The position numbers were made by a program, and so were the translations under genes. From contig NZ_LQPT01000081.1 in NCBI RefSeq assembly GCF_002102355.1, forward strand, positions 1-64,000: a stretch of DNA of 64,000 bases, in the 5' to 3' direction. Origin of the DNA: Mycobacterium sherrisii (GTDB lineage Bacteria; Actinomycetota; Actinomycetes; Mycobacteriales; Mycobacteriaceae). Under the pieces are notes generated by a model. The model had not been told where the DNA came from. It did no database searches and was given only the letters and a program-made list of their open reading frames with translations. This document shows positions 1-64,000 of this stretch, in pieces; positions within the stretch are counted from its first letter, which is position 1, and every line of letters starts with the position of its first letter.

Positions 1-75
1 CAGCGGCACTGACCGCCTAAACCATCAAGTCGAAGAATCACCCGACGGCCTCGTACACCACGTCCCTGGACTTGA

Positions 76-279
76 CCGTCCTGGGAGGATTCGCCGCCGG
101 GCTACCCGCAGACCGCGCCGTACGAATGGTGGGACTGGCATGACTCTTATGGACAGCACGAGCCCACACGATGGTTCGGCGACCCCGACCCGAACGACCC
201 CAACGACATTCGGCCACCGCGCGGCGATCGAGCATGGCGGGACGCGAATATTTCGTCTGAAAACACAAAAGCGCGGTAG
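76..279 (+). CDS. Possible 3' end of an unrecognised gene (5' part missing or frameshifted)
   Basis: This frame stays open from just after a stop at 73-75 to TAG at 277-279. It encodes an acidic, Trp/Pro/Asp-rich tail containing YEWWDWHDSYGQHEP and WFGDPDPNDPND. No start codon with a ribosome site is visible. The reading could be the end of a gene whose upstream part lies in another frame, or an accidental open frame. Support comes from the strong hairpin that overlaps the stop codon. I do not recognise the family. Confidence 0.3.
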   Translation, partial: PSWEDSPPGYPQTAPYEWWDWHDSYGQHEPTRWFGDPDPNDPNDIRPPRGDRAWRDANISSENTKAR

Positions 280-300
280 CCGTCGAACGGCTACTCGCGC
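271..300 (+). terminator. Hairpin terminator without T-tract
   Basis: Inner arms TAGCCGT (277-283) and ACGGCTA (287-293) enclose a 3-nt loop. Outer arms GCGCG (271-275) and CGCGC (296-300) extend the stem. It sits on the stop of the partial plus-strand gene and before the 3' end of the convergent small gene at 325-558, so it could serve both. There is no U-run, which is common for actinobacterial terminators. Confidence 0.5.
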
Positions 301-324
301 GCTATTCGGGCCGTGCAGAATTCG

Positions 325-558
325 TTAGAGAATTCGGTGGTTTGCCCGATCGACCTGGTATCCGGCCGGAAACGACTTCTCGATGACCTGCAGTTGGTGG
401 TCCACGCGGGACTCCAGCTCCAGCACGACGCAGCTATCGCCGAGAGATTTCGACTCGAGAACTATGTATCGCTGACCACAATCGGTGATCGGGTCGCCCG
501 AGTGCAATTTCTCGACCGGCACCGACTCCGGAGTTGCATCTGCCTCCATCTCTGACAC
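325..558 (-). CDS. Small hypothetical protein (77 aa)
   Basis: A 77-residue product from a GTG start at 558. It is acidic at the N-terminus (MSEMEADATPESVPVEKL) and then has a compact region with GDPITDCGQRYIVLESK and VVLELES, which suggests alternating beta strands. There is no signal peptide or membrane segment. Codon use has the normal mycobacterial G/C third-position bias. I recognise no domain with confidence. It lies alone, convergent with the partial gene to its left and divergent from the 13E12 gene to its right. Confidence 0.5.
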   Translation of the reverse strand: MSEMEADATPESVPVEKLHSGDPITDCGQRYIVLESKSLGDSCVVLELESRVDHQLQVIEKSFPAGYQVDRANHRIL

Positions 559-785
559 GTTAGGTCAATTCCGCTGGTGAGGAAATAGCCCGCGCCCCGA
601 CGCGACATCAGAGCATGCGTTTCACAAACCACCCGCCTCCGACCCGGAGCCGAGTAAATGCTGCCGGTCCGATGTTCGGCTGGGTTTGTGGACGGATTTG
701 TGACTGTGGATAAGGACGTGGGGTGTCGGGGTTGGGGTGGGGTTGTGGGGCGTGTTTTGTCGTAGCCGGTCGTGAGGATGGGGGT

Positions 786-2027
786 ATGTCGTTGACCGGA
801 TTGTCGAGCGCCGTGGTGGGGGTCAGCCCGAAGGAGCGGTTGGAGGTGTTGTTTGGGGAGTTGGCGGAGTTGACCGGTCAGCGCAATGCCATTGATGCCC
901 GCATTGTGCAAATCACCGCCGAGATTGAGCGTGACGGGTTGTGCGGGATGACCGGTGCGCGGTCGGTGGCGGCGTTGGTGGCCTGGAAGACCGGGTCGTC
1001 ATCGACCAACGCCCATACCATCGCCACCGTGGCGCATCGGCTCGAGGAGTTTCCCCGCTGCGCGGCGCAGATGCGAGACGGTCGAGTGTCACTGGATCAG
1101 CTCGGGGTGATCGCCGCGGGGGCGGGGCCGGGTTCTGATGAGCATTACGCGGCGCTGGCTCCGGTGGCCACGGTCAACCAGTTACGCACCGCGGTCAAAC
1201 TCCAACCGCGACCCGCCCCCGAACCCCGCCCGGCCCCGCACGCCTCGATCAACAAGACCTCCGATGAGGAGTTCACCTGCTGGCGGATCAAACTTGCCCA
1301 CCTCGATGCGGCGAGGTTCGAGGCGGCGTTGGCGTCGCACCGCGAGGCGCTACTCGCAGAGTGGAAACAGGATCACGCCACCAGCAACGGTGAGGTGGTG
1401 CCACCGCTGCCGGGGACGATGGAGGCATTCCTGCGCCTGGTGGAGACGGGCTGGGATGTCGAGGCGACCCGCCGCCCACACGGGCAACACACCACGGTGG
1501 TGGTGCACCTGGATGTGGCCGCCCGGGCCGCGGCGCTGCATCTGGGTCCGCTGCTGTCGGAAGCCGAACGCCAATACCTGACCTGCGAGGCCACCTGTGA
1601 AGTCTGGTTTGAACGCGACGGCCAACCCCTCGGCGCCGGGCGCAGCACCCGGGTGATCAACCGGCGGCTACGCCGCGCCCTCGAACACCGCGACCGCACC
1701 TGCGTGGTACCCGGCTGTGCGGCCACCCGCGGTCTGCACGCCCACCACCTCCTGCACTGGGAACACGGCGGTGCCACCGAGCTAGCCAACCTCGTGTTGG
1801 TCTGCCCCTACCACCACCGGGCCCACCACCGCGGCCTGATCACCCTCACCGGCCCCGCCGACCACCTGATCATCACCGACAACACCGGCCGCCAACTCAG
1901 CAACGCATCACTGGCACGCCCACCCCAACAACCCCCACCCAACGTGCCACCGTGTCCCGGACCCACCGGCGAACGCGCCCAATGGTGGTGGTACCAACCC
2001 TTCCAACCCCAACCACCACCCAACTAA
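786..2027 (+). CDS. 13E12-repeat family protein, DUF222 plus C-terminal HNH nuclease domain
   Basis: A 413-residue protein. The N-terminal two thirds match the DUF222 domain typical of the multicopy actinobacterial 13E12 family (early motif ELAELTGQRNAIDARI). The C-terminal part is an HNH motif, CVVPGCAATRGLHAHHL then HWEHGGATELANLVLVC and YHHRAHH, giving two Cys and clustered His for metal binding. A Pro-rich tail follows. The ATG at 786 is preferred over the upstream GTG at 723 because GAGGATGGGGG lies just upstream and the extra residues look non-coding. Members are linked to repeats and mobile DNA in mycobacteria, but their biological role is not established. Nuclease activity is inferred from the motif only. 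Confidence 0.85.
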   Translation: MSLTGLSSAVVGVSPKERLEVLFGELAELTGQRNAIDARIVQITAEIERDGLCGMTGARSVAALVAWKTGSSSTNAHTIATVAHRLEEFPRCAAQMRDGRVSLDQLGVIAAGAGPGSDEHYAALAPVATVNQLRTAVKLQPRPAPEPRPAPHASINKTSDEEFTCWRIKLAHLDAARFEAALASHREALLAEWKQDHATSNGEVVPPLPGTMEAFLRLVETGWDVEATRRPHGQHTTVVVHLDVAARAAALHLGPLLSEAERQYLTCEATCEVWFERDGQPLGAGRSTRVINRRLRRALEHRDRTCVVPGCAATRGLHAHHLLHWEHGGATELANLVLVCPYHHRAHHRGLITLTGPADHLIITDNTGRQLSNASLARPPQQPPPNVPPCPGPTGERAQWWWYQPFQPQPPPN

Positions 2028-2049
2028 ACCACAACACCCAAACCCATTG

Positions 2050-2370
2050 GGACATAGACGATTTCGTCTCACATGGGTGACCCGCACCGGCGCGGAGGTG
2101 CGGCACGTCATCGAAGCACTAGGTGGCAACTGAGAACCGATAAGCGTTTCGTCTATCCCGGCGGCGGGCGCAAAGAATCGGGGAGTCAAAGTCAGCATCG
2201 GCGTCGCCGCGACCGGTGACGATCACACCGCGGGCATTGAGCTTGGCCAGAGCGTCAAAGTCTGGGTTCAAGCCGACGACAGACTGCACACAGCCGATTG
2301 CAAGCGAATGCATTCGAGCGCCTGTCGCCGAAGCCAGCCAATCACCGGTCACCAGAAATCCGACAGGCAC
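2050..2370 (-). pseudogene. Remnant of a PhzF-family isomerase
   Basis: One frame reads NPDFDALAKLNARGVIVTGRGD and continues to DFDSP. The expected PhzF continuation RFFAPAAGIDE appears immediately afterwards in the next frame. The switch falls in a run of four G on the plus strand at 2180-2183, consistent with one extra base. Beyond it the sequence (ETLIGS in place of the usual EDPVTGS) soon degenerates, and the N-terminal half of the usual roughly 280-residue protein is absent. I infer a truncated, frameshifted PhzF-like gene left between the 13E12 gene and the CopD-CtaG gene. The left boundary is uncertain. Confidence 0.6.
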
Positions 2371-2401
2371 ACCGCCGTCGGGCTATCGGCAAGCGCTGCC
2401 G

Positions 2402-4426
2402 TTACGCTCGCGGATCGCTCGACGGCCGAACCGACCCGCGAGCCAGTTGGGCCAGCATCGCGTTGTAGGCGGCCAGGTCGGCGTCGTCGTCGCGATCGGC
2501 CGCCCGGTCGAGGCGCCGTGCGGTCCGCTCGTCGCTGCGCGCCCACTGCACCAGCAGGGCCAGCATCACGATCACGAGCGGCACCTCCCCCGCCGCCCAG
2601 GCGATACCCCCGCCCAGGTGCTGGTCACCCACCAGATCGGTGTGCCAACTCAAACCCAGGGACCGGTAGTAGGCCTCGCCGAGCACGGTGGGGGTGCCCA
2701 TCAGCTCCACCCCGAAGAAGGCATGCAAGGGCAGCGAGGCGAACACCACACCCACCTTGGCCAGCGGCGGGATCGGCCGGGGTGTCGGGTCCACGCCGAT
2801 CACCACCCAATAGAACAGGTAGCCGCTGACCAGGAAGTGCACATTCATCGCCAGGTGCCCGGAGTGACTGCCCACCGCGGCGTCGAAAATGCTACTGAAG
2901 TACAGGCCGTAAAACCCGGCGACGAACAGCACGGTGGCCACGATCGGATTGGTCAGCACGCGCGACACCTTGCTGTGCAGAGCGGCGAGGAGCCATTCCC
3001 GCATGCCGGGTGGGTCGTTGCGTCCGGCGGCGGGCAGCGCGCGCAGCGCGAGGCTAACCGGGGCGCCGAGCACCAGCAGGATCGGCACCAGCATCGACAA
3101 CCCCATATGCGCGGCCATGTGCATGCTGAACATCGCCGGCATGTACCGGCCAACGCCCGACGAGGTGACAAACAGCAGGGTCAAACACCCCAACAGCCAG
3201 GCCAAAATGCGGCCAGCAGGCCAGTGGTCGCCGCGGCGCCGCAGCCGCAGTACCGCCGCCACATACAGCGCCGCGAAGACGATGGCGGCCGTGCCGAAGA
3301 CCAGATCGAAGCGCCAGTCAAACAAGACGCGGGCCAGGGTAGGCGGTCCGTCGAAGTCGTAGCCGATCTCGGCTTCCGGGATCGACGGCAGCGGGTTCGG
3401 TGGTGGCGGCGGCGGGGTGCGGCCCAGCCCGACGGCGATGCCGAACGTCACCCCGAACAGGGCCGCCTCGGCGAGGGCCAACCGGATCAGGGGCTTGCGC
3501 GCCGCGGGATCGCGTTGCAGGGCAGCGACTCCCGTCCGGCGCTGCCGCCAGCCCAGCACGCCCAGCGCGCACAGCGCGACGAACTTGGCCAGCACCAGCC
3601 GCCCGTAGGTGGTGGTCAGCAGGTCCGACGGCAACACCCGCACCAAGGCGTTCATCACGCCGCTGAACCCCATCGCGACCCAGCACCACAGCGCGATCAT
3701 CGAGAAGCGTCGCGCGGCCAGCGCGAGGTGGTCGCCCCCGCGCAGCGAATGGGCCAGCAGCGCCAGCAGGCCACCGGCCCACACGCTGGCGGCGACCAGG
3801 TGAATCAGCAGGCTGTTGGTGGCCAGGTCATGCGAGCCGCCGGCCGACGAGTGACCGGTGAGCCCGAGGGGAATTAAGGTGATCGCGGCTCCGACGCACA
3901 ACAGCGGGGTCCACGACCAGCGCAGCACCGCGGAGCTGGCCAGCGTCACCAGCGCGGCCAGGACCGCCGTCCAGCGCCAAGCGGAGGCGGTGCTGATGAG
4001 GCTGGCCAGTGACCACAGCCGGAGCGGATCGAGCTGCTCGGACACCCGATGGCCGGACACGTCGGAAATCGTCAGCGGGATCAGCAGGACGGCGCACACC
4101 GTCCAGACCGCAGAGGCGACCGTTCCCAGCCGCAGCGCCCGGTAACCGCCGGCGTCCAGCACGCCGGACTGCTGCGGCGGCACCAGAAATGCCGCGAACA
4201 GGAACGATCCCACGGCCAGTACCGCGGCGATCTCCCCCACCGCCCGCACGAACGGCAGGCCCAGCGTGGTCGCCGGGCCGGGGTCGGGTAACCCGGTGGC
4301 CGTCAATGCCTCGGCCAGCGAGAGCGCTCCGATGCCGGCGGCCGTGCCACCGGCCAGCACCGCGACGCCGGTGAGCAGTGGCCACACCGTCTCCTGCGCA
4401 CTGGCTGTGGACTGCCGACCCGTCAT
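2402..4426 (-). CDS. CopD-CtaG fusion membrane protein (copper handling / cytochrome oxidase assembly)
   Basis: A 674-residue polytopic membrane protein. The first half has several hydrophobic spans in the order of a CopD copper-resistance domain (region with SAGGSHDLATNSLLIHLVAA, then WVAMGFSGVMNALV). The second half matches the CtaG/caa3 oxidase assembly family (YMPAMFSMHMAAHMGLSM, later VHFLVSGYLFYWVVIGVDP). Met/His-rich segments in membrane contexts fit copper ligands. The fused architecture is common in actinobacteria, and the nearest known mycobacterial relative is Rv0102. ATG at 4426 is chosen because the upstream extension is Pro/Arg-rich and non-hydrophobic. The gene follows plsB2 by 37 nt on the same strand and may be read through from the lipid operon. 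Confidence 0.85.
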   Translation of the reverse strand: MTGRQSTASAQETVWPLLTGVAVLAGGTAAGIGALSLAEALTATGLPDPGPATTLGLPFVRAVGEIAAVLAVGSFLFAAFLVPPQQSGVLDAGGYRALRLGTVASAVWTVCAVLLIPLTISDVSGHRVSEQLDPLRLWSLASLISTASAWRWTAVLAALVTLASSAVLRWSWTPLLCVGAAITLIPLGLTGHSSAGGSHDLATNSLLIHLVAASVWAGGLLALLAHSLRGGDHLALAARRFSMIALWCWVAMGFSGVMNALVRVLPSDLLTTTYGRLVLAKFVALCALGVLGWRQRRTGVAALQRDPAARKPLIRLALAEAALFGVTFGIAVGLGRTPPPPPPNPLPSIPEAEIGYDFDGPPTLARVLFDWRFDLVFGTAAIVFAALYVAAVLRLRRRGDHWPAGRILAWLLGCLTLLFVTSSGVGRYMPAMFSMHMAAHMGLSMLVPILLVLGAPVSLALRALPAAGRNDPPGMREWLLAALHSKVSRVLTNPIVATVLFVAGFYGLYFSSIFDAAVGSHSGHLAMNVHFLVSGYLFYWVVIGVDPTPRPIPPLAKVGVVFASLPLHAFFGVELMGTPTVLGEAYYRSLGLSWHTDLVGDQHLGGGIAWAAGEVPLVIVMLALLVQWARSDERTARRLDRAADRDDDADLAAYNAMLAQLARGSVRPSSDPRA

Positions 4427-4463
4427 GCGTCCAGGGTATGGGCGGTCGCCGGCAAACCCCGCG

Positions 4464-6815
4464 CTACCCGGTCGGTCGGGCGGCGCGCTCCTCGCGTGCC
4501 CGGTACTCGCGGGCAAGGAATTGGTTGCGCGCGATGTTCTCGACGTAGTCGAAGTCGCGCAGAATGGCGCGCAATTCGCGCCGGAAGGCGATCCGGCGTT
4601 CGGCCAGATCCGGCGCCGGGCCGATCAGATCCTGATCGGCGACGACCTGCCGGGCGGTGGCGAAGAGCAGCGTGGACACCGACTCGCTGCTGCGCACCCG
4701 GGTTTGTGCCACGTATTGGCGGCCGACTCCGAGCGCCGACTCCGTGAGTTCCCGCTGCCCGACGTCGGCGGGCGCATCGCGCAGCACGTCGGCGACGATC
4801 TCGTAGGCCTCGAAGAACACCCGCAACATCGCGTCGGCCATCAGGGGGCGCTTGGCGAATAGCATCGCGTCGATCTCCTCGCCGCCGGCGGCGACGTGCG
4901 CTTGCCAGTCGTCGTGCCAGGCCATCTCCTCGGCGATGTGCTCGCGGAACGCCACCGAGTCGGCGAAATAGAAGTCGAATTTCAGCAGATCACGCAGCCG
5001 CATCGCCTGCGCCCAGAATGCCGCCATGCGGTCGCCGTCGACGGTACGGGCATGAGCCAGCGCAAGTTCGACAATCGAGGTCTCCAAGAAGGCGTGGATG
5101 ACCGAGTTCCGGTAAAACGCGGCGGCGTGCTCGCTGTCGGGTGCGATGAGCCACACCGGTTCTCGCCCGCTGTCGACGCGGGTGATCGGGTGCCCACTCG
5201 ACAGGGCGTCAACGGCCGCACGCACCCCATCCCGGGTGCGCAGCCGCAGCGCACTGGTGGACACGGGCGTCTGCTTGCGGTCGAGGTAGTCCAAGGAGTC
5301 CTGCAGCGTGTGGTGCAGTTGGTCCAGCGTCAGCGCCGCGCCACGCGTGGTCAGCAGCAACGCGCATACCAGACCCGTCGCCGTCACCGGCGTCGCACGC
5401 AAAATTCGCCACGCCACTTCGAACGACATCTTTTGCAGCGCAAGGCGTTTCGCGTCGCGGTCGTGGTCCAGCGGGCCGTGCGACGGGCCGAGGTATTGTC
5501 GCATCGACACGGCCTCGGGGAAGCGGACGTAGATCTTGCCGTAGTTACGTTCGCCCTGCGCCTTGATGAAGTTGTACAGCCACAGCACGCCCTCGGGTGT
5601 CTTCTCCCCGCCGCGAGCGTAGGCCGCGTACTCGGCCGTCTCGTGCAGCTGATCGAAACCGATCGAAACCGGTTGCAGCAGAATGTCTTCACTACGGCCA
5701 TCGAGATACGCGTCGGCCACATAGGACATCAAACCGAGCTTGGGCGGCAGCATCTTGCCGGTGCGCGAGCGGGTGCCCTCGATCGACCAGCTCAGGTTGA
5801 ACCGCTTCTCGACGATGTAACCGACGTACTCACGCAGGACGTACCGATAGAGCGGGTTGTTGGCGATGTCGCGGCGGATGAAAATGACGCCGGAGCGCCG
5901 CAGCAGCGGGCCCATCAGGCCGAATGACAGGTTGATGCCGGCGAATACATGCACCGGTGGCAGCCGATTCTCCTGCATCGCCACCGGCACCACGGCGCCA
6001 TCGATGTAGGAGCGGTGCGAGAACAGCAGGACCGCGGGATGGATTTCCAGCGCGTTGCGCATGGCGGCGACCTGGAAGGCGTCATAATCGATTTCGGGGT
6101 CGAATCCGCGGCACACCGCCCTGGCCAAGACGGAAACGAGGTCGACGGACACCCGGCTCCACCCGGTGGCCAACTCGTCGAGCATCTTGCCCGCCTCCTC
6201 GACGGTCGCGCCCGGAATGGCTTTCAGCCCGGCGCGGAACCGGGAGGACGCCAGGATCTCGGGTTTCAACAGTCGAGGAGATTTGTATTGCGGGCCCAGT
6301 ATCCGGTACTCGGCCCGCTCCAACGCCAAAAGCGCTCGGCGCGTGACGAATTGGGCGAAGTCGCGCTCGTCCTCGCCGACGGTGGTGTCGTGCCACTGCT
6401 GACGGAGTTCGGACACCTTGGCTGCTTCACCGGCTACAACCCGGGCTCGGTGCGGATCGCTACGCACGATGTGGCGCTGGCGACGGGCATTGGGGTGGTA
6501 GGGATCCCAACCCGGCAGCAGCCCGGCGACTTTCGCGACTCTGCCGCGATCCGGGGCGGGCAGCCAGAACACCCGCACCGGCACGATAAACCGGTCCTCC
6601 CCCGAAGCCAGTTGATCGGCAAGAAGATTCAGCGCCGACGACGACGCGCCGGCGGGCAGTTTGAGCACATCGAGCTTCACATCCGGGTTGCGTGCTCGTT
6701 GCTGACCCAGCCAGTCCATCACCAGCTGGGTTTCGACACCAGACCGCATGGACGCCAGCACCAGCGAATCCTGTGCCGTCAGGACTGCGCTGCTAGCCGC
6801 GGCCAATTGCGTCAC
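4464..6815 (-). CDS. plsB2: Glycerol-3-phosphate 1-O-acyltransferase PlsB2
   Basis: A 783-residue acyltransferase, close to the length of M. tuberculosis PlsB2 (Rv2482c). It transfers an acyl chain to glycerol-3-phosphate, the first step of phospholipid and triacylglycerol synthesis at the membrane. The catalytic HX4D motif is FSHRSYIDG with His267 and Asp272. Downstream blocks GVIFIRRDI and [16 protein letters not shown] match the substrate-binding motifs of the GPAT family. The GTG start forms a 4-nt GTGA overlap with the stop of the upstream plsC gene, so translation is probably coupled. Together with plsC and the WS/DGAT gene it gives a short glycerolipid operon. Confidence 0.95.
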
Positions 6816-8563
6816 GTGCGCCCTTCGGGCGGGGAGGTCATCTCGGTGTCGGATTCCTTCGGGGCCGGCTGCGGCGTCTGACCGTCTTTAAGCGCAACTT
6901 CCGATAGGTTCGGATGCTGCGGGGCGGCCTGGGGTTTGGCAGCAGGCTTGGGCGCCGCCTTCTTGGGCGCCGCCTTCTTGGGCTTCGCTTTCTTGGCCGG
7001 CGCCTTGGCCTTCTTGGTCGGGGACTTGGCCGGCCCTGATTTCTTCGCCGCCTTCTTCTCGGCGTACAGATCGACCTCGGGCAGTTCGTCAGCCGGCCAG
7101 TTGGCCAACGTGTCCAGATACAGCTGGCGCACCTCGGCGATGCGGTCGGGCAACGTCTCAACGGTCCAGTCCTGCACCGAAATCGGCGGGAACACCGCGA
7201 CGTCCACCGTGCCCGGATTGATCGTGGTGGAGTTGCGGGCGGCGACGAGCTCCGCGTTACGGATCACGATGGGCACGATCGGAATCCCGACCGCCATCGC
7301 GATCCGGAAGGGCCCCTTCTTGAACGGCCCGACCTCGGTGGTGTCCATCCGAGTACCCTCGGGCGCGATCAGAATCGACAGGCCCTTCTTGGCCCGCTCC
7401 TCTACCGTGCGCATCGTTTCCATGGCGGCGACCGGATCGTCGCGGTCGATGAACACGCCGTCGGTCAACCGGCCCAGCGTGCCGATGATCGGGTCCTTTT
7501 GTAACTCCTTTTTGCCCACGGCGACCCAGTTGTCGCGCACCAGCGAGCCGGCAATCAAGGCATCAACCTGGTTACGGTGATTGAAGATGAACACCGCGGG
7601 GCGCTGCGCGGTCAGGTTCTCTTTGCCGATGACATTCAGGCTGACACCGGCGGTCATCAGCAACGACTGCGGGAACGTCGAGGTGAAGAAGTTGACGCCA
7701 CGGCGGCGGCTGCCGGTCAACAAACCCACCCCCACCGCGCCGGCCGCGACCGGGAACATCGACCCGATGCCGGCCAGGGTCCGTATCTGCCGTCGCAATC
7801 CCACCGGACCGCGACTGTTGAAACGCAGGATCGGCCAGCCGCGCCGCTTGGCGACCGCGGCCATCTTGCCTTCAGGATTGGTGGGGCGTGGATTGCCGAC
7901 CAGATACATCAACGCGACGTCCTCGTCGCCGTCGGCGTAAAAGTAGCTGTCTTTGAGATCGATGTCGTGTTCGGCCGCAAACCGTTGCACCGCAGCGGCT
8001 TTGCCCGGTCCCCATAGGATGGGCCTCACCACCTTGCCGGTCAGCAGTCCGTCTTCGTTGGTCTCGAACTTGTTGGTCAGGGTGTTGGTGATGCCCAGGA
8101 ATCGGGCCACCGGGTTGACCTGGATGGTCAGCGCTGACGAGCTGAGCACCACGGTGTGGCCGCGGGCGACGTGGGCGCGCACCAGTTCCCGCATCTCCGG
8201 GTAGATGCGCGACTCGATCCGTTGGGCGAACAGTCGCTCGCCGATCTCGTCCAGGTCGGTCAACAGCCTCCCAGCCAGCGCGGCGGAGGCCTTACCGATC
8301 AGGTCCTCGAACTCGATGCGCCCAAGAGTGTGGTTGAGACCCGCCTGAACCATGGAAAGCAACTCCCCAACCCCCATGTCGCGCCGCCGCAGCCGCTCCT
8401 GGGTCAAGATGACGGCGGTGAAACCGGCGACCAGGGTCCCGTCCAGGTCGAAGAACGCGCCGATCTTGGGCCCGGGCGGACTGGCGAGGATCTCGGCGAC
8501 CGAACCGGGTAGCCGCAAATCCTTTGCGGGCGCTCCCTTCTGGTTGTCTTCGGCGGGGCTCAT
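6812..8563 (-). CDS. plsC: HAD-phosphatase / 1-acylglycerol-3-phosphate acyltransferase fusion (PlsC-type)
   Basis: 583 residues, orthologous by content and position to Rv2483c. The N-terminal HAD-IB domain carries FFDLDGTLV with Asp39 and Asp41, and [11 protein letters not shown] further on, as in SerB-like phosphatases. The second domain is a PlsC acyltransferase with NHRNQVD (His329, Asp334) and IAPEGTRMD. From about residue 505 the chain is low-complexity Lys/Ala/Pro (repeated KKA, PKKAAP), probably disordered and possibly nucleic-acid or membrane-surface binding. Inferred role: second acylation to phosphatidate, with a phosphatase in the same chain that could act on phosphatidate or lysophosphatidate. 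It overlaps its neighbours by 4 nt on both sides. Confidence 0.92.
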
Positions 8564-10032
8564 GAGCTCGACACCGATCGCGACGTCGCTTCGGTTTGGG
8601 CGACGAACGACGCGGGCACCGCGCGTGGCGGCGGGTCACCGGCGAGCGCGAGGATCTCATCGAAGCCCTCCAGCAGGCATTGGGCGAACAACGCCTCCTC
8701 TCGCACCGCCGCGCGGTCATAGCGCACGGTGATGGTGCACCAACCCCCTCGCGAAATCAGCACCACCATCATCGCGACGCCGGGTAACGGACCAATGCCG
8801 TACTGCCGCAAGACTTTTGCGCCGGCAATGTACGTGTCGCCCGGGTACACCGGAACATTGCTGGCCTGTACATCCGAGCCGATGACCGAGCCGGTGATGC
8901 CCTCTAGCACCGCCGAGGGCAAGACGCTGAGCACCGGCGCCAACGCACCGATGATGTTCATCGCCGGCTCGTCGCGGCGCTGGGTCATCTGGGCGCGGAT
9001 CTTCTTCATGCGCGACACCGGATCCGCGGTACCCAGTGGCGCGGCCAGGTTCACGCCGGTGAACCGGTTGCCGCCGGCAGTGTCGGCGTCGGCCCGCAGC
9101 GAAACCGGCACCGCCATCGGCAACGTGCCGATCGGTACTCCGAGCGCCTGGTGGTAGCGGCGCAGCGCGCCTGATAGACCGGCCAGGTACGCGTCGTTGA
9201 TCGATCCGCCGCCGGCCTTGGCGGCCTTGTGCAGATCGGAGAGTCGGATGTCGATCGCCTCGGTGCGCGACGCCAGGCTGCGCCGACGCAACAACGGCGA
9301 AGGCTCCGCGGCGCGATTGATCACCCGCACTCCCGACACCGCGTAGTCCACGATTCCCGAAACCGTCGACACCGGTTCCAGGACGGCCCGACCGGCGGCC
9401 GACACCGCCCCGGCCACCGCACCCACGACACCGCCGACGATGTTCAGCGGCAAGCGGTTTAGGCCCTGGCGCATCAGGTCGTTGGGCGACAGGTCTTGCG
9501 GGACCGGCACCGGCGGTGTCGGTTTGGCCGGCGGATCGCGTTCGAGATCGTAGATTTCGGCGAACATCTCGACACCACCCACACCGTCGGTGACGGCGTG
9601 GCTGACGTGCAGCAGCGTCGCGGCCTTGCCGTCGGGCAATCCTTCCACCAGGGTGGCCGTCCACAGCGGCCGCGAGATGTCCAGTGGCGACTGCAAAATC
9701 AGCTCGCCGAGGTCGAACACCTGGCGCAGCGTGCCCGGTTCGGACACCCGCAGCCGGCGGACGTGGAAGTCCAGGTTGAAGTCGGGGTCGACCACCCAGC
9801 GCGGGGACGCGGTGGGCAATGTCGGCACGACGACCTTCTGCCTAAGCCGCAGCACCTTTCGCGACGCGTTCTCGAACCGGGTCCGGAACCGGTCCCAGTC
9901 CGGCGTGCTATCAAGCAGTTCCAGCGCCATGATGCCCGAGCGGGTACGCGGGTTGGCTTCGCCACGATGCAGCAGATAGTCCACCGGCCCCAGCTCGTCG
10001 GGCAATCTGGGACGTCCGTCGGGCTCAGCCAT
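8560..10032 (-). CDS. WS/DGAT-family acyltransferase (wax ester synthase / diacylglycerol acyltransferase)
   Basis: About 490 residues, first gene of the operon with plsC and plsB2 and equivalent in position to Rv2484c. WS/DGAT proteins use acyl-CoA to make triacylglycerol or wax ester. The hallmark HHxxxDG motif reads HVSHAVTDGVGG, so the second (catalytic-base) His and the DG are present but the first His is replaced by Ser. Conserved later blocks include NDAYLAGLSGALRRY and NVPVYPGDTYIAG. Three start codons lie close together (TTG 10041, ATG 10038, ATG 10032). I chose the last as the shortest sensible form. Some members with altered motifs are weak or inactive, so enzymatic activity is not certain. 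Confidence 0.88.
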   Translation of the reverse strand: MAEPDGRPRLPDELGPVDYLLHRGEANPRTRSGIMALELLDSTPDWDRFRTRFENASRKVLRLRQKVVVPTLPTASPRWVVDPDFNLDFHVRRLRVSEPGTLRQVFDLGELILQSPLDISRPLWTATLVEGLPDGKAATLLHVSHAVTDGVGGVEMFAEIYDLERDPPAKPTPPVPVPQDLSPNDLMRQGLNRLPLNIVGGVVGAVAGAVSAAGRAVLEPVSTVSGIVDYAVSGVRVINRAAEPSPLLRRRSLASRTEAIDIRLSDLHKAAKAGGGSINDAYLAGLSGALRRYHQALGVPIGTLPMAVPVSLRADADTAGGNRFTGVNLAAPLGTADPVSRMKKIRAQMTQRRDEPAMNIIGALAPVLSVLPSAVLEGITGSVIGSDVQASNVPVYPGDTYIAGAKVLRQYGIGPLPGVAMMVVLISRGGWCTITVRYDRAAVREEALFAQCLLEGFDEILALAGDPPPRAVPASFVAQTEATSRSVSSS

Positions 10033-10194
10033 GATCATCAACTCGACGCGTCAACCTCGTCACAGCCGATCAAGCCTCCTGATTCAGCTTCATCACCCGG
10101 ATAGCCCCACCAACGCTAGTCGGGATGACGGGCCGGTGAAAGGCACGATTCGGTCGCTACGCGAGCCGGTCACGGGTCGTGAGCCGTGCGCAAC

Positions 10195-11442
10195 TCAGCT
10201 GGCTGAGGTCGCCGAGAGCGGCCACGAGTCGATCAGCGAGCTGTCCCGACGGCCGTAGACGATGCCCAAAAAGTCGCCGACGGCGTTGGCGGCCAGCCGC
10301 GACCGGGCCGTGGACAGGATGTCGAACGCGTGGTGGGCGTTGGCGAGCTCGGCGTGCGCCACCACCGGGGCGCCGGCCGCACGCATCGCCGCGCAGAAGT
10401 CCCTGGCCTGGGTGCAGGGCACCAATTCGTCCTTCTGTCCGTGCAGTACGAAGAAGGGCGGCGCTTGGTCGTGGACGTAGGAAATCGGCGACGCCGCGCG
10501 GAACCGTTCGGGTGTCTCGGTGTATCGAGCGCGCATGACGAACTGTTCGAGGAACGGCATCATCAGCTCGTGCATGGTGTCGGCGTTGGTGAAGTCGTAG
10601 ACCCCGTAATAGGGCACCGCCGCCTGGACCGTGGTGTCGGCCTCTTCGAATCCCGGCTGGAATTGCGGATCGTTGGGGGTCAGCGCCGCCAATGAGGCGA
10701 GGTGTCCGCCGGCCGAGCCGCCGGTGATGGCGATGAAGCTGGGGTCGCCGCCGTAGTCGGCGATGTTCTCGCGGACCCAGGCGATGGCCCGCTTCACGTC
10801 GATCAGGTGCGCCGGGAAGGTGGCCCGCGGGCTCTTGCTGTAGTCGATCGACACGCAGATCCAGCCCAGTTCGACCATCCGGCTCATCAGCGTGTAGGCC
10901 TGACCGCGTTTCCCGTTGACGGCCCACGCCCCGCCGGGGACCTGGATCAACACGGGCGCGCGCCGGCCAGGCGTCGTGTCGTGGCGGCGCCAGATGTCCA
11001 GCAGATTGTCGCGACCGTGCGGCCCGTAAGCGATATCGGAGGTCTGTGCGGCATACCGACGGTGTGGGCCGGGTCGCTTCAACAGCCCGCCGCGTGGTGC
11101 GCATTCGGACTCTTCGCAGGCGGGGTGGCACACATCGTCGACATATCCCGACCCGAACGTCTCCTCGAGCGCCGCGGTGAGCGTCTGCTCCGCGCGCTGG
11201 CCGGCCCAGGTGGCGCCGACCCGACCGATCGCGGGCGTCGAGACTCGCGACAGCGCGTGCCCGGTTACCACGTGCGGGGGAAACTCGGTGGTCAGCCAGC
11301 CGGCAAACCAGCCCACGGCGAACGGCGAACCGCGCAGCAGCAGGGCGGCCGCCCGGGACGCGCCCCTGGCCTCGGCCAACAGGCGGAACGCTTGCGCACC
11401 AGCACTGGCGTACCGCCCGGTCTTGCTCCTGGCCACGCCCAT
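10195..11442 (-). CDS. lipQ: Alpha/beta-hydrolase carboxylesterase LipQ
   Basis: 415 residues, matching the usual length of mycobacterial LipQ (Rv2485c) and lying where it does in M. tuberculosis, upstream of the WS/DGAT gene. It is an esterase/lipase of the alpha/beta-hydrolase fold. Visible motifs are the oxyanion segment VLIQVPGGAWAV, the nucleophile elbow ITGGSAGGHLASL with the catalytic Ser, and the C-terminal His region ELANAHHAFDI. A hydrophobic N-terminal stretch (AAALLLRGSPFAVGWFAGWL) may anchor it to the membrane. ATG at 11442 is preferred over GTG at 11469 because GAGGAGAGC lies 6-9 nt upstream. The 162-nt gap to the next gene suggests its own transcription unit. Confidence 0.88.
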   Translation of the reverse strand: MGVARSKTGRYASAGAQAFRLLAEARGASRAAALLLRGSPFAVGWFAGWLTTEFPPHVVTGHALSRVSTPAIGRVGATWAGQRAEQTLTAALEETFGSGYVDDVCHPACEESECAPRGGLLKRPGPHRRYAAQTSDIAYGPHGRDNLLDIWRRHDTTPGRRAPVLIQVPGGAWAVNGKRGQAYTLMSRMVELGWICVSIDYSKSPRATFPAHLIDVKRAIAWVRENIADYGGDPSFIAITGGSAGGHLASLAALTPNDPQFQPGFEEADTTVQAAVPYYGVYDFTNADTMHELMMPFLEQFVMRARYTETPERFRAASPISYVHDQAPPFFVLHGQKDELVPCTQARDFCAAMRAAGAPVVAHAELANAHHAFDILSTARSRLAANAVGDFLGIVYGRRDSSLIDSWPLSATSAS

Positions 11443-11627
11443 CGAACGGCTCTCCTCGACCTCATGCACACGCCTCGTTGCGGTTAACAGCCGTTTACCG
11501 GCTGATGTTGTCCGTGTGTCGAGGGTCTATACGATAACCGGTTTCGCTAGCGGTGCAATGCTTTTCGCGCGTGTCGCGCCGGCGAGTCGGGGTTGCGGGC
11601 ATTCTTGGATAGACTGACCTGCGCATT

Positions 11628-11701
11628 GCCTCCGTAGCTCAGGTGGATAGAGCAAGGGCCTTCTAATCCCTAGGTCGCAGGTTCGAATCCTGCCGGGGGC
11701 G
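11628..11701 (+). tRNA. tRNA-Arg (anticodon TCT)
   Basis: A full cloverleaf can be folded. The acceptor GCCTCCG (11628-11634) pairs with CGGGGGC (11694-11700). D-stem GCTC/GAGC, anticodon loop CTTCTAA with TCT at 11662-11664, and T-stem GCAGG/CCTGC with loop TTCGAAT follow. The base at 11701 is the discriminator, and CCA is not encoded. The bottom anticodon-stem pair is C11659 with T11667, a mismatch. The 3' half from 11663 onward is duplicated at 12916, so this gene is the insertion target of the adjoining element. Confidence 0.95.
11663..11700 (+). repeat. attL: tRNA-side attachment repeat
   Basis: The 3' half of tRNA-Arg from the anticodon to the acceptor end. It aligns without gaps to 12916-12953 with three substitutions, and the run CTAATCCCTAGGTCGCA is identical in both. 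Crossover probably fell within this 17-nt identical core. Confidence 0.85.
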
Positions 11702-11742
11702 CAGGTCAGAGAAGATTTTTAGTGCTTCAAATATACCTCGAT

Positions 11743-12222
11743 TCACCGCTTATTCGGCGGATTTGGAGCGGTACCCGACACGGCCGTGTCGAGCAGGTCA
11801 GCGACCTCGGAGTGCACCTGGCCTCGTTTCATGTACGTGTCCTGTGTCATCGACACCTTGGCGTGGCCGAGCTGGTCAGCACCGATGCGGGCAGACAAGC
11901 CGCCCTCATCGATCAAGGTCGCGACGGTCTTGCGGAACGAGTGCGACGTCACGTCCGGTACGCCGAGCGCGGCACGGGCCTCGCGCCACTGTTGCGAGAA
12001 GTTGTCTGGATCGCGCAACGTGCCGACCGATGACGGGAAGATCACCTCGCACTCCCCTTCGATTGCCCGCCTGCGGCGCGCATTGAGCGCGTCGGCAGCG
12101 AACTTCGGTAGCGGTACCGTCCGGGCACTGTCCTCTGTCTTGGTCTCCGCGACACGCATTACACCCTTGCCCGCCGCCCGAACAACCTTTCCTGAGAGCC
12201 GTCGTCCGCCGGGATCATGCAA
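11743..12222 (-). pseudogene. Truncated tyrosine recombinase (integrase), C-terminal catalytic part only
   Basis: The frame encodes 159 residues. Only from about residue 27 (ETKTEDSARTVPLP) does it match phage integrase catalytic domains. Box II is present: TSHSFRKT (HxxR), then DQLGHAKVSMT with the second His, and QDTYMKR with the nucleophilic Tyr. The arm-binding and core-binding N-terminal domains and box I Arg, normally another 200 or more residues, are missing. The first 25 codons look like out-of-frame fusion sequence and overlap a small gene in another frame. It ends 42 nt from the tRNA, the usual place for an integrase beside its att site. Catalytically dead by inference. Confidence 0.85.
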
Positions 12223-12347
12223 TGCCTGTAGCCGAAGCTGCGGTAATCATCCGGCTGCCCCAGGTTTTCCCAGCCGTCAACCCAGAGGGCGCCCGCGGGC
12301 AACGGGACATCAGGGACGTCAGGTCGCAGATTATTGGTGGTGGTCAT
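12159..12347 (-). CDS. Small phage-type hypothetical protein, 3' end probably truncated
   Basis: Encodes about 62 residues beginning MTTTNNLRPDVPDVPLPAG with WVDGWENLG and YRSFGYRHC. The N-terminus resembles short proteins found next to integrases in mycobacterial prophages. This is from memory and not tested. ATG at 12347 has AAGGAAG just upstream. The last residues (ERLFGRRARV) run out of frame into the integrase stump, so a deletion joining the two genes has probably removed the natural C-terminus of this protein together with the N-terminus of the integrase. Confidence 0.5.
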   Translation of the reverse strand: MTTTNNLRPDVPDVPLPAGALWVDGWENLGQPDDYRSFGYRHCMIPADDGSQERLFGRRARV

Positions 12348-12389
12348 GGCCACTTCCTTTCGAGAGGAGTTGTTTGGAGAAGTATTATT

Positions 12390-12482
12390 TATAGCATTGC
12401 TATAACATATTCAACAAGGGCATTTTCGGCAAACGCCGAAAAACAAGGCGGGGGCGACGGAGATGCTTCTAGCGACGCTATA
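12390..12482. promoter_or_regulatory. Divergent control region with two operator-like palindromes
   Basis: TATAGCATTGCTATA (12390-12404) is a perfect 15-bp palindrome. TCTAGCGACGCTATA (12468-12482) matches it at 11 of 15 positions, with shared half-sites TAGC/GCTATA. Between them, TTTTCGGC (12423-12430) and GCCGAAAA (12435-12442) form a perfect 8-bp hairpin with a 4-nt loop. The region lies between the divergent small gene (start 12347) and HTH gene (start 12494) and is markedly AT-richer than its surroundings, as expected of a phage repressor/promoter region. Confidence 0.6.
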
Positions 12483-12493
12483 CTGATCGGACC

Positions 12494-12679
12494 ATGAATC
12501 ACTTGGCCCTGATCAGACGCGCCGTCAGGCGCCGTGAACGGCATCGCGCGGACGACGACGCCGAGATACGTCGCCTCGTCTGCGAAGGCTTCGCCCAGGG
12601 CATTCCCGGTCGGGAGCTTGCCGACGCCGTAGGGGTATCAGTGCCCCGGATCTACCAGATTCGCGACGGCCGGCGTTGA
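12494..12679 (+). CDS. Small helix-turn-helix protein of the element
   Basis: 61 residues, strongly basic at the N-terminus (RRAVRRRERHRADDD). The C-terminal half, GRELADAVGVSVPRIYQIRDGRR, reads as a classic helix-turn-helix with the turn at VGVS and a recognition helix at PRIYQIRD. It is short for a repressor. It could be an excisionase-like or transcriptional cofactor, or the surviving DNA-binding part of a larger protein. The ATG lies 11 nt after the second operator-like palindrome, so autoregulation is plausible. Confidence 0.6.
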   Translation: MNHLALIRRAVRRRERHRADDDAEIRRLVCEGFAQGIPGRELADAVGVSVPRIYQIRDGRR

Positions 12680-12732
12680 GCACGTTCTCCGAGGTTAAGA
12701 TAGACACATCGACTCCTTGTCAGTCGGTCACT

Positions 12733-12759
12733 CCCCGGCCTGCTCGCGCAGGCGCGGGG
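12733..12759 (+). terminator. Possible hairpin terminator after the HTH gene
   Basis: CCCCGGCCTGC pairs with GCAGGCGCGGGG with one bulged base and a 4-nt TCGC loop. There is no T-run, but ACTCTTCAATTTC follows. Located 54 nt after the stop of the helix-turn-helix gene and inside the right end of the element. Confidence 0.45.
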
Positions 12760-12915
12760 ACTCTTCAATTTCTGCCGTTTATTCGGCGAATATGGCGGGC
12801 CTACGCCGTTAATTCCCGTTAGCTCCGGTTTGATCCAGTTGGCTTAAACCCTTGTGCCACAGCGTGAGTCGTTATCTCACGTTACTTTCCGGAATGTGCC
12901 ATAACGCTAAATTTC

Positions 12916-12957
12916 CTAATCCCTAGGTCGCACGTTCGAGTCGTGCCGGGGGCACCA
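12916..12957 (+). repeat. attR: distal copy of the tRNA-Arg 3' half, with encoded CCA
   Basis: Matches the tRNA 3' half (11663-11700). It differs at a T-stem pair (C12933 with G12943 against G11680 with C11690 in the tRNA), so stem pairing is kept, and at one T-loop base. This copy ends GGGGGCACCA and therefore encodes CCA, whereas the intact tRNA gene does not. By the logic of tRNA-targeted integration the distal copy is the original chromosomal 3' end and the tRNA now carries the copy brought by the element. Confidence 0.85.
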
Positions 12958-12988
12958 GCAGGTTGTATTACCTCGGGTGATGCTTGGA

Positions 12989-13651
12989 TCAGGCGGCCGA
13001 GTCGGGCTTCGACAGGCTGTCGAGGTCCGGCAGGGGCTTGCTGCAGATTCCGTGAGCCTCGCGGTCGGGCAGTCCGAAGAGGCGTAGAAGTTCCTGGGTC
13101 ACTTGGTCGGCGATGACTCCGTCATCGCGATCGGGGCGGTCCCTGATGAGGACGCCGGCACCTATCAGGACGCCACCCGCGATGGTGAGCGCTAGGTCTG
13201 GGTCGGCGATGGTGAAGCGCCCGGCCTTGATGGCGGCGGAGAGATCGCGTCGCGCTCGCGGGGCGACGCCGCGCTCGGAACTGATGAGCGCGAGCCCGTT
13301 GTTCAGGATGATCTGGGACTCCCGCGGACGTCGACGGAACAGCCGTCCGGTCAACCGGAAGCTGCACGCGAAGGTTTCGGCGGGATCGTCGATGGGTGCG
13401 GTCAACGCGTCGAGCAGCGCTCCGTGCGCGTCGAGGACGTCGGTTACCGCGGCGTCGAATAGTTCGTCCTTGCTGCTGAAGTGGTTGTAGAAAGAGCCCA
13501 TCCCCACGTCGGCGGCCTGGGTTATGTCCAGCACCGGGACATTCAGCCGCCCTTCGGCGATGAACGTCTGAGCGGCTTTGATGAGTGCGGCGCGGGTGCG
13601 CTGTTTCCGGCGCTCGACCCGGTTCGCCGTCTGCTCGTTTGGAACGGTCAT
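12989..13651 (-). CDS. TetR-family transcriptional regulator
   Basis: 220 residues. N-terminal DNA-binding domain: RRKQRTRAALIKAAQTFIAEG, then ITQAADVGMGSFYNHFSSKDELF, the helix-turn-helix and following helix typical of TetR proteins. The C-terminal ligand-binding half is helical with no assigned ligand. ATG at 13651 is chosen over an upstream start because AAGGAG lies 5 nt before it. The gene is divergent from the three-gene meta-cleavage operon, and two copies of a 14-nt inverted repeat lie between them. It therefore most likely represses that operon and itself until an aromatic or ring-cleavage metabolite binds. Confidence 0.88.
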   Translation of the reverse strand: MTVPNEQTANRVERRKQRTRAALIKAAQTFIAEGRLNVPVLDITQAADVGMGSFYNHFSSKDELFDAAVTDVLDAHGALLDALTAPIDDPAETFACSFRLTGRLFRRRPRESQIILNNGLALISSERGVAPRARRDLSAAIKAGRFTIADPDLALTIAGGVLIGAGVLIRDRPDRDDGVIADQVTQELLRLFGLPDREAHGICSKPLPDLDSLSKPDSAA

Positions 13652-13703
13652 GGGACTCCTTGGCATCGTGCGCTGCGCACATTCTAGGCCCTTATCTCAG
13701 AAA

Positions 13704-13761
13704 TGAGGATTTCGTCAAAATGTCTTGACTGAGCGTAACGTCGTATGTGACGATTTCGTCA
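13704..13761. promoter_or_regulatory. Two TetR-type operators in the divergent promoter
   Basis: TGACGATTTCGTCA (13748-13761) is an inverted repeat with 6-bp arms around TT. TGAGGATTTCGTCA (13704-13717) is the same site with one arm base changed. Their starts are 44 bp apart, about four helical turns, so dimers would sit on the same face of the DNA. They lie 53 nt and 21 nt from the tetR and dioxygenase starts respectively. Confidence 0.7.
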
Positions 13762-13781
13762 GACACGCGGGAAGAGGTCCG

Positions 13782-14912
13782 GTGAGTCACAGAGTCGACG
13801 TCCATCACGACATCCACAGTGCGCACGGGGCACTTCGCGGCGAGCATCCCGGAAGGTCGCGCAATCCGGTGATCAAGGTGCGCGACATCGCCTGGCTGGA
13901 GTTCGACAAACCCGACCTGGTACGCGCTGAGGCTTTCGCCCGCGCTTTCGGGTTCCAGGTGTCGCTGAGCTCGCCCGACGAATTGCACCTGCGCGGAACC
14001 GATCCCGGTGCGGCGTGTGTGATCGTCCGGCGCGGCGATCGCAGTCGCTTCGCCGGAGTTGCCTTCGCCGCGCACGACGAGATCGACGTCATCAAGCTCG
14101 CGGACGCCGTCGGAGTGCCGGCGCGACCGCTCCCCGAGACCACAGGGGGCTTGGTGGCCGAGTTGGTCGATCCCAGCGGCATACCGGTGCGCGTCGTGGC
14201 CGGCATGCGTGAGTTACCCGCACTCCCGTCGCAACCACCCCAGCCCGTCAATGCCGACCACGAGGTTGCACAGATCAACACGACGCTGCGTCCGCCGCGG
14301 GTGCCGGCGCGCGTGCAGCGACTCGGGCACGTGGTCTTGCAGTCGACGAGGTATCTGCAGTCGCTCGACTGGTATCTCGACAACCTCGGCATGATCGTCA
14401 GCGACTTTTTGTTCTTCCCGGGTCAGCGAGAACGCGGACCCACCATGAGCTTCATCCGTTGCGACCGGGGCGCCACGCCGACCGACCACCACACCCTGGC
14501 GATGGCTCTTGGCCCGCGCGACCGCTACGTTCACTCCGCCTACCAGGTCGCCGACCTCGACGCACTGGCGGCCGGCGGTGAGTACCTGGCCGATCGCGGC
14601 TACGCCCGGTCATGGGGCATCGGCCGTCACATCCAGGGCAGCCAACTGTTCGACTACTGGCGCGATCCGGACGGTTTTCTGGTCGAGCATTTCGCTGACG
14701 GCGACATGTTCGACGACACCGTCGAACCCGGATGGGCACCGTTGACCGCAACCGGACTAGCGCAATGGGGTCCCCCGGTTTCCAAAGACTTTCTGGGAAC
14801 CAGCCCCCGGCTCGTCCTCGACGAAGCGCTGTCGATGATCACCGGACTTCGCCGCGACAACGAATTCGACCGCCACCGCCTTTTCGGCCTACTGAGAGCA
14901 GCCTCCTCGTGA
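13782..14912 (+). CDS. Extradiol (type I, VOC-fold) ring-cleavage dioxygenase
   Basis: 376 residues made of two VOC modules, as in 2,3-dihydroxybiphenyl/catechol-type enzymes that open a catechol ring next to its hydroxyls with Fe(II) and O2. The C-terminal module shows the metal ligands in the expected order: His in RLGHVVLQS, His in TDHHTLAMA, Glu in LVEHFADGD. The N-terminal module starts VKVRDIAWLEFDKPDL. GTG at 13782 is favoured: AGAGGT is 6 nt upstream, and earlier in-frame sequence includes the operator. The stop overlaps the next start (GTGA). Exact substrate unknown; it is not obviously HsaC. Confidence 0.85.
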   Translation: MSHRVDVHHDIHSAHGALRGEHPGRSRNPVIKVRDIAWLEFDKPDLVRAEAFARAFGFQVSLSSPDELHLRGTDPGAACVIVRRGDRSRFAGVAFAAHDEIDVIKLADAVGVPARPLPETTGGLVAELVDPSGIPVRVVAGMRELPALPSQPPQPVNADHEVAQINTTLRPPRVPARVQRLGHVVLQSTRYLQSLDWYLDNLGMIVSDFLFFPGQRERGPTMSFIRCDRGATPTDHHTLAMALGPRDRYVHSAYQVADLDALAAGGEYLADRGYARSWGIGRHIQGSQLFDYWRDPDGFLVEHFADGDMFDDTVEPGWAPLTATGLAQWGPPVSKDFLGTSPRLVLDEALSMITGLRRDNEFDRHRLFGLLRAASS

Positions 14913-15853
14913 CCATCTCCGTCCTGCGCACCGCCAACGCCTGGTACGTCCGAAACAGCAACGGCGCCAAACGAATTCGCACCGATGCCAGCACCACCGC
15001 GGAGTTGCTCGCCGACCGCGCCGCAATCGCGGCCGCCGCCGCCGACAGCGGGGCCGACGTCGTCGACCCCGCCGAACTGCAGCTGCAGTCTCCGCTCACG
15101 AAGCCGTGCCGGGTCATCGCACAGATGACCAATTTCGAGTCCCATGTCAAGGATTCGGGGATGGATCCCAAAACCATGCCGCTGACCTTCTTCCGCAAGT
15201 CGTCGGCCTCGATCAGCGGCCCCTACGACGACATCGTCAAACCCCGCCACGTCCGCTTCCTTGACTACGAGGTGGAGATCGGCCTCGTCATCGGGCGGGA
15301 TCTGCCGGTGGGAACCTCGATTACCGACGCTAATTTGCCCGAGGCCATCGCGGGGCTGGTCATCACCAATGACGTCTCTGCGCGAGATGTCCAGTTGCCC
15401 CAGACGCAGTTCTATGAAGCCAAGTCCTATCCGACATTCACCCCCACCGGCCCGGCGCTAGTCCTGCTCAGCGCCGAAGAGCTCGTCCGCTTCGGCGATC
15501 TGCGGCTGCGGCTGTCGGTCAATGGTGACGAACGGCAGAACGCACTCGTCGAGGGCGACATGCTCTACCGGCCCCTGCGCGCCCTGCAGTCGTTGATCCG
15601 CTTCCAGGACCTCTTCGCGGGCGACCTGATCCTGACCGGCACACCCATGGGCACGGCGCTGAGCGCGCCGCCCAAGCCGATCGAGATCATCGGCTCCTTG
15701 TTGCCGCCCGCGGTGAGGTGGAAGGCATTCTTCAAACGTCAGGCGGACAACAAGAAATACCTACAGCACGGCGACGTCGTCGAGGCCCGGGTGGCCACCG
15801 ACGACGGTGCCATCGACCTCGGCACCCAACGCACGACGGTCGTCTACGCGTGA
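14909..15853 (+). CDS. Fumarylacetoacetate hydrolase (FAH) family protein
   Basis: 314 residues from a GTG start that overlaps the preceding stop by 4 nt. The FAH catalytic core is clear: FLDYEVEIGLVIGRDLP with acidic metal ligands, NDVSARDVQLPQTQFYEAKS, TPTGPALV, and DLILTGTPMGTAL near the end. Family members hydrolyse C-C bonds of ring-cleavage products or hydrate/decarboxylate 2-oxo-dienoates. In this position, between an extradiol dioxygenase and a flavin hydroxylase, it most likely processes the meta-cleavage product. The N-terminal 80 residues (Ala-rich) form the small family-specific cap. Confidence 0.87.
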   Translation: MTISVLRTANAWYVRNSNGAKRIRTDASTTAELLADRAAIAAAAADSGADVVDPAELQLQSPLTKPCRVIAQMTNFESHVKDSGMDPKTMPLTFFRKSSASISGPYDDIVKPRHVRFLDYEVEIGLVIGRDLPVGTSITDANLPEAIAGLVITNDVSARDVQLPQTQFYEAKSYPTFTPTGPALVLLSAEELVRFGDLRLRLSVNGDERQNALVEGDMLYRPLRALQSLIRFQDLFAGDLILTGTPMGTALSAPPKPIEIIGSLLPPAVRWKAFFKRQADNKKYLQHGDVVEARVATDDGAIDLGTQRTTVVYA

Positions 15854-15882
15854 GCCGTTAGCTACTCAGCGCCCTGGTCAGT

Positions 15883-17448
15883 ATGCACACCGAAGGCGTG
15901 GAGTTCGTCCCGGTCGTCGTGATCGGCGCTGGACCCACCGGCGTCACGGTTGCGACCCTGCTCGCGCAGTACGGCATCGACGTGTTGATCCTCGATCGGT
16001 GGGAGGGCGTCTACCCCCAGCCACGCGCGGTCCACATGGACGACGAGGTCATGCGCGTCCTCGCCCGCCTCGGCATCGCCGACCGATTCGCGGAGATTTC
16101 GCGTCCGGCGCTCGGATTGCGACTGCTCGACAAGAGGCATCGGGTGCTCGCCGAGTTCAGTCGTACGACCGACGTTGGCGTGCATGGTTTTCCGCAGGCG
16201 AACATGTACGACCAGCCAGAATTGGAGCGTCTGCTGCGCGCCAACCTGCAGGACCACCCGCGTGCCGTCCTGCGCGGTAACAGCGAGGTCACCGAAGTCG
16301 CCGAGGGCCACCAGGGCCTGGTGCGCGTTACCTACACCGACCGCGGCGGCGGAGCGGAGCGTGTCGTCGACGCGACCTACGCGTTGGGTTGCGACGGTGC
16401 CAACAGCATCGTCCGCTCGCGCATCGGTAGCACCATGCAGGACATGCGCTTCGAGCAGCGCTGGCTGGTCGTCGACATCGCCACGGCCGCAGCTCTCGAT
16501 CAATGGGAGGGCGTGCATCAGGTGTGCGATCCGGTGCGTGCGGCGACCTACATGCGCATCGGCGAAACACGTTACCGCTGGGAATTCCGCCTTCTTGACG
16601 GCGAGACGGCGGAGGACTTCGCCGATCTGCCCGCTCTGGCGCCCTTGATCGGCGCGTGGACGGCCGGCACCGACCACCATGATCTCGAGCTGATTCGAGT
16701 CGCCGAGTACACCTTTCGAGCCCGAATCGCCGACAAGTGGCGCCGGGGGCCGATCTTCCTCCTCGGAGACGCCGCGCACCTGACTCCCCCGTTCATCGGC
16801 CAGGGACTGTGCGCCGGGTTGCGGGACGCGATGAATCTGGCCTGGAAAACCGCCGGCGTGCTGCACGGCGCGTTGCCCGATGCGGTGCTGAATAGCTATG
16901 AGGCAGAACGCAAACCGCACGCTCGTTACATGATCGCGACGGCCTTGGCGATGGGGAGGGCGATGACGGCAGGCGGACGGCTCGGAGCTGCCCTCCGCCA
17001 TCTGATCGTGCCGCGCCTGCGTCTCGTACCCGGCCTCCATGACAAGCTCGTCGACGGTGTCACCCCCGCACTGCGCCGGTCGGCACTCGTGTCCAGGAAC
17101 GGCGGGCTCCGCCGTGGACTGGGCGGCCAGCTCGCACCGAACACACTGCAGGCCAACGGCATTCGGCTCGACGACATTCAGGGACGCAGGTTCGCGGTGA
17201 TCACCACGAAGTCGCCGCGCACAGATCAGCGCGCATCCATCGACGGCCGCGGAGCGTGTCTGATCATCGCCGAACGCAACACCGAGCTGTTCGTATGGCT
17301 ATCCCGCGCCCGGACCAATGTTGCCGTCGTGCGCCCGGACGGCACCGTGATGGCGGCGGGCAGCGATCTCGACAAACTCTTGCCCAGCCTTCCCCAGTTC
17401 GGTTCGGCGAACACCAAACCCGCCAGTGCTCGCCTGCTCTCCGAATAG
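15883..17448 (+). CDS. FAD-dependent aromatic monooxygenase (MhpA-like)
   Basis: 521 residues of the class A flavoprotein hydroxylase family. FAD-binding motifs in order: VVVIGAGPTGVTVATLLAQ (GxGxxG), then LGCDGANSIVR (DG motif), then IFLLGDAAHLTPPFIGQGLC (GD motif). Together with GLRDAMNLAWKTAGVL this is closest to MhpA/PheA-type phenol hydroxylases that insert a ring hydroxyl using NAD(P)H and O2. It would make the catechol opened by the dioxygenase encoded upstream. The 29-nt gap to the FAH gene suggests one transcript. The C-terminal thioredoxin-like domain common to this family is present but short. Confidence 0.88.
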   Translation: MHTEGVEFVPVVVIGAGPTGVTVATLLAQYGIDVLILDRWEGVYPQPRAVHMDDEVMRVLARLGIADRFAEISRPALGLRLLDKRHRVLAEFSRTTDVGVHGFPQANMYDQPELERLLRANLQDHPRAVLRGNSEVTEVAEGHQGLVRVTYTDRGGGAERVVDATYALGCDGANSIVRSRIGSTMQDMRFEQRWLVVDIATAAALDQWEGVHQVCDPVRAATYMRIGETRYRWEFRLLDGETAEDFADLPALAPLIGAWTAGTDHHDLELIRVAEYTFRARIADKWRRGPIFLLGDAAHLTPPFIGQGLCAGLRDAMNLAWKTAGVLHGALPDAVLNSYEAERKPHARYMIATALAMGRAMTAGGRLGAALRHLIVPRLRLVPGLHDKLVDGVTPALRRSALVSRNGGLRRGLGGQLAPNTLQANGIRLDDIQGRRFAVITTKSPRTDQRASIDGRGACLIIAERNTELFVWLSRARTNVAVVRPDGTVMAAGSDLDKLLPSLPQFGSANTKPASARLLSE

Positions 17449-17507
17449 CCGACGAGGAGACGACGAGGAGACGTCGAGGACAACCCTGACCACCTCCAAC
17501 GGACCCG

Positions 17508-18014
17508 TCACGACCCCGGCGCAGGGTTGCCGGCGGCCGGGCAACCGGCGTCGGCAGGCAGGGCAACGTCGGGCGCGATGCGCCGCAACGCATCGGTCAG
17601 CTGGGCAACCTGATCGGTGGTAAGCCTGTCGAAGACATAGGTACGCACGGCCGCGACGTGACCGTGCGCCGCGGCGCTCACCTTGCCAAAACCCTTGTCG
17701 GTCAGGATCGCATCGGTGAGACGACCGTCGTCGGGGTTGGGCTGGCGACGCATATATCCGGCGGCCTCCAGGCGCTTGACGACGTGCGACAGCCGGGACA
17801 GCGACCCATTCGTCACCACCGCCAGCGCTTTCATCCCCAGCATCCGCGTGGGTTGTTCGGCGAGGACACCCAACACCCGGTATTCGTATTGGTTCAGGCT
17901 GGCATCCCGCCGAAGTTGCGCGTTGAGCGCCGCGGGCAGCGTGAACAGGACGCGCACCAGCTCCAGCCACGCAGCACTCTCCGCGTCGGTTAACCACTGT
18001 GTCCCCTTGGCCAT
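17508..18014 (-). CDS. MarR-family transcriptional regulator
   Basis: 168 residues with a winged helix: NQYEYRVLGVLAEQPTRMLGMKALAVVTNGSLSRLSHVVKRL is the helix-turn-helix, and the wing is PNPDDGRLTDAILTD with the DxR signature typical of MarR proteins. It is divergent from the DoxX-family gene, with a pair of mirror-image 12-bp motifs in the 94-nt gap, so it probably represses both directions. The inducing ligand is not evident; MarR/DoxX pairs often respond to thiol or oxidant stress. Convergent with the monooxygenase gene. Confidence 0.88.
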   Translation of the reverse strand: MAKGTQWLTDAESAAWLELVRVLFTLPAALNAQLRRDASLNQYEYRVLGVLAEQPTRMLGMKALAVVTNGSLSRLSHVVKRLEAAGYMRRQPNPDDGRLTDAILTDKGFGKVSAAAHGHVAAVRTYVFDRLTTDQVAQLTDALRRIAPDVALPADAGCPAAGNPAPGS

Positions 18015-18032
18015 ACTCCGACCCTAGATGAC

Positions 18033-18088
18033 TTGACGCTTCAACTGAAGCGGGCTAGGTTGTCTTCACCATTGGCTTGAAGCGTCAA
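18033..18088. promoter_or_regulatory. Mirror-image MarR operator pair
   Basis: TTGACGCTTCAA (18033-18044) and TTGAAGCGTCAA (18077-18088) are exact reverse complements, and each is itself TTGA-N4-TCAA. Starts are 44 bp apart. They occupy the intergenic space between marR (start 18014) and the DoxX gene (start 18109), so both promoters would be covered. Confidence 0.7.
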
Positions 18089-18108
18089 CTGACCGCGGAG
18101 GCGACCGG

Positions 18109-18480
18109 ATGAACGTCACGTTGTGGATCCTGCAAGGCATTTTGGCCGTTGCTTTCGCCGGCGCCGGCGGGATGAAACTGGGCTTCTCCAAAAAGGCGCT
18201 CGCCGACCGCGGCATGAACCTCGACGAGCTTTCCGCCGGATCCGTGAAGGCGCTGGGAGCCGCCGAAGTGTTGGGCGCTATCGGCGTGGTGTTGCCGGCA
18301 ATCGTGCACATCGCGCCCGTCCTCGTGCCGGTGGCGGCCACCTGCCTGGGGATCGTGATGGTCGGTGCGATCGTCGTCCATGTCCGCCGCGCCGAGTACG
18401 CGGCCCTGCTGGCGCCGGCGGTCCTTCTGGTGGCGGCGGCCGTCGTCGCGTGGGGCAGGTTCGGTCCCTACGCCTTCTGA
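18109..18480 (+). CDS. DoxX-family membrane protein
   Basis: 123 residues with four predicted membrane spans. The first, LWILQGILAVAFAGAGGMKL, followed by FSKKALADRGMNLDEL, is the common start of small DoxX/DoxX-like proteins. Later spans are VLGAIGVVLPAIVHIAP, CLGIVMVGAIVVH and AALLAPAVLLVAAAVVAW. Family members are thought to affect membrane redox or thiol homeostasis, but the biochemical function of this subgroup is not known. ATG at 18109 follows an operator-containing spacer shared with the divergent marR gene. Confidence 0.82.
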   Translation: MNVTLWILQGILAVAFAGAGGMKLGFSKKALADRGMNLDELSAGSVKALGAAEVLGAIGVVLPAIVHIAPVLVPVAATCLGIVMVGAIVVHVRRAEYAALLAPAVLLVAAAVVAWGRFGPYAF

Positions 18481-18613
18481 CGCCCACCTCGTTCACCACG
18501 ACGTCACCCGCCGTTATCGCTACGTTCCGGACGAGGGCTCAAACGGGTGAAATGGGCCACCCCGTTGGTAAGGCCACCCTTAGTTTCGCCGTCCGATATG
18601 TCAGCATGGGAGC

Positions 18614-19306
18614 GTGATTGCACGCCGACTCGATGGTCCGTGGGGTGTCGCAGCAGCGGCAGCATGCGCGACCCTGCTGAACCTGTCCATCGCGGCCGTC
18701 CCCGCGTCCGCCGCAACGTGCCCCGACGTCGAGGTGACCTTCGCTCGTGCCACCGACGAGGCGCCCGGCGTGGGTGCGGCCGGCCAAGAATTCGTCGATT
18801 CGCTGCGCTCGCAGGTGGGCGGTCGCACCGTTGGGGTGTACGCGGTCAATTACCCGGCCGACGACAATTTCGCGCCGTCGGCCTCCGCTGGAGGCAGCGA
18901 CGTGCACTCCCACGTGCGGTCGATGGTCGCCGACTGTCCGAACACGAAGCTGGTGCTGGGCGGAACTTCGTTGGGCGCCATGGCAATCGATCTGGCCACC
19001 ATCGCCCGGGCCCCTATCGCGGGGCTGATCCCCGACATCCTCACCGCGGACGAGGCGGACCACGTCGCCGCGCTGGCGCTGTTCGGCAACCCGTCGGACC
19101 GCTACCTGGGGGCGCCGGTGAGCGAGGTCAGTCCCTGGTACGGGGCCAAGGCCATCGACCTGTGCGCCACCGGCGATCCGGTGTGCACGCCCGGTGGACC
19201 ACTGGCGCTGCCATCGCACGACGAGCTGTTTTCGCCGGTCGCGCGTTCCTATGCGCAATCCGGAATGCCAAGTCAGGCAGCAACTTTCGTAGCCGGCCGG
19301 CTGTGA
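18614..19306 (+). CDS. Secreted cutinase-family serine esterase
   Basis: 230 residues with a signal peptide (Ala-rich core ending VPASAAT, cleavage probably after ASA). The cutinase fold is shown by CPDVEVTFARATDEAPGVG, the nucleophile elbow LGGTSLGAMAIDL with catalytic Ser (Thr replaces the usual Tyr before it), CATGDPVC with the catalytic Asp between cysteines, and LPSHDELF with the catalytic His. Mycobacterial cutinase-like proteins (Culp) hydrolyse lipids or esters outside the cell. Start is GTG at 18614. It stands alone between the DoxX gene and a decayed nitroreductase gene. Confidence 0.88.
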   Translation: MIARRLDGPWGVAAAAACATLLNLSIAAVPASAATCPDVEVTFARATDEAPGVGAAGQEFVDSLRSQVGGRTVGVYAVNYPADDNFAPSASAGGSDVHSHVRSMVADCPNTKLVLGGTSLGAMAIDLATIARAPIAGLIPDILTADEADHVAALALFGNPSDRYLGAPVSEVSPWYGAKAIDLCATGDPVCTPGGPLALPSHDELFSPVARSYAQSGMPSQAATFVAGRL

Positions 19307-19316
19307 CGCAGACGGT

Positions 19317-19813
19317 TCAGCTGGCGGGGGTGAACGCCAGCACCGGAATGAGTCTGGATCCCGCGGTGTCCTGGTATGTGCCGTACGGCGATGTCGCTCC
19401 GCCGGCGAGGCCGAACAACCGGTCGCGCTCCGTGCCGGTGACATCCTCGGCGATAAAGCGGCCGCTGAATCGACCCGCCTCGATCGTCACCTCCGGGTGG
19501 GCCTTGACGTTGTGATACCAGGCCGGGTGACGGGTAGCGCCGAAGTTCGAGGCGATCACGATGATCCGCCCCGGTCGGTGAAGTAGACCACCGTCGAGGT
19601 ACGCCGAATTCCGGACTTGGCGCCGGTGTGGGTGAGTAACAATGCCGGAAACGGTGTGACCATCGACAACCGGCCGCCGCTGCACCGGAGCAGGGCCGGA
19701 TCGAGGCGCGGGGCGATGTTGCGCATCACCCAGATGCCCAACGGCGATGTGGCCAGTTGCGTGACCACACGGCGGGCGAGGGAGCTGGCCGGTACCACCT
19801 CGGGAATATGCAC
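19317..19813 (-). pseudogene. Frameshifted Ddn-like deazaflavin (F420)-dependent nitroreductase
   Basis: The N-terminal part (19556-19813) reads MHIPEVVPASSLARRVV through THTGAKSGIRRTSTVVYFTD. The C-terminal part, in another frame, reads RIIVIASNFGATRHPAWYHN and VKAHPEVTIEAGRFSGRF. Joined, they give a full Ddn/DUF385-type protein of about 165 residues, including the GAKSG and HPAWYHNL-type motifs that contact F420 and phosphate. The break lies at a run of four C (19569-19572 on the plus strand), consistent with loss of one base. It may be a genuine pseudogene or a sequencing error in a homopolymer. Confidence 0.75.
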
Positions 19814-20063
19814 ATCTGGGATGGTAAACCGGGTTCACCGCGCCGAACCCCATGACAACGACCGCTGCCGAACCGAATCTCCTTGGGACACAACTTAAAT
19901 CACAATCTCCTTGCGGTGCCACTATGCGGCGAACAGCGCTCGACAATCGAAAATCGCGGCGTGACAGCCGAATTCACTCAAGATGATATTGATTACGGGT
20001 ACCCGGTCGACAACGATCCCGGAGGGCGCGGACTAAAGCAAACCTGCAACGCGGGGCTGCCAC

Positions 20064-20315
20064 TCACGGTGGTGGGGGCGCGCCGGTATCGGGCGGCGGC
20101 TCGGGATACGGCGGCGGTCCGCCCGGCACCGGATGTGCGCAGTCCGGCACGACGATGATCGTTTTCCCGACCATCGTCCACGTGATACCGCATTCCATCG
20201 GCACCACCTCGGGTGGTGCAGCGCGGGCCGTCGCCGTATCCCGAGCCATCACGATCGCGGCAGTAATCAGTGCCGGCCGGATGAGGTGGGAAATGAGTTT
20301 GCACGCACCGGCCAT
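20064..20315 (-). CDS. Small secreted Pro-rich protein (about 83 aa)
   Basis: Reads MAGACKLISHLIRPALITAA then IVMARDTATARAAPPEV, a signal peptide likely cleaved after ARA. The mature part holds PMECGITWTMVGKTIIVVPDC, giving two Cys about 17 residues apart that could form one disulfide, and a tail PVPGGPPPYPEPPPDTGAPP. Pro-rich secreted tails of this kind are common in mycobacteria. No domain recognised. The start is not certain because the upstream GGGGA is very close to the ATG. It follows the YdeI-like gene by 46 nt on the same strand. Confidence 0.5.
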   Translation of the reverse strand: MAGACKLISHLIRPALITAAIVMARDTATARAAPPEVVPMECGITWTMVGKTIIVVPDCAHPVPGGPPPYPEPPPDTGAPPPP

Positions 20316-20361
20316 TCCCCAGCCTGAAATAGCAGACCGTGGAGCGCAACTCGAGGAGCAG

Positions 20362-20631
20362 CTACGGCCTGCCGGTGCGTTCCCGGTGCTTGCAGCCCGG
20401 CCAGCAACACGGCCGGCGCTGGCCTTCCTGCAGCTCTTCCTGAGTCCGCCGAATGCGCCGCCGCCGGGTCGCCTCTTGCTTGGCGTCCTCGACCCAGCAG
20501 ATGAACTCGTTGCGCGCCAGGGGTGTGATGTCTTTCCAGGCGGCAAAGGCGGTCGGGTTGCCGATCAATGCCTCGCGCAGGTCCGCGGGCAACTCGTGCA
20601 CCACCCCGCCGGGTATGCGTTGGCTGGCCAT
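20362..20631 (-). CDS. YdeI/OmpD-associated (OmdA-type) small protein
   Basis: 89 residues. The segment LPADLREALIGNPTAFAAW, followed by LTPLARNEF-type sequence (ITPLARNEFICWVEDAKQ) and TRRRRIRRTQEELQEGQRRP, matches the C-terminal OmdA/YdeI domain. It ends with a CCWPGCKHR Cys/His cluster that may bind metal. Full-length homologues usually carry an additional N-terminal DUF1905 or YdhG-like domain that is absent here. Function unknown; some homologues have been linked to bacteriocin or peptide tolerance. It is a free-standing single-domain form. Confidence 0.7.
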   Translation of the reverse strand: MASQRIPGGVVHELPADLREALIGNPTAFAAWKDITPLARNEFICWVEDAKQEATRRRRIRRTQEELQEGQRRPCCWPGCKHRERTGRP

Positions 20632-20816
20632 TCGGCCAGATTAGCGGGCGGTCAGGAACCCAGCGTGTACTGCCGCACCAGGTCGTCGGGTGGCTGCGGC
20701 GTCGCGCATGGCCGCGGACCGCAGCGAACACGGTTGAACCTGCGCGGGCGGGTTAACGTCCGACCGCCAAGTAGCCTTTAGCTCGCCCACTGACGTCGCC
20801 GACCCGGAGGTGCCCG

Positions 20817-21587
20817 ATGGCCCAATCCGATTTCGTCCTGCTCCGCGTGGACAATCGCGTCGCGCTCATCACGGTCAACGACCCGGACCGGCGCAACGCG
20901 CTGACGGGTGAGAGCTCGGCGCAGCTGCGCGCGGCCGTCGAACGGGCCGAAGCCGACCCGCACGTGCACGCCCTCGTCATCACCGGGGCGGGCAAGGCGT
21001 TCTGCGCCGGCGCGGACCTCAGCGCGCTGGGCGCCGCGGGGACCGGTGCCGCGGAATCGGGTCTGCAGCAGCTCTACGACGGGTTCATGGCCGTGGGCAG
21101 TTGCACGCTGCCGACCATCGCGGCCGTCAATGGCGCCGCGGTGGGCGCCGGGTTGAACCTGGCGCTGGCGGCCGACGTGCGCATCGCCGGGCCGGGCGCA
21201 CTGTTCGACCCCCGGTTTCAGAAGCTGGGGTTGCATCCCGGCGGCGGCGCGACCTGGATGCTGCACCGGGCGGTCGGCCCGCAGGTCGCGCGCGCGGCCC
21301 TACTGCTCGGCATGCGCTTCGACGCCGACAGTGCCGTGCGGTACGGGCTGGCGCTCAGCATTGCCGACGATCCGGTGGCCGCGGCGTTGTAGCTGGCCGC
21401 CGGACCCGCATCGGCGCCGCGCGAGGTGGTGCTGGCCACCAAGGCCAGCATGCGCGCCACGGCCAGTCCCGGATCGCTGGACAACGAGCAGCACGCATTC
21501 GCGATGCGTACCGAGCTGGGGCCGCAGGTGTCCTCCATCCAGTCACCGCAGTTCGCCGAGCGGCTGGCCGCGGCGCGTCGCAAGTAG
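20817..21587 (+). pseudogene. echA14: Enoyl-CoA hydratase (echA14-like) with in-frame TAG
   Basis: The first 191 codons encode a crotonase-fold protein: [20 protein letters not shown], then [20 protein letters not shown] (oxyanion hole) and [22 protein letters not shown] at 21390-21392 interrupts it. The same frame then continues for another 64 codons ([20 protein letters not shown] to LAAARRK) before the natural stop at 21585, giving the expected total of about 256 codons. The C-terminal helices involved in trimer contact would be lost. Position after lipQ-side genes fits Rv2486. A single substitution (for example CAG or GAG to TAG) explains it. Confidence 0.8.
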
Positions 21588-21590
21588 CGC

Positions 21591-22487
21591 CTAGCCGCGG
21601 GGTTCGCTCACCACCCCGGCCGGGCCCTTGACCCGAGACCCTGGGTCCACCCTGCCTGCGGTCACGACGAACGCCACGGCGACGAACGGCGCCAGCGCAC
21701 CGTAACCCGCTGCGGGAGTTGCGATTTCAGCGCTATTGAGAAGCTGTGGGCTCAGGGCCACGCTCAGCGCCACCACGGCATTGTGCAGCCCGATCTCCAG
21801 GCTGACGGCGGTCGCCTGGGGTGCGCCCAGCCGCATCACCCGCGGCACCAGGTAGCCGACGGCCAGGCTGACCGCACAGAAGGACACGACCGCCCCGCTG
21901 AGCACACCGACGTTGTGCCACAGCGTCGTCCGGCCCCCGGCGAGAGCGGCCACGACCGCCAAGACGAGCAGCGCCGCGGCGACGACCTTGATGGGACGTT
22001 GCAAGCGCCGCGCGAGGCCGGGAAGACGATGGCGGATCGCGATGCCGATCGCGGTGGGAATGAGCACCAGAGCGAAGACGGTAAAGAACTTGTCCACCTG
22101 CAACGGGATGAAGCGCCCCTGCCCCAGAAACCAGGTCATCGACGCCGCCAGAATGACCGGCAGGGTGAACACCGACAGCGCGGCGTTGATGGCCGCCAGC
22201 GTGAGGTTGAGCGCCAGATCTCCGTTGAACAGATGGCTCAAGATGTTGGCCATCGTCCCGCCCGGAGTAGCGGCCATCAGCATCAGCCCGACCGCCAGCT
22301 GCGGCTCGAGGTGGAAGGCCTCGGCGATCAACAGACACAGGATGGGCAGCACCAGGGCCTGGCAGACCAGCGCCACCGCCAGCGGCCGCCGCAGCGTGGC
22401 GGCCCGCTTGAAGTCATCGACGGACAGTGTTAGCCCGAGGGCAAGCATGACCACGGCAGCAACCAACGGGAAGTACTGGTTGCCCAT
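21591..22487 (-). CDS. Bile acid:sodium symporter (BASS) family transporter
   Basis: 298 residues, about nine to ten hydrophobic spans. Family motifs are ALGLTLSVDDFKRA after the first span, and ATPGGTMANILSHLFNGDLAL, the conserved PGG.xSN-like substrate/sodium crossover segment. A second crossover EIGLHNAVVALSVALS corresponds to the E-x-G-x-Q/H-N motif. BASS proteins import organic anions with Na+. The substrate cannot be predicted here. Convergent with the echA14 remnant, their ends only 4 nt apart. Confidence 0.87.
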   Translation of the reverse strand: MGNQYFPLVAAVVMLALGLTLSVDDFKRAATLRRPLAVALVCQALVLPILCLLIAEAFHLEPQLAVGLMLMAATPGGTMANILSHLFNGDLALNLTLAAINAALSVFTLPVILAASMTWFLGQGRFIPLQVDKFFTVFALVLIPTAIGIAIRHRLPGLARRLQRPIKVVAAALLVLAVVAALAGGRTTLWHNVGVLSGAVVSFCAVSLAVGYLVPRVMRLGAPQATAVSLEIGLHNAVVALSVALSPQLLNSAEIATPAAGYGALAPFVAVAFVVTAGRVDPGSRVKGPAGVVSEPRG

Positions 22488-22705
22488 AACGCTCCACGAT
22501 GTCGTCGCGCGCTGGCCGTCGGATTGATCGGCGCGAATAGTCAGCTTGCCTTATGTCGCAGCGGTCCGGCCCGAGGACGGGCAATATGCCGCCACTGCAC
22601 TGGACCCGGCCGCCCGGCCTCTTCCAGCGACGGCGCGCTCGGATCACGAAAAACAGGCCCGCGAATCACCGTGAGGCTATCGGGAACAATTTGTTGTCAG
22701 CTAAC

Positions 22706-22746
22706 GGCTCAAAGCCCCCGAATCCCACAGACTCAGGGGCTTTGAG
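22706..22746 (-). terminator. Perfect 12-bp stem terminator for the secreted protein gene
   Basis: GCTCAAAGCCCC (22706-22717) and GGGGCTTTGAGC (22735-22746) are exact reverse complements around a 17-nt loop. It begins 11 nt beyond the stop of the minus-strand gene at 22757. No U-tract follows. Confidence 0.7.
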
Positions 22747-22756
22747 CGGATCGGTT

Positions 22757-23179
22757 TTAGTCGGCCTTGATGGTGATCTGGTCGACCTGGGTGAAGCCCG
22801 GCGGGTTGCCGCAGGCTCCCGTGATGTAGGTGTGTGCGGACGTCCCGGTCAGGGTGTTGGGATCCCACACGGTGTGGGTGCTAGTTCCGTAGAGGGTGTA
22901 CCCACCGTCCGGGCAACTCACGTTGCTCATGGTGTCCATCACCCATTGACCGTCGACCAATCGCGCCTGGCTGGCGCCCAATCCGGCCTTGATCCAGAGG
23001 CACCCGTTGCCGCAGGAGTTGACCGACCAGCTGTTGTCGATGGAGTGACCGCTCGGCGTCGTGACGGTCTCGGTGTACGACCCGCTCATCGTCGGTGTGT
23101 CGGCCCACGCTGCGCCTGCTGAACCGACAGCCAAACCGGCGCAGATAGCGGTTACGGCAAAGGCCCGCGCGATGGTCAT
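22757..23179 (-). CDS. Secreted hypothetical protein, four cysteines
   Basis: 140 residues from ATG at 23179, which has GGAAGGAAC upstream. The signal peptide MTIARAFAVTAICAGLAVGS continues to AGAAWADTP, with cleavage probably after AWA. The mature protein is rich in Thr, Ser and Gly (SGSYTETVTTPSGHSIDNSW, SVNSCGNGCLWIK, VSCPDGGYTLYG, ITGACGNPPG) and appears beta-rich. It resembles the small exported mycobacterial proteins of unknown function that carry a repeated beta-strand pattern. The domain is not recognised with certainty. It is monocistronic with its own hairpin terminator. Confidence 0.75.
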   Translation of the reverse strand: MTIARAFAVTAICAGLAVGSAGAAWADTPTMSGSYTETVTTPSGHSIDNSWSVNSCGNGCLWIKAGLGASQARLVDGQWVMDTMSNVSCPDGGYTLYGTSTHTVWDPNTLTGTSAHTYITGACGNPPGFTQVDQITIKAD

Positions 23180-23466
23180 GTTCTTGTTCCTTCCGTACAG
23201 CCAGTCAGTGCAGCGAGCAACTGTGATGTGGTCGACCAAAGATTACGACAGTTTCGCGGTCTCGGCATTCTCATACGTTTCTGCTCTTTTGCAATCTTGT
23301 AAACACCCGAAAAGGCCCGTTGCGCAATACCGCAACATCTCCACGGGGCGACGGCAGCGCAGAAACATCACGGTAACTCCAACGTCATAAATTCGCAGAG
23401 TGGACCGGCGAATATTAACGGTTTTCCACCGCGTCCCGTGGAGCCCGACCGCCGGCGTAGCGAACC

Positions 23467-24288
23467 TCAGCGCGGAACGGATTCGCCGGCACGGCGCAGC
23501 AGTGTTGCCGCATGCTTGAGCACCGGCGAGTCCACCATTTGGCCCTCGAACGCGAACACGCCGCGCTCGTCCCGCGCCGCCGCCCACACCCGGCGCGCCC
23601 AGTCCAGCTTCTCCTCGGTCGGGCGAAAAGCCTTGCGCACCACGGCAACCTGGGTGGGATGAATGCACACGGTACCGGCGAAACCCAGCGCCGCCGCGTC
23701 TTCGGCCTCGGCTCGAAGCCCGTCGAGGTCTGGGATGTCCAGGTGCACGGCGTCGAGCGCAGCCCGACCGAAGGCGTTCGCGGTGAGCAGCGCCGTCGAC
23801 CGCACGTGCCGGGCGACGTCCCGGTAGCAGCCGTCGGCCGTGCGGCTAGAGCTGCCACCGAGGGCGGCAACCAGGTCCTCGGCGCCCCACATTAGCGCCA
23901 CCGTGTTGTGTGACGCGGCGATTTCGGTCGCGAACACCGCGCCGCGTGGGGTCTCCAGCAGCGCGATGACGGCGCGCGGCGCCAGGGCGGTCACCTGCGC
24001 GGCGGATTCGGTCTTGGACAGCATCACCGCGGTGTACGCGGTGCCGGCCAACGCGTCGAGGTCGCGGGCATAGTCGGCGGTATCGGCCGCGTTGACCCGG
24101 ACCACGGTGCGCTCCGGGTCCAGCGGGGTCTCCTGCAACGCCTTGCGGGCGGCGGGCTTGTCCGCTTCGGCCACGCCGTCCTCGAGGTCGAGGATGACGA
24201 CGTCGGCAGCGGCGGCGGCCTTGGCGAAGCGCTCGGGCCGATCGGCCGGGCAGAACAGCCACGCGGGGCCCGCGGCTTGCAGATTCAC
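23467..24288 (-). CDS. citE: CitE-like beta-hydroxyacyl-CoA lyase (HpcH/HpaI aldolase family)
   Basis: 273 residues, last gene of the accD1 operon, equivalent to Rv2498c. The TIM-barrel metal-dependent lyase motifs are [45 protein letters not shown] and [13 protein letters not shown]. From knowledge of the M. tuberculosis protein, this enzyme cleaves (S)-citramalyl-CoA in itaconate dissimilation and (R)-HMG-CoA in leucine breakdown. Its ATG overlaps the stop of the MaoC gene (ATGA). The product acetyl-CoA and the partner pyruvate or acetoacetate feed central metabolism. Confidence 0.9.
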
Positions 24289-24794
24289 TCGGCCTCCTGG
24301 TTGCTCGGGCGCTTCTGGACCAGCGTCGTTCGCACCGCGCGGGCGACGACGTCGCCGTGCTGGTTGCGACCGGTGTGCTCGAGGGTGACGATGCCCTCGC
24401 CCGGGCGGCTCTTCGACTCGCGCTTAGCGGTGCAGACGGTTTCCGCGTACAGGGTGTCGCCGTGGAACACCGGCTTCGGGAACGAGACCTCGGAGAAACC
24501 GAGGTTGGCCACGATGGTGCCCAACGTCAACTGCGATACCGACAGCCCGACGAGCGTCGAAAGGGTGAACATCGAGTTGACCAGCCGCTCACCGCGGAAG
24601 CCCGGCTGCTGCGCCGCCCAGGCCGCGTCGAGGTGCAACGACTGGGTGTTCATGGTCAGCGTGGTGAACAGCACGTTGTCGGCCTCGGTGATGGTGCGGC
24701 CCGGCCGGTGCAGGTAGGTCGTGCCGATCTCGAACTCCTCGAACCACAAGCCACGCTGGACGACGGCTTTGCCGCCTTGCCCGGCCGAAGTCAC
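24285..24794 (-). CDS. MaoC-like hot-dog hydratase (Rv2499c type)
   Basis: 169 residues with a single hot-dog domain. Active-site region [20 protein letters not shown] followed by HLD supplies the Asp and His of the R-hydratase family, and [17 protein letters not shown] is the later conserved block. As part of the leucine/itaconate operon it is inferred to hydrate the unsaturated CoA ester (itaconyl-CoA, mesaconyl-CoA or methylglutaconyl-CoA) before CitE cleaves it. It overlaps both neighbours by 4 nt. Confidence 0.88.
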
Positions 24795-25957
24795 GACAGG
24801 CCCAGCGATCGTGCGATGAGCATGAGCTGCACTTCGGTGGTCCCTTCCCCGATTTCGAGGATCTTGCTGTCGCGGTAGTGCCGGGCCACCGGATACTCGT
24901 TCATGAAGCCGTACCCGCCGTGGATTTGGGTGGCATCTCGGGCGTTATCCATCGCGGCCTCCGAGGAGATCATCTTCGCGATGGCAGCATCCTTCTTGAA
25001 AGGCTTGCCCGCCAACATTTTTGCCGCGGCATCGTGGTATGCGGTCCGGGCGACGTGGGCCCGGGCTTCCATCCGCGCGATCTTGAAGCTGATGGCCTGG
25101 TAGGAACCGATCGGCTTACCGAACGATTCCCGCTCCTTGGCATATTTGACGCTCTCGTCCACGCACCCCTGTGCGACGCCGGTGGCCAGCGCGGCGATCG
25201 CGATGCGCCCTTCGTCGAGGATCGACAGGAAGTTCGCGTACCCGGTTCCGCGAGCTCCCAGCAGGTTCTCCCTGGGGACGCGCGCGTCGGCGAAGGTCAG
25301 CGGGTGGGTGTCCGAAGCGTTCCAGCCGACCTTGTTGTAGACCGGCTCGACGGTGAATCCCGGTGTGCCGCTGGGCACGACGATGGTCGAAATCTCTTTC
25401 TTGCCTTCGCCGACCGTGCCGGTCACCGCGGTGACGGTAACCAGCGAGGTGATGTCGGTGCCAGAGTTGGTGATGAATTGCTTGGCGCCGTTGAGCACCC
25501 ATTCGCCGCCGTCCAGCCGCGCGGTGGTGCGGGTGCTGCCGGCGTCGGAACCCGCGCCCGGCTCGGTCAGCCCGAACCCGGCCAGCGCCCGCCCCGCGAC
25601 CAGATCGGGCAGCCACCTTTGCTTCTGCTCCTCGGTGCCGAACCGGTAGATCGGCATCGCACCCAGTCCCACACCGGCTTCGAGGGTGATCGCCACCGAT
25701 TGGTCGACCTTGCCGAGCTCCTCGAGCGCGAGCGCCAGGGCGAAGTAATCGCCGCCCATGCCGCCGTACTCCTCCGGGAACGGCAGCCCGAACAACCCCA
25801 TCTCGCCCATCTTGGCGACAACTTCATACGGGAAGCTGTGCTCCTCATCGTGTTTGGCCGACACCGGAGCGACGACGGTTCGCGCGAAGTCGGCGACGGT
25901 GCTGCGGAGTTCCTCATATTCGTTGGGTAACGTGCCCGCGGGAATGGTTGTCGTCAT
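24791..25957 (-). CDS. fadE19: Acyl-CoA dehydrogenase FadE19
   Basis: 388 residues, third gene of the operon (Rv2500c equivalent). FAD/substrate signatures are [30 protein letters not shown] and, near the C-terminus, [20 protein letters not shown]. Glu371 in IGEGTTEVQ is at the usual catalytic-base position. In this context it is expected to oxidise a branched short-chain acyl-CoA such as isovaleryl-CoA to 3-methylcrotonyl-CoA, the substrate of the AccA1/AccD1 carboxylase encoded just upstream, passing electrons to ETF. Both ends overlap neighbouring genes by 4 nt. Confidence 0.93.
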
Positions 25958-27969
25958 GATCTTTCATTCCTTGCTTTTTTCGGAGCCTTGTTCGGAGTCT
26001 GGAGCAGGCGGGCCAGCACCTGGTCAACCGTCACCTGATCGCCAACCGCCACGAATAGCTCCACGCGGCCGCCAACCGGCGCGGTCAACGAGTGTTCCAT
26101 CTTCATTGCTTCGACGACCACGACGACATCACCCTCGGACACCTCGGCGCCCGAGTCCGCCTGCACCGCAATCACGCTGCCGGGCATGGGGCTGAGAATC
26201 TCCGCCTGCCGGTCATCGGCCGCACGGTGGATCTTGACCTCGTCGGCCTCACGCAGCTGCCATGTTCCCCGCTCGTCGGCGATCCACAGATGGCGGTCGG
26301 CCTGCGCCCAACGGTATTCGCTGCGCAGGCCATCCAGTGTCACCGTGCAAGTACGGCGCTCGACTTCGATGGTGGCCGAAAAGATTTGGCCGTCGCCGAC
26401 CTGCACCTCGGCGGCCGACGGCAGGCCCCACACCGCGACGGTTTCGGTGCGCAGCGGCGTACGCATCGCGGTGCGCACCGGTGCCGTGCATCCGCCGCCG
26501 CGCCACCCGCTCGGCTGCGCCCATGGGTTGCCCTGCGCGCGCCGGGCCAGCGCCCACTGGCGATAGAGACCGCCGGCGGCCAGCACGTCGTCGGGCGCCG
26601 GGAGCGGGCTGAAGTCGGGCAGCCGTTCCTCGAGCAGCGCGGTGTCCAGGTCGCCCGCCCGCACCCGCGCGTCGGACAGCAGGAACCGCAGGAACTCGAT
26701 ATTGGTCTGCACGCCCAGGATCGTCGTCTGCGCCAGCGCCCGATCCAACTCTGCGAGGGCCTCGTCGCGGTCGGCCCCGCACGCGATCACCTTGCTCAGC
26801 ATCGGGTCGTAGTCGCTGCCCACCACGGTTCCCGACAGCAGTGAGGAGTCCACGCGCACAACGGAACTCGCGGGCTCGAACACGTCGAGCACTCGCCCAC
26901 CGGTGGGCAGGAAGCCGCGTCCGGGATCCTCGGCATATACCCGGGCCTCGATCGCGTGGCCGCGCAGCTCGATGTCATCTTGGCCGAACGAGAGCTTCTC
27001 GCCGGCGCCGACGCGCAGCTGCCACTCGACGAGATCGAGCCCGGTGATCGCCTCGGTGACCGGGTGTTCGACCTGCAGCCGGGTGTTCATCTCCATGAAG
27101 AAGAACTCGTCGGGCCGCTCGGCGGAGACGATGAACTCCACCGTGCCAGCGCCGACGTAGTCGACGCTGCGGGCGGTGTTGCAGGCGGCGGCCCCGATCC
27201 GCGCACGGGTCTGTGGATCCAGCAGCGGTGACGGGGCCTCCTCGATGACCTTCTGGTGACGTCGCTGCAGGCTGCATTCACGTTCACCGAGATGCACCAC
27301 GTTGCCGTGGCCATCAGCCAGCACCTGCACCTCGATATGCCTGGGCCGCAACACGAACCGTTCGAGGAACAGCGTGCCGTCGCCGAACGACGACGCAGCC
27401 TCGCGGCGCGCCCCGGCCAGGGCTTCGAGCAGCCGGGCCGGGTCTTGCACCAGCCGCATGCCCTTGCCGCCGCCGCCCGCCGACGGCTTGATCAATACCG
27501 GGTAGCCGACCTGGTCGGCCGCCGCGACGAGTTCCTCGTCGGTCAGTCCGGGTTTGGCCACCCCGGGAACCACCGGCACATCGAAGGCGGCGACCGCGTT
27601 CTTGGCGGTGATCTTGTCGCCCATCACCTCGATCGCGCGCGCGGGCGGGCCGAGGAACACGACGCCGGCGCGCTCGCACGCGGCGGCGAAATGAGCGTTC
27701 TCCGAGAGGAATCCGTAACCCGGATGAATCGCTTGGGCCCCGGTGCGGGACGCGGCGGCCAACACCTTGTCGATATCGAGGTAGCTTTCGCGGGCGGCGG
27801 CCGGGCCCAGCCGAACCGCGGTGTCGGCTTCCCGAACGTGTCGCGCGCCGGAGTCGGGATCGCTGTAGACGGCGACCGACCGGATGCCCAGCCGACGTAA
27901 GGTACGGATCACCCGCACCGCGATCTCGCCGCGGTTGGCCACTAAGACGGTGTCGAACACTGCATTCAC
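25954..27969 (-). CDS. accA1: AccA1: biotin carboxylase plus biotin carrier subunit
   Basis: 671 residues. Biotin carboxylase domain first: [34 protein letters not shown] (ATP grasp), [22 protein letters not shown]. The C-terminal BCCP domain has [13 protein letters not shown] with the biotinylated Lys near residue 622. It charges biotin with CO2 for AccD1. The GTG at 27969 is chosen over the longer open frame because it starts [14 protein letters not shown] as in relatives and overlaps the accD1 stop by 4 nt (GTGA). The M. tuberculosis AccA1-AccD1 complex is a 3-methylcrotonyl-CoA carboxylase. Confidence 0.93.
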
Positions 27970-29552
27970 ATCCGGAAGACGCCGTAGGAAACGGGTTCCA
28001 GTGGCGCCTGGGCGCACACGGAAAGGGCAAGCCCGACATAGCTTCTGGTCTCGGCGGGATCGATGATGCCGTCATCCCAGAGCCGGGCCGTCGAGTAGTA
28101 CGGGTTGCCCTGGTCCTCGTACTGCTCGCGAATGGGCGCCTTGAACGCCTCCTCTTCGTCCGGCGACCAGGGTGTGCCCGCCGCGCTGAGCTGCTCGGAA
28201 CGCACGGTCGCCAGCACCGAGGCGGCCTGCTCGCCGCCCATGACCGAGATCCGGGCGTTGGGCCACATCCACAGGAAGCGCGGTGAGTAGGCCCGCCCGC
28301 ACATCGAATAGTTGCCCGCGCCATACGATCCGCCGATCACCACGGTCAGCTTGGGCACCCGGGCGCAGGCCACGGCGGTCACCATCTTGGCGCCGTGCTT
28401 GGCGATACCCCCGGCTTCGTAGTCGCGTCCGACCATGAAGCCGGCGATGTTCTGCAGGAACAGCAGCGGGATGTTGCGCTTGTCGCACAACTCGATGAAA
28501 TGTGCTCCCTTGAGGGCGGATTCGCTGAACAGAACGCCGTTGTTGGCGATGATCCCGACCGGGTGGCCGTGGATGTGTGCGAACCCGGTGACCAGCGTCT
28601 TGCCGTAGTTAGCCTTGAATTCGCCGAATTCGCTGCCGTCGACCAGCCGCACGATCACTTCGTGTACGTCGTAGGGCACCCGGGGATCGGGGGGTACGAC
28701 GTCGTAGAGCTCGGACTGCGCGTGCTTGGACTCGACCGCGTGGCGCACCTCCCACGGGCTGGGCTCGCGGGGGCCGAAGGTGGCCGCGATCGCACGCACG
28801 ATGCGCAGCGCGTGTTCGTCGTCGTCGGCGAGGTGGTCGGTGACTCCGGAGACGCGGGAATGCAGGTCTCCACCGCCGAGGTCTTCGGCCGAGACGATCT
28901 CGCCGGTTGCGGCTTTGACCAGTGGCGGGCCGCCGAGGAAAATCGTGCCCTGCTCGCGGACGATGACGGCCTCGTCGCTCATGGCCGGCACGTACGCACC
29001 GCCGGCCGTGCACGACCCCAGTACCGCGGCGACCTGCGGGATCCCCTTGGCGCTCATGGTCGCCTGGTTGTAGAAGATGCGCCCGAAGTGCTCACGGTCG
29101 GGGAACACCTCGTCCTGGCGGGGTAGAAACGCGCCGCCGGAGTCGACCAGGTAGATGCAGGGCAGCCGATTCTGCAGCGCGATCTCCTGTGCGCGCAGGT
29201 GCTTTTTGACCGTGATCGGATAGTAGGTGCCGCCCTTGACCGTTGCGTCGTTGGCGACAACCACACACTCGCGCTCGGACACCCGCCCGATACCGGTGAT
29301 GATGCCGGCACCCGGGGACTCGTCGTCATACATTCCGTTCGCGGCCAGCGGCGTCAGCTCCAGAAACGGGCTGCCCGGATCCAGCAACCGGTCCACCCGC
29401 TCGCGCGGCAACAGCTTGCCGCGGCTGACGTGACGCTGCCTGGCGCGCTCGTTGCCGCCCAGCGCCGCGGCGGCCAGCTTGGCGTTCAGTTCGCCGACCA
29501 GCCGCCGGTGCTCGTCGACGAACGACGGTGCGGCCTTCGCGGGCGCGCTCAT
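27966..29552 (-). CDS. accD1: AccD1: carboxyltransferase subunit (3-methylcrotonyl-CoA carboxylase)
   Basis: 528 residues, first gene of the five-gene operon. Carboxyltransferase motifs: [57 protein letters not shown] (N-terminal CoA-binding part), then [20 protein letters not shown] and [20 protein letters not shown] (C-terminal oxyanion hole). It transfers carboxyl from biotin on AccA1 to an acyl-CoA, taken as 3-methylcrotonyl-CoA. A perfect palindrome lies 59-76 nt upstream of its start and recurs before the BkaR-like gene at 31337, so the operon is probably repressed by that regulator. Confidence 0.93.
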
Positions 29553-29610
29553 GACTGCCCCAGCAGCTCGTCCATCGCCGCAGCGGCCTCCTCGCCGTCG
29601 GAATCAATTC

Positions 29611-29628
29611 AGTTAATGTCCATTAACT
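29611..29628. promoter_or_regulatory. BkaR-type operator upstream of accD1
   Basis: AGTTAATGTCCATTAACT has perfect 8-bp arms around TC. It matches 12 of 18 positions of the site in front of the TetR gene at 31337. It lies in the 268-nt gap between divergent accD1 and the hydrolase gene at 29821. The rest of the gap shows no gene. Confidence 0.75.
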
Positions 29629-29820
29629 GGACCTGAGAATACCATCGGCGGCATTGCCGCGTCCAGGGACGAATTGGTCCCAGGCCCAGGACCGATCGTC
29701 AAACGACAACACGAGTTTGCTTTCCCGAGGCGCCCAAATTTCCTACATTTCAATCATCCGGTCTGTCGTCCGGCCTCTCGTGCGTCGCGTTCGAGAAAGA
29801 CAATCACCGCAAAGGGAGTC

Positions 29821-30756
29821 ATGCCAGAATCGCCGCCGCACACGACCGCCGCCCGACCCGGTTTCGCCGGGCGACCGTCGTTGCAGGCCCGGATCAGCGC
29901 TCCGGCGTTCGGTTTCTGGCGCACGCTCACCGGTCTGGTCGGCCTCGACCTGGGTACCGGTCTCAACGCGTTGATGGCCTCTCGTCAACCACCCCGATTG
30001 GTGACCCGGGGCTTGACCGTGCAGCACCACGATTTCCACGGCTGGGACCTGTGGACGTTGCGAGGCAAATCGCTGTCGGGCAAAAACGTGCTGGCGGTAC
30101 ACGGTGGCGCGTTCGTCTGCGAAGCCACCGTCCTGCACTGGGGTGACTACGCCGCAATCGCCCGCGACACCCGGGCGACCGTCCTGGTGCCTTGCTACCC
30201 GCTCGCGCCACGGGGCACCGCAGGCACCGTCGTCCCGCAGATGGCCGACCTGATCACCGAACTGGTCGCCGAGTACGGACCCGACAACGTCAGCATCTAC
30301 GGCGACTCCGCCGGTGGCGGCATCGCACTCAGCGCCGTCCAGGAATTGGTGCGGCGAGACGAAACCGTCCCGGCCGGGATGGTGCTGCTGTCCCCGGTCG
30401 TCGATGCCTCGTTGAGCAACCCGGCCATCCGATTCGTCAACGACCCGGTCCTCAACATCGATGTGCTCAAGGCGAATTTCGCACGCTGGGCGGCAGATCT
30501 GGATCTGACCGATCCTCTGGTCAGCCCGCTGTACGGATCGCTGAGCGGGCTTCCGCCGACCGCCGTCTACGCCGGGTCGCTCGAGATACTCGCCCCCGAT
30601 GCCATTGCGCTGCAAGAGAAATCGTCCGTCACACCGGATGCGGAGTTCACCTTCGATCTGCGCGCCGGCGTGATCCACGACTGGGCCATGACGTCATGGT
30701 TGCCCGAAGCCCGCGCCGTGCGCTCCCGGATACACCAACAGCTGCGGTGCGCCTAG
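29821..30756 (+). CDS. Alpha/beta-hydrolase (HSL-like esterase/lipase)
   Basis: 311 residues. Hormone-sensitive-lipase pattern: LAVHGGAFVCEATV (HGG oxyanion motif), SIYGDSAGGGIALSA (nucleophile elbow GDSAG with catalytic Ser), acidic residue region VYAGSLEILAPDA, and C-terminal AGVIHDWAMTSW with the catalytic His. ATG at 29821 has AAAGGGAG 4 nt upstream; earlier in-frame sequence is not needed. Substrate unknown. It occupies the place between accD1 and bkaR where M. tuberculosis has scoB, scoA and fadD35. Confidence 0.85.
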   Translation: MPESPPHTTAARPGFAGRPSLQARISAPAFGFWRTLTGLVGLDLGTGLNALMASRQPPRLVTRGLTVQHHDFHGWDLWTLRGKSLSGKNVLAVHGGAFVCEATVLHWGDYAAIARDTRATVLVPCYPLAPRGTAGTVVPQMADLITELVAEYGPDNVSIYGDSAGGGIALSAVQELVRRDETVPAGMVLLSPVVDASLSNPAIRFVNDPVLNIDVLKANFARWAADLDLTDPLVSPLYGSLSGLPPTAVYAGSLEILAPDAIALQEKSSVTPDAEFTFDLRAGVIHDWAMTSWLPEARAVRSRIHQQLRCA

Positions 30757-30782
30757 GCTCGCGCACCGACAAAGGACGCCAC

Positions 30783-31274
30783 GTGGACCGCGACGCGATG
30801 AACGACCTGTGGGAACACCACATGTCCTGCGAGTTCGAGCTGAAGGATGCCGATCTCGCGGTCGCCACCATGGTCGACGACGCGACCGTCATGCACTTGC
30901 CGACGATGAGCGGCGGTGCCGGCAAGGAGAACCTGCGGCGCTACTACGCCGACGTGTTCATCCCGGGCATTCCACGCGACACCAGCAGCGAGCCGATCGC
31001 CCGGTCGGTGGGCGACGACGTTTTGGTCGACGAGTTCATCATGCGGATGACCCACGACCGGGACATGCCGTTCCTGCTGCCGGGATTGGCACCGACCGGA
31101 AAAACCGTGGAGGTGCCCGCGGTGGTAGTGGTGAAGTTTCGCGGCGACCTGATGGCCGGCGAGCGGCTGTACTGGGACCAGGCCGCGGTGCTGCGCCAGC
31201 TCGGGCTGATCGGTGCAGACCTGCCGATCGCCGACGTGACGGAGGTGTCCGCATTCCTGCGCAATTTGGGTTAA
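30783..31274 (+). CDS. NTF2/SnoaL-like small protein
   Basis: 163 residues from GTG at 30783, with AAAGGA 9 nt upstream. The fold is indicated by DLWEHHMSCEFELKDADLAVA, then MSGGAGKENLRRYYADVFIP and VVVKFRGDLMAGERLYWDQA, the alpha-plus-beta cone of ester-cyclase/SnoaL relatives. These proteins bind small hydrophobic ligands, and some are isomerases, cyclases or hydrolases. No catalytic residues can be assigned safely. It lies 26 nt after the hydrolase gene and probably shares its transcript. Confidence 0.75.
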   Translation: MDRDAMNDLWEHHMSCEFELKDADLAVATMVDDATVMHLPTMSGGAGKENLRRYYADVFIPGIPRDTSSEPIARSVGDDVLVDEFIMRMTHDRDMPFLLPGLAPTGKTVEVPAVVVVKFRGDLMAGERLYWDQAAVLRQLGLIGADLPIADVTEVSAFLRNLG

Positions 31275-31293
31275 CCGTGAATAACTCGTGCTA

Positions 31294-31311
31294 TGTTAGT
31301 GATGATTAACC
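31294..31311. promoter_or_regulatory. BkaR-type operator upstream of the TetR gene
   Basis: TGTTAGTGATGATTAACC keeps the GTTA-N-TG and ATTAAC half-sites of the accD1 site. Located 25 nt before the start of the regulator gene and just after the stop of the NTF2-like gene, it suggests autoregulation. Confidence 0.65.
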
Positions 31312-31336
31312 GAAACTTCCGGCCGTAGGCAACGTC

Positions 31337-31981
31337 ATGACAGCGTCCAGCCCGGATCGCGCAGTCGATCAGCCCGAAACCCCAAATCGCCGCAGCCGGT
31401 TGAAGTCCGACCGGCGACTACAACTGCTCGCCGCGGCCGAACATCTTTTCGCCGAACGGGGCTTCCTCGCGGTCCGGCTCGAAGACATCGGCGCCGCCGC
31501 GGGGGTCAGTGGTCCAGCCATCTATCGGCACTTCCCCAACAAGGAGTCGATGCTGGCCGAATTGCTGGTCGGGATCAGCGCCCGGCTGCTCGCCGGGGCC
31601 CGGGAGGTGACCGCGCGCAACGAAAATGCGGTCGACGCGCTGGGCGGCCTGATCGACTTTCATCTCGACTTCGCCTTCACCGAGCCCGACTTGATCCGCA
31701 TCCAGGACCGCGACCTGGCACACCTGCCCGCGCCCGCCGAACGGCAGGTCCGCCGAGCGCAGCGCCAATATGTCGAGGTGTGGGTCGCGGTGCTACGCGA
31801 GCTGAATCCGGTCCTGGCCGAGGCCGACGCCCGGGTGGCGGCGCACGCCGTGTTCGGGCTGCTGAACTCCACACCACACAGCATCAAGGCCACGGAGAAG
31901 CCCGCCCGTGCAGCGCGATCGCGCGCGGTGATGCGGGCCATGACCGTTGCGGCGCTGGGGGCCGAAGACCTGGGCGGCTGA
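31337..31981 (+). CDS. bkaR: TetR-family regulator, BkaR-like
   Basis: 214 residues, equivalent in order to Rv2506. DNA-binding domain: KSDRRLQLLAAAEHLFAERG, FLAVRLEDIGAAAGVSGPAIYRHF, PNKESMLAEL. In M. tuberculosis BkaR represses the neighbouring branched-chain/leucine catabolic operon, as I recall. Here the same kind of palindrome stands in front of this gene and in front of accD1, which supports the assignment. The likely effector is a CoA ester from branched-chain amino acid breakdown (inference). Confidence 0.85.
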   Translation: MTASSPDRAVDQPETPNRRSRLKSDRRLQLLAAAEHLFAERGFLAVRLEDIGAAAGVSGPAIYRHFPNKESMLAELLVGISARLLAGAREVTARNENAVDALGGLIDFHLDFAFTEPDLIRIQDRDLAHLPAPAERQVRRAQRQYVEVWVAVLRELNPVLAEADARVAAHAVFGLLNSTPHSIKATEKPARAARSRAVMRAMTVAALGAEDLGG

Positions 31982-32050
31982 TCCGGGCAGGATCGAGCGA
32001 ATCCCCGCCCGAGCGCCCCGCTTCGGTACCCTGCAATTTGTGAGGTGGAC

Positions 32051-32836
32051 ATGAACGATCCACGTCGACCCGACCGGCATGGTCGCCCCGACGTGTGGTC
32101 CCAACCGACCGGGCCGATCGGCCCGCGGAATGCGCCACTCGCGGATCCGGCGTACGCCGACCAGACGCCCTACGCGCCCAGCTACGGCGGGTACGACCCG
32201 CAGTGGGCGCCGCGTAACGAGACCAACCCCACCCGAGAATTGCCCGCGTACTGGCGGCAGGATCAGCTGCCGCCGACGGGCACGGCACCCGACGGCACGG
32301 CTCCCCCGCCGCCGGACGGGCCGCGATCACCGCGCTGGTTGCTCATCGGCGCGGGCGCGGCGGTACTGCTTGTCGTCGCGCTGCTGATCGCGCTGGTGCT
32401 GACCAACGGCGCGATCAAGACGCAGACGGCGGTGCCGCCGCTGCCGGCCATGCCGGGATCGAGCGCACCAAGCCCGACGTCCACGCCCTCGACACGGACG
32501 TCGCCGCGAACGGTGCTGCCCGCGCCGCCGCCGAGCGGCTCGGCCGGTCCGTCGGCCACCCCCGGCGCGATGCAAAACGTCGTCTACGACGTCAGCGGGG
32601 AAGGCCGTGCGATCAGCGTCACCTACTGGGACACCGGGGACGTGATCCAGACCGAATTCAATGTCGCGCTGCCGTGGAGCAAGCAGGTCAGCCTGTCGCA
32701 GTCCGCGGCGCACCCGGCCAGCGTCACCATCATCAACATCGGCCACAACGTCACCTGCACCGTCACCATCGACGGGGTTCAGGTGCGCCAGCGCGTCGGG
32801 GCGGGCATCACCGTCTGCGACTCCGCCGCACGCTAG
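32051..32836 (+). CDS. Proline-rich single-pass membrane protein with MmpS-like C-terminal domain (Rv2507 type)
   Basis: 261 residues. The N-terminal 90 residues are cytoplasmic, Pro/Tyr/Gln-rich and disordered (DPAYADQTPYAPSYGGYDP). One membrane span follows: WLLIGAGAAVLLVVALLIAL. A Ser/Thr/Pro linker then leads to an extracellular beta-sandwich of about 85 residues (VVYDVSGEGRAISVTYWDTG, later NVTCTVTIDGVQ), like the soluble domain of MmpS proteins. ATG at 32051 is chosen with GAGG 5 nt upstream; GTG at 32045 is the alternative. Function unknown. Its 3' end overlaps the convergent MFS gene by 4 nt. Confidence 0.85.
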   Translation: MNDPRRPDRHGRPDVWSQPTGPIGPRNAPLADPAYADQTPYAPSYGGYDPQWAPRNETNPTRELPAYWRQDQLPPTGTAPDGTAPPPPDGPRSPRWLLIGAGAAVLLVVALLIALVLTNGAIKTQTAVPPLPAMPGSSAPSPTSTPSTRTSPRTVLPAPPPSGSAGPSATPGAMQNVVYDVSGEGRAISVTYWDTGDVIQTEFNVALPWSKQVSLSQSAAHPASVTIINIGHNVTCTVTIDGVQVRQRVGAGITVCDSAAR

Positions 32837-34170
32837 AGCTGGTCGACCACCGCGTGGCGCGGCGGCACCCGGACCGCCAGCATCGCGAGCAACCCGGCGA
32901 TCAGCACCAGCGAGATGCCGCCCAGCCCGGCGCGCACCGCGCCGAAGACGTCGACGAACACCGAGAACAGCCACGGCGCCACGAAGGCGACAGCCCGGCC
33001 CGTCATCGTGTACAGGCCGAACGCCACCCCTTCCCGGCCGTTGTGGGCCATCTGCAACAGCAGAGCCCGTGCCGAGGATTGCGACGGCCCGATGAACAGG
33101 CACAGCGCCAGCCCGCACACCCAAAAGGCGATCGGGCCGGACAGCGCCATCATGGTGAGCGCCATGGCGATGATCGCTATCAGCGACCCGACGATGACCG
33201 GTTTGGACCCGACCCGGTGATCGGCCAAGCCGCCGGCCACCGCACCGATCGCGGCGACCACGCTGGCCGCGACCCCGAAGATCAGCACGTTGGCCTGCGA
33301 GATTCCGTACACGTTGACGCCCAGCACCGCGCCGAACGCGAAGATCGCCGCCAGGCCGTCCCGGAAGAGCGCGCTGGCGCCCAGAAAGTAGACCAGGTTG
33401 CGGTCGCGCTTCCATTCCGCGGAGATCTCGCTCCAGAGCTTGCGGTAACCGCCCAGCATGGTCGTCGGTCGGTACACCTCGCCGGTGTCGGGCAGCCGGT
33501 GCGCGACCATGAGCAGAGGTAAAGCCAGCACGGCCAGCCAGGCCGCCGCCGCCAGCATGGCCTCCCGGACGTAAAGGCCGTCGGCGACGGGCACGTGCAG
33601 CAGTCCGCGCACCGCACCGGGCCCCGACCCGGAACCGGCGATGAAGCCCGTGTAGATCAGCAACAGCAGCAGGACGCTGCCGAGGTAGCCCGAGGCCCAC
33701 CCCAGGCCGGAGATCCGGCCGGCCGTCTGCGGCGTCGAGAGCTGTCGCAGCATGGCGTTGTAGGGCACGCTCGCCAAATCACCGCAGGCGGCCGTCGCGC
33801 CCAGCAACGCCAGACCGGCCCACAGATAGCCGGGCCGGTCCTGGATCAGAAACATGGCACCGGTCAAGGTGACCGCCAGTCCGGTCAACACGCTCAGCAC
33901 CACCCGCCGGCGATGCGGGGACTCCACCCACACGCCGACCAGCGGCGCCAGCACCGCGACCGTCAGCCCGGCCAGCGCCCCGGCCCGGCCCAGCCAGCTT
34001 TCCGGCGTCGTCTTGCCGGGCAGACCCTCGCCCACGCTGCTGGTCAGGTACACGGAGAAGACGAACGTCGCCACGATCGCGTTGAGGCCAGTGGATCCGC
34101 AGTCCCACAGCGCCCATGCCACCACCCGGGATCGCTCGATCACGCTCGTGCCCGGCTGTGGCTGACCCAT
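32833..34170 (-). CDS. Major facilitator superfamily transporter (Rv2508c type)
   Basis: 445 residues with about twelve hydrophobic spans. It matches the UMF1/Atg22-like MFS group: IERSRVVAWALWDCGSTGLN near the start, then GWASGYLGSVLLLLLIY and GIGAVAGGLADHRVGSKPV. A long open frame extends upstream, but the ATG at 34170 gives the normal N-terminus and the length I recall for Rv2508c. Substrate unknown; Atg22-like proteins export amino acids from yeast vacuoles, but the bacterial role is unproven. Divergent from the SDR gene by 102 nt. Confidence 0.85.
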   Translation of the reverse strand: MGQPQPGTSVIERSRVVAWALWDCGSTGLNAIVATFVFSVYLTSSVGEGLPGKTTPESWLGRAGALAGLTVAVLAPLVGVWVESPHRRRVVLSVLTGLAVTLTGAMFLIQDRPGYLWAGLALLGATAACGDLASVPYNAMLRQLSTPQTAGRISGLGWASGYLGSVLLLLLIYTGFIAGSGSGPGAVRGLLHVPVADGLYVREAMLAAAAWLAVLALPLLMVAHRLPDTGEVYRPTTMLGGYRKLWSEISAEWKRDRNLVYFLGASALFRDGLAAIFAFGAVLGVNVYGISQANVLIFGVAASVVAAIGAVAGGLADHRVGSKPVIVGSLIAIIAMALTMMALSGPIAFWVCGLALCLFIGPSQSSARALLLQMAHNGREGVAFGLYTMTGRAVAFVAPWLFSVFVDVFGAVRAGLGGISLVLIAGLLAMLAVRVPPRHAVVDQL

Positions 34171-34272
34171 TCCCGGCACTCTATTTGTTGGTCCGGCCGG
34201 CCGCCGCGTCCGGGCGCGCCGCTGCTGTGGTCGTTGTCGGGCGAAGAGGGACGGCTGGCTACGATTGGCGGC

Positions 34273-35079
34273 ATGCCGGTACCCGCTCCCAGCCCAGATG
34301 CGCGCGCCGTTGTCACCGGAGCGTCGCAGAACATCGGTACAGCGCTGGCAACCGAATTGGCCGCGCGCGGGCACAACCTGATCGTCACCGCCCGACGTGA
34401 GGAGCTGCTCGACGCCCTGGCCGCGCGGCTGACCGAGCAGTTCGGCGTCACGGTGGAGGTGCGTCCGGCCGACCTCGCCGACCCCACCGAGCGGGCCAAG
34501 CTGTGCGAGGAGTTGGCGGACCGCAACATCTCGATCTTGTGCGCCAACGCGGGCACCGGAACGTTCGGTCCGGTGGCAGGTCTGGACCCGGCGGGTGAAA
34601 AGGCTCAGGTGCAGCTGAATGCCGTGGCGGTGCACGACCTTACGCTGGCCGTGTTGCCGGGCATGGTCGAACGCGGCGCGGGCGGCATCTTGATTTCCGG
34701 CTCGGCGGCCGGCAATTCGCCAATTCCCTACAACGCGACGTACGCCGCCTCGAAGGCGTTCGTCAACACGTTCAGCGAGTCATTGCGCGGGGAGCTGCGC
34801 CGCTCGGGTGTGCATGTCACGCTGCTGGCGCCCGGACCGGTGCGCACCGACCTGCCCGACGAGGCGGAACGTTCGCTGGTCGAGCGGCTGGTGCCGGACT
34901 TTCTGTGGATTTCGACCGAGCACACCGCGCGGGCGTCGCTGAATGCCTTGGAGCGCAACAAGATGCGCGTCGTTCCGGGGTTGACCTCAAAGGCGATGTC
35001 GGTGGGCAGCGGATACGCCCCGCGCGCGATCGTGGCGCCGATCGTCGGCAGCTTCTACAAGAAGCTGGGCGGCGGCTGA
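34273..35079 (+). CDS. Short-chain dehydrogenase/reductase (Rv2509 type)
   Basis: 268 residues. Rossmann motif AVVTGASQNIGTALATELAA, then ILCANAGTGTFG (NAG), catalytic Ser in LISGSAAGNSP and YAASK in NATYAASKAFV with the Tyr and Lys. By orthology to Rv2509, this is the reductase that reduces the 3-oxo group of the mature alpha-alkyl beta-ketoester in mycolic acid biosynthesis (also named CmrA). That assignment rests on synteny and length. ATG at 34273 follows AATTGGCGGC; the upstream extension of the open frame is antisense to the MFS gene. Confidence 0.87.
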   Translation: MPVPAPSPDARAVVTGASQNIGTALATELAARGHNLIVTARREELLDALAARLTEQFGVTVEVRPADLADPTERAKLCEELADRNISILCANAGTGTFGPVAGLDPAGEKAQVQLNAVAVHDLTLAVLPGMVERGAGGILISGSAAGNSPIPYNATYAASKAFVNTFSESLRGELRRSGVHVTLLAPGPVRTDLPDEAERSLVERLVPDFLWISTEHTARASLNALERNKMRVVPGLTSKAMSVGSGYAPRAIVAPIVGSFYKKLGGG

Positions 35080-35179
35080 CACGCAGTGCCGTTCGGCGAT
35101 CACCGCGAGCCTGACCTGGTGGCGAAGATCCGGGCGATATGTCGCCATGCCGTTAGATTCGCGGGCGCTGGGCTAAGAA

Positions 35180-36748
35180 TTATTTGCGGCGCCGCCCGGT
35201 ACCGAAGATGCTCTTGACCGCTTCGCGGATCGCGGTGTTGATGCCGCTTTTCACGGTCGGGTTCTTCAGTACTTCCTCCCACATGGCCGGGCCCTTGGGT
35301 TCGTAGGGCTCCGGCATCGGCGGGATGTCGACGTCGATGCCGGTTGGCGGCGCCGGGACATCGGGCTCAGCGCGGGGCTCCGGAGCGGGCGCCTTGGTCG
35401 CTCCGGGCGCTTTCGGGGGTGCGGGCTGTTGCACCGTCTGGCCGTATTTCGCTTGCAACGCACTGGCTTTCACCGCGGCGGCCATTGCTTCGGCGTCGAT
35501 GGCGCCCATCAGCGAGCGCGGCACCCGCATGCGCGTCCACGCGACCGGTGTCGGTGCCCCCTTCTCGGACAGCACGGTGACCACGGCCTCACCGATCCCC
35601 AGCGAGGTCAACGCCGACTCCAGGTCGTAGACATCGGTTTTCGGGTAGGTGCGGACCGTCCTGGCGAGCGCCTTCTGGTCGTCGGGGGTAAACGCGCGCA
35701 GGGCGTGCTGGACGCGCGCGCCCAGCTGCGAGAGCACATCGTTGGGCAGGTCGGTGGGCAACTGGGTGCAGAAGAACACCCCGACGCCCTTCGACCGGAT
35801 CAGCTTGACGGTCTGCTCGACCTGTTCGAGGAACGCCTTGGACGCGTCGGTGAACAGCAGGTGGGCCTCGTCGAAGAAGAACACCAGCGTCGGCTTGTCG
35901 ACATCGCCGACTTCGGGCAAAACCGTGAACAGATCGGCCAGCACCCACATCAGGAAGGTGGAAAAGATGACCGGCCGCAGCGCCTGACCGCTGAATTCGA
36001 GCAGCGAGATGATCCCCCGGCCCTGATCGTCAACGCGTAGCAGATCGTGCGGGTCGAGCTTCGGCTCGCCGAAGAACGTGTCGCCGCCCTCGGATTCGAG
36101 ATTCACCAGGGCCCGCAGGATGACACCCGCCGTGGTCGACGACACTCCGCCGAGGGATTTCAAGTCCGCCTTGCCCTCGTCGCTCGTCAGGTGGCTGATG
36201 GCCGCGCGCAGCTCGCTCAGGGTCACCAGCCGACGATCGTTCTCCTTGGCCCAATGAAAGATCAGCCCCAGCGTGGACTCTTGAGTCGCGTTGAGCCCCA
36301 GCACCTTCGACAGCAGCACCGGGCCGAAGCTGGCGATGGTGGCCCGCACCGGCACCCCCGCCCCACCGGTACCCAGTGACAGGAACTCGACGGGGAACGC
36401 CGTCGCCGCCCAATCGTCGCCGGTGTCGTGGGCACGCGCGGCGGTTTTGTCGTTGGCCGCGCCGGGCCGGGACAGGCCCGACAGATCGCCCTTCACGTCG
36501 GCCATCAACACCGGCACCCCCACGGCGCTGAGCTGTTCGGCGATCAGCTGCAGGGTTTTCGTCTTGCCGGTTCCCGTCGCGCCGGCCACCAGACCGTGCC
36601 TGTTGATGGTCGCCAGCGGGATGCGAATCTGCGCCGCGGGGTCGGCGGTGCCGTCGATGACAACCGACCCGAGTCCCAGCGCCTGACCTGCCACGGTGTA
36701 ACCGCTCGCGATCCGTTGCGCCGCCCCGCCCGCCGATTCGGTACTCAT
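35180..36748 (-). CDS. HerA/DUF853-family ATPase (Rv2510c type)
   Basis: 522 residues. A RecA/FtsK-like ATPase: Walker [13 protein letters not shown] (Lys62), [15 protein letters not shown], Walker B region [12 protein letters not shown], and a sensor-like block [17 protein letters not shown]. The C-terminal 110 residues are Pro/Ala-rich and end in a basic tail, TGRRRK. DUF853 proteins are annotated as helicase HerA-like; roles in DNA processing or secretion are unproven. ATG at 36748 gives [12 protein letters not shown], and the upstream extension looks non-coding. Divergent from orn. Confidence 0.85.
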
Positions 36749-36854
36749 CGCGCCCCGCCCTCTCCCCCCTGGGAGTTGCAAAGTCCAGCAAGGCTCACAC
36801 TACTTGCCAGGGTGCGGCGGGGGCAGCGCCCCACATGGGCATACGCTGAGCGCT

Positions 36855-37502
36855 GTGCGCGACGAATTGGTGTGGATCGACTGCGAGATGACCGGGTTGG
36901 ATTTGCAGTCCGACAAGTTGATCGAGATCGCTGCCCTGGTCACCGACGCGGATCTGAACGTTCTCGGCGACGGCATCGACGTGGTGATCCACGCGGACGA
37001 CGCGACGTTGTCGTCGATGATCGAGGTCGTCACCGACATGCACACCCGCTCCGGGCTGATCGAGGAGGTACGGGCGTCCACCGTTGACCTGGCCACCGCC
37101 GAGGCGATGGTGCTGGATTACATCGGCGAGCACGTCAAGCAGCCCAAGACGGCGCCGCTGGCCGGCAATTCGATCGCCACCGACCGCTCATTCATCGCCC
37201 GCGACATGCCCGCCCTGGACGCGTTTCTGCACTACCGGATGATCGACGTCAGCTCGATCAAAGAGCTCTGCCGTCGGTGGTACCCCCGCATCTACTACGG
37301 CCAGCCGGCCAAGGGGCTGGCGCACCGGGCGCTGGCCGACATCCGCGAGTCCATCCGCGAACTACAGTTCTATCGCCGCACCGCGTTCGTGCCGCTGCCG
37401 GGCCCATCTACCAGCGAAATTGCGGTGGTCGCCGCCGATCTGACGGACGGACAGGACGCACCACAGCCAATTGATTCGGCCGTCGAGCCACCTAACCGCT
37501 AG
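36855..37502 (+). CDS. orn: Oligoribonuclease
   Basis: 215 residues, the same length as mycobacterial Orn (Rv2511). DEDD-family 3'-5' exoribonuclease that finishes RNA decay by cleaving dinucleotides, including pGpG from c-di-GMP turnover. Motifs: [13 protein letters not shown] (Exo I), [20 protein letters not shown] (Exo II) and [15 protein letters not shown] (Exo III with the catalytic His and Asp). GTG at 36855 begins [12 protein letters not shown]; the longer in-frame start at 36804 is rejected. The tRNA-His gene follows 45 nt later. Confidence 0.95.
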
Positions 37503-37547
37503 TATCGACAGTCGCTGCTTGTTAGGCTGCGGCCGGCAGTAGCCATG

Positions 37548-37623
37548 GTGGGTGTAGTTCAGTTGGTAGAGCGTCAGGTTGTGATCCTGAATGTCGCGGG
37601 TTCGAGTCCCGTCACTCACCCCA
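37548..37623 (+). tRNA. tRNA-His (anticodon GTG)
   Basis: Acceptor GTGGGTG pairs with CACTCAC (37613-37619). The anticodon stem-loop holds GTG in TTGTGAT. CCA is encoded (37621-37623). A genomic G at 37547 supplies the G-1 that pairs with C73, the histidine identity element. Located between orn and an intrinsic terminator. Confidence 0.95.
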
Positions 37624-37627
37624 CAAG

Positions 37628-37658
37628 TCAGAGGGCATAGCGCCCTCTGACCTTTTTT
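37628..37658 (+). terminator. Intrinsic terminator after tRNA-His
   Basis: TCAGAGGGC (37628-37636) and GCCCTCTGA (37642-37650) form a perfect 9-bp stem with a 5-nt loop, followed by CC and six T. This is the only classic stem plus U-run terminator seen in the window. Confidence 0.9.
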
Positions 37659-37823
37659 GCTCGGCGATTGCCTTGCGGCGCAAGGACGTTGCCGCCGCGC
37701 GCCGATGCCAAGACCGCCCGGTCGCCGACGCCCGCGCGAGGCATGCGCCAAATTTGCCGGCAGCCACCTATCACCGCTGCTGCATCGCGTATTATCGCGA
37801 AATTACTTAGCTACGGAGTGGTC

Positions 37824-37937
37824 ATGTCTGGTCTGAAGTGCAAAGTCGTCCTCGCCCTGGTGCTTGCGTTCACGGCCCCCGCCGCGTCGGGCTGCACGTT
37901 CACCGTGGTCTGCGAACCCCTGTTCGTCTGCGCCTAG
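37824..37937 (+). CDS. Small Cys-containing secreted peptide or lipopeptide (37 aa)
   Basis: Encodes MSGLKCKVVLALVLAFTAPA followed by ASGCTFTVVCEPLFVCA. A short basic start, a hydrophobic core of about 13 residues and an A-S-G-C sequence resemble a weak lipobox. If processed at that Cys, the mature piece would be a 14-residue peptide with three Cys. ACGGAGTGG lies 6-14 nt upstream of the ATG. I do not recognise a family, and the signal could be chance. It stands alone between the tRNA-His terminator and convergent ldtB. Confidence 0.45.
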   Translation: MSGLKCKVVLALVLAFTAPAASGCTFTVVCEPLFVCA

Positions 37938-37997
37938 ACAGCTACCGCGCGGCCGGACGTAATCCGCTGCGGCGCAACCGGCTTCTGCGCGACGCGG

Positions 37998-39203
37998 TCA
38001 CGTGTCGGCGTTGCCGGCCTTCCACTGCGGCCAGGGAATGTTCCAGTCACCCAGACCCTCGTCGCCGGGCAGGGTCGGCCCGACGGTGTTGACGACCACC
38101 ACGATGTCCCCGCTCTTGCTGTGGTCGTAGAACCACTGGGCGTTGCTCGGGCTGACGTTCAGGCAGCCGTGGCTGGTGTTGGTGTGACCTTGTGCACCGA
38201 CGGACCACGGCGCGGAGTGAACGAAGACGCCGCTGTAGGACATCTGGGTGGCCCAGTCGACTTCGGTGCGATATCCGTTGGGCGAGTTCACCGGAACACC
38301 GTAGGTCGAGGAGTCCATGATGATGTGTCGGTAGCGGCCGCCGATGATGTAGACGCCGTTGGCCGTCGGGGTGCTGTCCTTGCCCATCGACGTGGGCATG
38401 GTCTTCACCACCTCACCGTTGACCCGAACGGTCACCATCTTGGTGGTGTCGTCGGCGGTGGAAATCACCTCGTCACCGATGCTGAAGTGGGTCTTGACGT
38501 TGTCCTCGCCGAACATCCCGTCGCCCAAATCCACCCCGTAGGTGTTGACCGCCACATCGACGGTAGTACCGGGCTTCCAGAAATGTTCTGGGCGCCAGCG
38601 CACTTCGCGGTTGTTCAGCCAGTAGAACGCGCCCTCGACGGGGGGGTTGGTGGTGATTTTGATCGCCTTCTGCGCCGCGGCGCGGTCTGCGATGTTCTCG
38701 TCGAACCGGATGGCTACCGGCTCGCCGACGCCGACGACCTCGCCGTCGGCCGGAGCGACGTAGGGCATCGTCAAATGGGCGGGCGAGCTGGTCGAAAAGG
38801 TCATTTGGCGGCTCGCTGCGCCGCCCAGCCCGAGCGCCTTGACCGTCAGCGTGTAGCGGCGGTTGTAGCCGAGCTGCTCGGTGGTGGACCAGTGCAACCC
38901 GTCGGGGCTGAGTTGGCCGTTGATGGTCCGGCCGTTGTCGTTGACCATGGTGACCGAGCCGAGCACGCCGTCGGCGACGCTCACCGTCACCGGCGAGTCG
39001 ACGGTGACGCCCACGGCTCCGTCGGCGACCGAGGCGGTTAGCTTGGGGACCAGCAGGTCGGCAAATGGGGTGCCCTTGTCGAAAATGACCTTCGCCGGTG
39101 CGGCGGGATGGCTGCTACTACACCCCACAGCAAACACAGGAATCACAGCAAACACAATCATGGCGATAGCCAGCCACGATTGTTTACTGCGCAAAGGACC
39201 CAT
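37998..39203 (-). CDS. ldtB: L,D-transpeptidase LdtB (LdtMt2-type lipoprotein)
   Basis: 401 residues, near the 408 of LdtMt2 (Rv2518c). N-terminal lipoprotein signal: [20 protein letters not shown] with lipobox AVGC. Two Ig-like domains follow, then the YkuD catalytic domain with [16 protein letters not shown], where the nucleophile Cys is near residue 347, and the flap region [19 protein letters not shown]. It makes 3-3 peptidoglycan cross-links outside the membrane and is a carbapenem target. ATG at 39203 has GGAAGG 7 nt upstream; the GTG at 39218 is less likely. Confidence 0.95.
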
Positions 39204-39556
39204 CAAGTGACCTTCCACATCATTCTGTTACGTCCGGTCACCGCTGACCCTGCATTGTTGCCAGCATTCTAATGGCAATGTCGGCCGCCTTAAGCCCACT
39301 TCGGCGGGTTGCCCGCCAGGGTGTCGCGGCCGCGAAGACTACGCCGGTTGACCGGCACGAGTCTGCCGCGCCGCCGCCGCCACCGCGCGGGCCGCGGCGA
39401 CAGCTGGCCACGCGAGTTGACGACCGCGGCGGCCATCATGACGATCGTCAAGCCTTGATGAGCGCCGCCGGCCGCAGCGGTTACGCTGGAAGCGATCCGA
39501 GATTTCGTGCTGCGGCAGAACGCCTGTTATTGTCGCAAAGCGGTCTGGTGACCGAG
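39204..39556. other. Intergenic region between ldtB and tRNA-Lys
   Basis: About 350 nt without a convincing gene. A plus-strand open frame here runs into the tRNA and has Pro/Arg-rich, non-protein-like composition. TTGCCA (39258-39263) and TGGCAA (39273-39278) form a weak inverted repeat. The ldtB promoter must lie near 39210-39260. Confidence 0.6.
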
Positions 39557-39629
<73 letters not shown>

Positions 39630-39875
39630 CTTCCTTCGAGATCGCCCACCGGCGAGGCCGTCGAGCCTGGGTCGTACCCGAATATCCGCGCCGGCTCCCG
39701 CGCCCGTCGAATGCGGCGAAACCCGCAATCGCCATATGCCATCTGGATATACCGCTCGAGACGCCGGCGTTTTTGAATTGCCTGCTTTGGTCGCGGTCCG
39801 ACGGGAGCGCCGGGGCATGACGCGGACAGTGCTGTCCAGCTTTCGGTGGTCGCCGTCAGGCGGTTGCGGTCCGCG

Positions 39876-40793
39876 CTAGAACCAGGGTTGTCCGGCGTTT
39901 GCGAGCCCGATCGGGAAACGCAGCACCGACGGGATATCGGTGGTGATCGGTTCTCGGGTGAAAAGTAGGTCGGCGCCGGTGTGGACGGGGTTGACCACCG
40001 CAACATGATTGAAACCGTGATGTTCGGCGGCGGGCAAGAGGCGTTGCACGCTCTCCGGATCGAGCCAGCTTGCTTCGACAAACAGATACCGTACGTGGCT
40101 GAGTGCGGACCGCGCGCCGCGCAACACCGCGCCCTCGGATCCCTGCACGTCAACCTTCAAGACGTCGACATGCTCGATCGAGTGCTCGGCCATGAATGAA
40201 TCGAGCGCGACGCACCGCGTGGTTTCGGTCTCGATCTTGTCCGGTTCGAGGAACGCCTCGACCGCCGCCGGTTGCAGGCTGTTGGCCTGCTGCGAATCGG
40301 GGTGAACGTAGAGCGTTACGACCTCATCGCGCTCACCCACCGCCAATTGGTGCACCGAAATGTTCTCGGCGGCACAGTTGTGCGCGAGCATGGGTTGCAG
40401 TCCCTTGGCGGGTTCGAACGCGTGGATGTTAGCGGCCGGGAATTTCTGCGCACACAGGGCGGCGAAAATCCCACAATTGGCACCGACGTCGAAAATGGAT
40501 TTGGCATCGCCGATCAGCTCGACCATGCGGGCGATCTTCGGCACTGAGTGGCGGGCGTGATAAAGCGCCGTGGATTCCGGGTTCAGCCAATAGTCCCCGC
40601 CATTTACTTTGACACGCACCGGCTTTCCCCGTCGAACGAGGGCGTGCAGCCTCGCAGCGTCAATCAACGCGCTGACATGATCCAGGAATAGGATTGTTTC
40701 CCTCCCTTCGCGTCCGCTCGGCGCGCACCCAATCTCGTACACACGTCGAGGAACGGAAGTCTTGAGTGCCCCTCTGATGCCCCCGCTCCCCAC
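39876..40793 (-). CDS. FkbM-family SAM-dependent methyltransferase
   Basis: Up to 305 residues. SAM-binding motif SIFDVGANCGIFAALCAQKF, then IHAFEPAKGLQPML, and the FkbM domain signature HVDVLKVDVQGSEGAVLRGA. FkbM enzymes O-methylate hydroxyls of glycans, glycolipids or polyketides; the substrate here is unknown. The N-terminus is uncertain: recognisable protein begins near SALIDAARLHALVRRGKPVR, GGGAGGGAAA lies close before it, but no in-frame ATG is near. GTG at 40742 or TTG codons further in are possible starts. Monocistronic, divergent from the DUF3556 gene. Confidence 0.8.
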   Translation of the reverse strand: MGSGGIRGALKTSVPRRVYEIGCAPSGREGRETILFLDHVSALIDAARLHALVRRGKPVRVKVNGGDYWLNPESTALYHARHSVPKIARMVELIGDAKSIFDVGANCGIFAALCAQKFPAANIHAFEPAKGLQPMLAHNCAAENISVHQLAVGERDEVVTLYVHPDSQQANSLQPAAVEAFLEPDKIETETTRCVALDSFMAEHSIEHVDVLKVDVQGSEGAVLRGARSALSHVRYLFVEASWLDPESVQRLLPAAEHHGFNHVAVVNPVHTGADLLFTREPITTDIPSVLRFPIGLANAGQPWF

Positions 40794-41011
40794 CTACCCA
40801 GCACGCCGCACTTCGAACCAGCCTGCTGCACCCCACCCTCAAATCGAGGTTAATTGACGTGAAGGCAACATTCAATGTCAACGACTCCCCGGGCTGGACA
40901 GATCGGCCCAACCCGTGGCTGAGGATCGGCAAATCCTGGCCGATCGGTGGTTGCTGGGAGTAGTTTCTTCTCGGCGTCAAACGCCAAGCGAGCTGCGTCG
41001 AAGGAGCTGCT

Positions 41012-42751
41012 ATGGGGTTCATCCGGCCAAACTTGCCGGTCGTTGACGTTGCGGAATGGAGCACGCTGCCCCGCGCCCAGCGGATCATCCCGATGACGCG
41101 CCACATCGCCGAGAACGGATTCGGCACGCCCCTGGTGATGCACGTCATGTACGGGATCAAGATCGCGCTGTACATCCTCGGCGGCTGGTTCTTCGCGTGG
41201 ACCACGAACGGCATCGGCAACTTCACCGCTGTCGGCAGCTGGTGGGCGGAACCGATCGTTTTCCAGAAGGCAGCGCTGTTCACCATGCTCTTCGAGGTGG
41301 TCGGCCTCGGTTGTTGTTTCGGGCCGCTGGCCGGTCGCTACTTCCCACCGATGGGGTCGATCCTGTACTGGCTGCGGCCGGGCACCATCCGGCTGCCACC
41401 GTGGCCCGACCGAGTACCGCTGACCAAGGGCATCGACCGAACGCCGTTCGACGTGCTGCTGTACGCGGCGCTGCTGGCGCTGATCGCGCTGGCGCTGGTA
41501 TCCGACGGCAGCGGCCCGATTCCGGCCCTGCACACGACGATTGGTGTGCTGCCGCGCTGGCAGACCGTCGCGGTCCTGGCGGTCTTGGCGGCGATCAGCT
41601 TGCGCGACAAGGTGATCTTTCTGGCCGCTCGCGCCGAGGTGTACGGGCCGCTGGCGCTGGTGTTCCTGTTCTCCGGGGTCGACATCGTAATCGGGGCCAA
41701 GCTCGTGTTCATGGCGATTTGGCTGGGTGCGGCCGCATCCAAGCTTACAAAGCACTTCCCGTTCGTGATCTCCACGATGCTGGCCAACAACCCGTTCCTG
41801 CCCTCGGGAGTCCTGAAGCGCTCGTTGTTCCGGCGCTTCCCGGACGACCTGAGACCCAGCGCGCTGTCCGGCTTTATCGCCCACTTCTCCACCGCGGTCG
41901 AAGGATTGGTGCCGCTGGCCCTGCTCTTCGCACACGGTGGCTGGCCAACGGCGATCGCGGCGTTCGTGATGGTCGTGTTCCACCTGAACATCCTGCTGGC
42001 CTTCCCGATGGGGGTCCCGCTGGAGTGGAACGTCTTCATGATCTTCGGCCTGCTGTGGCTGTTCGTCGCCCATGCCCCCGTCGGCCTCGCCGACCTGGCC
42101 AGCCCGTGGCCACTGGTGCTGTTCGCGGTCATCGCGACGGTCGTCGTGCTGGGAAACCTGTTTCCGCGCAAGGTTTCGTTCCTGCCCGGCATGCGCTACT
42201 ACGCCGGCAATTGGGACACCACGGTGTGGTGCGTCAAGCCGTCCGTCGATGACAAGTTCCGCACGGGTTCGCGCGCCCTGGGCCCGATGCAGCACCTGCA
42301 GCTGGAGCGCCTCTACGGCAGCAAGGAAGAGACGCTGGTGCCGCTGCACCTGGCGCTGGCGTTCCGGGGGATGAACACCCACGGTCGTGCGTTGCTCACC
42401 CTGGTCCACCGCGCCCTGGCCGGCTACGACGAGGACGACTACAACCTCTGCGAGGGTGAGGTGCTCTGTTCGATGGTGCTGGGCTGGAATTTCGGCGACG
42501 GCCATATGCACAACGAGTGCCTGGTGCAGGCGATGCAGCAGCGGTGCGGGTTCGAGCCGGGCGAGGTGCGAGTGGTGATTCTGGATGCGCAGCCCATCGG
42601 CCGACGGCGCCAGGAGTATCGACTCGTGGACGCGGCGACCGGCGAGTTCGAGCGCGGCTACGTCGAGGTCGACGAGATGGTTACCGCCCAGCCGTGGTCC
42701 GACGACCTGCGGGTGCACGTGACCAGCAGCGCCCCCGCAGGTATGTCCTGA
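41012..42751 (+). CDS. DUF3556 integral membrane protein
   Basis: 579 residues. It begins MGFIRPNLPVVDVAEWSTLP with AAGGAGC 5 nt upstream of the ATG, the typical start of actinobacterial DUF3556 proteins. About ten hydrophobic spans occupy residues 45-400 (GIKIALYILGGWFFAW, VLLYAALLALIALALV, PLVLFAVIATVVVLGNLF). A soluble C-terminal domain of about 170 residues follows (QLERLYGSKEETLVPLHLAL, WNFGDGHMHNECLVQAMQQR). Function unknown. The membrane part resembles HTTM/vitamin-K-carboxylase-like bundles only in general topology. Confidence 0.82.
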   Translation: MGFIRPNLPVVDVAEWSTLPRAQRIIPMTRHIAENGFGTPLVMHVMYGIKIALYILGGWFFAWTTNGIGNFTAVGSWWAEPIVFQKAALFTMLFEVVGLGCCFGPLAGRYFPPMGSILYWLRPGTIRLPPWPDRVPLTKGIDRTPFDVLLYAALLALIALALVSDGSGPIPALHTTIGVLPRWQTVAVLAVLAAISLRDKVIFLAARAEVYGPLALVFLFSGVDIVIGAKLVFMAIWLGAAASKLTKHFPFVISTMLANNPFLPSGVLKRSLFRRFPDDLRPSALSGFIAHFSTAVEGLVPLALLFAHGGWPTAIAAFVMVVFHLNILLAFPMGVPLEWNVFMIFGLLWLFVAHAPVGLADLASPWPLVLFAVIATVVVLGNLFPRKVSFLPGMRYYAGNWDTTVWCVKPSVDDKFRTGSRALGPMQHLQLERLYGSKEETLVPLHLALAFRGMNTHGRALLTLVHRALAGYDEDDYNLCEGEVLCSMVLGWNFGDGHMHNECLVQAMQQRCGFEPGEVRVVILDAQPIGRRRQEYRLVDAATGEFERGYVEVDEMVTAQPWSDDLRVHVTSSAPAGMS

Positions 42752-42766
42752 CCTGTCCCGACCGAG

Positions 42767-43603
42767 TCACCGGTCGCCACGCGCAGACGACAGCAGGCGC
42801 CGCGCGGCAAGGTCCAGCACGTAGCCGATGACACCGATGACCACGGTGACCGCAACCACCTGGCCGTAGGCCAGCTGATCGCGCGCGTTCAGTATCTGGT
42901 AGCCCAAACCCGAACGCACACCGAGCATCTCGGCCGGCACCAAAACCACCCACGCGATTCCCAATGCGACTCGCAGGCCGGTCTGCAAATGCCCGCGGAT
43001 GGCAGGCAGCACCACGACCGTGAGCAACTCCCCGCGGGTGGCGCCGAACGACTTTGCGACCTGCAGGTAACCAGGATCGACGGCATGGACCCCGGCGGCG
43101 GTGTTGATCAGGATGGGCCACACCGCCGCGGCGGCGATCAAGAAAATGACCGGCTGGTTGCCGATCCCGAAAATCGCCACCGATATCGGCGCCCAGGACA
43201 GCGGCGAGATCATCCGCAGAAACTGCACCACCGGCCGGCTGGCACGGTCGGCGAAATCGTTGAGCCCGATCAGCAGGCCGGCGGGTACCCCGATGACGGC
43301 GGCCACCAGCAGGCCGACCAGCAGGCGCCACAAGCTGACCTCGGCGTCGGAGACCAGCACCCCGCGTCTGTAGAGCTCGGCAAGCGAGTGGACCACCTGC
43401 CCGGGGGTGGTCTGGTGCAACAGCGAATGCGGGGAGGCCAGCACCGCGGTGCCCAGCCACCAGATCGCCACCGCCACCGCGATCGCCAGTGTCGGTGGCC
43501 AGAAGCGGTGCAGCAACGACCATTTGGGCGTCGATCCGGCCGGCGGTATCACTGCGGCACCGGCAGCCAAGTCGTCGACGGAGCTGATTCCCTTGGTGGT
43601 CAT
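42767..43603 (-). CDS. ABC transporter permease (NitT/TauT type)
   Basis: 278 residues, six spans. The binding-protein-dependent transport EAA-type loop appears as AKSFGATRGELLTVVVLPAI, and a second conserved stretch is GIAWVVLVPAEMLGVRSGLG, close to SsuC/TauC. It forms the membrane channel for the ATPase and binding protein encoded directly upstream. The ATG overlaps the preceding stop by 4 nt. Likely substrates of the class are sulfonates, taurine, nitrate or thiamine precursors; the sequence does not decide. Confidence 0.9.
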   Translation of the reverse strand: MTTKGISSVDDLAAGAAVIPPAGSTPKWSLLHRFWPPTLAIAVAVAIWWLGTAVLASPHSLLHQTTPGQVVHSLAELYRRGVLVSDAEVSLWRLLVGLLVAAVIGVPAGLLIGLNDFADRASRPVVQFLRMISPLSWAPISVAIFGIGNQPVIFLIAAAAVWPILINTAAGVHAVDPGYLQVAKSFGATRGELLTVVVLPAIRGHLQTGLRVALGIAWVVLVPAEMLGVRSGLGYQILNARDQLAYGQVVAVTVVIGVIGYVLDLAARRLLSSARGDR

Positions 43604-44772
43604 AGCGGCTGCACCTGTTCAATTCGGGTCAGATCGGTTGGTAGACCGAAGTTTTGCGGACCACCGTGCGCGGTCAGCGCACTGCGCACAAACGTGTCGT
43701 CGACCAGCTGCGCGTGCGCGGTAGCGGGGTCGAGCCGGTTCAGGAACTGACGATCGCCGTCGACGACGGTGGTATGCATGGCTTCCACCAGCTGGCTGGT
43801 GAAACTCGGGAACGGGAACGGCTGAAATCCCAGCCGCTGCGGTTGCCAATCCGGGTGCGCGAAATGGTAGTCCTGGGCCCGGTAGGTCAGGGCGGTCTTG
43901 ATGGCCGGCGCCGGCTGCGGCAGGTAACCCCCCGTCGACAATGTCGTCGCCGCCGCGGCGCGGTCGGCGTTAATCCGTTGCTGAGCAAGAACTATCGAGT
44001 TGACCAGGGAGGCTGCCGCCTGCGGTCGATTATCGATGAGGTCCTGGTGGGCAATCACCACACAGCAGGCGTGGTCGCGCCAGACATCGCCGAGAAAGGT
44101 GTGAATGCGTCCGATGTTGCGGACCTGGGCCATCGCGTTGAACGGGTCGGCCACCACGTAGCCGCTGATCGATCGATTGGCCAGCGCCGGCACCATGTCG
44201 GACGGGCTCATCACGATCAGCTCCACCGTCCGGGCGCCGCGTGAAGCGCTGCGGCGCACCACCGGAACCAGGTCGTGGGCCCGCAACAGCTCTTGCAGGA
44301 TGATGTTGTGGATGGACCACCAAAACGGGATCGCAACCTGAGTTCCCGCCAACTGCCCGAGGTCGGTAATGTCCGGGGCGACCGTTAATGCGCTGCCGTT
44401 GGTGTGGTTCCAGCTCAATACCCGGACCGCACTGCCCAGCAGAAAACGCAGTTGCAAAGCGGTCGGCATCAGCATGTGCACGGCATCGACCTGGCGGGTG
44501 ACGAACGCCTCGGCCAACGACGCCCAGCTGCGAAAGAGCACGGGACGAGCCGCACTCACCACGCCCGGCTGATACAGGCCGGCCGCATGGGCGATCAGCA
44601 GCGGCGCCGCATCGGTGATCGGCAGGTAGCCGATGCGCAGTTGCCCGCTGGTATTGGTGCGGTCGACCGTCGCGGCGCGAGCCAGGTCTGCCAGGCCTGC
44701 CAACCCGCCGGCCGCCGCCACCGCGACCGCGCCCGTCAGCGCCGAGCGACGAGAGAGCAACCGGCCGTTCAT
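43600..44772 (-). CDS. ABC transporter substrate-binding protein, Tat-type signal
   Basis: 390 residues. N-terminus MNGRLLSRRSALTGAVAVAA has twin Arg before a hydrophobic core ending near DLARAATV, a Tat-like export signal. The NMT1/SsuA-like fold is shown by LRIGYLPITDAAPLLIAHAA, VDAVHMLMPTALQL and GYVVADPFNAMAQVRNIGRI, in the nitrate/sulfonate/bicarbonate receptor style. The start at 44772 overlaps the ATPase stop by 4 nt; a longer open frame is rejected. The ligand is probably a small anion or sulfonate (inference). Confidence 0.88.
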   Translation of the reverse strand: MNGRLLSRRSALTGAVAVAAAGGLAGLADLARAATVDRTNTSGQLRIGYLPITDAAPLLIAHAAGLYQPGVVSAARPVLFRSWASLAEAFVTRQVDAVHMLMPTALQLRFLLGSAVRVLSWNHTNGSALTVAPDITDLGQLAGTQVAIPFWWSIHNIILQELLRAHDLVPVVRRSASRGARTVELIVMSPSDMVPALANRSISGYVVADPFNAMAQVRNIGRIHTFLGDVWRDHACCVVIAHQDLIDNRPQAAASLVNSIVLAQQRINADRAAAATTLSTGGYLPQPAPAIKTALTYRAQDYHFAHPDWQPQRLGFQPFPFPSFTSQLVEAMHTTVVDGDRQFLNRLDPATAHAQLVDDTFVRSALTAHGGPQNFGLPTDLTRIEQVQPL

Positions 44773-45506
44773 TGTTCGGCCTCCCGGTAGTGATCCAGGA
44801 TCTCCTGCCGAAGCTGGCCCCTCTTGGTGTCGATGTCGGTGCCGGCATCGCCAGGGCGCCATTCGCGGCGGATCCGGCCGTCGGCGCCGAGCAGGACGAT
44901 GCGGCTGGCCAGCAGCAAGGCCTCATCGACGTCGTGGGTGACCAGGACCACCGTGATGCCGAGTTCGGCGGCCAGTTCGGCCAGCCAGGTCTGCAAATCG
45001 CCGCGGATGGCGGGGTCGAGGGCGCTGAACGGCTCGTCCAGCAACAGCAGCCGCGGCCGGGTCGCAACCGCCCGGATGATCGAAACCCGCTGGGCCTGCC
45101 CGCCCGAGAGTTCGTCGGGGTACTGGTCGGCGACGCGCTCCAGGTCGAAACGGCGCAGCAGCTCGCGGGCGTACTCGGGCTCGAAGAATTTGCGATTCGC
45201 GGCAAATCGCCCGGCGAATAGCACGTTTTCGCCGGCCGTCAACCACGGCATCAGCAACGGCTGTTGGAACACCACGCCGGTGTGCGGGCGGGCCACGCCG
45301 TCACTGCCGGACCATTCGACGGTCCCCGACGTCAGGTTTTCCAGACCGGCGATCACCCGCAGCAAGGTGGACTTGCCGCTGCCACTTCGCCCGAGAACCG
45401 CCAGGAAATTGCCGTCGTCGATGGTCAGGTCGATACCGGTCAACGCGGGACGGGACGCACCGAACCGCTTGTGGCCATTGACTATTCGTACTGTGCCAGC
45501 TGCCAC
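44769..45506 (-). CDS. ABC transporter ATP-binding protein (SsuB/TauB-like)
   Basis: 245 residues from a GTG start at 45506. Walker A LGRSGSGKSTLLR, signature LSGGQAQRVSIIRA, Walker B LLLLDEPFSALDPA and H-loop VLVTHDVDEAL are all present. First gene of the three-gene importer operon. Its upstream region has a 15-bp tandem repeat and, about 90 nt away, a palindrome shared with the TetR gene at 45863-46465, so control by that TetR is likely. Confidence 0.9.
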   Translation of the reverse strand: MAAGTVRIVNGHKRFGASRPALTGIDLTIDDGNFLAVLGRSGSGKSTLLRVIAGLENLTSGTVEWSGSDGVARPHTGVVFQQPLLMPWLTAGENVLFAGRFAANRKFFEPEYARELLRRFDLERVADQYPDELSGGQAQRVSIIRAVATRPRLLLLDEPFSALDPAIRGDLQTWLAELAAELGITVVLVTHDVDEALLLASRIVLLGADGRIRREWRPGDAGTDIDTKRGQLRQEILDHYREAEQ

Positions 45507-45509
45507 TCC

Positions 45510-45537
45510 GGTAGTCCTTTCGCTGGTAGTCCTTTCG
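45510..45537. repeat. Short tandem repeat before the ABC operon
   Basis: GGTAGTCCTTTCG occurs twice (45510-45522 and 45525-45537), period 15 bp. On the coding strand each copy carries CGAAAGGACTACC, so it duplicates an AAAGGA ribosome-site-like sequence in the leader of the ATPase gene. Confidence 0.7.
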
Positions 45538-45597
45538 GCGCGATCCGGTACCGGCTACGCGTGTCACCGGGGCACGGCACGGTCGCGACGCTGCCAC

Positions 45598-45614
45598 AGA
45601 CAGACGCTCTGTCT
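45598..45614. promoter_or_regulatory. TetR operator upstream of the ABC operon
   Basis: AGACAGACGCTCTGTCT has 7-bp arms AGACAGA/TCTGTCT around CGC. The same arms recur in the palindrome at 46493-46516 before the TetR gene. It lies 92 nt before the ATPase start. Confidence 0.7.
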
Positions 45615-45862
45615 ATCGCACTGCGGCCGGTGTCCGCCGTCCCGTGCTCGGTGGACGCGGGCGGGCGCCGCGGTGGCCGTCGGCATCCCGCTCAACGTGC
45701 TCAATCGCCGCAGCGAAAACCATTGTCGTGCAACTCAATAGGCATCTCACTGGCTGAGCGCCGACGCGTCGGGTGCTGACATGACGCCGACGCGACCACA
45801 GGGTTGCCGGCCACCCGAAATCGGATCGCGCTGAGCGGAACCGCCCGGAACCGTCGGCCGGG

Positions 45863-46465
45863 TCAGCGCCGCCGGGCTCGGTTGATGAAGTCGGCGGCCA
45901 GGCCCCGGCCGATCTCGATCGGCACGACGGATTGCTCGAGCTTGGAGCCCGCCAACGCGCCGTCGTAAAGCAATTGCAGCTGCCGAGCGGTCGCGGCGGG
46001 CCGCGTGGCACCGGCGGATCGCATCAACTCCGTCAGGCATGACCGCACCCATTCGCGGTGCGCGTCGATCGGCGCGAAACGTACGGCGGGAAATTCCGTA
46101 GCGACGTTGGCGTACAGACAACCCGGAAAGTCGCAGCGCGGCCCGTTGGCGATGGCCAAATCGAAAAAGACCAGCGCCTTTTCGGCCGGGTCGGCCCGGG
46201 TCGCGGCGGCCTCTTCCCAGCGCTTGCGATCGGCGTGGTCCAGGGCCGCCAGGTAGGCACTGATCAGGCCCGCTTTGGAGCCGTACAGGTCATAAAGGCT
46301 GGCCTTGGCGCATCCGGATTCGCGAAGGATCCGGTCGATGCCGACCGCCCGGATGCCGTGCGCCGCGAAAAGCTTCGTGGCCGCGGTGAGCATCCGATCG
46401 GCCGGGGACGACGTCCGTCGCGGTTCGACGGCCGCAGCAGCGGTATCCCGGTCGAGGATGTCCAT
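45863..46465 (-). CDS. TetR/AcrR-family transcriptional regulator
   Basis: 200 residues. Helix-turn-helix: RMLTAATKLFAAHGIRAVGI, ILRESGCAKASLYDLYGSKA. The C-terminal domain includes GPRCDFPGCLYANVATEFPA, the Cys-containing segment typical of the LmrA/YxaF-like C-terminal domain. A 24-bp palindrome lies 28-51 nt upstream of the start, and its arms recur before the ABC transporter operon that ends this stretch. Probable autorepressor and regulator of that importer; ligand unknown. Confidence 0.87.
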   Translation of the reverse strand: MDILDRDTAAAAVEPRRTSSPADRMLTAATKLFAAHGIRAVGIDRILRESGCAKASLYDLYGSKAGLISAYLAALDHADRKRWEEAAATRADPAEKALVFFDLAIANGPRCDFPGCLYANVATEFPAVRFAPIDAHREWVRSCLTELMRSAGATRPAATARQLQLLYDGALAGSKLEQSVVPIEIGRGLAADFINRARRR

Positions 46466-46492
46466 TTCCAGGACGCTAACAGAGGCGCCGGC

Positions 46493-46516
46493 GCTAGACA
46501 GAACCGTCTGTCTAGC
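46493..46516. promoter_or_regulatory. TetR operator upstream of the TetR gene
   Basis: Arms GCTAGACAGA (46493-46502) and TCTGTCTAGC (46507-46516) are perfect reverse complements around ACCG. It sits between the TetR start (46465) and the 3' end of the DUF3618 gene (46531). Confidence 0.8.
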
Positions 46517-46530
46517 CCGCGGCGCGGGGG

Positions 46531-46758
46531 TCAGCGGTTCCTGACCCGGCGCACCACCACCACGACGACCAGGGCCCCGACGCCGGCCAGTGACGCGGCG
46601 ACCGCGGGTTTGGTGACGAATCCGATCACCCGGACCTTGATGTCGTCGGCCAGGCGGCGCGGGTTGGCGCGCTCGGCAAGGGAGTCGACGGTGGCCGCGA
46701 GCTGGTCGCGGGCGGCATCGATCTCCTGCTTGATGGTGTCGGGATCGCGGTCCACCAC
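46531..46758 (-). CDS. DUF3618 small membrane-anchored protein (Rv2520c type)
   Basis: 75 residues from GTG at 46758. A charged helix, PDTIKQEIDAARDQLAATVD, then SLAERANPRRLADDIK is the DUF3618 signature. One membrane span, ASLAGVGALVVVVVV, ends in a basic RRVRNR tail. The length equals the M. tuberculosis protein I recall; a longer start at 46773 is possible. Function unknown. It is divergent from bcp with an 81-nt gap. Confidence 0.85.
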   Translation of the reverse strand: MVDRDPDTIKQEIDAARDQLAATVDSLAERANPRRLADDIKVRVIGFVTKPAVAASLAGVGALVVVVVVRRVRNR

Positions 46759-46839
46759 GTGTCTGTCCTCCAAGTCGCCCGGTGCGCCTGACGAACTACC
46801 CTAGTGCCGACGCCCTGGCGAACCGAAAGGGGAAGCACC

Positions 46840-47313
46840 TTGACCGAGACCACGCGCCTGGCACCGGGAGACAAAGCGCCCGCCTTCAGCCTGCCCGACG
46901 CCGACGGCAACAAGGTGTCGCTGGCCGATTACAAGGGGCGACGCGTCATCGTGTACTTCTACCCCGCCGCCTCGACCCCGGGCTGCACCAAACAGGCCTG
47001 CGATTTCCGCGACAACCTGGCCGAGCTCAACGGGGCAGGTCTGGACGTCGTCGGGATCTCGCCCGACAAGCCGGAGAAGCTGGCCAAGTTCCGGGACGCC
47101 GAGGGGCTGACGTTCCCGCTGCTGTCCGACCCGGATCGCAAGGTGCTGACGGCCTACGGCGCTTACGGCGAAAAGCAGATGTACGGCAAGACGGTCACCG
47201 GCGTCATCCGATCCACCTTCGTGGTCGACGAGAAGGGCAAGATCGCCGTCGCGCAGTACAACGTGAAGGCCACCGGGCACGTCGCTAAGCTGCGCCGCGA
47301 CCTGTCTGTCTAG
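46840..47313 (+). CDS. bcp: Thioredoxin-dependent peroxiredoxin Bcp
   Basis: 157 residues, same length as Rv2521. Reduces peroxides using a peroxidatic Cys. VIVYFYPAASTPGCTKQACD holds the peroxidatic Cys in PGCT and a second Cys five residues on, the PrxQ/Bcp arrangement. The first ATG-like codon in the right place is TTG at 46840, preceded by AAAGGGGAAG at proper distance, so a TTG start is assigned; a longer reading from 46804 lacks a ribosome site. Its 3' end overlaps the convergent peptidase gene by 4 nt. Confidence 0.93.
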   Translation: MTETTRLAPGDKAPAFSLPDADGNKVSLADYKGRRVIVYFYPAASTPGCTKQACDFRDNLAELNGAGLDVVGISPDKPEKLAKFRDAEGLTFPLLSDPDRKVLTAYGAYGEKQMYGKTVTGVIRSTFVVDEKGKIAVAQYNVKATGHVAKLRRDLSV

Positions 47314-48635
47314 GCCAGATTGGCCAGCAGCAAGGCTTCGGCGATCGCCGCGCGCTCCAGCACACCCAAATGCAGGCTTTCGTTGATGCTGTGGGCTTGC
47401 GTGGCGGGGTCCTCGACACCGGTCACGAGAATTTTCGCCTGGGGAAACGCGGCGGCGAACTCGGCGATGAACGGAATCGACCCGCCCATGCCCATGTCGA
47501 TCGGGTCGGTCCCCCACGCCCGCCGAAACGCCTGACGGGCGGCGTCGTAGACGCTGCCGCTGGCGTCGATCGCGTAGGGCTCGCCAAGGTCGCCCCGGGT
47601 GACGCGAAGCTGGGCGCCCCACGGCACGTGCGCCTGCAGGTGAGCGGTCAGCGCGTCCAGGTGCGCGGCGGCGTCACCGCCCGGCGCGACGCGCATGCTG
47701 ATCTTGGCCCGCGCTCGCGGGATCAGCGTGTTCGACGCCTTGTCGATGGGGGTGGTGTCGATGCCGATCACGGTGATCGCGGGTTTGGCCCACAGTCGCT
47801 GCGGCACCGACCCGGAACCGATTTCGGACACGCCGTCCAGCAGTCCCGCGTCCGCGCGCACTCGCTCGGGTGGGTAATCTACTGCGGCAGCAGAACTTTC
47901 GTGTAGCCCGGCGACGGCTACGTTCCCGTCGTCGTCGTGCAGGCTGGCCAGCAGCCGGACCAGCACGCTCAGCGCGTCGGGGACCACCCCGCCCCAGAGG
48001 CCGGAGTGCAGCCCGTGGTCGAGCGTGGCGACCTCGACCACACAGTCGACCAGACCACGTAGCGTCACGGTCAGCGCCGGGACTTCGGTGCTCCAGTTGT
48101 CCGAGTCGGCGATCACGATCACGTCGGCGGCCAACGCGTCGCGGTGGGCGTCCAGCAGCCGGCCCAGCGACGGCGACCCGGACTCCTCCTCGCCCTCGAC
48201 GAACACCGTCACACCAACCGGCGGATTGCCGTCGTGGGCCCGAAATGCGGCCAAATGCGTTGCGATACCGGCCTTGTCGTCGGCGCTGCCGCGCCCGTAC
48301 AACCGGCCCTCGCGCTCGGTCGGCTCGAAAGGCGGCGATGCCCACTGACTACTGTCACCCTCGGGTTGCACGTCGTGGTGGGCGTACAGCAAAACCGTCG
48401 GCGCGCCGTCGGGCGCCGGGTGGTGGGCGATGACGGCCGGGGCGCCGCCCTCGCTGACGATGCGCACATCGCCAAACCCGGCCTGCGACAACAGGTCCGC
48501 CACCGCTTGCGCGCTCTTGTGCACTTCGCTGCGCCGCTTTGGGTCGGCCCACACCGATTCGATGCGCACCAGATCCTCGAGGTCACGGCGCACCGACGGC
48601 AATACGTCGCGGACGCGCTGGGCTAGCTCGGTCAC
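47310..48635 (-). CDS. M20-family metallopeptidase (Rv2522c type)
   Basis: 441 residues. Zinc-dependent M20 dipeptidase/deacylase: LLYAHHDVQPEGD with the first metal His and Asp, LYGRGSADDKAG with the bridging Asp, VFVEGEEESGSPS with the catalytic and metal Glu residues, and GMGGSIPFIAEF near the C-terminus. The dimerisation (lid) domain lies between. Often annotated dapE-like, but it is closer to the carnosinase/CNDP-type dipeptidases, so a DapE function is not claimed. Cytoplasmic, no signal peptide. Confidence 0.88.
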   Translation of the reverse strand: MTELAQRVRDVLPSVRRDLEDLVRIESVWADPKRRSEVHKSAQAVADLLSQAGFGDVRIVSEGGAPAVIAHHPAPDGAPTVLLYAHHDVQPEGDSSQWASPPFEPTEREGRLYGRGSADDKAGIATHLAAFRAHDGNPPVGVTVFVEGEEESGSPSLGRLLDAHRDALAADVIVIADSDNWSTEVPALTVTLRGLVDCVVEVATLDHGLHSGLWGGVVPDALSVLVRLLASLHDDDGNVAVAGLHESSAAAVDYPPERVRADAGLLDGVSEIGSGSVPQRLWAKPAITVIGIDTTPIDKASNTLIPRARAKISMRVAPGGDAAAHLDALTAHLQAHVPWGAQLRVTRGDLGEPYAIDASGSVYDAARQAFRRAWGTDPIDMGMGGSIPFIAEFAAAFPQAKILVTGVEDPATQAHSINESLHLGVLERAAIAEALLLANLA

Positions 48636-48713
48636 GGTTTCTCCTCACGCACGACGCCGAAGGGGGTGCCGGCTACAAACACCGGCGCGCATTCGTTGCG
48701 GGCCGCAGGGGCG

Positions 48714-49109
48714 TTAACCGGCCGTTTCGAGGATGGCCACCGCGGCGGCGGTATCGCCCTCGTGCGTCAGCGACACATGAATGGTCACCTCGGCAAGATG
48801 TTTGGCGATATCCCCGGTCAGCCGGACCCGCGGCCGTCCCCACATGTCGGTGACGACCTCGATGTCGCGGTGGATGTCCTCCGGCAGCACGGGACGCTGG
48901 GCGAACCGCGATCCCGACCATGCCTTGATCACGGCCTCCTTCGCCGCCCAGCGCGCCGCCAGATGACGCGCGGCCGACGAACTCTTGTCCGAGGCGTCCC
49001 GACGCTCGCCGGGGGTAAACGTCTCGGAGAAGACGGTCCCCGGCTGGTCGACCTGCTCGGCGAAATCAGGGATGGATACGACGTCTATCCCCACACCGAC
49101 GATGCCCAT
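48714..49109 (-). CDS. acpS: Holo-[acyl-carrier-protein] synthase AcpS
   Basis: 131 residues. Transfers 4'-phosphopantetheine from CoA to the ACP segment of the neighbouring FAS-I. Motifs VGIDVVSIPDF (metal-binding Asp) and ARWAAKEAVIKAW (Glu and Lys of the W-K/A-E-A-K region) are clear. VSLTHEGDTAAAVAIL is the C-terminal block. It lies 28 nt after fas on the same strand, so the two are probably cotranscribed, as in other mycobacteria. Confidence 0.95.
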   Translation of the reverse strand: MGIVGVGIDVVSIPDFAEQVDQPGTVFSETFTPGERRDASDKSSSAARHLAARWAAKEAVIKAWSGSRFAQRPVLPEDIHRDIEVVTDMWGRPRVRLTGDIAKHLAEVTIHVSLTHEGDTAAAVAILETAG

Positions 49110-49137
49110 GGCTGGCCAGGCTAACCGATCGCCGAAA

Positions 49138-52100
49138 TCACCCGGCAGGCACCTCGTAGGCGTCGTCGTCGCCCAGGCGCGCGACCGGATTCAGCAGCAT
49201 CGTCGCCTCCTGCCGCTTCTCCGGAGCGCTGTGATCGAAGCGACGGTCCGGCGGGCGCTTGTACATCGGGTCGCCGCCGGCGATGGCCGACACCAGTCGG
49301 CGCTGACCGGCCAGCAACCGTGCGTTGGCGCGCCGCTGGTAGTCCTCGCGCTGGCTCGGATCCAGTGCGGCGATGAACGCCTGCGGGTGCACCAGCGCGA
49401 CGAGCCCGGACACGTGGCCGAACCCGAGGCTGGTCACCAGGCCGGCCTTGACCGGGAACTTCTCGCCCAGCCGCAAAGTGTCGCGCACCCACACGAAGTG
49501 AGCCGACCCGGATAGTTCGTCGTCGACGCAGTCCAGGCTGCGGTTGGGCGGGATGACGCCGTCGCGCAGTATCTGGCACAGGCCCATCATCTGGAAGACC
49601 GCCGCACCACCCTTGGCGTGCCCGGTCAGGCTCTTCTGCGACACGATGAACAACGGCGCACCCTCGGACCGCCCCAGCGAGTCGGCCAGCCGCTCGTGCA
49701 GCTCGGTCTCGTTGGGGTCGTTGACCAGCGTCGACGTGTCGTGCTTGGAGATTACCGCGACGTCGTCGGCGCTCACCCCGAGCTTGGCCAGGGCGCGGGC
49801 CAGCGGCGAGTCCTTGCCGCCCCGACCGGACGCCAGGGCGCCCAACCCCGGAGCCGGGATCGAGGTGTGCACACCGTCGCCGTAGGACTGCGCGAACGCG
49901 ACGACGGCGAGCACCGGCAGACCCATCTTCAGCGCGAGGTCACCGCGGGCCAACAGGATCGTGCCGCCGCCCTGGGCCTCGACGAACCCGAGGCGCCGTC
50001 GGTCGTTGGGCCGGGAGAACTTCGAATCGTGAATGCCCCGGGCTCGCATCATCTGGGTGTCGGCGGTGGCTGCCATGTCACCGAATCCGATGATGCCTTC
50101 CAGCGTCAGGTCGTCGATACCGCCGGCCACGACCATTTCGGCCTTGCCCAATCGGATCTTGTCGATACCTTCCTCCACCGAAACCGCTGCGGTAGCGCAG
50201 GCGGCGACCGGGTGGATCATCGCCCCGTAGCTGCCGATGTAGGACTGAACCACATGCGCGGCAACGATATTCGGCAGAACTTCCTGGAAGATGTCGTTCG
50301 GCTTGTTCCGGCCCAACAGGTTTCCGTGGTACATCGTCTGCATCGAGGTGCCGCCACCCATACCGGTGCCCATGGTGTTGGCGACCAGGCTCGGGTGCAC
50401 GTAGCGCATCACTTCGGCGGGGCTGAATCCGGCCGAGAGGAATGCGTCGACGGTCGCGACGATGTTCCACACCGCGAGCCGATCGATGGAGCTCGCCATG
50501 TCCGCGCTGATGCCCCACACCGTGGGGTCGAATCCCGTCGGGATCTGCCCACCGACGACGCGCGACAGCTTGTTCTTCCGCGGCACCCGGATCTCGGTGC
50601 CCGCCTTGCGGATAACCTGCCAGTCGCTCGAGTCGGGCACCGGGCGAATCACGGTGTGCTCGGGATCGAACTCGGCGAAGGCGCGGGCGTCGGACTCGGA
50701 GGAGACGACGAAGGCGAAGTCCTTGTCCAGGAACACCGACACCAGCAGCGGCGACGCATGGTCGGGGTCGATCGATCCGTCGTCGACGAACTCCCGGATG
50801 CCGCAGCGCTCGACGACCACGTCGTGGTAACGCTCGACCAGGTCGGCCTCGTCGATCAGCTCGCCGGATTGCGTGTCATACCAACCCGGTTGGGGGTCGT
50901 CCTCCCAGCGGATCAACCCCGTGGTCCAGGCCAGCTCGAGCACGCCGGCCGCCGACAGCTCGTTGTCGACCTCCATCTCGAAGCGGGTGCGCGACGACCC
51001 GTACGGGCCCAGTTCCGCCCCACCGACGATCACCACCAGGTCGGCGGGGTCGACGTCGAGGTCGGCCCACTGGGGCGGCGGCGCCGGGGTGAAACCGCGT
51101 GGCGGGGATGGCAGCGCGGCGATGGCGCCTTCGGCCGGCCCGTCATCTTCTGTTGTCTCCGAAGACATCTCCTCGCGCGCCTTGGCGGCCAGTTCGGCCA
51201 TGTCGAGTTCGATGTCGCCGAGACCGCCGGTGAAATCGGCCTTGATCGGCTGGCTGGCCGCCGCCACCTTCGACTCCACGTCGCACAGGTTCAGCAGCAT
51301 CGCGGCCATCTCGTCGGTGGAGTAGGTGGTGACACCCGCTTCTTCGACGGCGTCGACGATGGCGTCGTTGTGGCCCATCAGCCCGGTACCACGTGTCCAG
51401 CCAATCAGTGCGTGCGCCAAGCTGACTCGCGTCGCCCACGACGACTCCGCGTGCCAGCGACTGACCAGGGCGTCCAGGGCGGACTTGGCCTCGCCGTAGG
51501 CGCCGTCACCGCCGAACATTCCGCGGTTGGGCGAGCCGGGCAGCACCACGTGCAGTCGCGAGGCGATGTCCCGCTCGGCGCCGATCTTCGACAGGCCGCC
51601 GATGAGCCGCTGCACAGCCCACAGCAGGACCTTCATCTCCATCTCGGAACGCGAACCCGCCTCCGACAGGTCGCCCGCCACCCGCGGCGCAGCGAACGGG
51701 AACAGCAGCGTCGGGGTTTGCGCGTCCTTGATGTGAATCGACTGCGGCCCAAGGCTTTCGTTCTGTTCGGTACCGACCCACTCGACCAGGGCGTCGATGT
51801 CGGAGTACGACGCCATGTTGGCCGGCACCACCCACAGCGCCGCCTCGAACCGGGCGTGGTCGCGATACAGCTTGCGGTAGAACGCCAACCGGTCGTCGTC
51901 GAGCTTGGACGTCGTCGCGATCACGGTGGCACCACCGTCGAGCAGCCGCGCCACGATCGAGGCGGCGATCGAACCCTTCGATGCGCCGGTCACGACGGCG
52001 ATTTCGCTGCTGTACGGACCGGGGTCCGGGTTCTCCGCACCCGCGGCAATCCGGCCGTACAGCGACGCGTGGATTCCACGGCCGGCCGCCAGCGCCTTGC

Positions 52101-55100
52101 CCTGCCACCAGGTGGCCTGGGTGGCGACGATGTGGCCGGCGCCCTCGAAGCGCTCGGACAGGCGTTTCCAGTCGGCGTCGATATCACCCTCGTCGGACAG
52201 CCACAGCTTGACCAGATCCTCGCGGGCGCTGGCCCAGCGGTCGTCGAACACGACCGCCTTCTTGGCCTCGAACGCCGGTGCCACCAAACGCGGCCAATCC
52301 GAACCTAATTCGGAGGTGACCAAATCGATGAGCTCGGCGTCGGTCGCCGCCGGTGAGACGCTGACCGGGTCGTCCAGACCCAGCTGGCCCAGCACCAGGC
52401 GGGCCGCCGAAGCCAGCACGCCGTCCCGGCCGGTGATCTGGTCGGTGAACTCGCTGAGCGCAGCCGCGTCGATCGTGGCGCCGCCGCCACCGCCCGCCGA
52501 GGGCAGCGCGACCGAGACGCCGTGGCGCGCAGCCACCGAGGCGACGGCCGCGTCGATCACCTTGTCGACGGTGCCGGCATCGGCCAGTGCGCCCTCGTGC
52601 AGGTGCCCCAGGGCACCGCCGCGAACGCTGGTGCCCTCGCGGGTGCCCAGCGCGACCTCGACCGTCACGTGCTTGGCCCAGCCCTCGCCCAGCTCCCAAG
52701 TCTTGGTGACCCGATCGGTGATCGCGGCGGGCCGCTTGCCGGACGGACCAAGAACCGTCCGCAGCTGGTCATTGATGGCGTCGGAAAGCACTGGGCCGTA
52801 AGGCTTGTAGGTGCGGGCCAGCTTGGTCACCTGCGCCCGAAGCCCCGCCAGGTCGGCTTCCGCGGCTCCGTCGATCGCGCCGAGGTTCAACTCCGAACCC
52901 AGGTCAACCAGAAGTTGGTTGCGCCGCGACGACGCGCCGTCGGTGATGGACTCGATAGAGTCCAGCGACTCGATCTGGTCGATGCGCATCTTGGCCGACA
53001 GCGCGATCAGCGCCAACGTAGCGTCGGCCGCGTCGAATCCGAGGTCGTCGGGCCTCGGAGCACCGGACGGAGCTCCGGCGGGAGCCGCAGCGACGGCCGG
53101 GGCGACGTTAGAAAGGGGTGCACCGTCCGCGGCGACAGCCGCGGAATCATCCGCAACCACCTCGACCTCCTCGGCCTCCGGCTCCGGGTCGGTGTCCGTG
53201 GCGAACAGCACCGCCGCATCCCGCTCGGCATTGAGCACTTCGACTGTGCTGTGGGCATATTCGGGCAACTTGAGGGTGTTGGTGGCCAGTCCGGCGACGG
53301 TCGGCGCGGACTTGACACCGATTTCGACGAATCGTTCCACGCCCAGGCCGCCGGCGGCCTCCTCGATGAACAGCAGGTCCTGGGTTTCGATCCAGCGCAC
53401 CGGGCTGGCGAACTGCCAGGCCAGCAGCTCGATGAAGATGGTCCGGGCCATTTCCCGCGGCCGCTCGCGTAGCCAGGTGTCGTAGTCGGCCAGGATCGGG
53501 TCGAGCGGCTCGGCCGGGACCAGGTCGCGGATCTCCTGGATGAAGTCGCGATCCAGCGTGAACGGCCGCGGCACCAGGTTGGGGATGTAGCGCCCGATGA
53601 TCAGCTCTGGGTCTTGGTCACGCGGCATGACACGTTCCAGCGAGCGGCGGAAGTCGGCAACACCGACCCGCAGCACCCGCGAGTGGAACGGGACGTCGAT
53701 GCCCGGCACCAGGATGAATGAGCGCTTGCCGCCGGTGATTTCACGGCGCCGCTCCACCTCTTCCTCGAGGGCTTCGAGACCGCGCACCGTGCCGGCGATC
53801 GCATACTGCGAACCGCGCAGGTTGAAGTTCACGATTTCCAGGAATTCCCCGGTGCGCTCGGCGATTTCGGCGACGAAGTTCTTGACCTCGTCGTCGGGCA
53901 GGTCGATCTGCGACGGCCTGATCGCCGCCAGCCGGTAGTTGGACCGGCCCATCTCGTCGCGGGGCACGATGTCGTGCATGTTCGACCCGCGGTGAAACAC
54001 CGTCTCCAGCAACGCTTCCAGCTCGTAGACGCCGAGCACGCAGGCCAGCGCGGTGTATTCGCCGACCGAGTGGCCGCAGGCGATAGCGCCTTCGACGAAC
54101 GCGCCCTGCTCGCGCATCTCGGCGACCTGGGCGGCCGCGACGGTGGCCATCGCGACCTGAGTGAACTGCGTCAGGTACAGCACACCGTCGGGGTGGTGGT
54201 AATGCACACCGCTGGCGATGAGCGTGGTCGGGTTGTCGCGCACCACGTGCAGCACCGAGAAACCCAGGGTTTCGCGGGTGAACTTGTCCGCGTCGTCCCA
54301 GATTTTGCGGGCGGCCTTGGAGCGGGCCCGGACCTCCATGCCCATGCCCTTGTGCTGGATGCCCTGACCGGGGAACGCGTAGACGGTCTTGGGTGCGGCC
54401 AGGCGCGCGGTCGCCGACATCACCAGATCGGATCCGACGCGTGCCGCGACCTCCAAAACCTCTGCGCCCTGGTCGATTCCGACTCGGTCGACGCGGAAGT
54501 CGACCTCGTCACCCGGACGCACCATGCCCAGGAAGCGCGCGGTCCAGCCGATCAGCCGAGCCGGCGGACGGGCCTGGCCGTCGGTAGCGGTCACCGTGTG
54601 CTGTGCGGCGGCGGACAGCCACATGCCGTGCACGATGGGCGATTCCAGTCCGGCGAGCAGCGCAGCCGCCCGGTCGGTGTGGATCGGGTTGTGGTCACCG
54701 GACACCACCGCGAACGGCCGCATGTCGACCGGCGCGGTGATCTTCACGTCGCGGCGGCGACGCCGCGGGGTGTCGGTCGCGTTCTTTGACACCGCGCCTC
54801 CGGCCCGGGGCGGGTCGGAGAGTTCGCCGGGACCGGTACGCCCGAGGATGGCGAACCGTTCTTGGAGGGTGGCGATCGGCGCGCCGTCGGAACCGACGAC
54901 CCGTACCGAGACCGGGACCACCCGACCCATGTCGGTGTCGGTGGCGGGCGAAGCCGTTGCGGTAACGGTCAATTGGTCGGGGTCGGCCGGAAGCTTGCCG
55001 ACCACGTGAGCGGCGTGGTCGAGGTGCACCAGGCTCAGCAGGCCCTCGACAACCGGGACCCCGGCGTCGGTGACCGCCGATCCGATCGTCGCGAATACCG

Positions 55101-58100
55101 CGGGCCAGCACAGGCCGACCAGTGCGTCGGGCACGATGGTCAGACCGGGCGCCAGCCGCTCACCGAAGGTGGCGGTGACTCCGGTGTGGTCGGCGACGCG
55201 CTCGGGGTCCCAGTCCACCGTCACGGTGGCCGAACCGTCGGTGACCGGCGGGAGGAGCTCCGGACCGTCGACGCCGGCGGCGATCGCCAGGACCGCCCGC
55301 ATCGCGGCGGTGGCGTCTTCGGTGGAAACTACCGGTGCTCCGCCGTCAATTGTGTTGGCGTGCAATGTGAATGGGATGTCGATCCACACGCCGGACACCG
55401 GCACGCTGAGCACGACCTGCTCGGTTCCGGCGCCATTGTCCGACTGCACCTGCAGGCGCGCGCCGGTGGACGAATGGGTGGCGCGCTGGCCTTCGTGCAC
55501 CAGCCAGTCGGCCGGGTCGGCGATGCGGTGTACCGGGTTGGTGGTGGTGCGTCCGGCCCACACTACGTCGGGGGCATCCAGCACGACGGCCAGCGGTCCC
55601 ATCACGTCGGAACGGCCCAGCCGCCGCGAACGCACCGGCGTCGGTTCGACGCCGGTGCCCAGCACCTCGTCGATGGCGGCCTGCTCGAAACGGTCGAGCA
55701 GTTCACCGACGGGCTCGTCCATCTTGGTGATGCCGGCAACCGCGGCGATACCCGGGATGATGCAGACCTGGTCGGCGTCGTAGCGGGCGTCGTGTGCCTG
55801 CCACAGCGAGTCACTGCGCCACCAGCGGCGCACGTCTTTGTCGATGACCGGCACGAAGTTGACCGGCTTGCCCAGCGTCTTGCACAAGGTCACGAAGAAT
55901 GGCACGTCGGCCGGGTGCAACTGCACGGTTTCGGCCTCGGGGTAGTGCTGCAACAGCGTCGCGATGGCCTGGCCCGGGTTTTCCAGCAGCGCCTCGTCGT
56001 CGAATTGGGTTTGGATCGGGCCGTGGTCCTGCGGGTGCAGTCGGGCCTCGGCTCGTTGCAGCATCTGCTGGAAGCGGTCGCGCCAGGTGTCGGCCAGCCA
56101 CGGGCTGTCGGGCCCCAACATTCCTGCGGTGTCCGCGGTCGAGTGGCCGTCGCCGATGGTCAGTTCGACGTAACGCTGCAGCCACTGCAGGTACGTCATT
56201 TCCCCGACGTCGCCGAAGTAGGGCTTGGCGGTGCGGGCCATCGCCGCAATGATCTCGTCGCGGCGCTCGGCGACGGCGTCCGCGTCGCCGGCGACCTCGT
56301 CGAGCAGCCGGCCGCAGCGCGAGGCGCTGTTGTCGATCTCGTGAATGTCGGCGCCCAACTGGCTGCGGCTGGAGGCCATGCCGCCCTGGGCTTTCCCGGC
56401 GCCGATCCATTGGTCGGTGCCGGTGGTCTCGACCAGCATCCGCTTCACCGATGGTGAGGTGGTCGACTCCAGCGTGGCCATCGCCGCGGTGCCGACCAGG
56501 ATGCCGTCGATCGGCATCGAGGGGAACCCGTACGGCTGCGACCAGCGACCGGACAGATACTCGGCGGCCCGCTCGGGCGTGCCGATGCCGCCGCCGACAC
56601 ACACGGTGATGTTGGGCCGCGAGCGCAGCTCCGAGTACGTCGCCAGCAGGAGGTCGTCGAGGTCTTCCCAGGAGTGGTGACCGCCGGCGCGGCCGCCCTC
56701 GATGTGCGCGATCACGGCTTTGGTGGGTGCTTCGGTCGCGATGCGGATGACCGAACGGATCTGCTCGACGGTGCCGGGCTTGAACACGACGTGGCTGATG
56801 CCGACGTCGTTCAGTTCGTCGATCAGCTCGACGGCTTCCTCGAGGTCAGGTATGCCGGCGCTGATCACCAACCCGTCGATGGCGGCGCCGGACTGGCGGG
56901 CCTTCTGCACCAGCCGCTTGCCGCCCACCTGAAGCTTCCACAGGTAGGGGTCCAGGAAGAGGGTGTTGAACTGATAGGTGCGGCCCGGCTCGAGCAGCCG
57001 GGACAGCTCGTCGATGCGGTTGGCGAAGATCTCCTCGGTCACCTGACCGCCGCCCGCCAGCTCGGCCCAGTGTCCGGCGTTGGCCGCCGCGGCAACGATT
57101 TTGGCGTCGACGGTGGTCGGGGTCATGCCGGCCAGCAGAATCGGCGACCGGCCGGTCAGCCGGGTGAACTTCGTCGACAGCTTGGTGCGCCCATCGGGCA
57201 GGGTGACCACGGTCGGCGCGTAGCTCGACCACGGACGTGCCACCTCGGGGGTGGCGCCGACGGTGAACAGGTTGCGCTGCCCGCCGCGGGTGGCGGCGGG
57301 CACGATGCCGACGCCGAGGCCGCGGATCACCGGGGCGGTGAGCCGGGTCAGGATGTCACCGGGACCCAGGTCGAGAATCCAGCGCGCACCGGCCTCGTGC
57401 ACCCGGTTGATTTCCTCGACCCAGTCGACCTGGCTCACCAGGATGGACTCGGTCAGTTGCCGAGCCAGCGCGACGTCCAGGCCAACCTTCTCGGCCCAGC
57501 CGCCGACGATGTCGATGCCGTCGGCCAACCGCGGGGTGTGGAAACCCACCTCGACGCGTACCGGGTCGAAGACTGGCGCGAACACGTCGCCGCCGCGCAG
57601 TTTGTTCTTGCGCTCCGCCTCTTCCTTCTCGGAAATCTGCTGGCAGTACAGCTCGAAGCGGGACAGTTGCTCCGGGGTGCCGGTGATGACGACGGAACGG
57701 CGGCCGTTGCGGATGGACAGCACCGGGGGCAGCACGGTCCGAACGTCTTGGGAGAACTCTTCGAGCAGCCGCAGGATGCGTTCCGGGTCGGCATTGGTGA
57801 CCGACACCATCGGCGGGCGGTCGCCGAGGACCGAGATGCCACGCCGCCGCGCCACCAGCGTCCCGGCCGCACCGATCAGCTGGGCCAGCGCCAGCAGCTC
57901 GACGTCGCGCGCCGCGTCCCCGTCCTGTAAAGCCTTGAAAGCCTCGACGGCGAGCACCCCTTGCGAGTGCCCGGCGACGGCGACCGGTGGCGTCGCGGCC
58001 CAGTCCATGCCCTGGCGGGCCAGCGCGCGTGCGGCGGCGATCTGGGTGAGCAGCACACCCGGCATCGACACCGCGGCCGACGTCAGTTGCTTCTCCGCGG

Positions 58101-58407
58101 GCACCGGGTCCTCGGCGGCCAGCGCACGCACCCACTGCAACGGCTCGAAGCCGATCGGGCGCACCACCACCAGCTCTTTGGCCACCGGCTCGAGCCGCAG
58201 CTCGGCCTCGCCGACCAACGTCGCGATTTCGGTTTCGATTCCGGCCGAGGACACCAGCTCCTCGAGGGTTTCCAGCCAAGCGCTGCCTTGGCCGCCGAAC
58301 GCGACCGCATAGGGCTCCCCGGCGGCGAGACGGTCAACCAGGGCGTGGGTGCTCAGCGGGCCGTTCTCGTCGCGGTCGGCGGACACCCGGTCGTGCTCGT
58401 GGATCGT
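49138..58407 (-). CDS. fas: Type I fatty acid synthase FAS-I
   Basis: 3089 residues, one chain with all activities for de novo C16-C26 acyl-CoA synthesis. In order: acetyltransferase (AGHSQGVLAVEAF, Ser149), FMN enoyl reductase near residue 600 (VCVGGGIGTPERAAEYLSGR), dehydratase near 1237 (GDHNPIHTDRAAAL), malonyl/palmitoyl transferase near 1445 (ACGHSVGEYTALACV), ACP near 1816 (ESLDSIESITDG, phosphopantetheine Ser), ketoreductase near 2139 (VVTGASKGSIAASIVARLL), ketosynthase with Cys near 2737 (HPVAACATAAVSVEEG) and SKHDTSTLVNDPNE, SLTGHAKGGAAVFQ. GTG at 58407 with GGGAGATACAG upstream is chosen; the longer open frame is rejected. Confidence 0.97.
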   Translation of the reverse strand, partial: TIHEHDRVSADRDENGPLSTHALVDRLAAGEPYAVAFGGQGSAWLETLEELVSSAGIETEIATLVGEAELRLEPVAKELVVVRPIGFEPLQWVRALAAEDPVPAEKQLTSAAVSMPGVLLTQIAAARALARQGMDWAATPPVAVAGHSQGVLAVEAFKALQDGDAARDVELLALAQLIGAAGTLVARRRGISVLGDRPPMVSVTNADPERILRLLEEFSQDVRTVLPPVLSIRNGRRSVVITGTPEQLSRFELYCQQISEKEEAERKNKLRGGDVFAPVFDPVRVEVGFHTPRLADGIDIVGGWAEKVGLDVALARQLTESILVSQVDWVEEINRVHEAGARWILDLGPGDILTRLTAPVIRGLGVGIVPAATRGGQRNLFTVGATPEVARPWSSYAPTVVTLPDGRTKLSTKFTRLTGRSPILLAGMTPTTVDAKIVAAAANAGHWAELAGGGQVTEEIFANRIDELSRLLEPGRTYQFNTLFLDPYLWKLQVGGKRLVQKARQSGAAIDGLVISAGIPDLEEAVELIDELNDVGISHVVFKPGTVEQIRSVIRIATEAPTKAVIAHIEGGRAGGHHSWEDLDDLLLATYSELRSRPNITVCVGGGIGTPERAAEYLSGRWSQPYGFPSMPIDGILVGTAAMATLESTTSPSVKRMLVETTGTDQWIGAGKAQGGMASSRSQLGADIHEIDNSASRCGRLLDEVAGDADAVAERRDEIIAAMARTAKPYFGDVGEMTYLQWLQRYVELTIGDGHSTADTAGMLGPDSPWLADTWRDRFQQMLQRAEARLHPQDHGPIQTQFDDEALLENPGQAIATLLQHYPEAETVQLHPADVPFFVTLCKTLGKPVNFVPVIDKDVRRWWRSDSLWQAHDARYDADQVCIIPGIAAVAGITKMDEPVGELLDRFEQAAIDEVLGTGVEPTPVRSRRLGRSDVMGPLAVVLDAPDVVWAGRTTTNPVHRIADPADWLVHEGQRATHSSTGARLQVQSDNGAGTEQVVLSVPVSGVWIDIPFTLHANTIDGGAPVVSTEDATAAMRAVLAIAAGVDGPELLPPVTDGSATVTVDWDPERVADHTGVTATFGERLAPGLTIVPDALVGLCWPAVFATIGSAVTDAGVPVVEGLLSLVHLDHAAHVVGKLPADPDQLTVTATASPATDTDMGRVVPVSVRVVGSDGAPIATLQERFAILGRTGPGELSDPPRAGGAVSKNATDTPRRRRRDVKITAPVDMRPFAVVSGDHNPIHTDRAAALLAGLESPIVHGMWLSAAAQHTVTATDGQARPPARLIGWTARFLGMVRPGDEVDFRVDRVGIDQGAEVLEVAARVGSDLVMSATARLAAPKTVYAFPGQGIQHKGMGMEVRARSKAARKIWDDADKFTRETLGFSVLHVVRDNPTTLIASGVHYHHPDGVLYLTQFTQVAMATVAAAQVAEMREQGAFVEGAIACGHSVGEYTALACVLGVYELEALLETVFHRGSNMHDIVPRDEMGRSNYRLAAIRPSQIDLPDDEVKNFVAEIAERTGEFLEIVNFNLRGSQYAIAGTVRGLEALEEEVERRREITGGKRSFILVPGIDVPFHSRVLRVGVADFRRSLERVMPRDQDPELIIGRYIPNLVPRPFTLDRDFIQEIRDLVPAEPLDPILADYDTWLRERPREMARTIFIELLAWQFASPVRWIETQDLLFIEEAAGGLGVERFVEIGVKSAPTVAGLATNTLKLPEYAHSTVEVLNAERDAAVLFATDTDPEPEAEEVEVVADDSAAVAADGAPLSNVAPAVAAAPAGAPSGAPRPDDLGFDAADATLALIALSAKMRIDQIESLDSIESITDGASSRRNQLLVDLGSELNLGAIDGAAEADLAGLRAQVTKLARTYKPYGPVLSDAINDQLRTVLGPSGKRPAAITDRVTKTWELGEGWAKHVTVEVALGTREGTSVRGGALGHLHEGALADAGTVDKVIDAAVASVAARHGVSVALPSAGGGGGATIDAAALSEFTDQITGRDGVLASAARLVLGQLGLDDPVSVSPAATDAELIDLVTSELGSDWPRLVAPAFEAKKAVVFDDRWASAREDLVKLWLSDEGDIDADWKRLSERFEGAGHIVATQATWWQGKALAAGRGIHASLYGRIAAGAENPDPGPYSSEIAVVTGASKGSIAASIVARLLDGGATVIATTSKLDDDRLAFYRKLYRDHARFEAALWVVPANMASYSDIDALVEWVGTEQNESLGPQSIHIKDAQTPTLLFPFAAPRVAGDLSEAGSRSEMEMKVLLWAVQRLIGGLSKIGAERDIASRLHVVLPGSPNRGMFGGDGAYGEAKSALDALVSRWHAESSWATRVSLAHALIGWTRGTGLMGHNDAIVDAVEEAGVTTYSTDEMAAMLLNLCDVESKVAAASQPIKADFTGGLGDIELDMAELAAKAREEMSSETTEDDGPAEGAIAALPSPPRGFTPAPPPQWADLDVDPADLVVIVGGAELGPYGSSRTRFEMEVDNELSAAGVLELAWTTGLIRWEDDPQPGWYDTQSGELIDEADLVERYHDVVVERCGIREFVDDGSIDPDHASPLLVSVFLDKDFAFVVSSESDARAFAEFDPEHTVIRPVPDSSDWQVIRKAGTEIRVPRKNKLSRVVGGQIPTGFDPTVWGISADMASSIDRLAVWNIVATVDAFLSAGFSPAEVMRYVHPSLVANTMGTGMGGGTSMQTMYHGNLLGRNKPNDIFQEVLPNIVAAHVVQSYIGSYGAMIHPVAACATAAVSVEEGIDKIRLGKAEMVVAGGIDDLTLEGIIGFGDMAATADTQMMRARGIHDSKFSRPNDRRRLGFVEAQGGGTILLARGDLALKMGLPVLAVVAFAQSYGDGVHTSIPAPGLGALASGRGGKDSPLARALAKLGVSADDVAVISKHDTSTLVNDPNETELHERLADSLGRSEGAPLFIVSQKSLTGHAKGGAAVFQMMGLCQILRDGVIPPNRSLDCVDDELSGSAHFVWVRDTLRLGEKFPVKAGLVTSLGFGHVSGLVALVHPQAFIAALDPSQREDYQRRANARLLAGQRRLVSAIAGGDPMYKRPPDRRFDHSAPEKRQEATMLLNPVARLGDDDAYEVPAG

Positions 58408-58965
58408 CACCTGTATCTCCCTGTATGCGTCTTCCGTATCGGTTCGTTCGGCCGGCTGAACGCCCGGCGGGCGGGGCCCCAACTGCCTTGAGGCCGATTC
58501 CGCTTTGAATCGCAGCCAAAATGGTCACCGGTGTGTTCTCGGCGGGCCACTCTTGCGGACCGAGCGGCGCGGCGGACTGCATCGGCTGCACTAAGAGTGT
58601 CATAAGATTTCGGCTCATTTTTCGGGCCGGATCGGTTACTGGCGAGTTCTACGCACGGGTAACCGTGTTGTGGGTAACACCCGGATTAACCGGCCCCACG
58701 GGTATCCAGAACAAATGTCCTGCATGCAGGTGGTTACGGTCGAGTAGCTATAACTGCGCAGTTCAAGGCGGCATTGTTATCAAATCGTTATGTTAAGAAT
58801 TCGTATGGCGTTTCGCACAGGACGCCGCGCCCGTGCGAGTCTCGCGGGTCCGTCCGGCTCCGGCCGGAGCGGAGATCGGCGAACGACTGTTTGCTGGAAC
58901 CGACTTGCGCAAGCGCCGTGCTATCGGTTATTAGGTCCGGAACGTCCACATGGGACCAACAGTTG
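58408..58965. other. fas promoter region (about 560 nt, no gene)
   Basis: No convincing coding frame. Structures seen: CCTGCATGCAGG (58719-58730), a perfect 12-bp palindrome; GTGTT/AACAC (58665-58680) within TAACCGTGTTGTGGGTAACA; and CCGGATTAACCGG just after. An AT-rich stretch near 58755-58800 is a likely upstream promoter zone. Any of the palindromes could be a binding site for a fatty-acid regulator such as FasR, but I cannot match a known consensus. Confidence 0.5.
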
Positions 58966-59685
58966 CTAGGCCCACTGCCCGAATTGCGGCTGGAGGATCT
59001 CGTTGATATCCACGCCGACCCCGCCGACGCTGCGCTTATCGATCTCAACCTGGTGCAAATTCGCCACCGGATGGGTGAAGCCCTTGGGCGAGCCCCAGTT
59101 GTGCTGCCAGAAGTAGGAACCCAGTCCGTCGTGCAGGGCCCAGTCGATCGTCTTGGAGTTGGCGTAAACGCCCGTCCGCTGATGTCCGATCACCGACTCC
59201 CAGGACCGTAGGTACGGCGCGATCAGGCTTTTGTACTGCTCATAGGACGGATCGTCGTCGATCGACGCGTATATCGGGGCGGTGGCGGGACCGCCGGCCG
59301 CGCTGTGCAGCTCCAGCCCCCGCTTGGCGTGCTGCAGCCCGGCGCTGGCTCCGCCCAGCCAGTCGGCGGTGTTGCCCTTGCCGTACTGGTAGCACGAGAC
59401 AATCTTCAAGCCATTGCTGTGCAGGTCACGGGCCTCGGCGAGTTGGATTGGCTTACCCAGCATCCAGTTGCCGCCGGGTCGCCGGTCCGACACGTAGCGA
59501 ATCGAGCCCACGGCGCCCGCGGCGCGGATCTGGCTGGCCGGGATCACCCCCGCGGCGTAGTCCAACAACGTGCCCAGCGATGCCGACGCCACAGCGGTGG
59601 ACAGTGACGTCGCCGCGACACCCGCGCCTATCAGGGCCGGCGTCGCGGCCGCGAATTTGAGCACGTCACGACGCGACATCGACAC
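58966..59685 (-). CDS. Tat-exported DUF1906 (glycoside-hydrolase-like) protein, Rv2525c type
   Basis: 239 residues. The N-terminus MSMSRRDVLKFAAATPALIG is a clear twin-arginine signal, with cleavage near AVASAS. The mature domain starts LLDYAAGVIPASQIRAAGAV then GSIRYVSDRRPGGNWMLGKP, with YASIDDDPSYEQY and NWGSPKGFTHPVANLHQVEI, the DUF1906 barrel related to family-25-like peptidoglycan hydrolases. Rv2525c is a known Tat substrate of the mycobacterial wall; catalytic activity is unclear. Divergent from the Rieske gene, tandem with fas. Confidence 0.92.
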   Translation of the reverse strand: MSMSRRDVLKFAAATPALIGAGVAATSLSTAVASASLGTLLDYAAGVIPASQIRAAGAVGSIRYVSDRRPGGNWMLGKPIQLAEARDLHSNGLKIVSCYQYGKGNTADWLGGASAGLQHAKRGLELHSAAGGPATAPIYASIDDDPSYEQYKSLIAPYLRSWESVIGHQRTGVYANSKTIDWALHDGLGSYFWQHNWGSPKGFTHPVANLHQVEIDKRSVGGVGVDINEILQPQFGQWA

Positions 59686-59765
59686 ATCGCACAGGGTACG
59701 ACAGAAACCTCAGCAGACACATTAGTCACACAGGTAACAGGTCCGTCACATCTTTGAGAGCTTGC

Positions 59766-59830
59766 GGCGTCGGGTGTGCGCCTGGGGCGTCGAGTGTGCG
59801 CCTGGGGCGTCGAGTGTGCGCCTACGGCGT
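59766..59830. repeat. 20-bp tandem repeat, about 3.3 copies
   Basis: Unit GGCGTCGAGTGTGCGCCTGG, exact 20-bp period starting at 59766, 59786, 59806, with a fourth GGCGTCGA at 59826. Copy one has a single change (GGG for GAG) and copy three ends AC. No open frame here looks like protein. This is part of the 337-nt gap between the DUF1906 and Rieske genes. Confidence 0.85.
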
Positions 59831-59901
59831 CGACACGCCGGGGCTCGCCGCCCGGAACGCACACCGAAAGCCAGCAGTGCACACCCATGGGACGCCCCCG
59901 C

Positions 59902-59933
59902 GACGGGCCACCCGTCCGACGGGCCACCCGTCC
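59902..59933. repeat. Tandem 16-bp units, each palindromic
   Basis: GACGGGCCACCCGTCC occurs twice without a gap (59902-59917, 59918-59933). Each unit has arms GACGGG/CCCGTC around CCA... and can fold as a short hairpin, so the pair could form one long or two small stems in RNA. Confidence 0.75.
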
Positions 59934-59961
59934 GACCGCCGTGCCGCCCGCCCGCATTGTT

Positions 59962-59988
59962 ATTGTCACAATTAACTTTATAAAGTTA
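59962..59988. promoter_or_regulatory. Adjacent palindromes upstream of the Rieske gene
   Basis: ATTGTCACAAT (59962-59972) is a palindrome with 5-bp arms. It is followed directly by TAACTTTATAAAGTTA (59973-59988), a perfect 16-bp palindrome. The pair sits 34 nt before the Rieske start at 60023, in an AT-rich island, a good place for an operator overlapping the promoter. Confidence 0.65.
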
Positions 59989-60022
59989 GCGCCGGAGAGC
60001 TCAGCGACGCAGGGGGCGTGTG

Positions 60023-61174
60023 ATGGACCGTGACCAACTCATCGACCTGACCCGGCGGGCATTGAAGTTGGCCCGCGACAAGACGACCGACCTCGCACCC
60101 GGCCAACACACCGTGGACGCCCGCGATTACACCTCGGCGGAACGCCACCACCGCGACCGCGCGCTGATGCTCGCCAGCCCGCAGTTGGTCGGTTACGTCT
60201 CCGAGCTGCCCGGCCCCGGCTCGTACTGCACCAAGACGGTGATGGGGCGCTCGATACTGATGACCAGAGCCGCGGACGGCGTGGTCAGGGCCTTCGAGAA
60301 TGTCTGCCTACACCGACAGTCACAGGTGGCGACGGGATGCGGTACCGCCAAGCGGTTCACCTGCCCGTATCACGCCTGGACGTACGACAACACCGGGAAG
60401 CTGGTCGGCCTACCGGGCCGGGAGGGCTTCCCGGAGATGACGATCAGGTCCGACGGACTGACCGAACTGCCGGCGGCCGAATTCGGCGGCTTCCTGTGGG
60501 TGGGGCTGGACAAAGACGCCACCCTCGACGTCGCCGCACACCTGGGGCCGCTCGCCGACGAGCTCGATTCGTGGGGCATCGGCCGCTGGTCGCCGCTGGG
60601 CGAGAAAGTGCTTGACGCCCCGATCAATTGGAAGCTGGCCGTCGACACCTTCGCCGAGAACTACCACTTCGCCACGGTACATCGACAGACGTTCGCCACC
60701 ATCGCGCGCAGCAATTGCACGGTGTTCGACTCCTACGGCCCTCATCACCGGCTGATCTTCCCGCTCAACACGATCCTCGAGCTGGAGAACGTCCCCGAGG
60801 AACAATGGGACCCGTTCCACAACATGGTGGTGATCTACGCGTTGTTCCCCAATATCGTGCTGTCGGTGACGATCGCCAACGGCGAGCTGTTCCGCATCTA
60901 CCCCGGCGACGAGCCCGGCAGATCGATCACCGTGCACCAGAATTCGACGCCGCTGGACCTCTCCGAGGAATCCGTGGCAACCGGCGCGCAGGCCGTCTTC
61001 GACTACGCGCATGCCACGGTGCGCGACGAAGACTACCGGCTGGTGGAGGGGTTGCAAGCCAATCTCTCCTCGGGCGCCCGCGACCATCTGGTATTCGGCC
61101 GCAACGAGCCGGGGCTGCAGCATCGCCACCTCGCCTGGGCCCGGGCGCTGTCGGAGTCAGCCGCCGGTGGTTGA
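60023..61174 (+). CDS. Rieske non-haem iron oxygenase, alpha subunit
   Basis: 383 residues. The Rieske [2Fe-2S] site is ENVCLHRQSQVATGCG then FTCPYHAWTYDNTGKLVGLP, giving Cys-X-His and Cys-X2-His. The mononuclear iron site is DTFAENYHFATVHRQTF, with Asp and two His in the usual order. It adds oxygen to aromatic or steroid-like rings, or demethylates/oxidises substrates, with a separate reductase not encoded here. ATG at 60023 has AGGGGG 6 nt upstream; GTG at 60020 is the alternative. Its end overlaps the convergent lipocalin gene by 18 nt. Confidence 0.9.
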   Translation: MDRDQLIDLTRRALKLARDKTTDLAPGQHTVDARDYTSAERHHRDRALMLASPQLVGYVSELPGPGSYCTKTVMGRSILMTRAADGVVRAFENVCLHRQSQVATGCGTAKRFTCPYHAWTYDNTGKLVGLPGREGFPEMTIRSDGLTELPAAEFGGFLWVGLDKDATLDVAAHLGPLADELDSWGIGRWSPLGEKVLDAPINWKLAVDTFAENYHFATVHRQTFATIARSNCTVFDSYGPHHRLIFPLNTILELENVPEEQWDPFHNMVVIYALFPNIVLSVTIANGELFRIYPGDEPGRSITVHQNSTPLDLSEESVATGAQAVFDYAHATVRDEDYRLVEGLQANLSSGARDHLVFGRNEPGLQHRHLAWARALSESAAGG

Positions 61175-62518
61175 TTCCGCTTCGGAAAGCACGGCGATCA
61201 AATCGCCCAAAAGCGTTGCCAGCAGCCCGCTTTGGGTTGGACGCACCATGGTCAGCATTTCGACCGCATCTGACCGGCGACCCCCGGCCACCAGCTGCAC
61301 CAACAGGCCCGCGGTCATCTGCAGTTCTCGATCGGCCGGTTCCATGTTGGACACGGTGGTGGTGAATACCTCGATCAGTTCCCAGTCCCGGTACAACGCC
61401 AGCGAGCGTTCGTTGAACGCGAAGCCGCTGACCGGCTTGCCCCACATCGTGCCTTGATAGCGATACGGGCCCTCCATGTACTCGATCGGCAGCCCATGCG
61501 CGGGGGCGGGCACCAGCGGCTCGCCCACGAGGTCGAGTTGCAGTGTGGCGCAGGTGATCCGGTGACGGTCGGGCAAATACCGCGCCGGCGCCGGCGGACG
61601 CACCAGCGGTCGTACGGTCTCGGGCCAGCGGACGTAGCTGCTGACGGTGACTTCTACGTCTTCGGCGCACTCCGGCGCGATCGCCGGGTCCGGATGGCTC
61701 GTCGTGACACCGGTAAACGGTTGCAGCGCATTGCCATTCGCGCGGTCGAACTGGCGCCAGATGCTCAGATCAACGCCGTTGTCGAAATTGATCGTTCGCC
61801 ATTCGTGCGAGCGGCTCCGCGGGTCTCCCCCCGTACCGCCGCCACCGGCGTACTTGGGAAACCACTGCCGGTCCACATGCCCGGAGCTGCCGGAGACCTG
61901 CTCGACCGTGTCCCCCCAACGCAACGTTCCGGTCATCGACATGCCGGTCTGGAAGTACGAGTACGTGTCACTCTGGCCGAAGCAGACGATCTTGCCGTTG
62001 TAGGTCGAGGCCCCCACCGGCGTCGGCGCGCGCGTCGGGGTGACGACCAGATCCAACCGCATGGATCGCCCCTGCTGATCCTTGCCCACCAGGCTGACGC
62101 GATACGTATACGGCAACAATTCGCCGTCGCCGTCACGACAGGTCGTCCACGACGCGGTCCCGGCGCTACTGCGGTAGCTGAGGTCGAGATATCCTGCGGC
62201 CATTGTCATTTTGCGCCACGCACCCGGCTGCATGTTCGCGGGAGGCATGTCGTAATCGGTGAACGTCCCGTAGTCGCCGGAATCCAGATCGAACAACGCC
62301 ATCGTGTAGAAGTCGGCGACGACGGTGCCCCCGGGCTGGTTCTTGTTGAAGATGGTCAGGAAGGCGAGCGACCGGTCGCTCTGGACGGCTTGCAATTGCC
62401 CGGCGATGAACCAGGTATCCGACTCCTGGTCGGGATGCTCACCCTCGGCGGCGGGGAAATCCAGCTGGCTGTCCCCGGGCACCAAGTGAAACGGGTAACT
62501 GCGCCAATCGTTTCTCAT
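61157..62518 (-). CDS. AttH/CrtC-like lipocalin-fold protein (hydroxyneurosporene-synthase family)
   Basis: 453 residues, no signal peptide. Blocks SDTWFIAGQLQAVQSDRSLA, SYFQTGMSMTGTLRWGDTVE, GSSGHVDRQWFPKYAG and HEWRTINFDNGVDLSIWRQF match the two-lobed lipocalin fold of the CrtC/AttH family, where relatives hydrate carotenoid or terpenoid double bonds. Acidic/aromatic pocket residues cannot be assigned. The C-terminal 60 residues are helical and less conserved. Divergent from the aldehyde dehydrogenase gene by 99 nt, convergent with the Rieske gene. Function here is inferred only at family level. Confidence 0.7.
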   Translation of the reverse strand: MRNDWRSYPFHLVPGDSQLDFPAAEGEHPDQESDTWFIAGQLQAVQSDRSLAFLTIFNKNQPGGTVVADFYTMALFDLDSGDYGTFTDYDMPPANMQPGAWRKMTMAAGYLDLSYRSSAGTASWTTCRDGDGELLPYTYRVSLVGKDQQGRSMRLDLVVTPTRAPTPVGASTYNGKIVCFGQSDTYSYFQTGMSMTGTLRWGDTVEQVSGSSGHVDRQWFPKYAGGGGTGGDPRSRSHEWRTINFDNGVDLSIWRQFDRANGNALQPFTGVTTSHPDPAIAPECAEDVEVTVSSYVRWPETVRPLVRPPAPARYLPDRHRITCATLQLDLVGEPLVPAPAHGLPIEYMEGPYRYQGTMWGKPVSGFAFNERSLALYRDWELIEVFTTTVSNMEPADRELQMTAGLLVQLVAGGRRSDAVEMLTMVRPTQSGLLATLLGDLIAVLSEAESTTGG

Positions 62519-62617
62519 GTCGGCTTCCTTGCCACGGCGCCATCATGCTTTTTTCGCTATGTTAGCGTCAACAGCGTTACGGTCACGGCCTCAATTCCTC
62601 CGTAAGGAAGTGCCCCG

Positions 62618-64000
62618 ATGCCAGACAATTCCGACCATCGGACCTACAACGAAGTTTTCATCGGGGGGCACTGGCGCAAGCCCGCAAACCCACAACAGCT
62701 GTCCGTGATCTCGCCGCACTCCGAGGAGCCGGTCGGCCACGTCCAGGTCGCCGGACCACAGGACGTCGAGGCGGCCGTCGCCGCGGCGCGGCACGCCTTC
62801 GACCACGGGCCGTGGCCCCGCATGGCGCATGCCGATCGAATGGCCAAAGTCGAACAGTTGGCCGCGATCTACGGCGGCCACCTCGAGGAGATGGCCGACC
62901 TCATCACCGAGGAAATGGGCTCGCCCCGCAGTTTCAGCCGATTGGGTCAAACGGCGGCGGCGGCGACAATCATTCACCTCAACCTGGCGGACGCCCGCAA
63001 GTTCCCCTGGACCGAACGTCGCCAGGGCGTGCTGGGCGAAGTGCACCTGCGCAGGGCGCCGGTCGGCGTGGTCGGGGCGATCGTGCCGTGGAACGTTCCG
63101 CAGTTCTTGATCATGCCCAAGCTGATCCCCGCGTTGATCGCCGGCTGCCCGGTCATCATCAAACCGGCGCCCGAAACTCCTTTGGACGCTTTGTGGTTGG
63201 CGGAGATGATCGAGCAGCTCGACCTGCCCGAAGGCGTGGTGTCGGTGCTGCCGGGCGGACCCGAGATCGGCGAGGCGCTGGTACGCCATCCCGGCGTGGA
63301 CAAGATCGCCTTCACCGGTTCCAGCGCGGTAGGACGCCGCATCGCCATGCTGTGCGGGGAGCAGCTCAAACGGGTGAGCCTGGAGTTGGGCGGCAAGTCC
63401 GCGGCGATCATCCTCGACGACGCCGACATCGACAAGACCGTTGCCGGGCTGAAGTCGGCCGGGCTGATGAATAACGGTCAGGCATGCGTGGCCCAGACCC
63501 GGATCCTGGTCAGCGACAAGCGTCATGACGACGTCGTCGACGCGCTGGCCGGCATGATGTCGTCGCTGACTGTCGGCGACCCGGCCGACGAAGCCACCGA
63601 TGTCGGGCCGCTGGTGGCACAGCGACAGCAGCGACGGGTTCAGGATTACATCAGGTCCGGTCAGAGCGAGGGCGCCCGCGTCGTGGTCGGCGGCCTCAAT
63701 ACCGCTCAAGACAGTCCGACCGATCGCGGTTGGTATGTGCGGCCAACGCTTTTCGCCGATGCCACCAACGACATGCGCATCGCCCGGGAGGAGATTTTCG
63801 GGCCGGTACTGACGGTGCTGCGCTATCGCGACGAAGCCGACGCGATCCGGATTGCCAACGACACCGACTACGGTCTGGCCGGATCGGTGTGGACCTCCGA
63901 CATCGCCCACGGCCTGGAGGTGGCGGCGGGCGTGCGCACCGGTACCTACGGCATCAACATGTATACCCTGGACATCGGCGCCCCGTTCGGCGGCTTCAAG
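62618..64000 (+). CDS. NAD(P)-dependent aldehyde dehydrogenase (3' end outside window)
   Basis: 461 codons lie in the window and no stop is reached. AAGGAAG precedes the ATG by 7 nt. Family motifs: VGAIVPWNVPQFLIMPKLIP (Rossmann/NAD), KIAFTGSSAVGRR, LELGGKSAAIILDDADID with the catalytic Glu, NNGQACVAQTRILV with the catalytic Cys, and EEIFGPVLTV. The visible part ends at GAPFGGFK, near the usual SGxGRE segment, so only about 30 residues are missing. It probably oxidises an aldehyde made in the Rieske-linked pathway. Confidence 0.93.
   Translation, partial: MPDNSDHRTYNEVFIGGHWRKPANPQQLSVISPHSEEPVGHVQVAGPQDVEAAVAAARHAFDHGPWPRMAHADRMAKVEQLAAIYGGHLEEMADLITEEMGSPRSFSRLGQTAAAATIIHLNLADARKFPWTERRQGVLGEVHLRRAPVGVVGAIVPWNVPQFLIMPKLIPALIAGCPVIIKPAPETPLDALWLAEMIEQLDLPEGVVSVLPGGPEIGEALVRHPGVDKIAFTGSSAVGRRIAMLCGEQLKRVSLELGGKSAAIILDDADIDKTVAGLKSAGLMNNGQACVAQTRILVSDKRHDDVVDALAGMMSSLTVGDPADEATDVGPLVAQRQQRRVQDYIRSGQSEGARVVVGGLNTAQDSPTDRGWYVRPTLFADATNDMRIAREEIFGPVLTVLRYRDEADAIRIANDTDYGLAGSVWTSDIAHGLEVAAGVRTGTYGINMYTLDIGAPFGGFK

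What the first reader, a model, noticed from the sequence alone, without database searches (positions are those of the whole stretch)
11663..12953. Minimal integrative-element remnant with both attachment sites in tRNA-Arg
Two direct copies of the tRNA 3' half flank an integrase stump, two small genes and a control region in only 1.3 kb. Keeping both ends while losing nearly all content is unusual and dates an ancient integration. It may also still serve as an integration target or satellite substrate for a related phage integrase.
Basis: partly seen in the sequence, partly recalled or inferred. Interest (0 to 1): 0.7.

Follow-up and report, generated by a model that had tools for sequence, protein, structure and literature searches.

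The report
Stripped-down mobile element in tRNA-Arg gene
A 1.25-kb leftover of a mobile DNA element sits in a mycobacterium's tRNA-Arg gene with both joining sites and a small regulator kept but its integrase broken, and its arrival replaced half of that tRNA gene.

Summary
A 38-nt repeat (35/38; exact 17-nt core) flanks 1253 bp at tRNA-Arg(TCT). Joining the two flanks rebuilds a tRNA identical, 77/77, to that of the sister species. So the downstream copy is the original host 3' half; the element supplied the present one, flipping a T-stem pair. Relatives of the truncated integrase sit at the same tRNA in elements of 5-20 kb. In six of these an arm-site motif lies 42-43 nt after the tRNA and 130-131 nt before the distal core; the window keeps both, at 44 and 140 nt. 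The right end (61-aa HTH gene, two operator-like palindromes) recurs beside a tRNA 3' half in five other tRNA genes, including another stripped 1.5-kb element in tRNA-Val; two larger ones carry phage-type genes (terminase small subunit, or primase).

Best reading: an internal-deletion derivative of a phage-satellite-like element (like a CIME), structurally complete in cis, with no close integrase relative found in its own genome. 'Ancient' is not supported: the sister species has an empty site. Mobilisation in trans and HTH function are inferred. New variant of a known kind.

The parts
11628..11702 (+). tRNA-Arg(TCT), chimeric: host 5' half plus element-supplied 3' half
   Evidence: ARAGORN; the two other matches in the own genome are tRNA-Arg(CCT) and tRNA-Arg(CCG), so no second TCT copy was seen
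11663..11700 (+). attL repeat (core 11663-11679), element-derived tRNA 3' half
   Evidence: differs from the sister-species tRNA by a flipped T-stem pair plus one loop base within the repeat
11747..11759 (+). arm-type motif CGCTTATTCGGCG, 44 nt after the tRNA end
   Evidence: 42-43 nt in relatives; one of only two sites with at most 1 mismatch to CGTTTATTCG in the 64-kb window
11743..12222 (-). C-terminal piece of a tyrosine integrase (about 147 of about 393 residues), no internal stop
   Evidence: PF00589, phrog_1, 67% (95 of 141) to L044 integrase residues 247-387 of 393
12159..12353 (-). small ORF, probably the N-terminal part of a gene, ending in another frame inside the integrase piece
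   Evidence: weak similarity (37% over 42 query residues, E=0.009) to the gene divergent from the HTH gene in G287; no match in PHROGs or phage records
12392..12402 (.). operator-like palindrome TAGCATTGCTA
   Evidence: one of only two such palindromes in the window; counterpart in G167, related ones in G182, G226, G287, G401
12470..12480 (.). operator-like palindrome TAGCGACGCTA, overlapping a -10-like TATACT (by eye) just before the HTH gene
   Evidence: exact or one-mismatch palindrome at -21 to -24 in 5 of 6 family members
12494..12679 (+). 61-aa HTH DNA-binding protein gene, intact
   Evidence: phrog_686; 90% to the G167 homologue, dN 0.050 / dS 0.646; AlphaFold mean pLDDT 88, four helices
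12776..12788 (+). arm-type motif CGTTTATTCGGCG, 140 nt before the attR core
   Evidence: 130-131 nt in six relatives, 125 in G167; the exact 10-mer occurs once in the window
12916..12957 (+). attR repeat = displaced original host tRNA 3' half with encoded CCA
   Evidence: joined to 11628-11662 it equals the G031 tRNA, 77/77

Best explanation
A phage-satellite-like integrative element inserted by tyrosine recombination between its attP and the 3' half of the host's tRNA-Arg(TCT) gene. The element's own copy of the 3' half was joined to the host 5' half (restoring a tRNA with a different T arm), and the original 3' half was pushed to the far end. A later internal deletion (inferred) fused the small gene near the right end to the middle of the integrase gene. 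It left a 1253-bp skeleton: attL core + arm site + integrase C-terminus / small-gene stub / two operator-like palindromes / HTH gene / arm site + attR core. Shown by sequence: the empty site, the polarity of the two tRNA halves, the truncated integrase, the arm motifs at both ends, and the shared right-end module. Inferred: the deletion itself, that the motifs are integrase arm sites, that the HTH protein binds the palindromes and represses itself and the divergent gene, and that an incoming integrase of this family could act on the two sites in trans.
For: Rebuilt empty site identical to sister G031 (77/77); window and G031 are sisters with 100/98 support in a tree of the upstream gene, 28 rows, 2 loci dropped as too short. 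Of 18 other rows in the window's clade, 15 carry the T-arm allele of the window's downstream copy (at least two of the 15, G402 and G155, are tRNAs with an element or a second core beside them). Reciprocal case: in G155 a 13.2-kb interval separates a tRNA with that allele from a distal copy with the other; rebuilding its site gives the G388/G070 tRNA with 1 of 75 different. Same-family integrases beside tRNA-Arg(TCT) with distal cores at 19.5 kb (G004), 16.1, 14.7, 13.5, 11.6 and 5.0 kb (L109, L115, L110, L116, L120). Of 39 named-collection loci scored (of 42 found), 9 have tRNA-Arg(TCT) beside the integrase and 1 tRNA-Arg(CCT). Rhodococcus phage Mbo4 integrase (50%) is annotated with 'attP (tRNA-Arg in DSM43205)'. 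Arm motif positions. Right end 85% identical over 225 nt to that of a 5.2-kb element in tRNA-Arg(CCT) of G167. Six genomes carry the HTH gene beside a tRNA 3' half, in six different tRNAs.
Against: Among the loci fetched, none but the window has both this integrase family and this HTH right end, so the parent is not in hand and the two ends could come from different elements. In phage Typha the related HTH gene lies between the holin and tRNA genes, with no integrase in the 8 kb shown, so the family is not tied to attR everywhere. The DNA right of 12,986 (TetR and following genes) lies elsewhere in G167, so the right host flank was probably rearranged and only the tRNA end itself proves the attR junction. 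The window's right arm site is 140, not 130-131, nt from the core. The exact window tRNA allele (36 nt) was found in no viral contig. G388 and G070 share the window's present T-arm allele without an insert seen. Satellite nature rests on two larger relatives, with Terminase_4 just below its cut-off (phrog_1496 E=3e-12).
Confidence: 0.85

Rival explanations
1. It is inert debris: a decayed element whose ends survive only because the left end holds the tRNA gene and the right end has not yet been lost; the HTH gene has no present role. (This is a rival about present function; it shares the origin of the best explanation.)
For: Integrase truncated; no close integrase relative in the genome; deletions inside an element naturally leave its ends; members were found through the HTH gene, so its retention is partly how they were chosen; no promoter support from the consensus scan.
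Against: HTH reading frame intact with dN/dS about 0.08 against G167 (this also covers time spent in an intact element); two palindromes matched in G167 and otherwise absent from the window; both arm motifs kept near family positions; a second 1.5-kb skeleton in tRNA-Val of G287.
Confidence: 0.45
2. A trans-mobilised mini-element: it moves, or moved in, as a 1.25-kb unit using an integrase from a co-resident element or phage, with the HTH protein as regulator or directionality factor.
For: Cores and arm motifs complete in cis; the tRNA-Arg(TCT) site is busy with full elements; parallel skeleton in G287; tandem structure at the same site in G416, where two successive distal cores both carry the right arm motif at 131 nt.
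Against: No integrase of this family found in the host; the integrase stump suggests decay in place; no second genome with the same mini-element appeared among 396 searched.
Confidence: 0.12
3. Not an insertion: a tandem partial duplication of the tRNA gene with unrelated DNA between.
For: Repeats alone could arise by duplication.
Against: Allele polarity, exact empty-site reconstruction, integrase piece in the canonical place and orientation, and arm motifs near family positions.
Confidence: 0.02

Closest known systems
CIME (cis-mobilizable element), as in Streptococcus and Streptomyces islands
   Same: Has lost integration genes but kept attL and attR; a tandem structure at the same site is seen in a relative (G416). 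Definition taken from passages of PMC5704250.
   Different: The parent looks phage-satellite-like, not conjugative; far smaller than the 20-kb TR1 CIME described in passages of PMC8369830.
Mycobacterium candidate PICIs and phiRv1/phiRv2-like elements (PMC10654092, passages)
   Same: Tyrosine integrases at tRNA genes (that paper reports an M. abscessus attB overlapping a tRNA-Arg gene, with a tested vector); relatives of the right end in G182 and G226 carry a terminase small subunit or a D5-type primase.
   Different: No complete integrase, capsid, terminase or replication gene was recognised here; that paper's candidate PICIs require an integrase and a capsid gene.
Small mycobacterial prophage-like elements in tRNA-Arg, e.g. 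phiBN42_1, 8.4 kb (PMC3986857, passages)
   Same: Short element bounded by a tRNA-Arg repeat.
   Different: phiBN42_1 keeps integrase, excisionase, primase, protease and capsid genes; its repeat reads like tRNA-Arg(CCT) (my reading).
tRNA-gene genomic islands as defined by Islander (PMC4383910, passages)
   Same: Regenerated tRNA gene plus displaced fragment mark the two ends.
   Different: Islander requires an integrase gene, so its filter should miss this one (inference; the tool was not run).

Membership tests
tRNA-integrated genomic element | intact tRNA gene plus displaced 3' fragment in direct orientation | tested here: met
tRNA-integrated genomic element | empty site in a relative | tested here: met
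   rebuilt site equals the G031 tRNA, 77/77; the right host flank beyond the tRNA is not conserved, e.g. in G167
tRNA-integrated genomic element | complete integrase gene | tested here: not met
   only about 147 of about 393 residues remain
CIME | attL and attR retained, recombination module lost | tested here: met
   cores and arm motifs at both ends, integrase truncated
CIME | derived from a conjugative element | tested here: inconclusive
   no conjugation gene was recognised in 1253 bp; larger right-end relatives show phage-type genes
CIME | mobilised by a related element | not testable with these tools
   needs an excision assay
phage satellite / PICI | integrase plus packaging or capsid gene | tested here: not met
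   no such complete gene in the window segment; relatives carry parts: G182 a terminase small subunit, G226 integrase and primase
HTH right-end module described here | 61-64 aa HTH gene pointing at a tRNA 3' half within about 240 bp, palindromes upstream | tested here: met
   6 of the 10 genomes with an HTH hit among 396 searched (G000, G167, G182, G226, G287, G401); palindromes are imperfect in G182 and G226 and partly missing in G401. Of the other four, G169 and G219 gave no tRNA repeat, G062 only had the 260 nt after the gene read, and G354 was not examined

The most novel reading that the evidence does not exclude
A so far unnamed class of minimal tRNA-borne elements in mycobacteria: two tRNA half-genes with complete recombination arms around a self-regulated HTH gene. 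They form repeatedly by loss of the integrase's catalytic core, persist because the HTH circuit is useful (for instance immunity against related satellites or control of recombination), and can be remobilised by any same-site integrase that enters; their traffic swaps the T arm of a tRNA present in one copy.
Probability: 0.15. Interest if true: 0.7.

Novelty: new variant of a known kind. Interest (0 to 1): 0.45.

Why it matters
It shows, with both alleles still present in one genome, that an incoming element rewrote the T arm of the genome's tRNA-Arg(UCU), including a base-pair flip that keeps the stem, and that a related species shows the opposite swap. It also links elements in six different tRNA genes through one right-end regulator module, which gives a handle for finding integrase-less elements that integrase-based searches should miss.

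Tried and rejected
Tandem duplication of the tRNA: disfavoured by allele polarity and the empty site. ARAGORN hits at 4141 (tRNA-Arg) and 4233 (unknown type): taken as false positives by eye. A related integrase in the host to act in trans: 14 PF00589 matches, 13 over the cut-off, one of these the stump; the 12 loci compared match the two full integrases of this family (L044, L109) at 22-30% only, and the stump's best piece is 43% over only 37 aa. The parent phage by exact tRNA allele in viral contigs: none. The small ORF in phage records and PHROGs: no match. The HTH profile in viral contigs: no relative confirmed, although the single-sequence search found two, at 46% and 51%, whose surroundings I did not study. 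The HTH protein in phage records: 5 Mycobacterium phage records, partial matches of 29-31 residues. PDB profile hit 8vd6 ('CAP REPEAT'): only a generic HTH-like part aligns, taken as chance similarity. Whether other genomes with two cores share this arm motif: eight checked (G243, G116, G364, G155, G069, G160, G410, and G025 with its copies on two contigs), none has it at the family positions; G263 and G211, which also have two cores, were not checked. The longer 13-nt arm pattern with 2 mismatches is no more frequent than chance (2 found, 2.7 expected). One search left 92 of 396 genomes unscored. A sigma-70 promoter for the HTH gene: not supported by the scan.

Full report
Observation. The window (contig C81 of a 5.56-Mb draft genome; its nearest named matches are mycobacteria) holds tRNA-Arg(TCT) at 11628-11702 and a second copy of its 3' part at 12916-12953, 35 of 38 identical with a 17-nt exact core. 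The exact core occurs only at these two places in the genome; the control pattern occurs nowhere in it. Between them lie a C-terminal integrase piece pointing at the tRNA, a small ORF, a control region and an intact 61-aa HTH gene. The other two own-genome matches to the tRNA are tRNA-Arg(CCT) and tRNA-Arg(CCG), so no second TCT copy was seen.

Which half is whose. The two repeat copies differ at three positions: one T-stem pair is flipped (two changes) and one T-loop base differs. Joining the host 5' half to the downstream copy gives a 77-nt tRNA that ARAGORN accepts and that is identical to the tRNA of G031. In a tree of the gene upstream of the tRNA (28 rows; two loci dropped as too short; five rows under half filled) the window and G031 are sisters (100/98) and G167 is next (99/97); both carry the downstream-copy T arm. 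Of 18 other rows in that clade, 15 have that T arm (at least two of them, G402 and G155, in tRNAs with an element or a second core beside them), 2 (G388, G070) have the T arm of the window's present tRNA, and 1 (G023) has a third. So the element most likely brought in the present 3' half and displaced the old one. G155, close to G388 and G070, shows the reverse: its distal copy has their T arm, its tRNA has the other, and the rebuilt site differs from theirs at 1 of 75 positions. The integration in the window is therefore younger than the split from G031, unless G031 lost an element precisely; 'ancient' is not supported.

Integrase family and site. The piece is identical at 95 of 141 residues (67%) to residues 247-387 of a 393-aa integrase beside tRNA-Arg(TCT) in G004. 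A search of 396 genus genomes with the region found 251 with a match at E<=1e-20; many of these cover the tRNA alone. Distal cores were found for G004 (19.5 kb), L109 (16.1 kb), L115 (14.7 kb, then a further core 1.9 kb on), L110 (13.5 kb), L116 (11.6 kb) and L120 (5.0 kb); none within the stretch held for L111, L113, L114, L117, L118 or L119. The integrase genes of L116 and L120 appear broken into two frames. Of 42 named-collection loci found, 39 were scored for a tRNA beside the integrase: tRNA-Arg(TCT) 9, tRNA-Arg(CCT) 1, the rest tRNA-Lys, tRNA-Met, tRNA-Asn or none. In phage records the best-scoring integrases include those of Rhodococcus phages REQ3 (53%) and Mbo4 (50%); Mbo4 is annotated 'attP (tRNA-Arg in DSM43205)'. 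Seven stretches of viral contigs hold the 24-nt core pattern; L102, L103 and L105 contain a tRNA there that ARAGORN recognises, L104, L106, L107 and L108 do not.

Arm motif. With CGTTTATTCG, six elements with both ends have a site 42-43 nt after the tRNA (0-2 mismatches) and one 130-131 nt before the distal core (0-1 mismatch): L110, L115, L116, L120, L109 and G004. The window has them at 44 (1 mismatch) and 140 (0); these are its only two sites with at most 1 mismatch in 64 kb. G167 has the right site at 125 and no left one. Of six further loci with only the left end, four have the left site at 42-43 with at most 1 mismatch (L111, L113, L117, L119) and two (L114, L118) have none at that threshold. 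The longer 13-nt pattern with 2 mismatches gives 2 hits against 2.7 expected, so the evidence is the position, not the count. The site rate over all DNA fetched by then is 46 in 2.33 Mb, counting repeated fetches of the same places and true sites.

Right-end module. DNA 12458-12682 is 85% identical to G167, where it lies at the right end of a 5.2-kb element in tRNA-Arg(CCT), 49 nt of whose 3' part and flank are exactly repeated. A search of 396 genomes with the HTH protein hit 10. In six the gene points at a tRNA 3' half within about 240 bp: Arg-TCT (window, 1253 bp between repeats), Arg-CCT (G167, about 5.2 kb), Tyr (G182, about 12.7 kb), Leu-TAA (G226, about 14.8 kb), Val-TAC (G287, about 1.54 kb) and Pro-GGG (G401, left end not on the contig). 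Integrases: full in G226; 288 aa with only positions 20-61 of 172 of the PF00589 profile matched in G182; a C-terminal stump in G287 and the window; none detected in G167 with four query integrases; unknown in G401. G182 carries a terminase small subunit (phrog_1496, E=3e-12; Terminase_4 just below cut-off) and a Cro/C1-type HTH protein; G226 carries a D5-type primase. Palindromes of the form TAGC-N2-4-GCTA lie upstream of the HTH gene: exact at -24 in the window and G167, one mismatch at -21 to -23 in G182, G226 and G287, none found at that place in G401; further exact or one-mismatch sites lie at -57 to -102. In the 64-kb window the exact form occurs only at these two places. Between window and G167 the HTH gene has dN 0.050 and dS 0.646 (NG86). 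The AlphaFold model is confident (mean pLDDT 88) with four helices, the last two placed like a helix-turn-helix (my reading). In phage Typha a related gene lies between holin and tRNA genes with no integrase in the stretch shown.

The G287 element is a parallel. In 1.5 kb it has the tRNA-Val gene, an integrase C-terminal stump, one further ORF, a 147-aa divergent gene (weak DUF6907 match, below cut-off), palindromes, the HTH gene and a 33-nt tRNA repeat (91%), with a 31-nt repeat (84%) near both ends. Since members were found through the HTH gene, its retention among them is partly selection of cases.

Mechanism. Shown by sequence: integration polarity, truncation, motif positions, module sharing. 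Inferred: one internal deletion fusing the small gene to the integrase around 12,200; arm-site function; autoregulation by the HTH protein; possible use by an incoming integrase. The host holds 12 other tyrosine-recombinase loci above cut-off, none closely related, so the element is probably stranded now. That the stump lacks the first catalytic arginine but keeps the HxxR and tyrosine boxes is my reading of the sequence with motifs recalled, not a tool result.

Novelty. CIMEs, prophage-like elements and mycobacterial candidate PICIs are known (passages of PMC5704250, PMC8369830, PMC10654092, PMC3986857, PMC4383910). Six full-text searches showed, among the rows listed (lists capped at 12-15 in the larger ones), no title or abstract start on this HTH right-end module or on reciprocal T-arm replacement at tRNA-Arg; they cover only the open library. 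I file it as a new variant of a known kind.

Noticed in passing
window 12964-12986; L122 about 995-1130; L002 about 1578-1700; L121 about 9904-10000: A short end of an insertion-sequence-like element (TGTATTACCTCGGGTGATGCTTGA...) lies just after tRNA-Arg 3' ends in several genomes; in G167 (L122) an ORF further on reads like a DDE transposase (by eye). It may prefer tRNA ends. In the window it lies at a probably rearranged right flank.
   Followed up: partly
L198 (G155), cores at 14889 and 1711, minus strand: Reciprocal tRNA-Arg T-arm replacement across a 13.2-kb interval, opposite in direction to the window's.
   Followed up: yes
L115 (G416): The 14.7-kb element at tRNA-Arg(TCT) carries a Gabija-like pair (GajA E=7e-170, GajB E=1.5e-136, PADLOC).
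   Followed up: yes
L109 (G112), 16.1-kb element: ORFs that look by eye like a prohead protease, a capsid protein and a 1349-aa tail-type protein; possibly a capsid-carrying satellite.
   Followed up: no
G182 element (L211 with L217): Two ORFs of 90 and 96 aa followed by a 476-aa ORF look by eye like an ESX-type secreted-toxin cluster, as reported for mycobacterial prophages and candidate PICIs in PMC10654092.
   Followed up: no
L195 (G243), 2.9 kb between cores: Another short interval at tRNA-Arg(TCT) with a 35-residue match to an integrase C-terminus, without this family's arm motif.
   Followed up: partly
L218 (phage Typha) 3869-4102: The phage's related HTH gene lies about 560 nt before a phage-encoded tRNA-Arg gene.
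   Followed up: no
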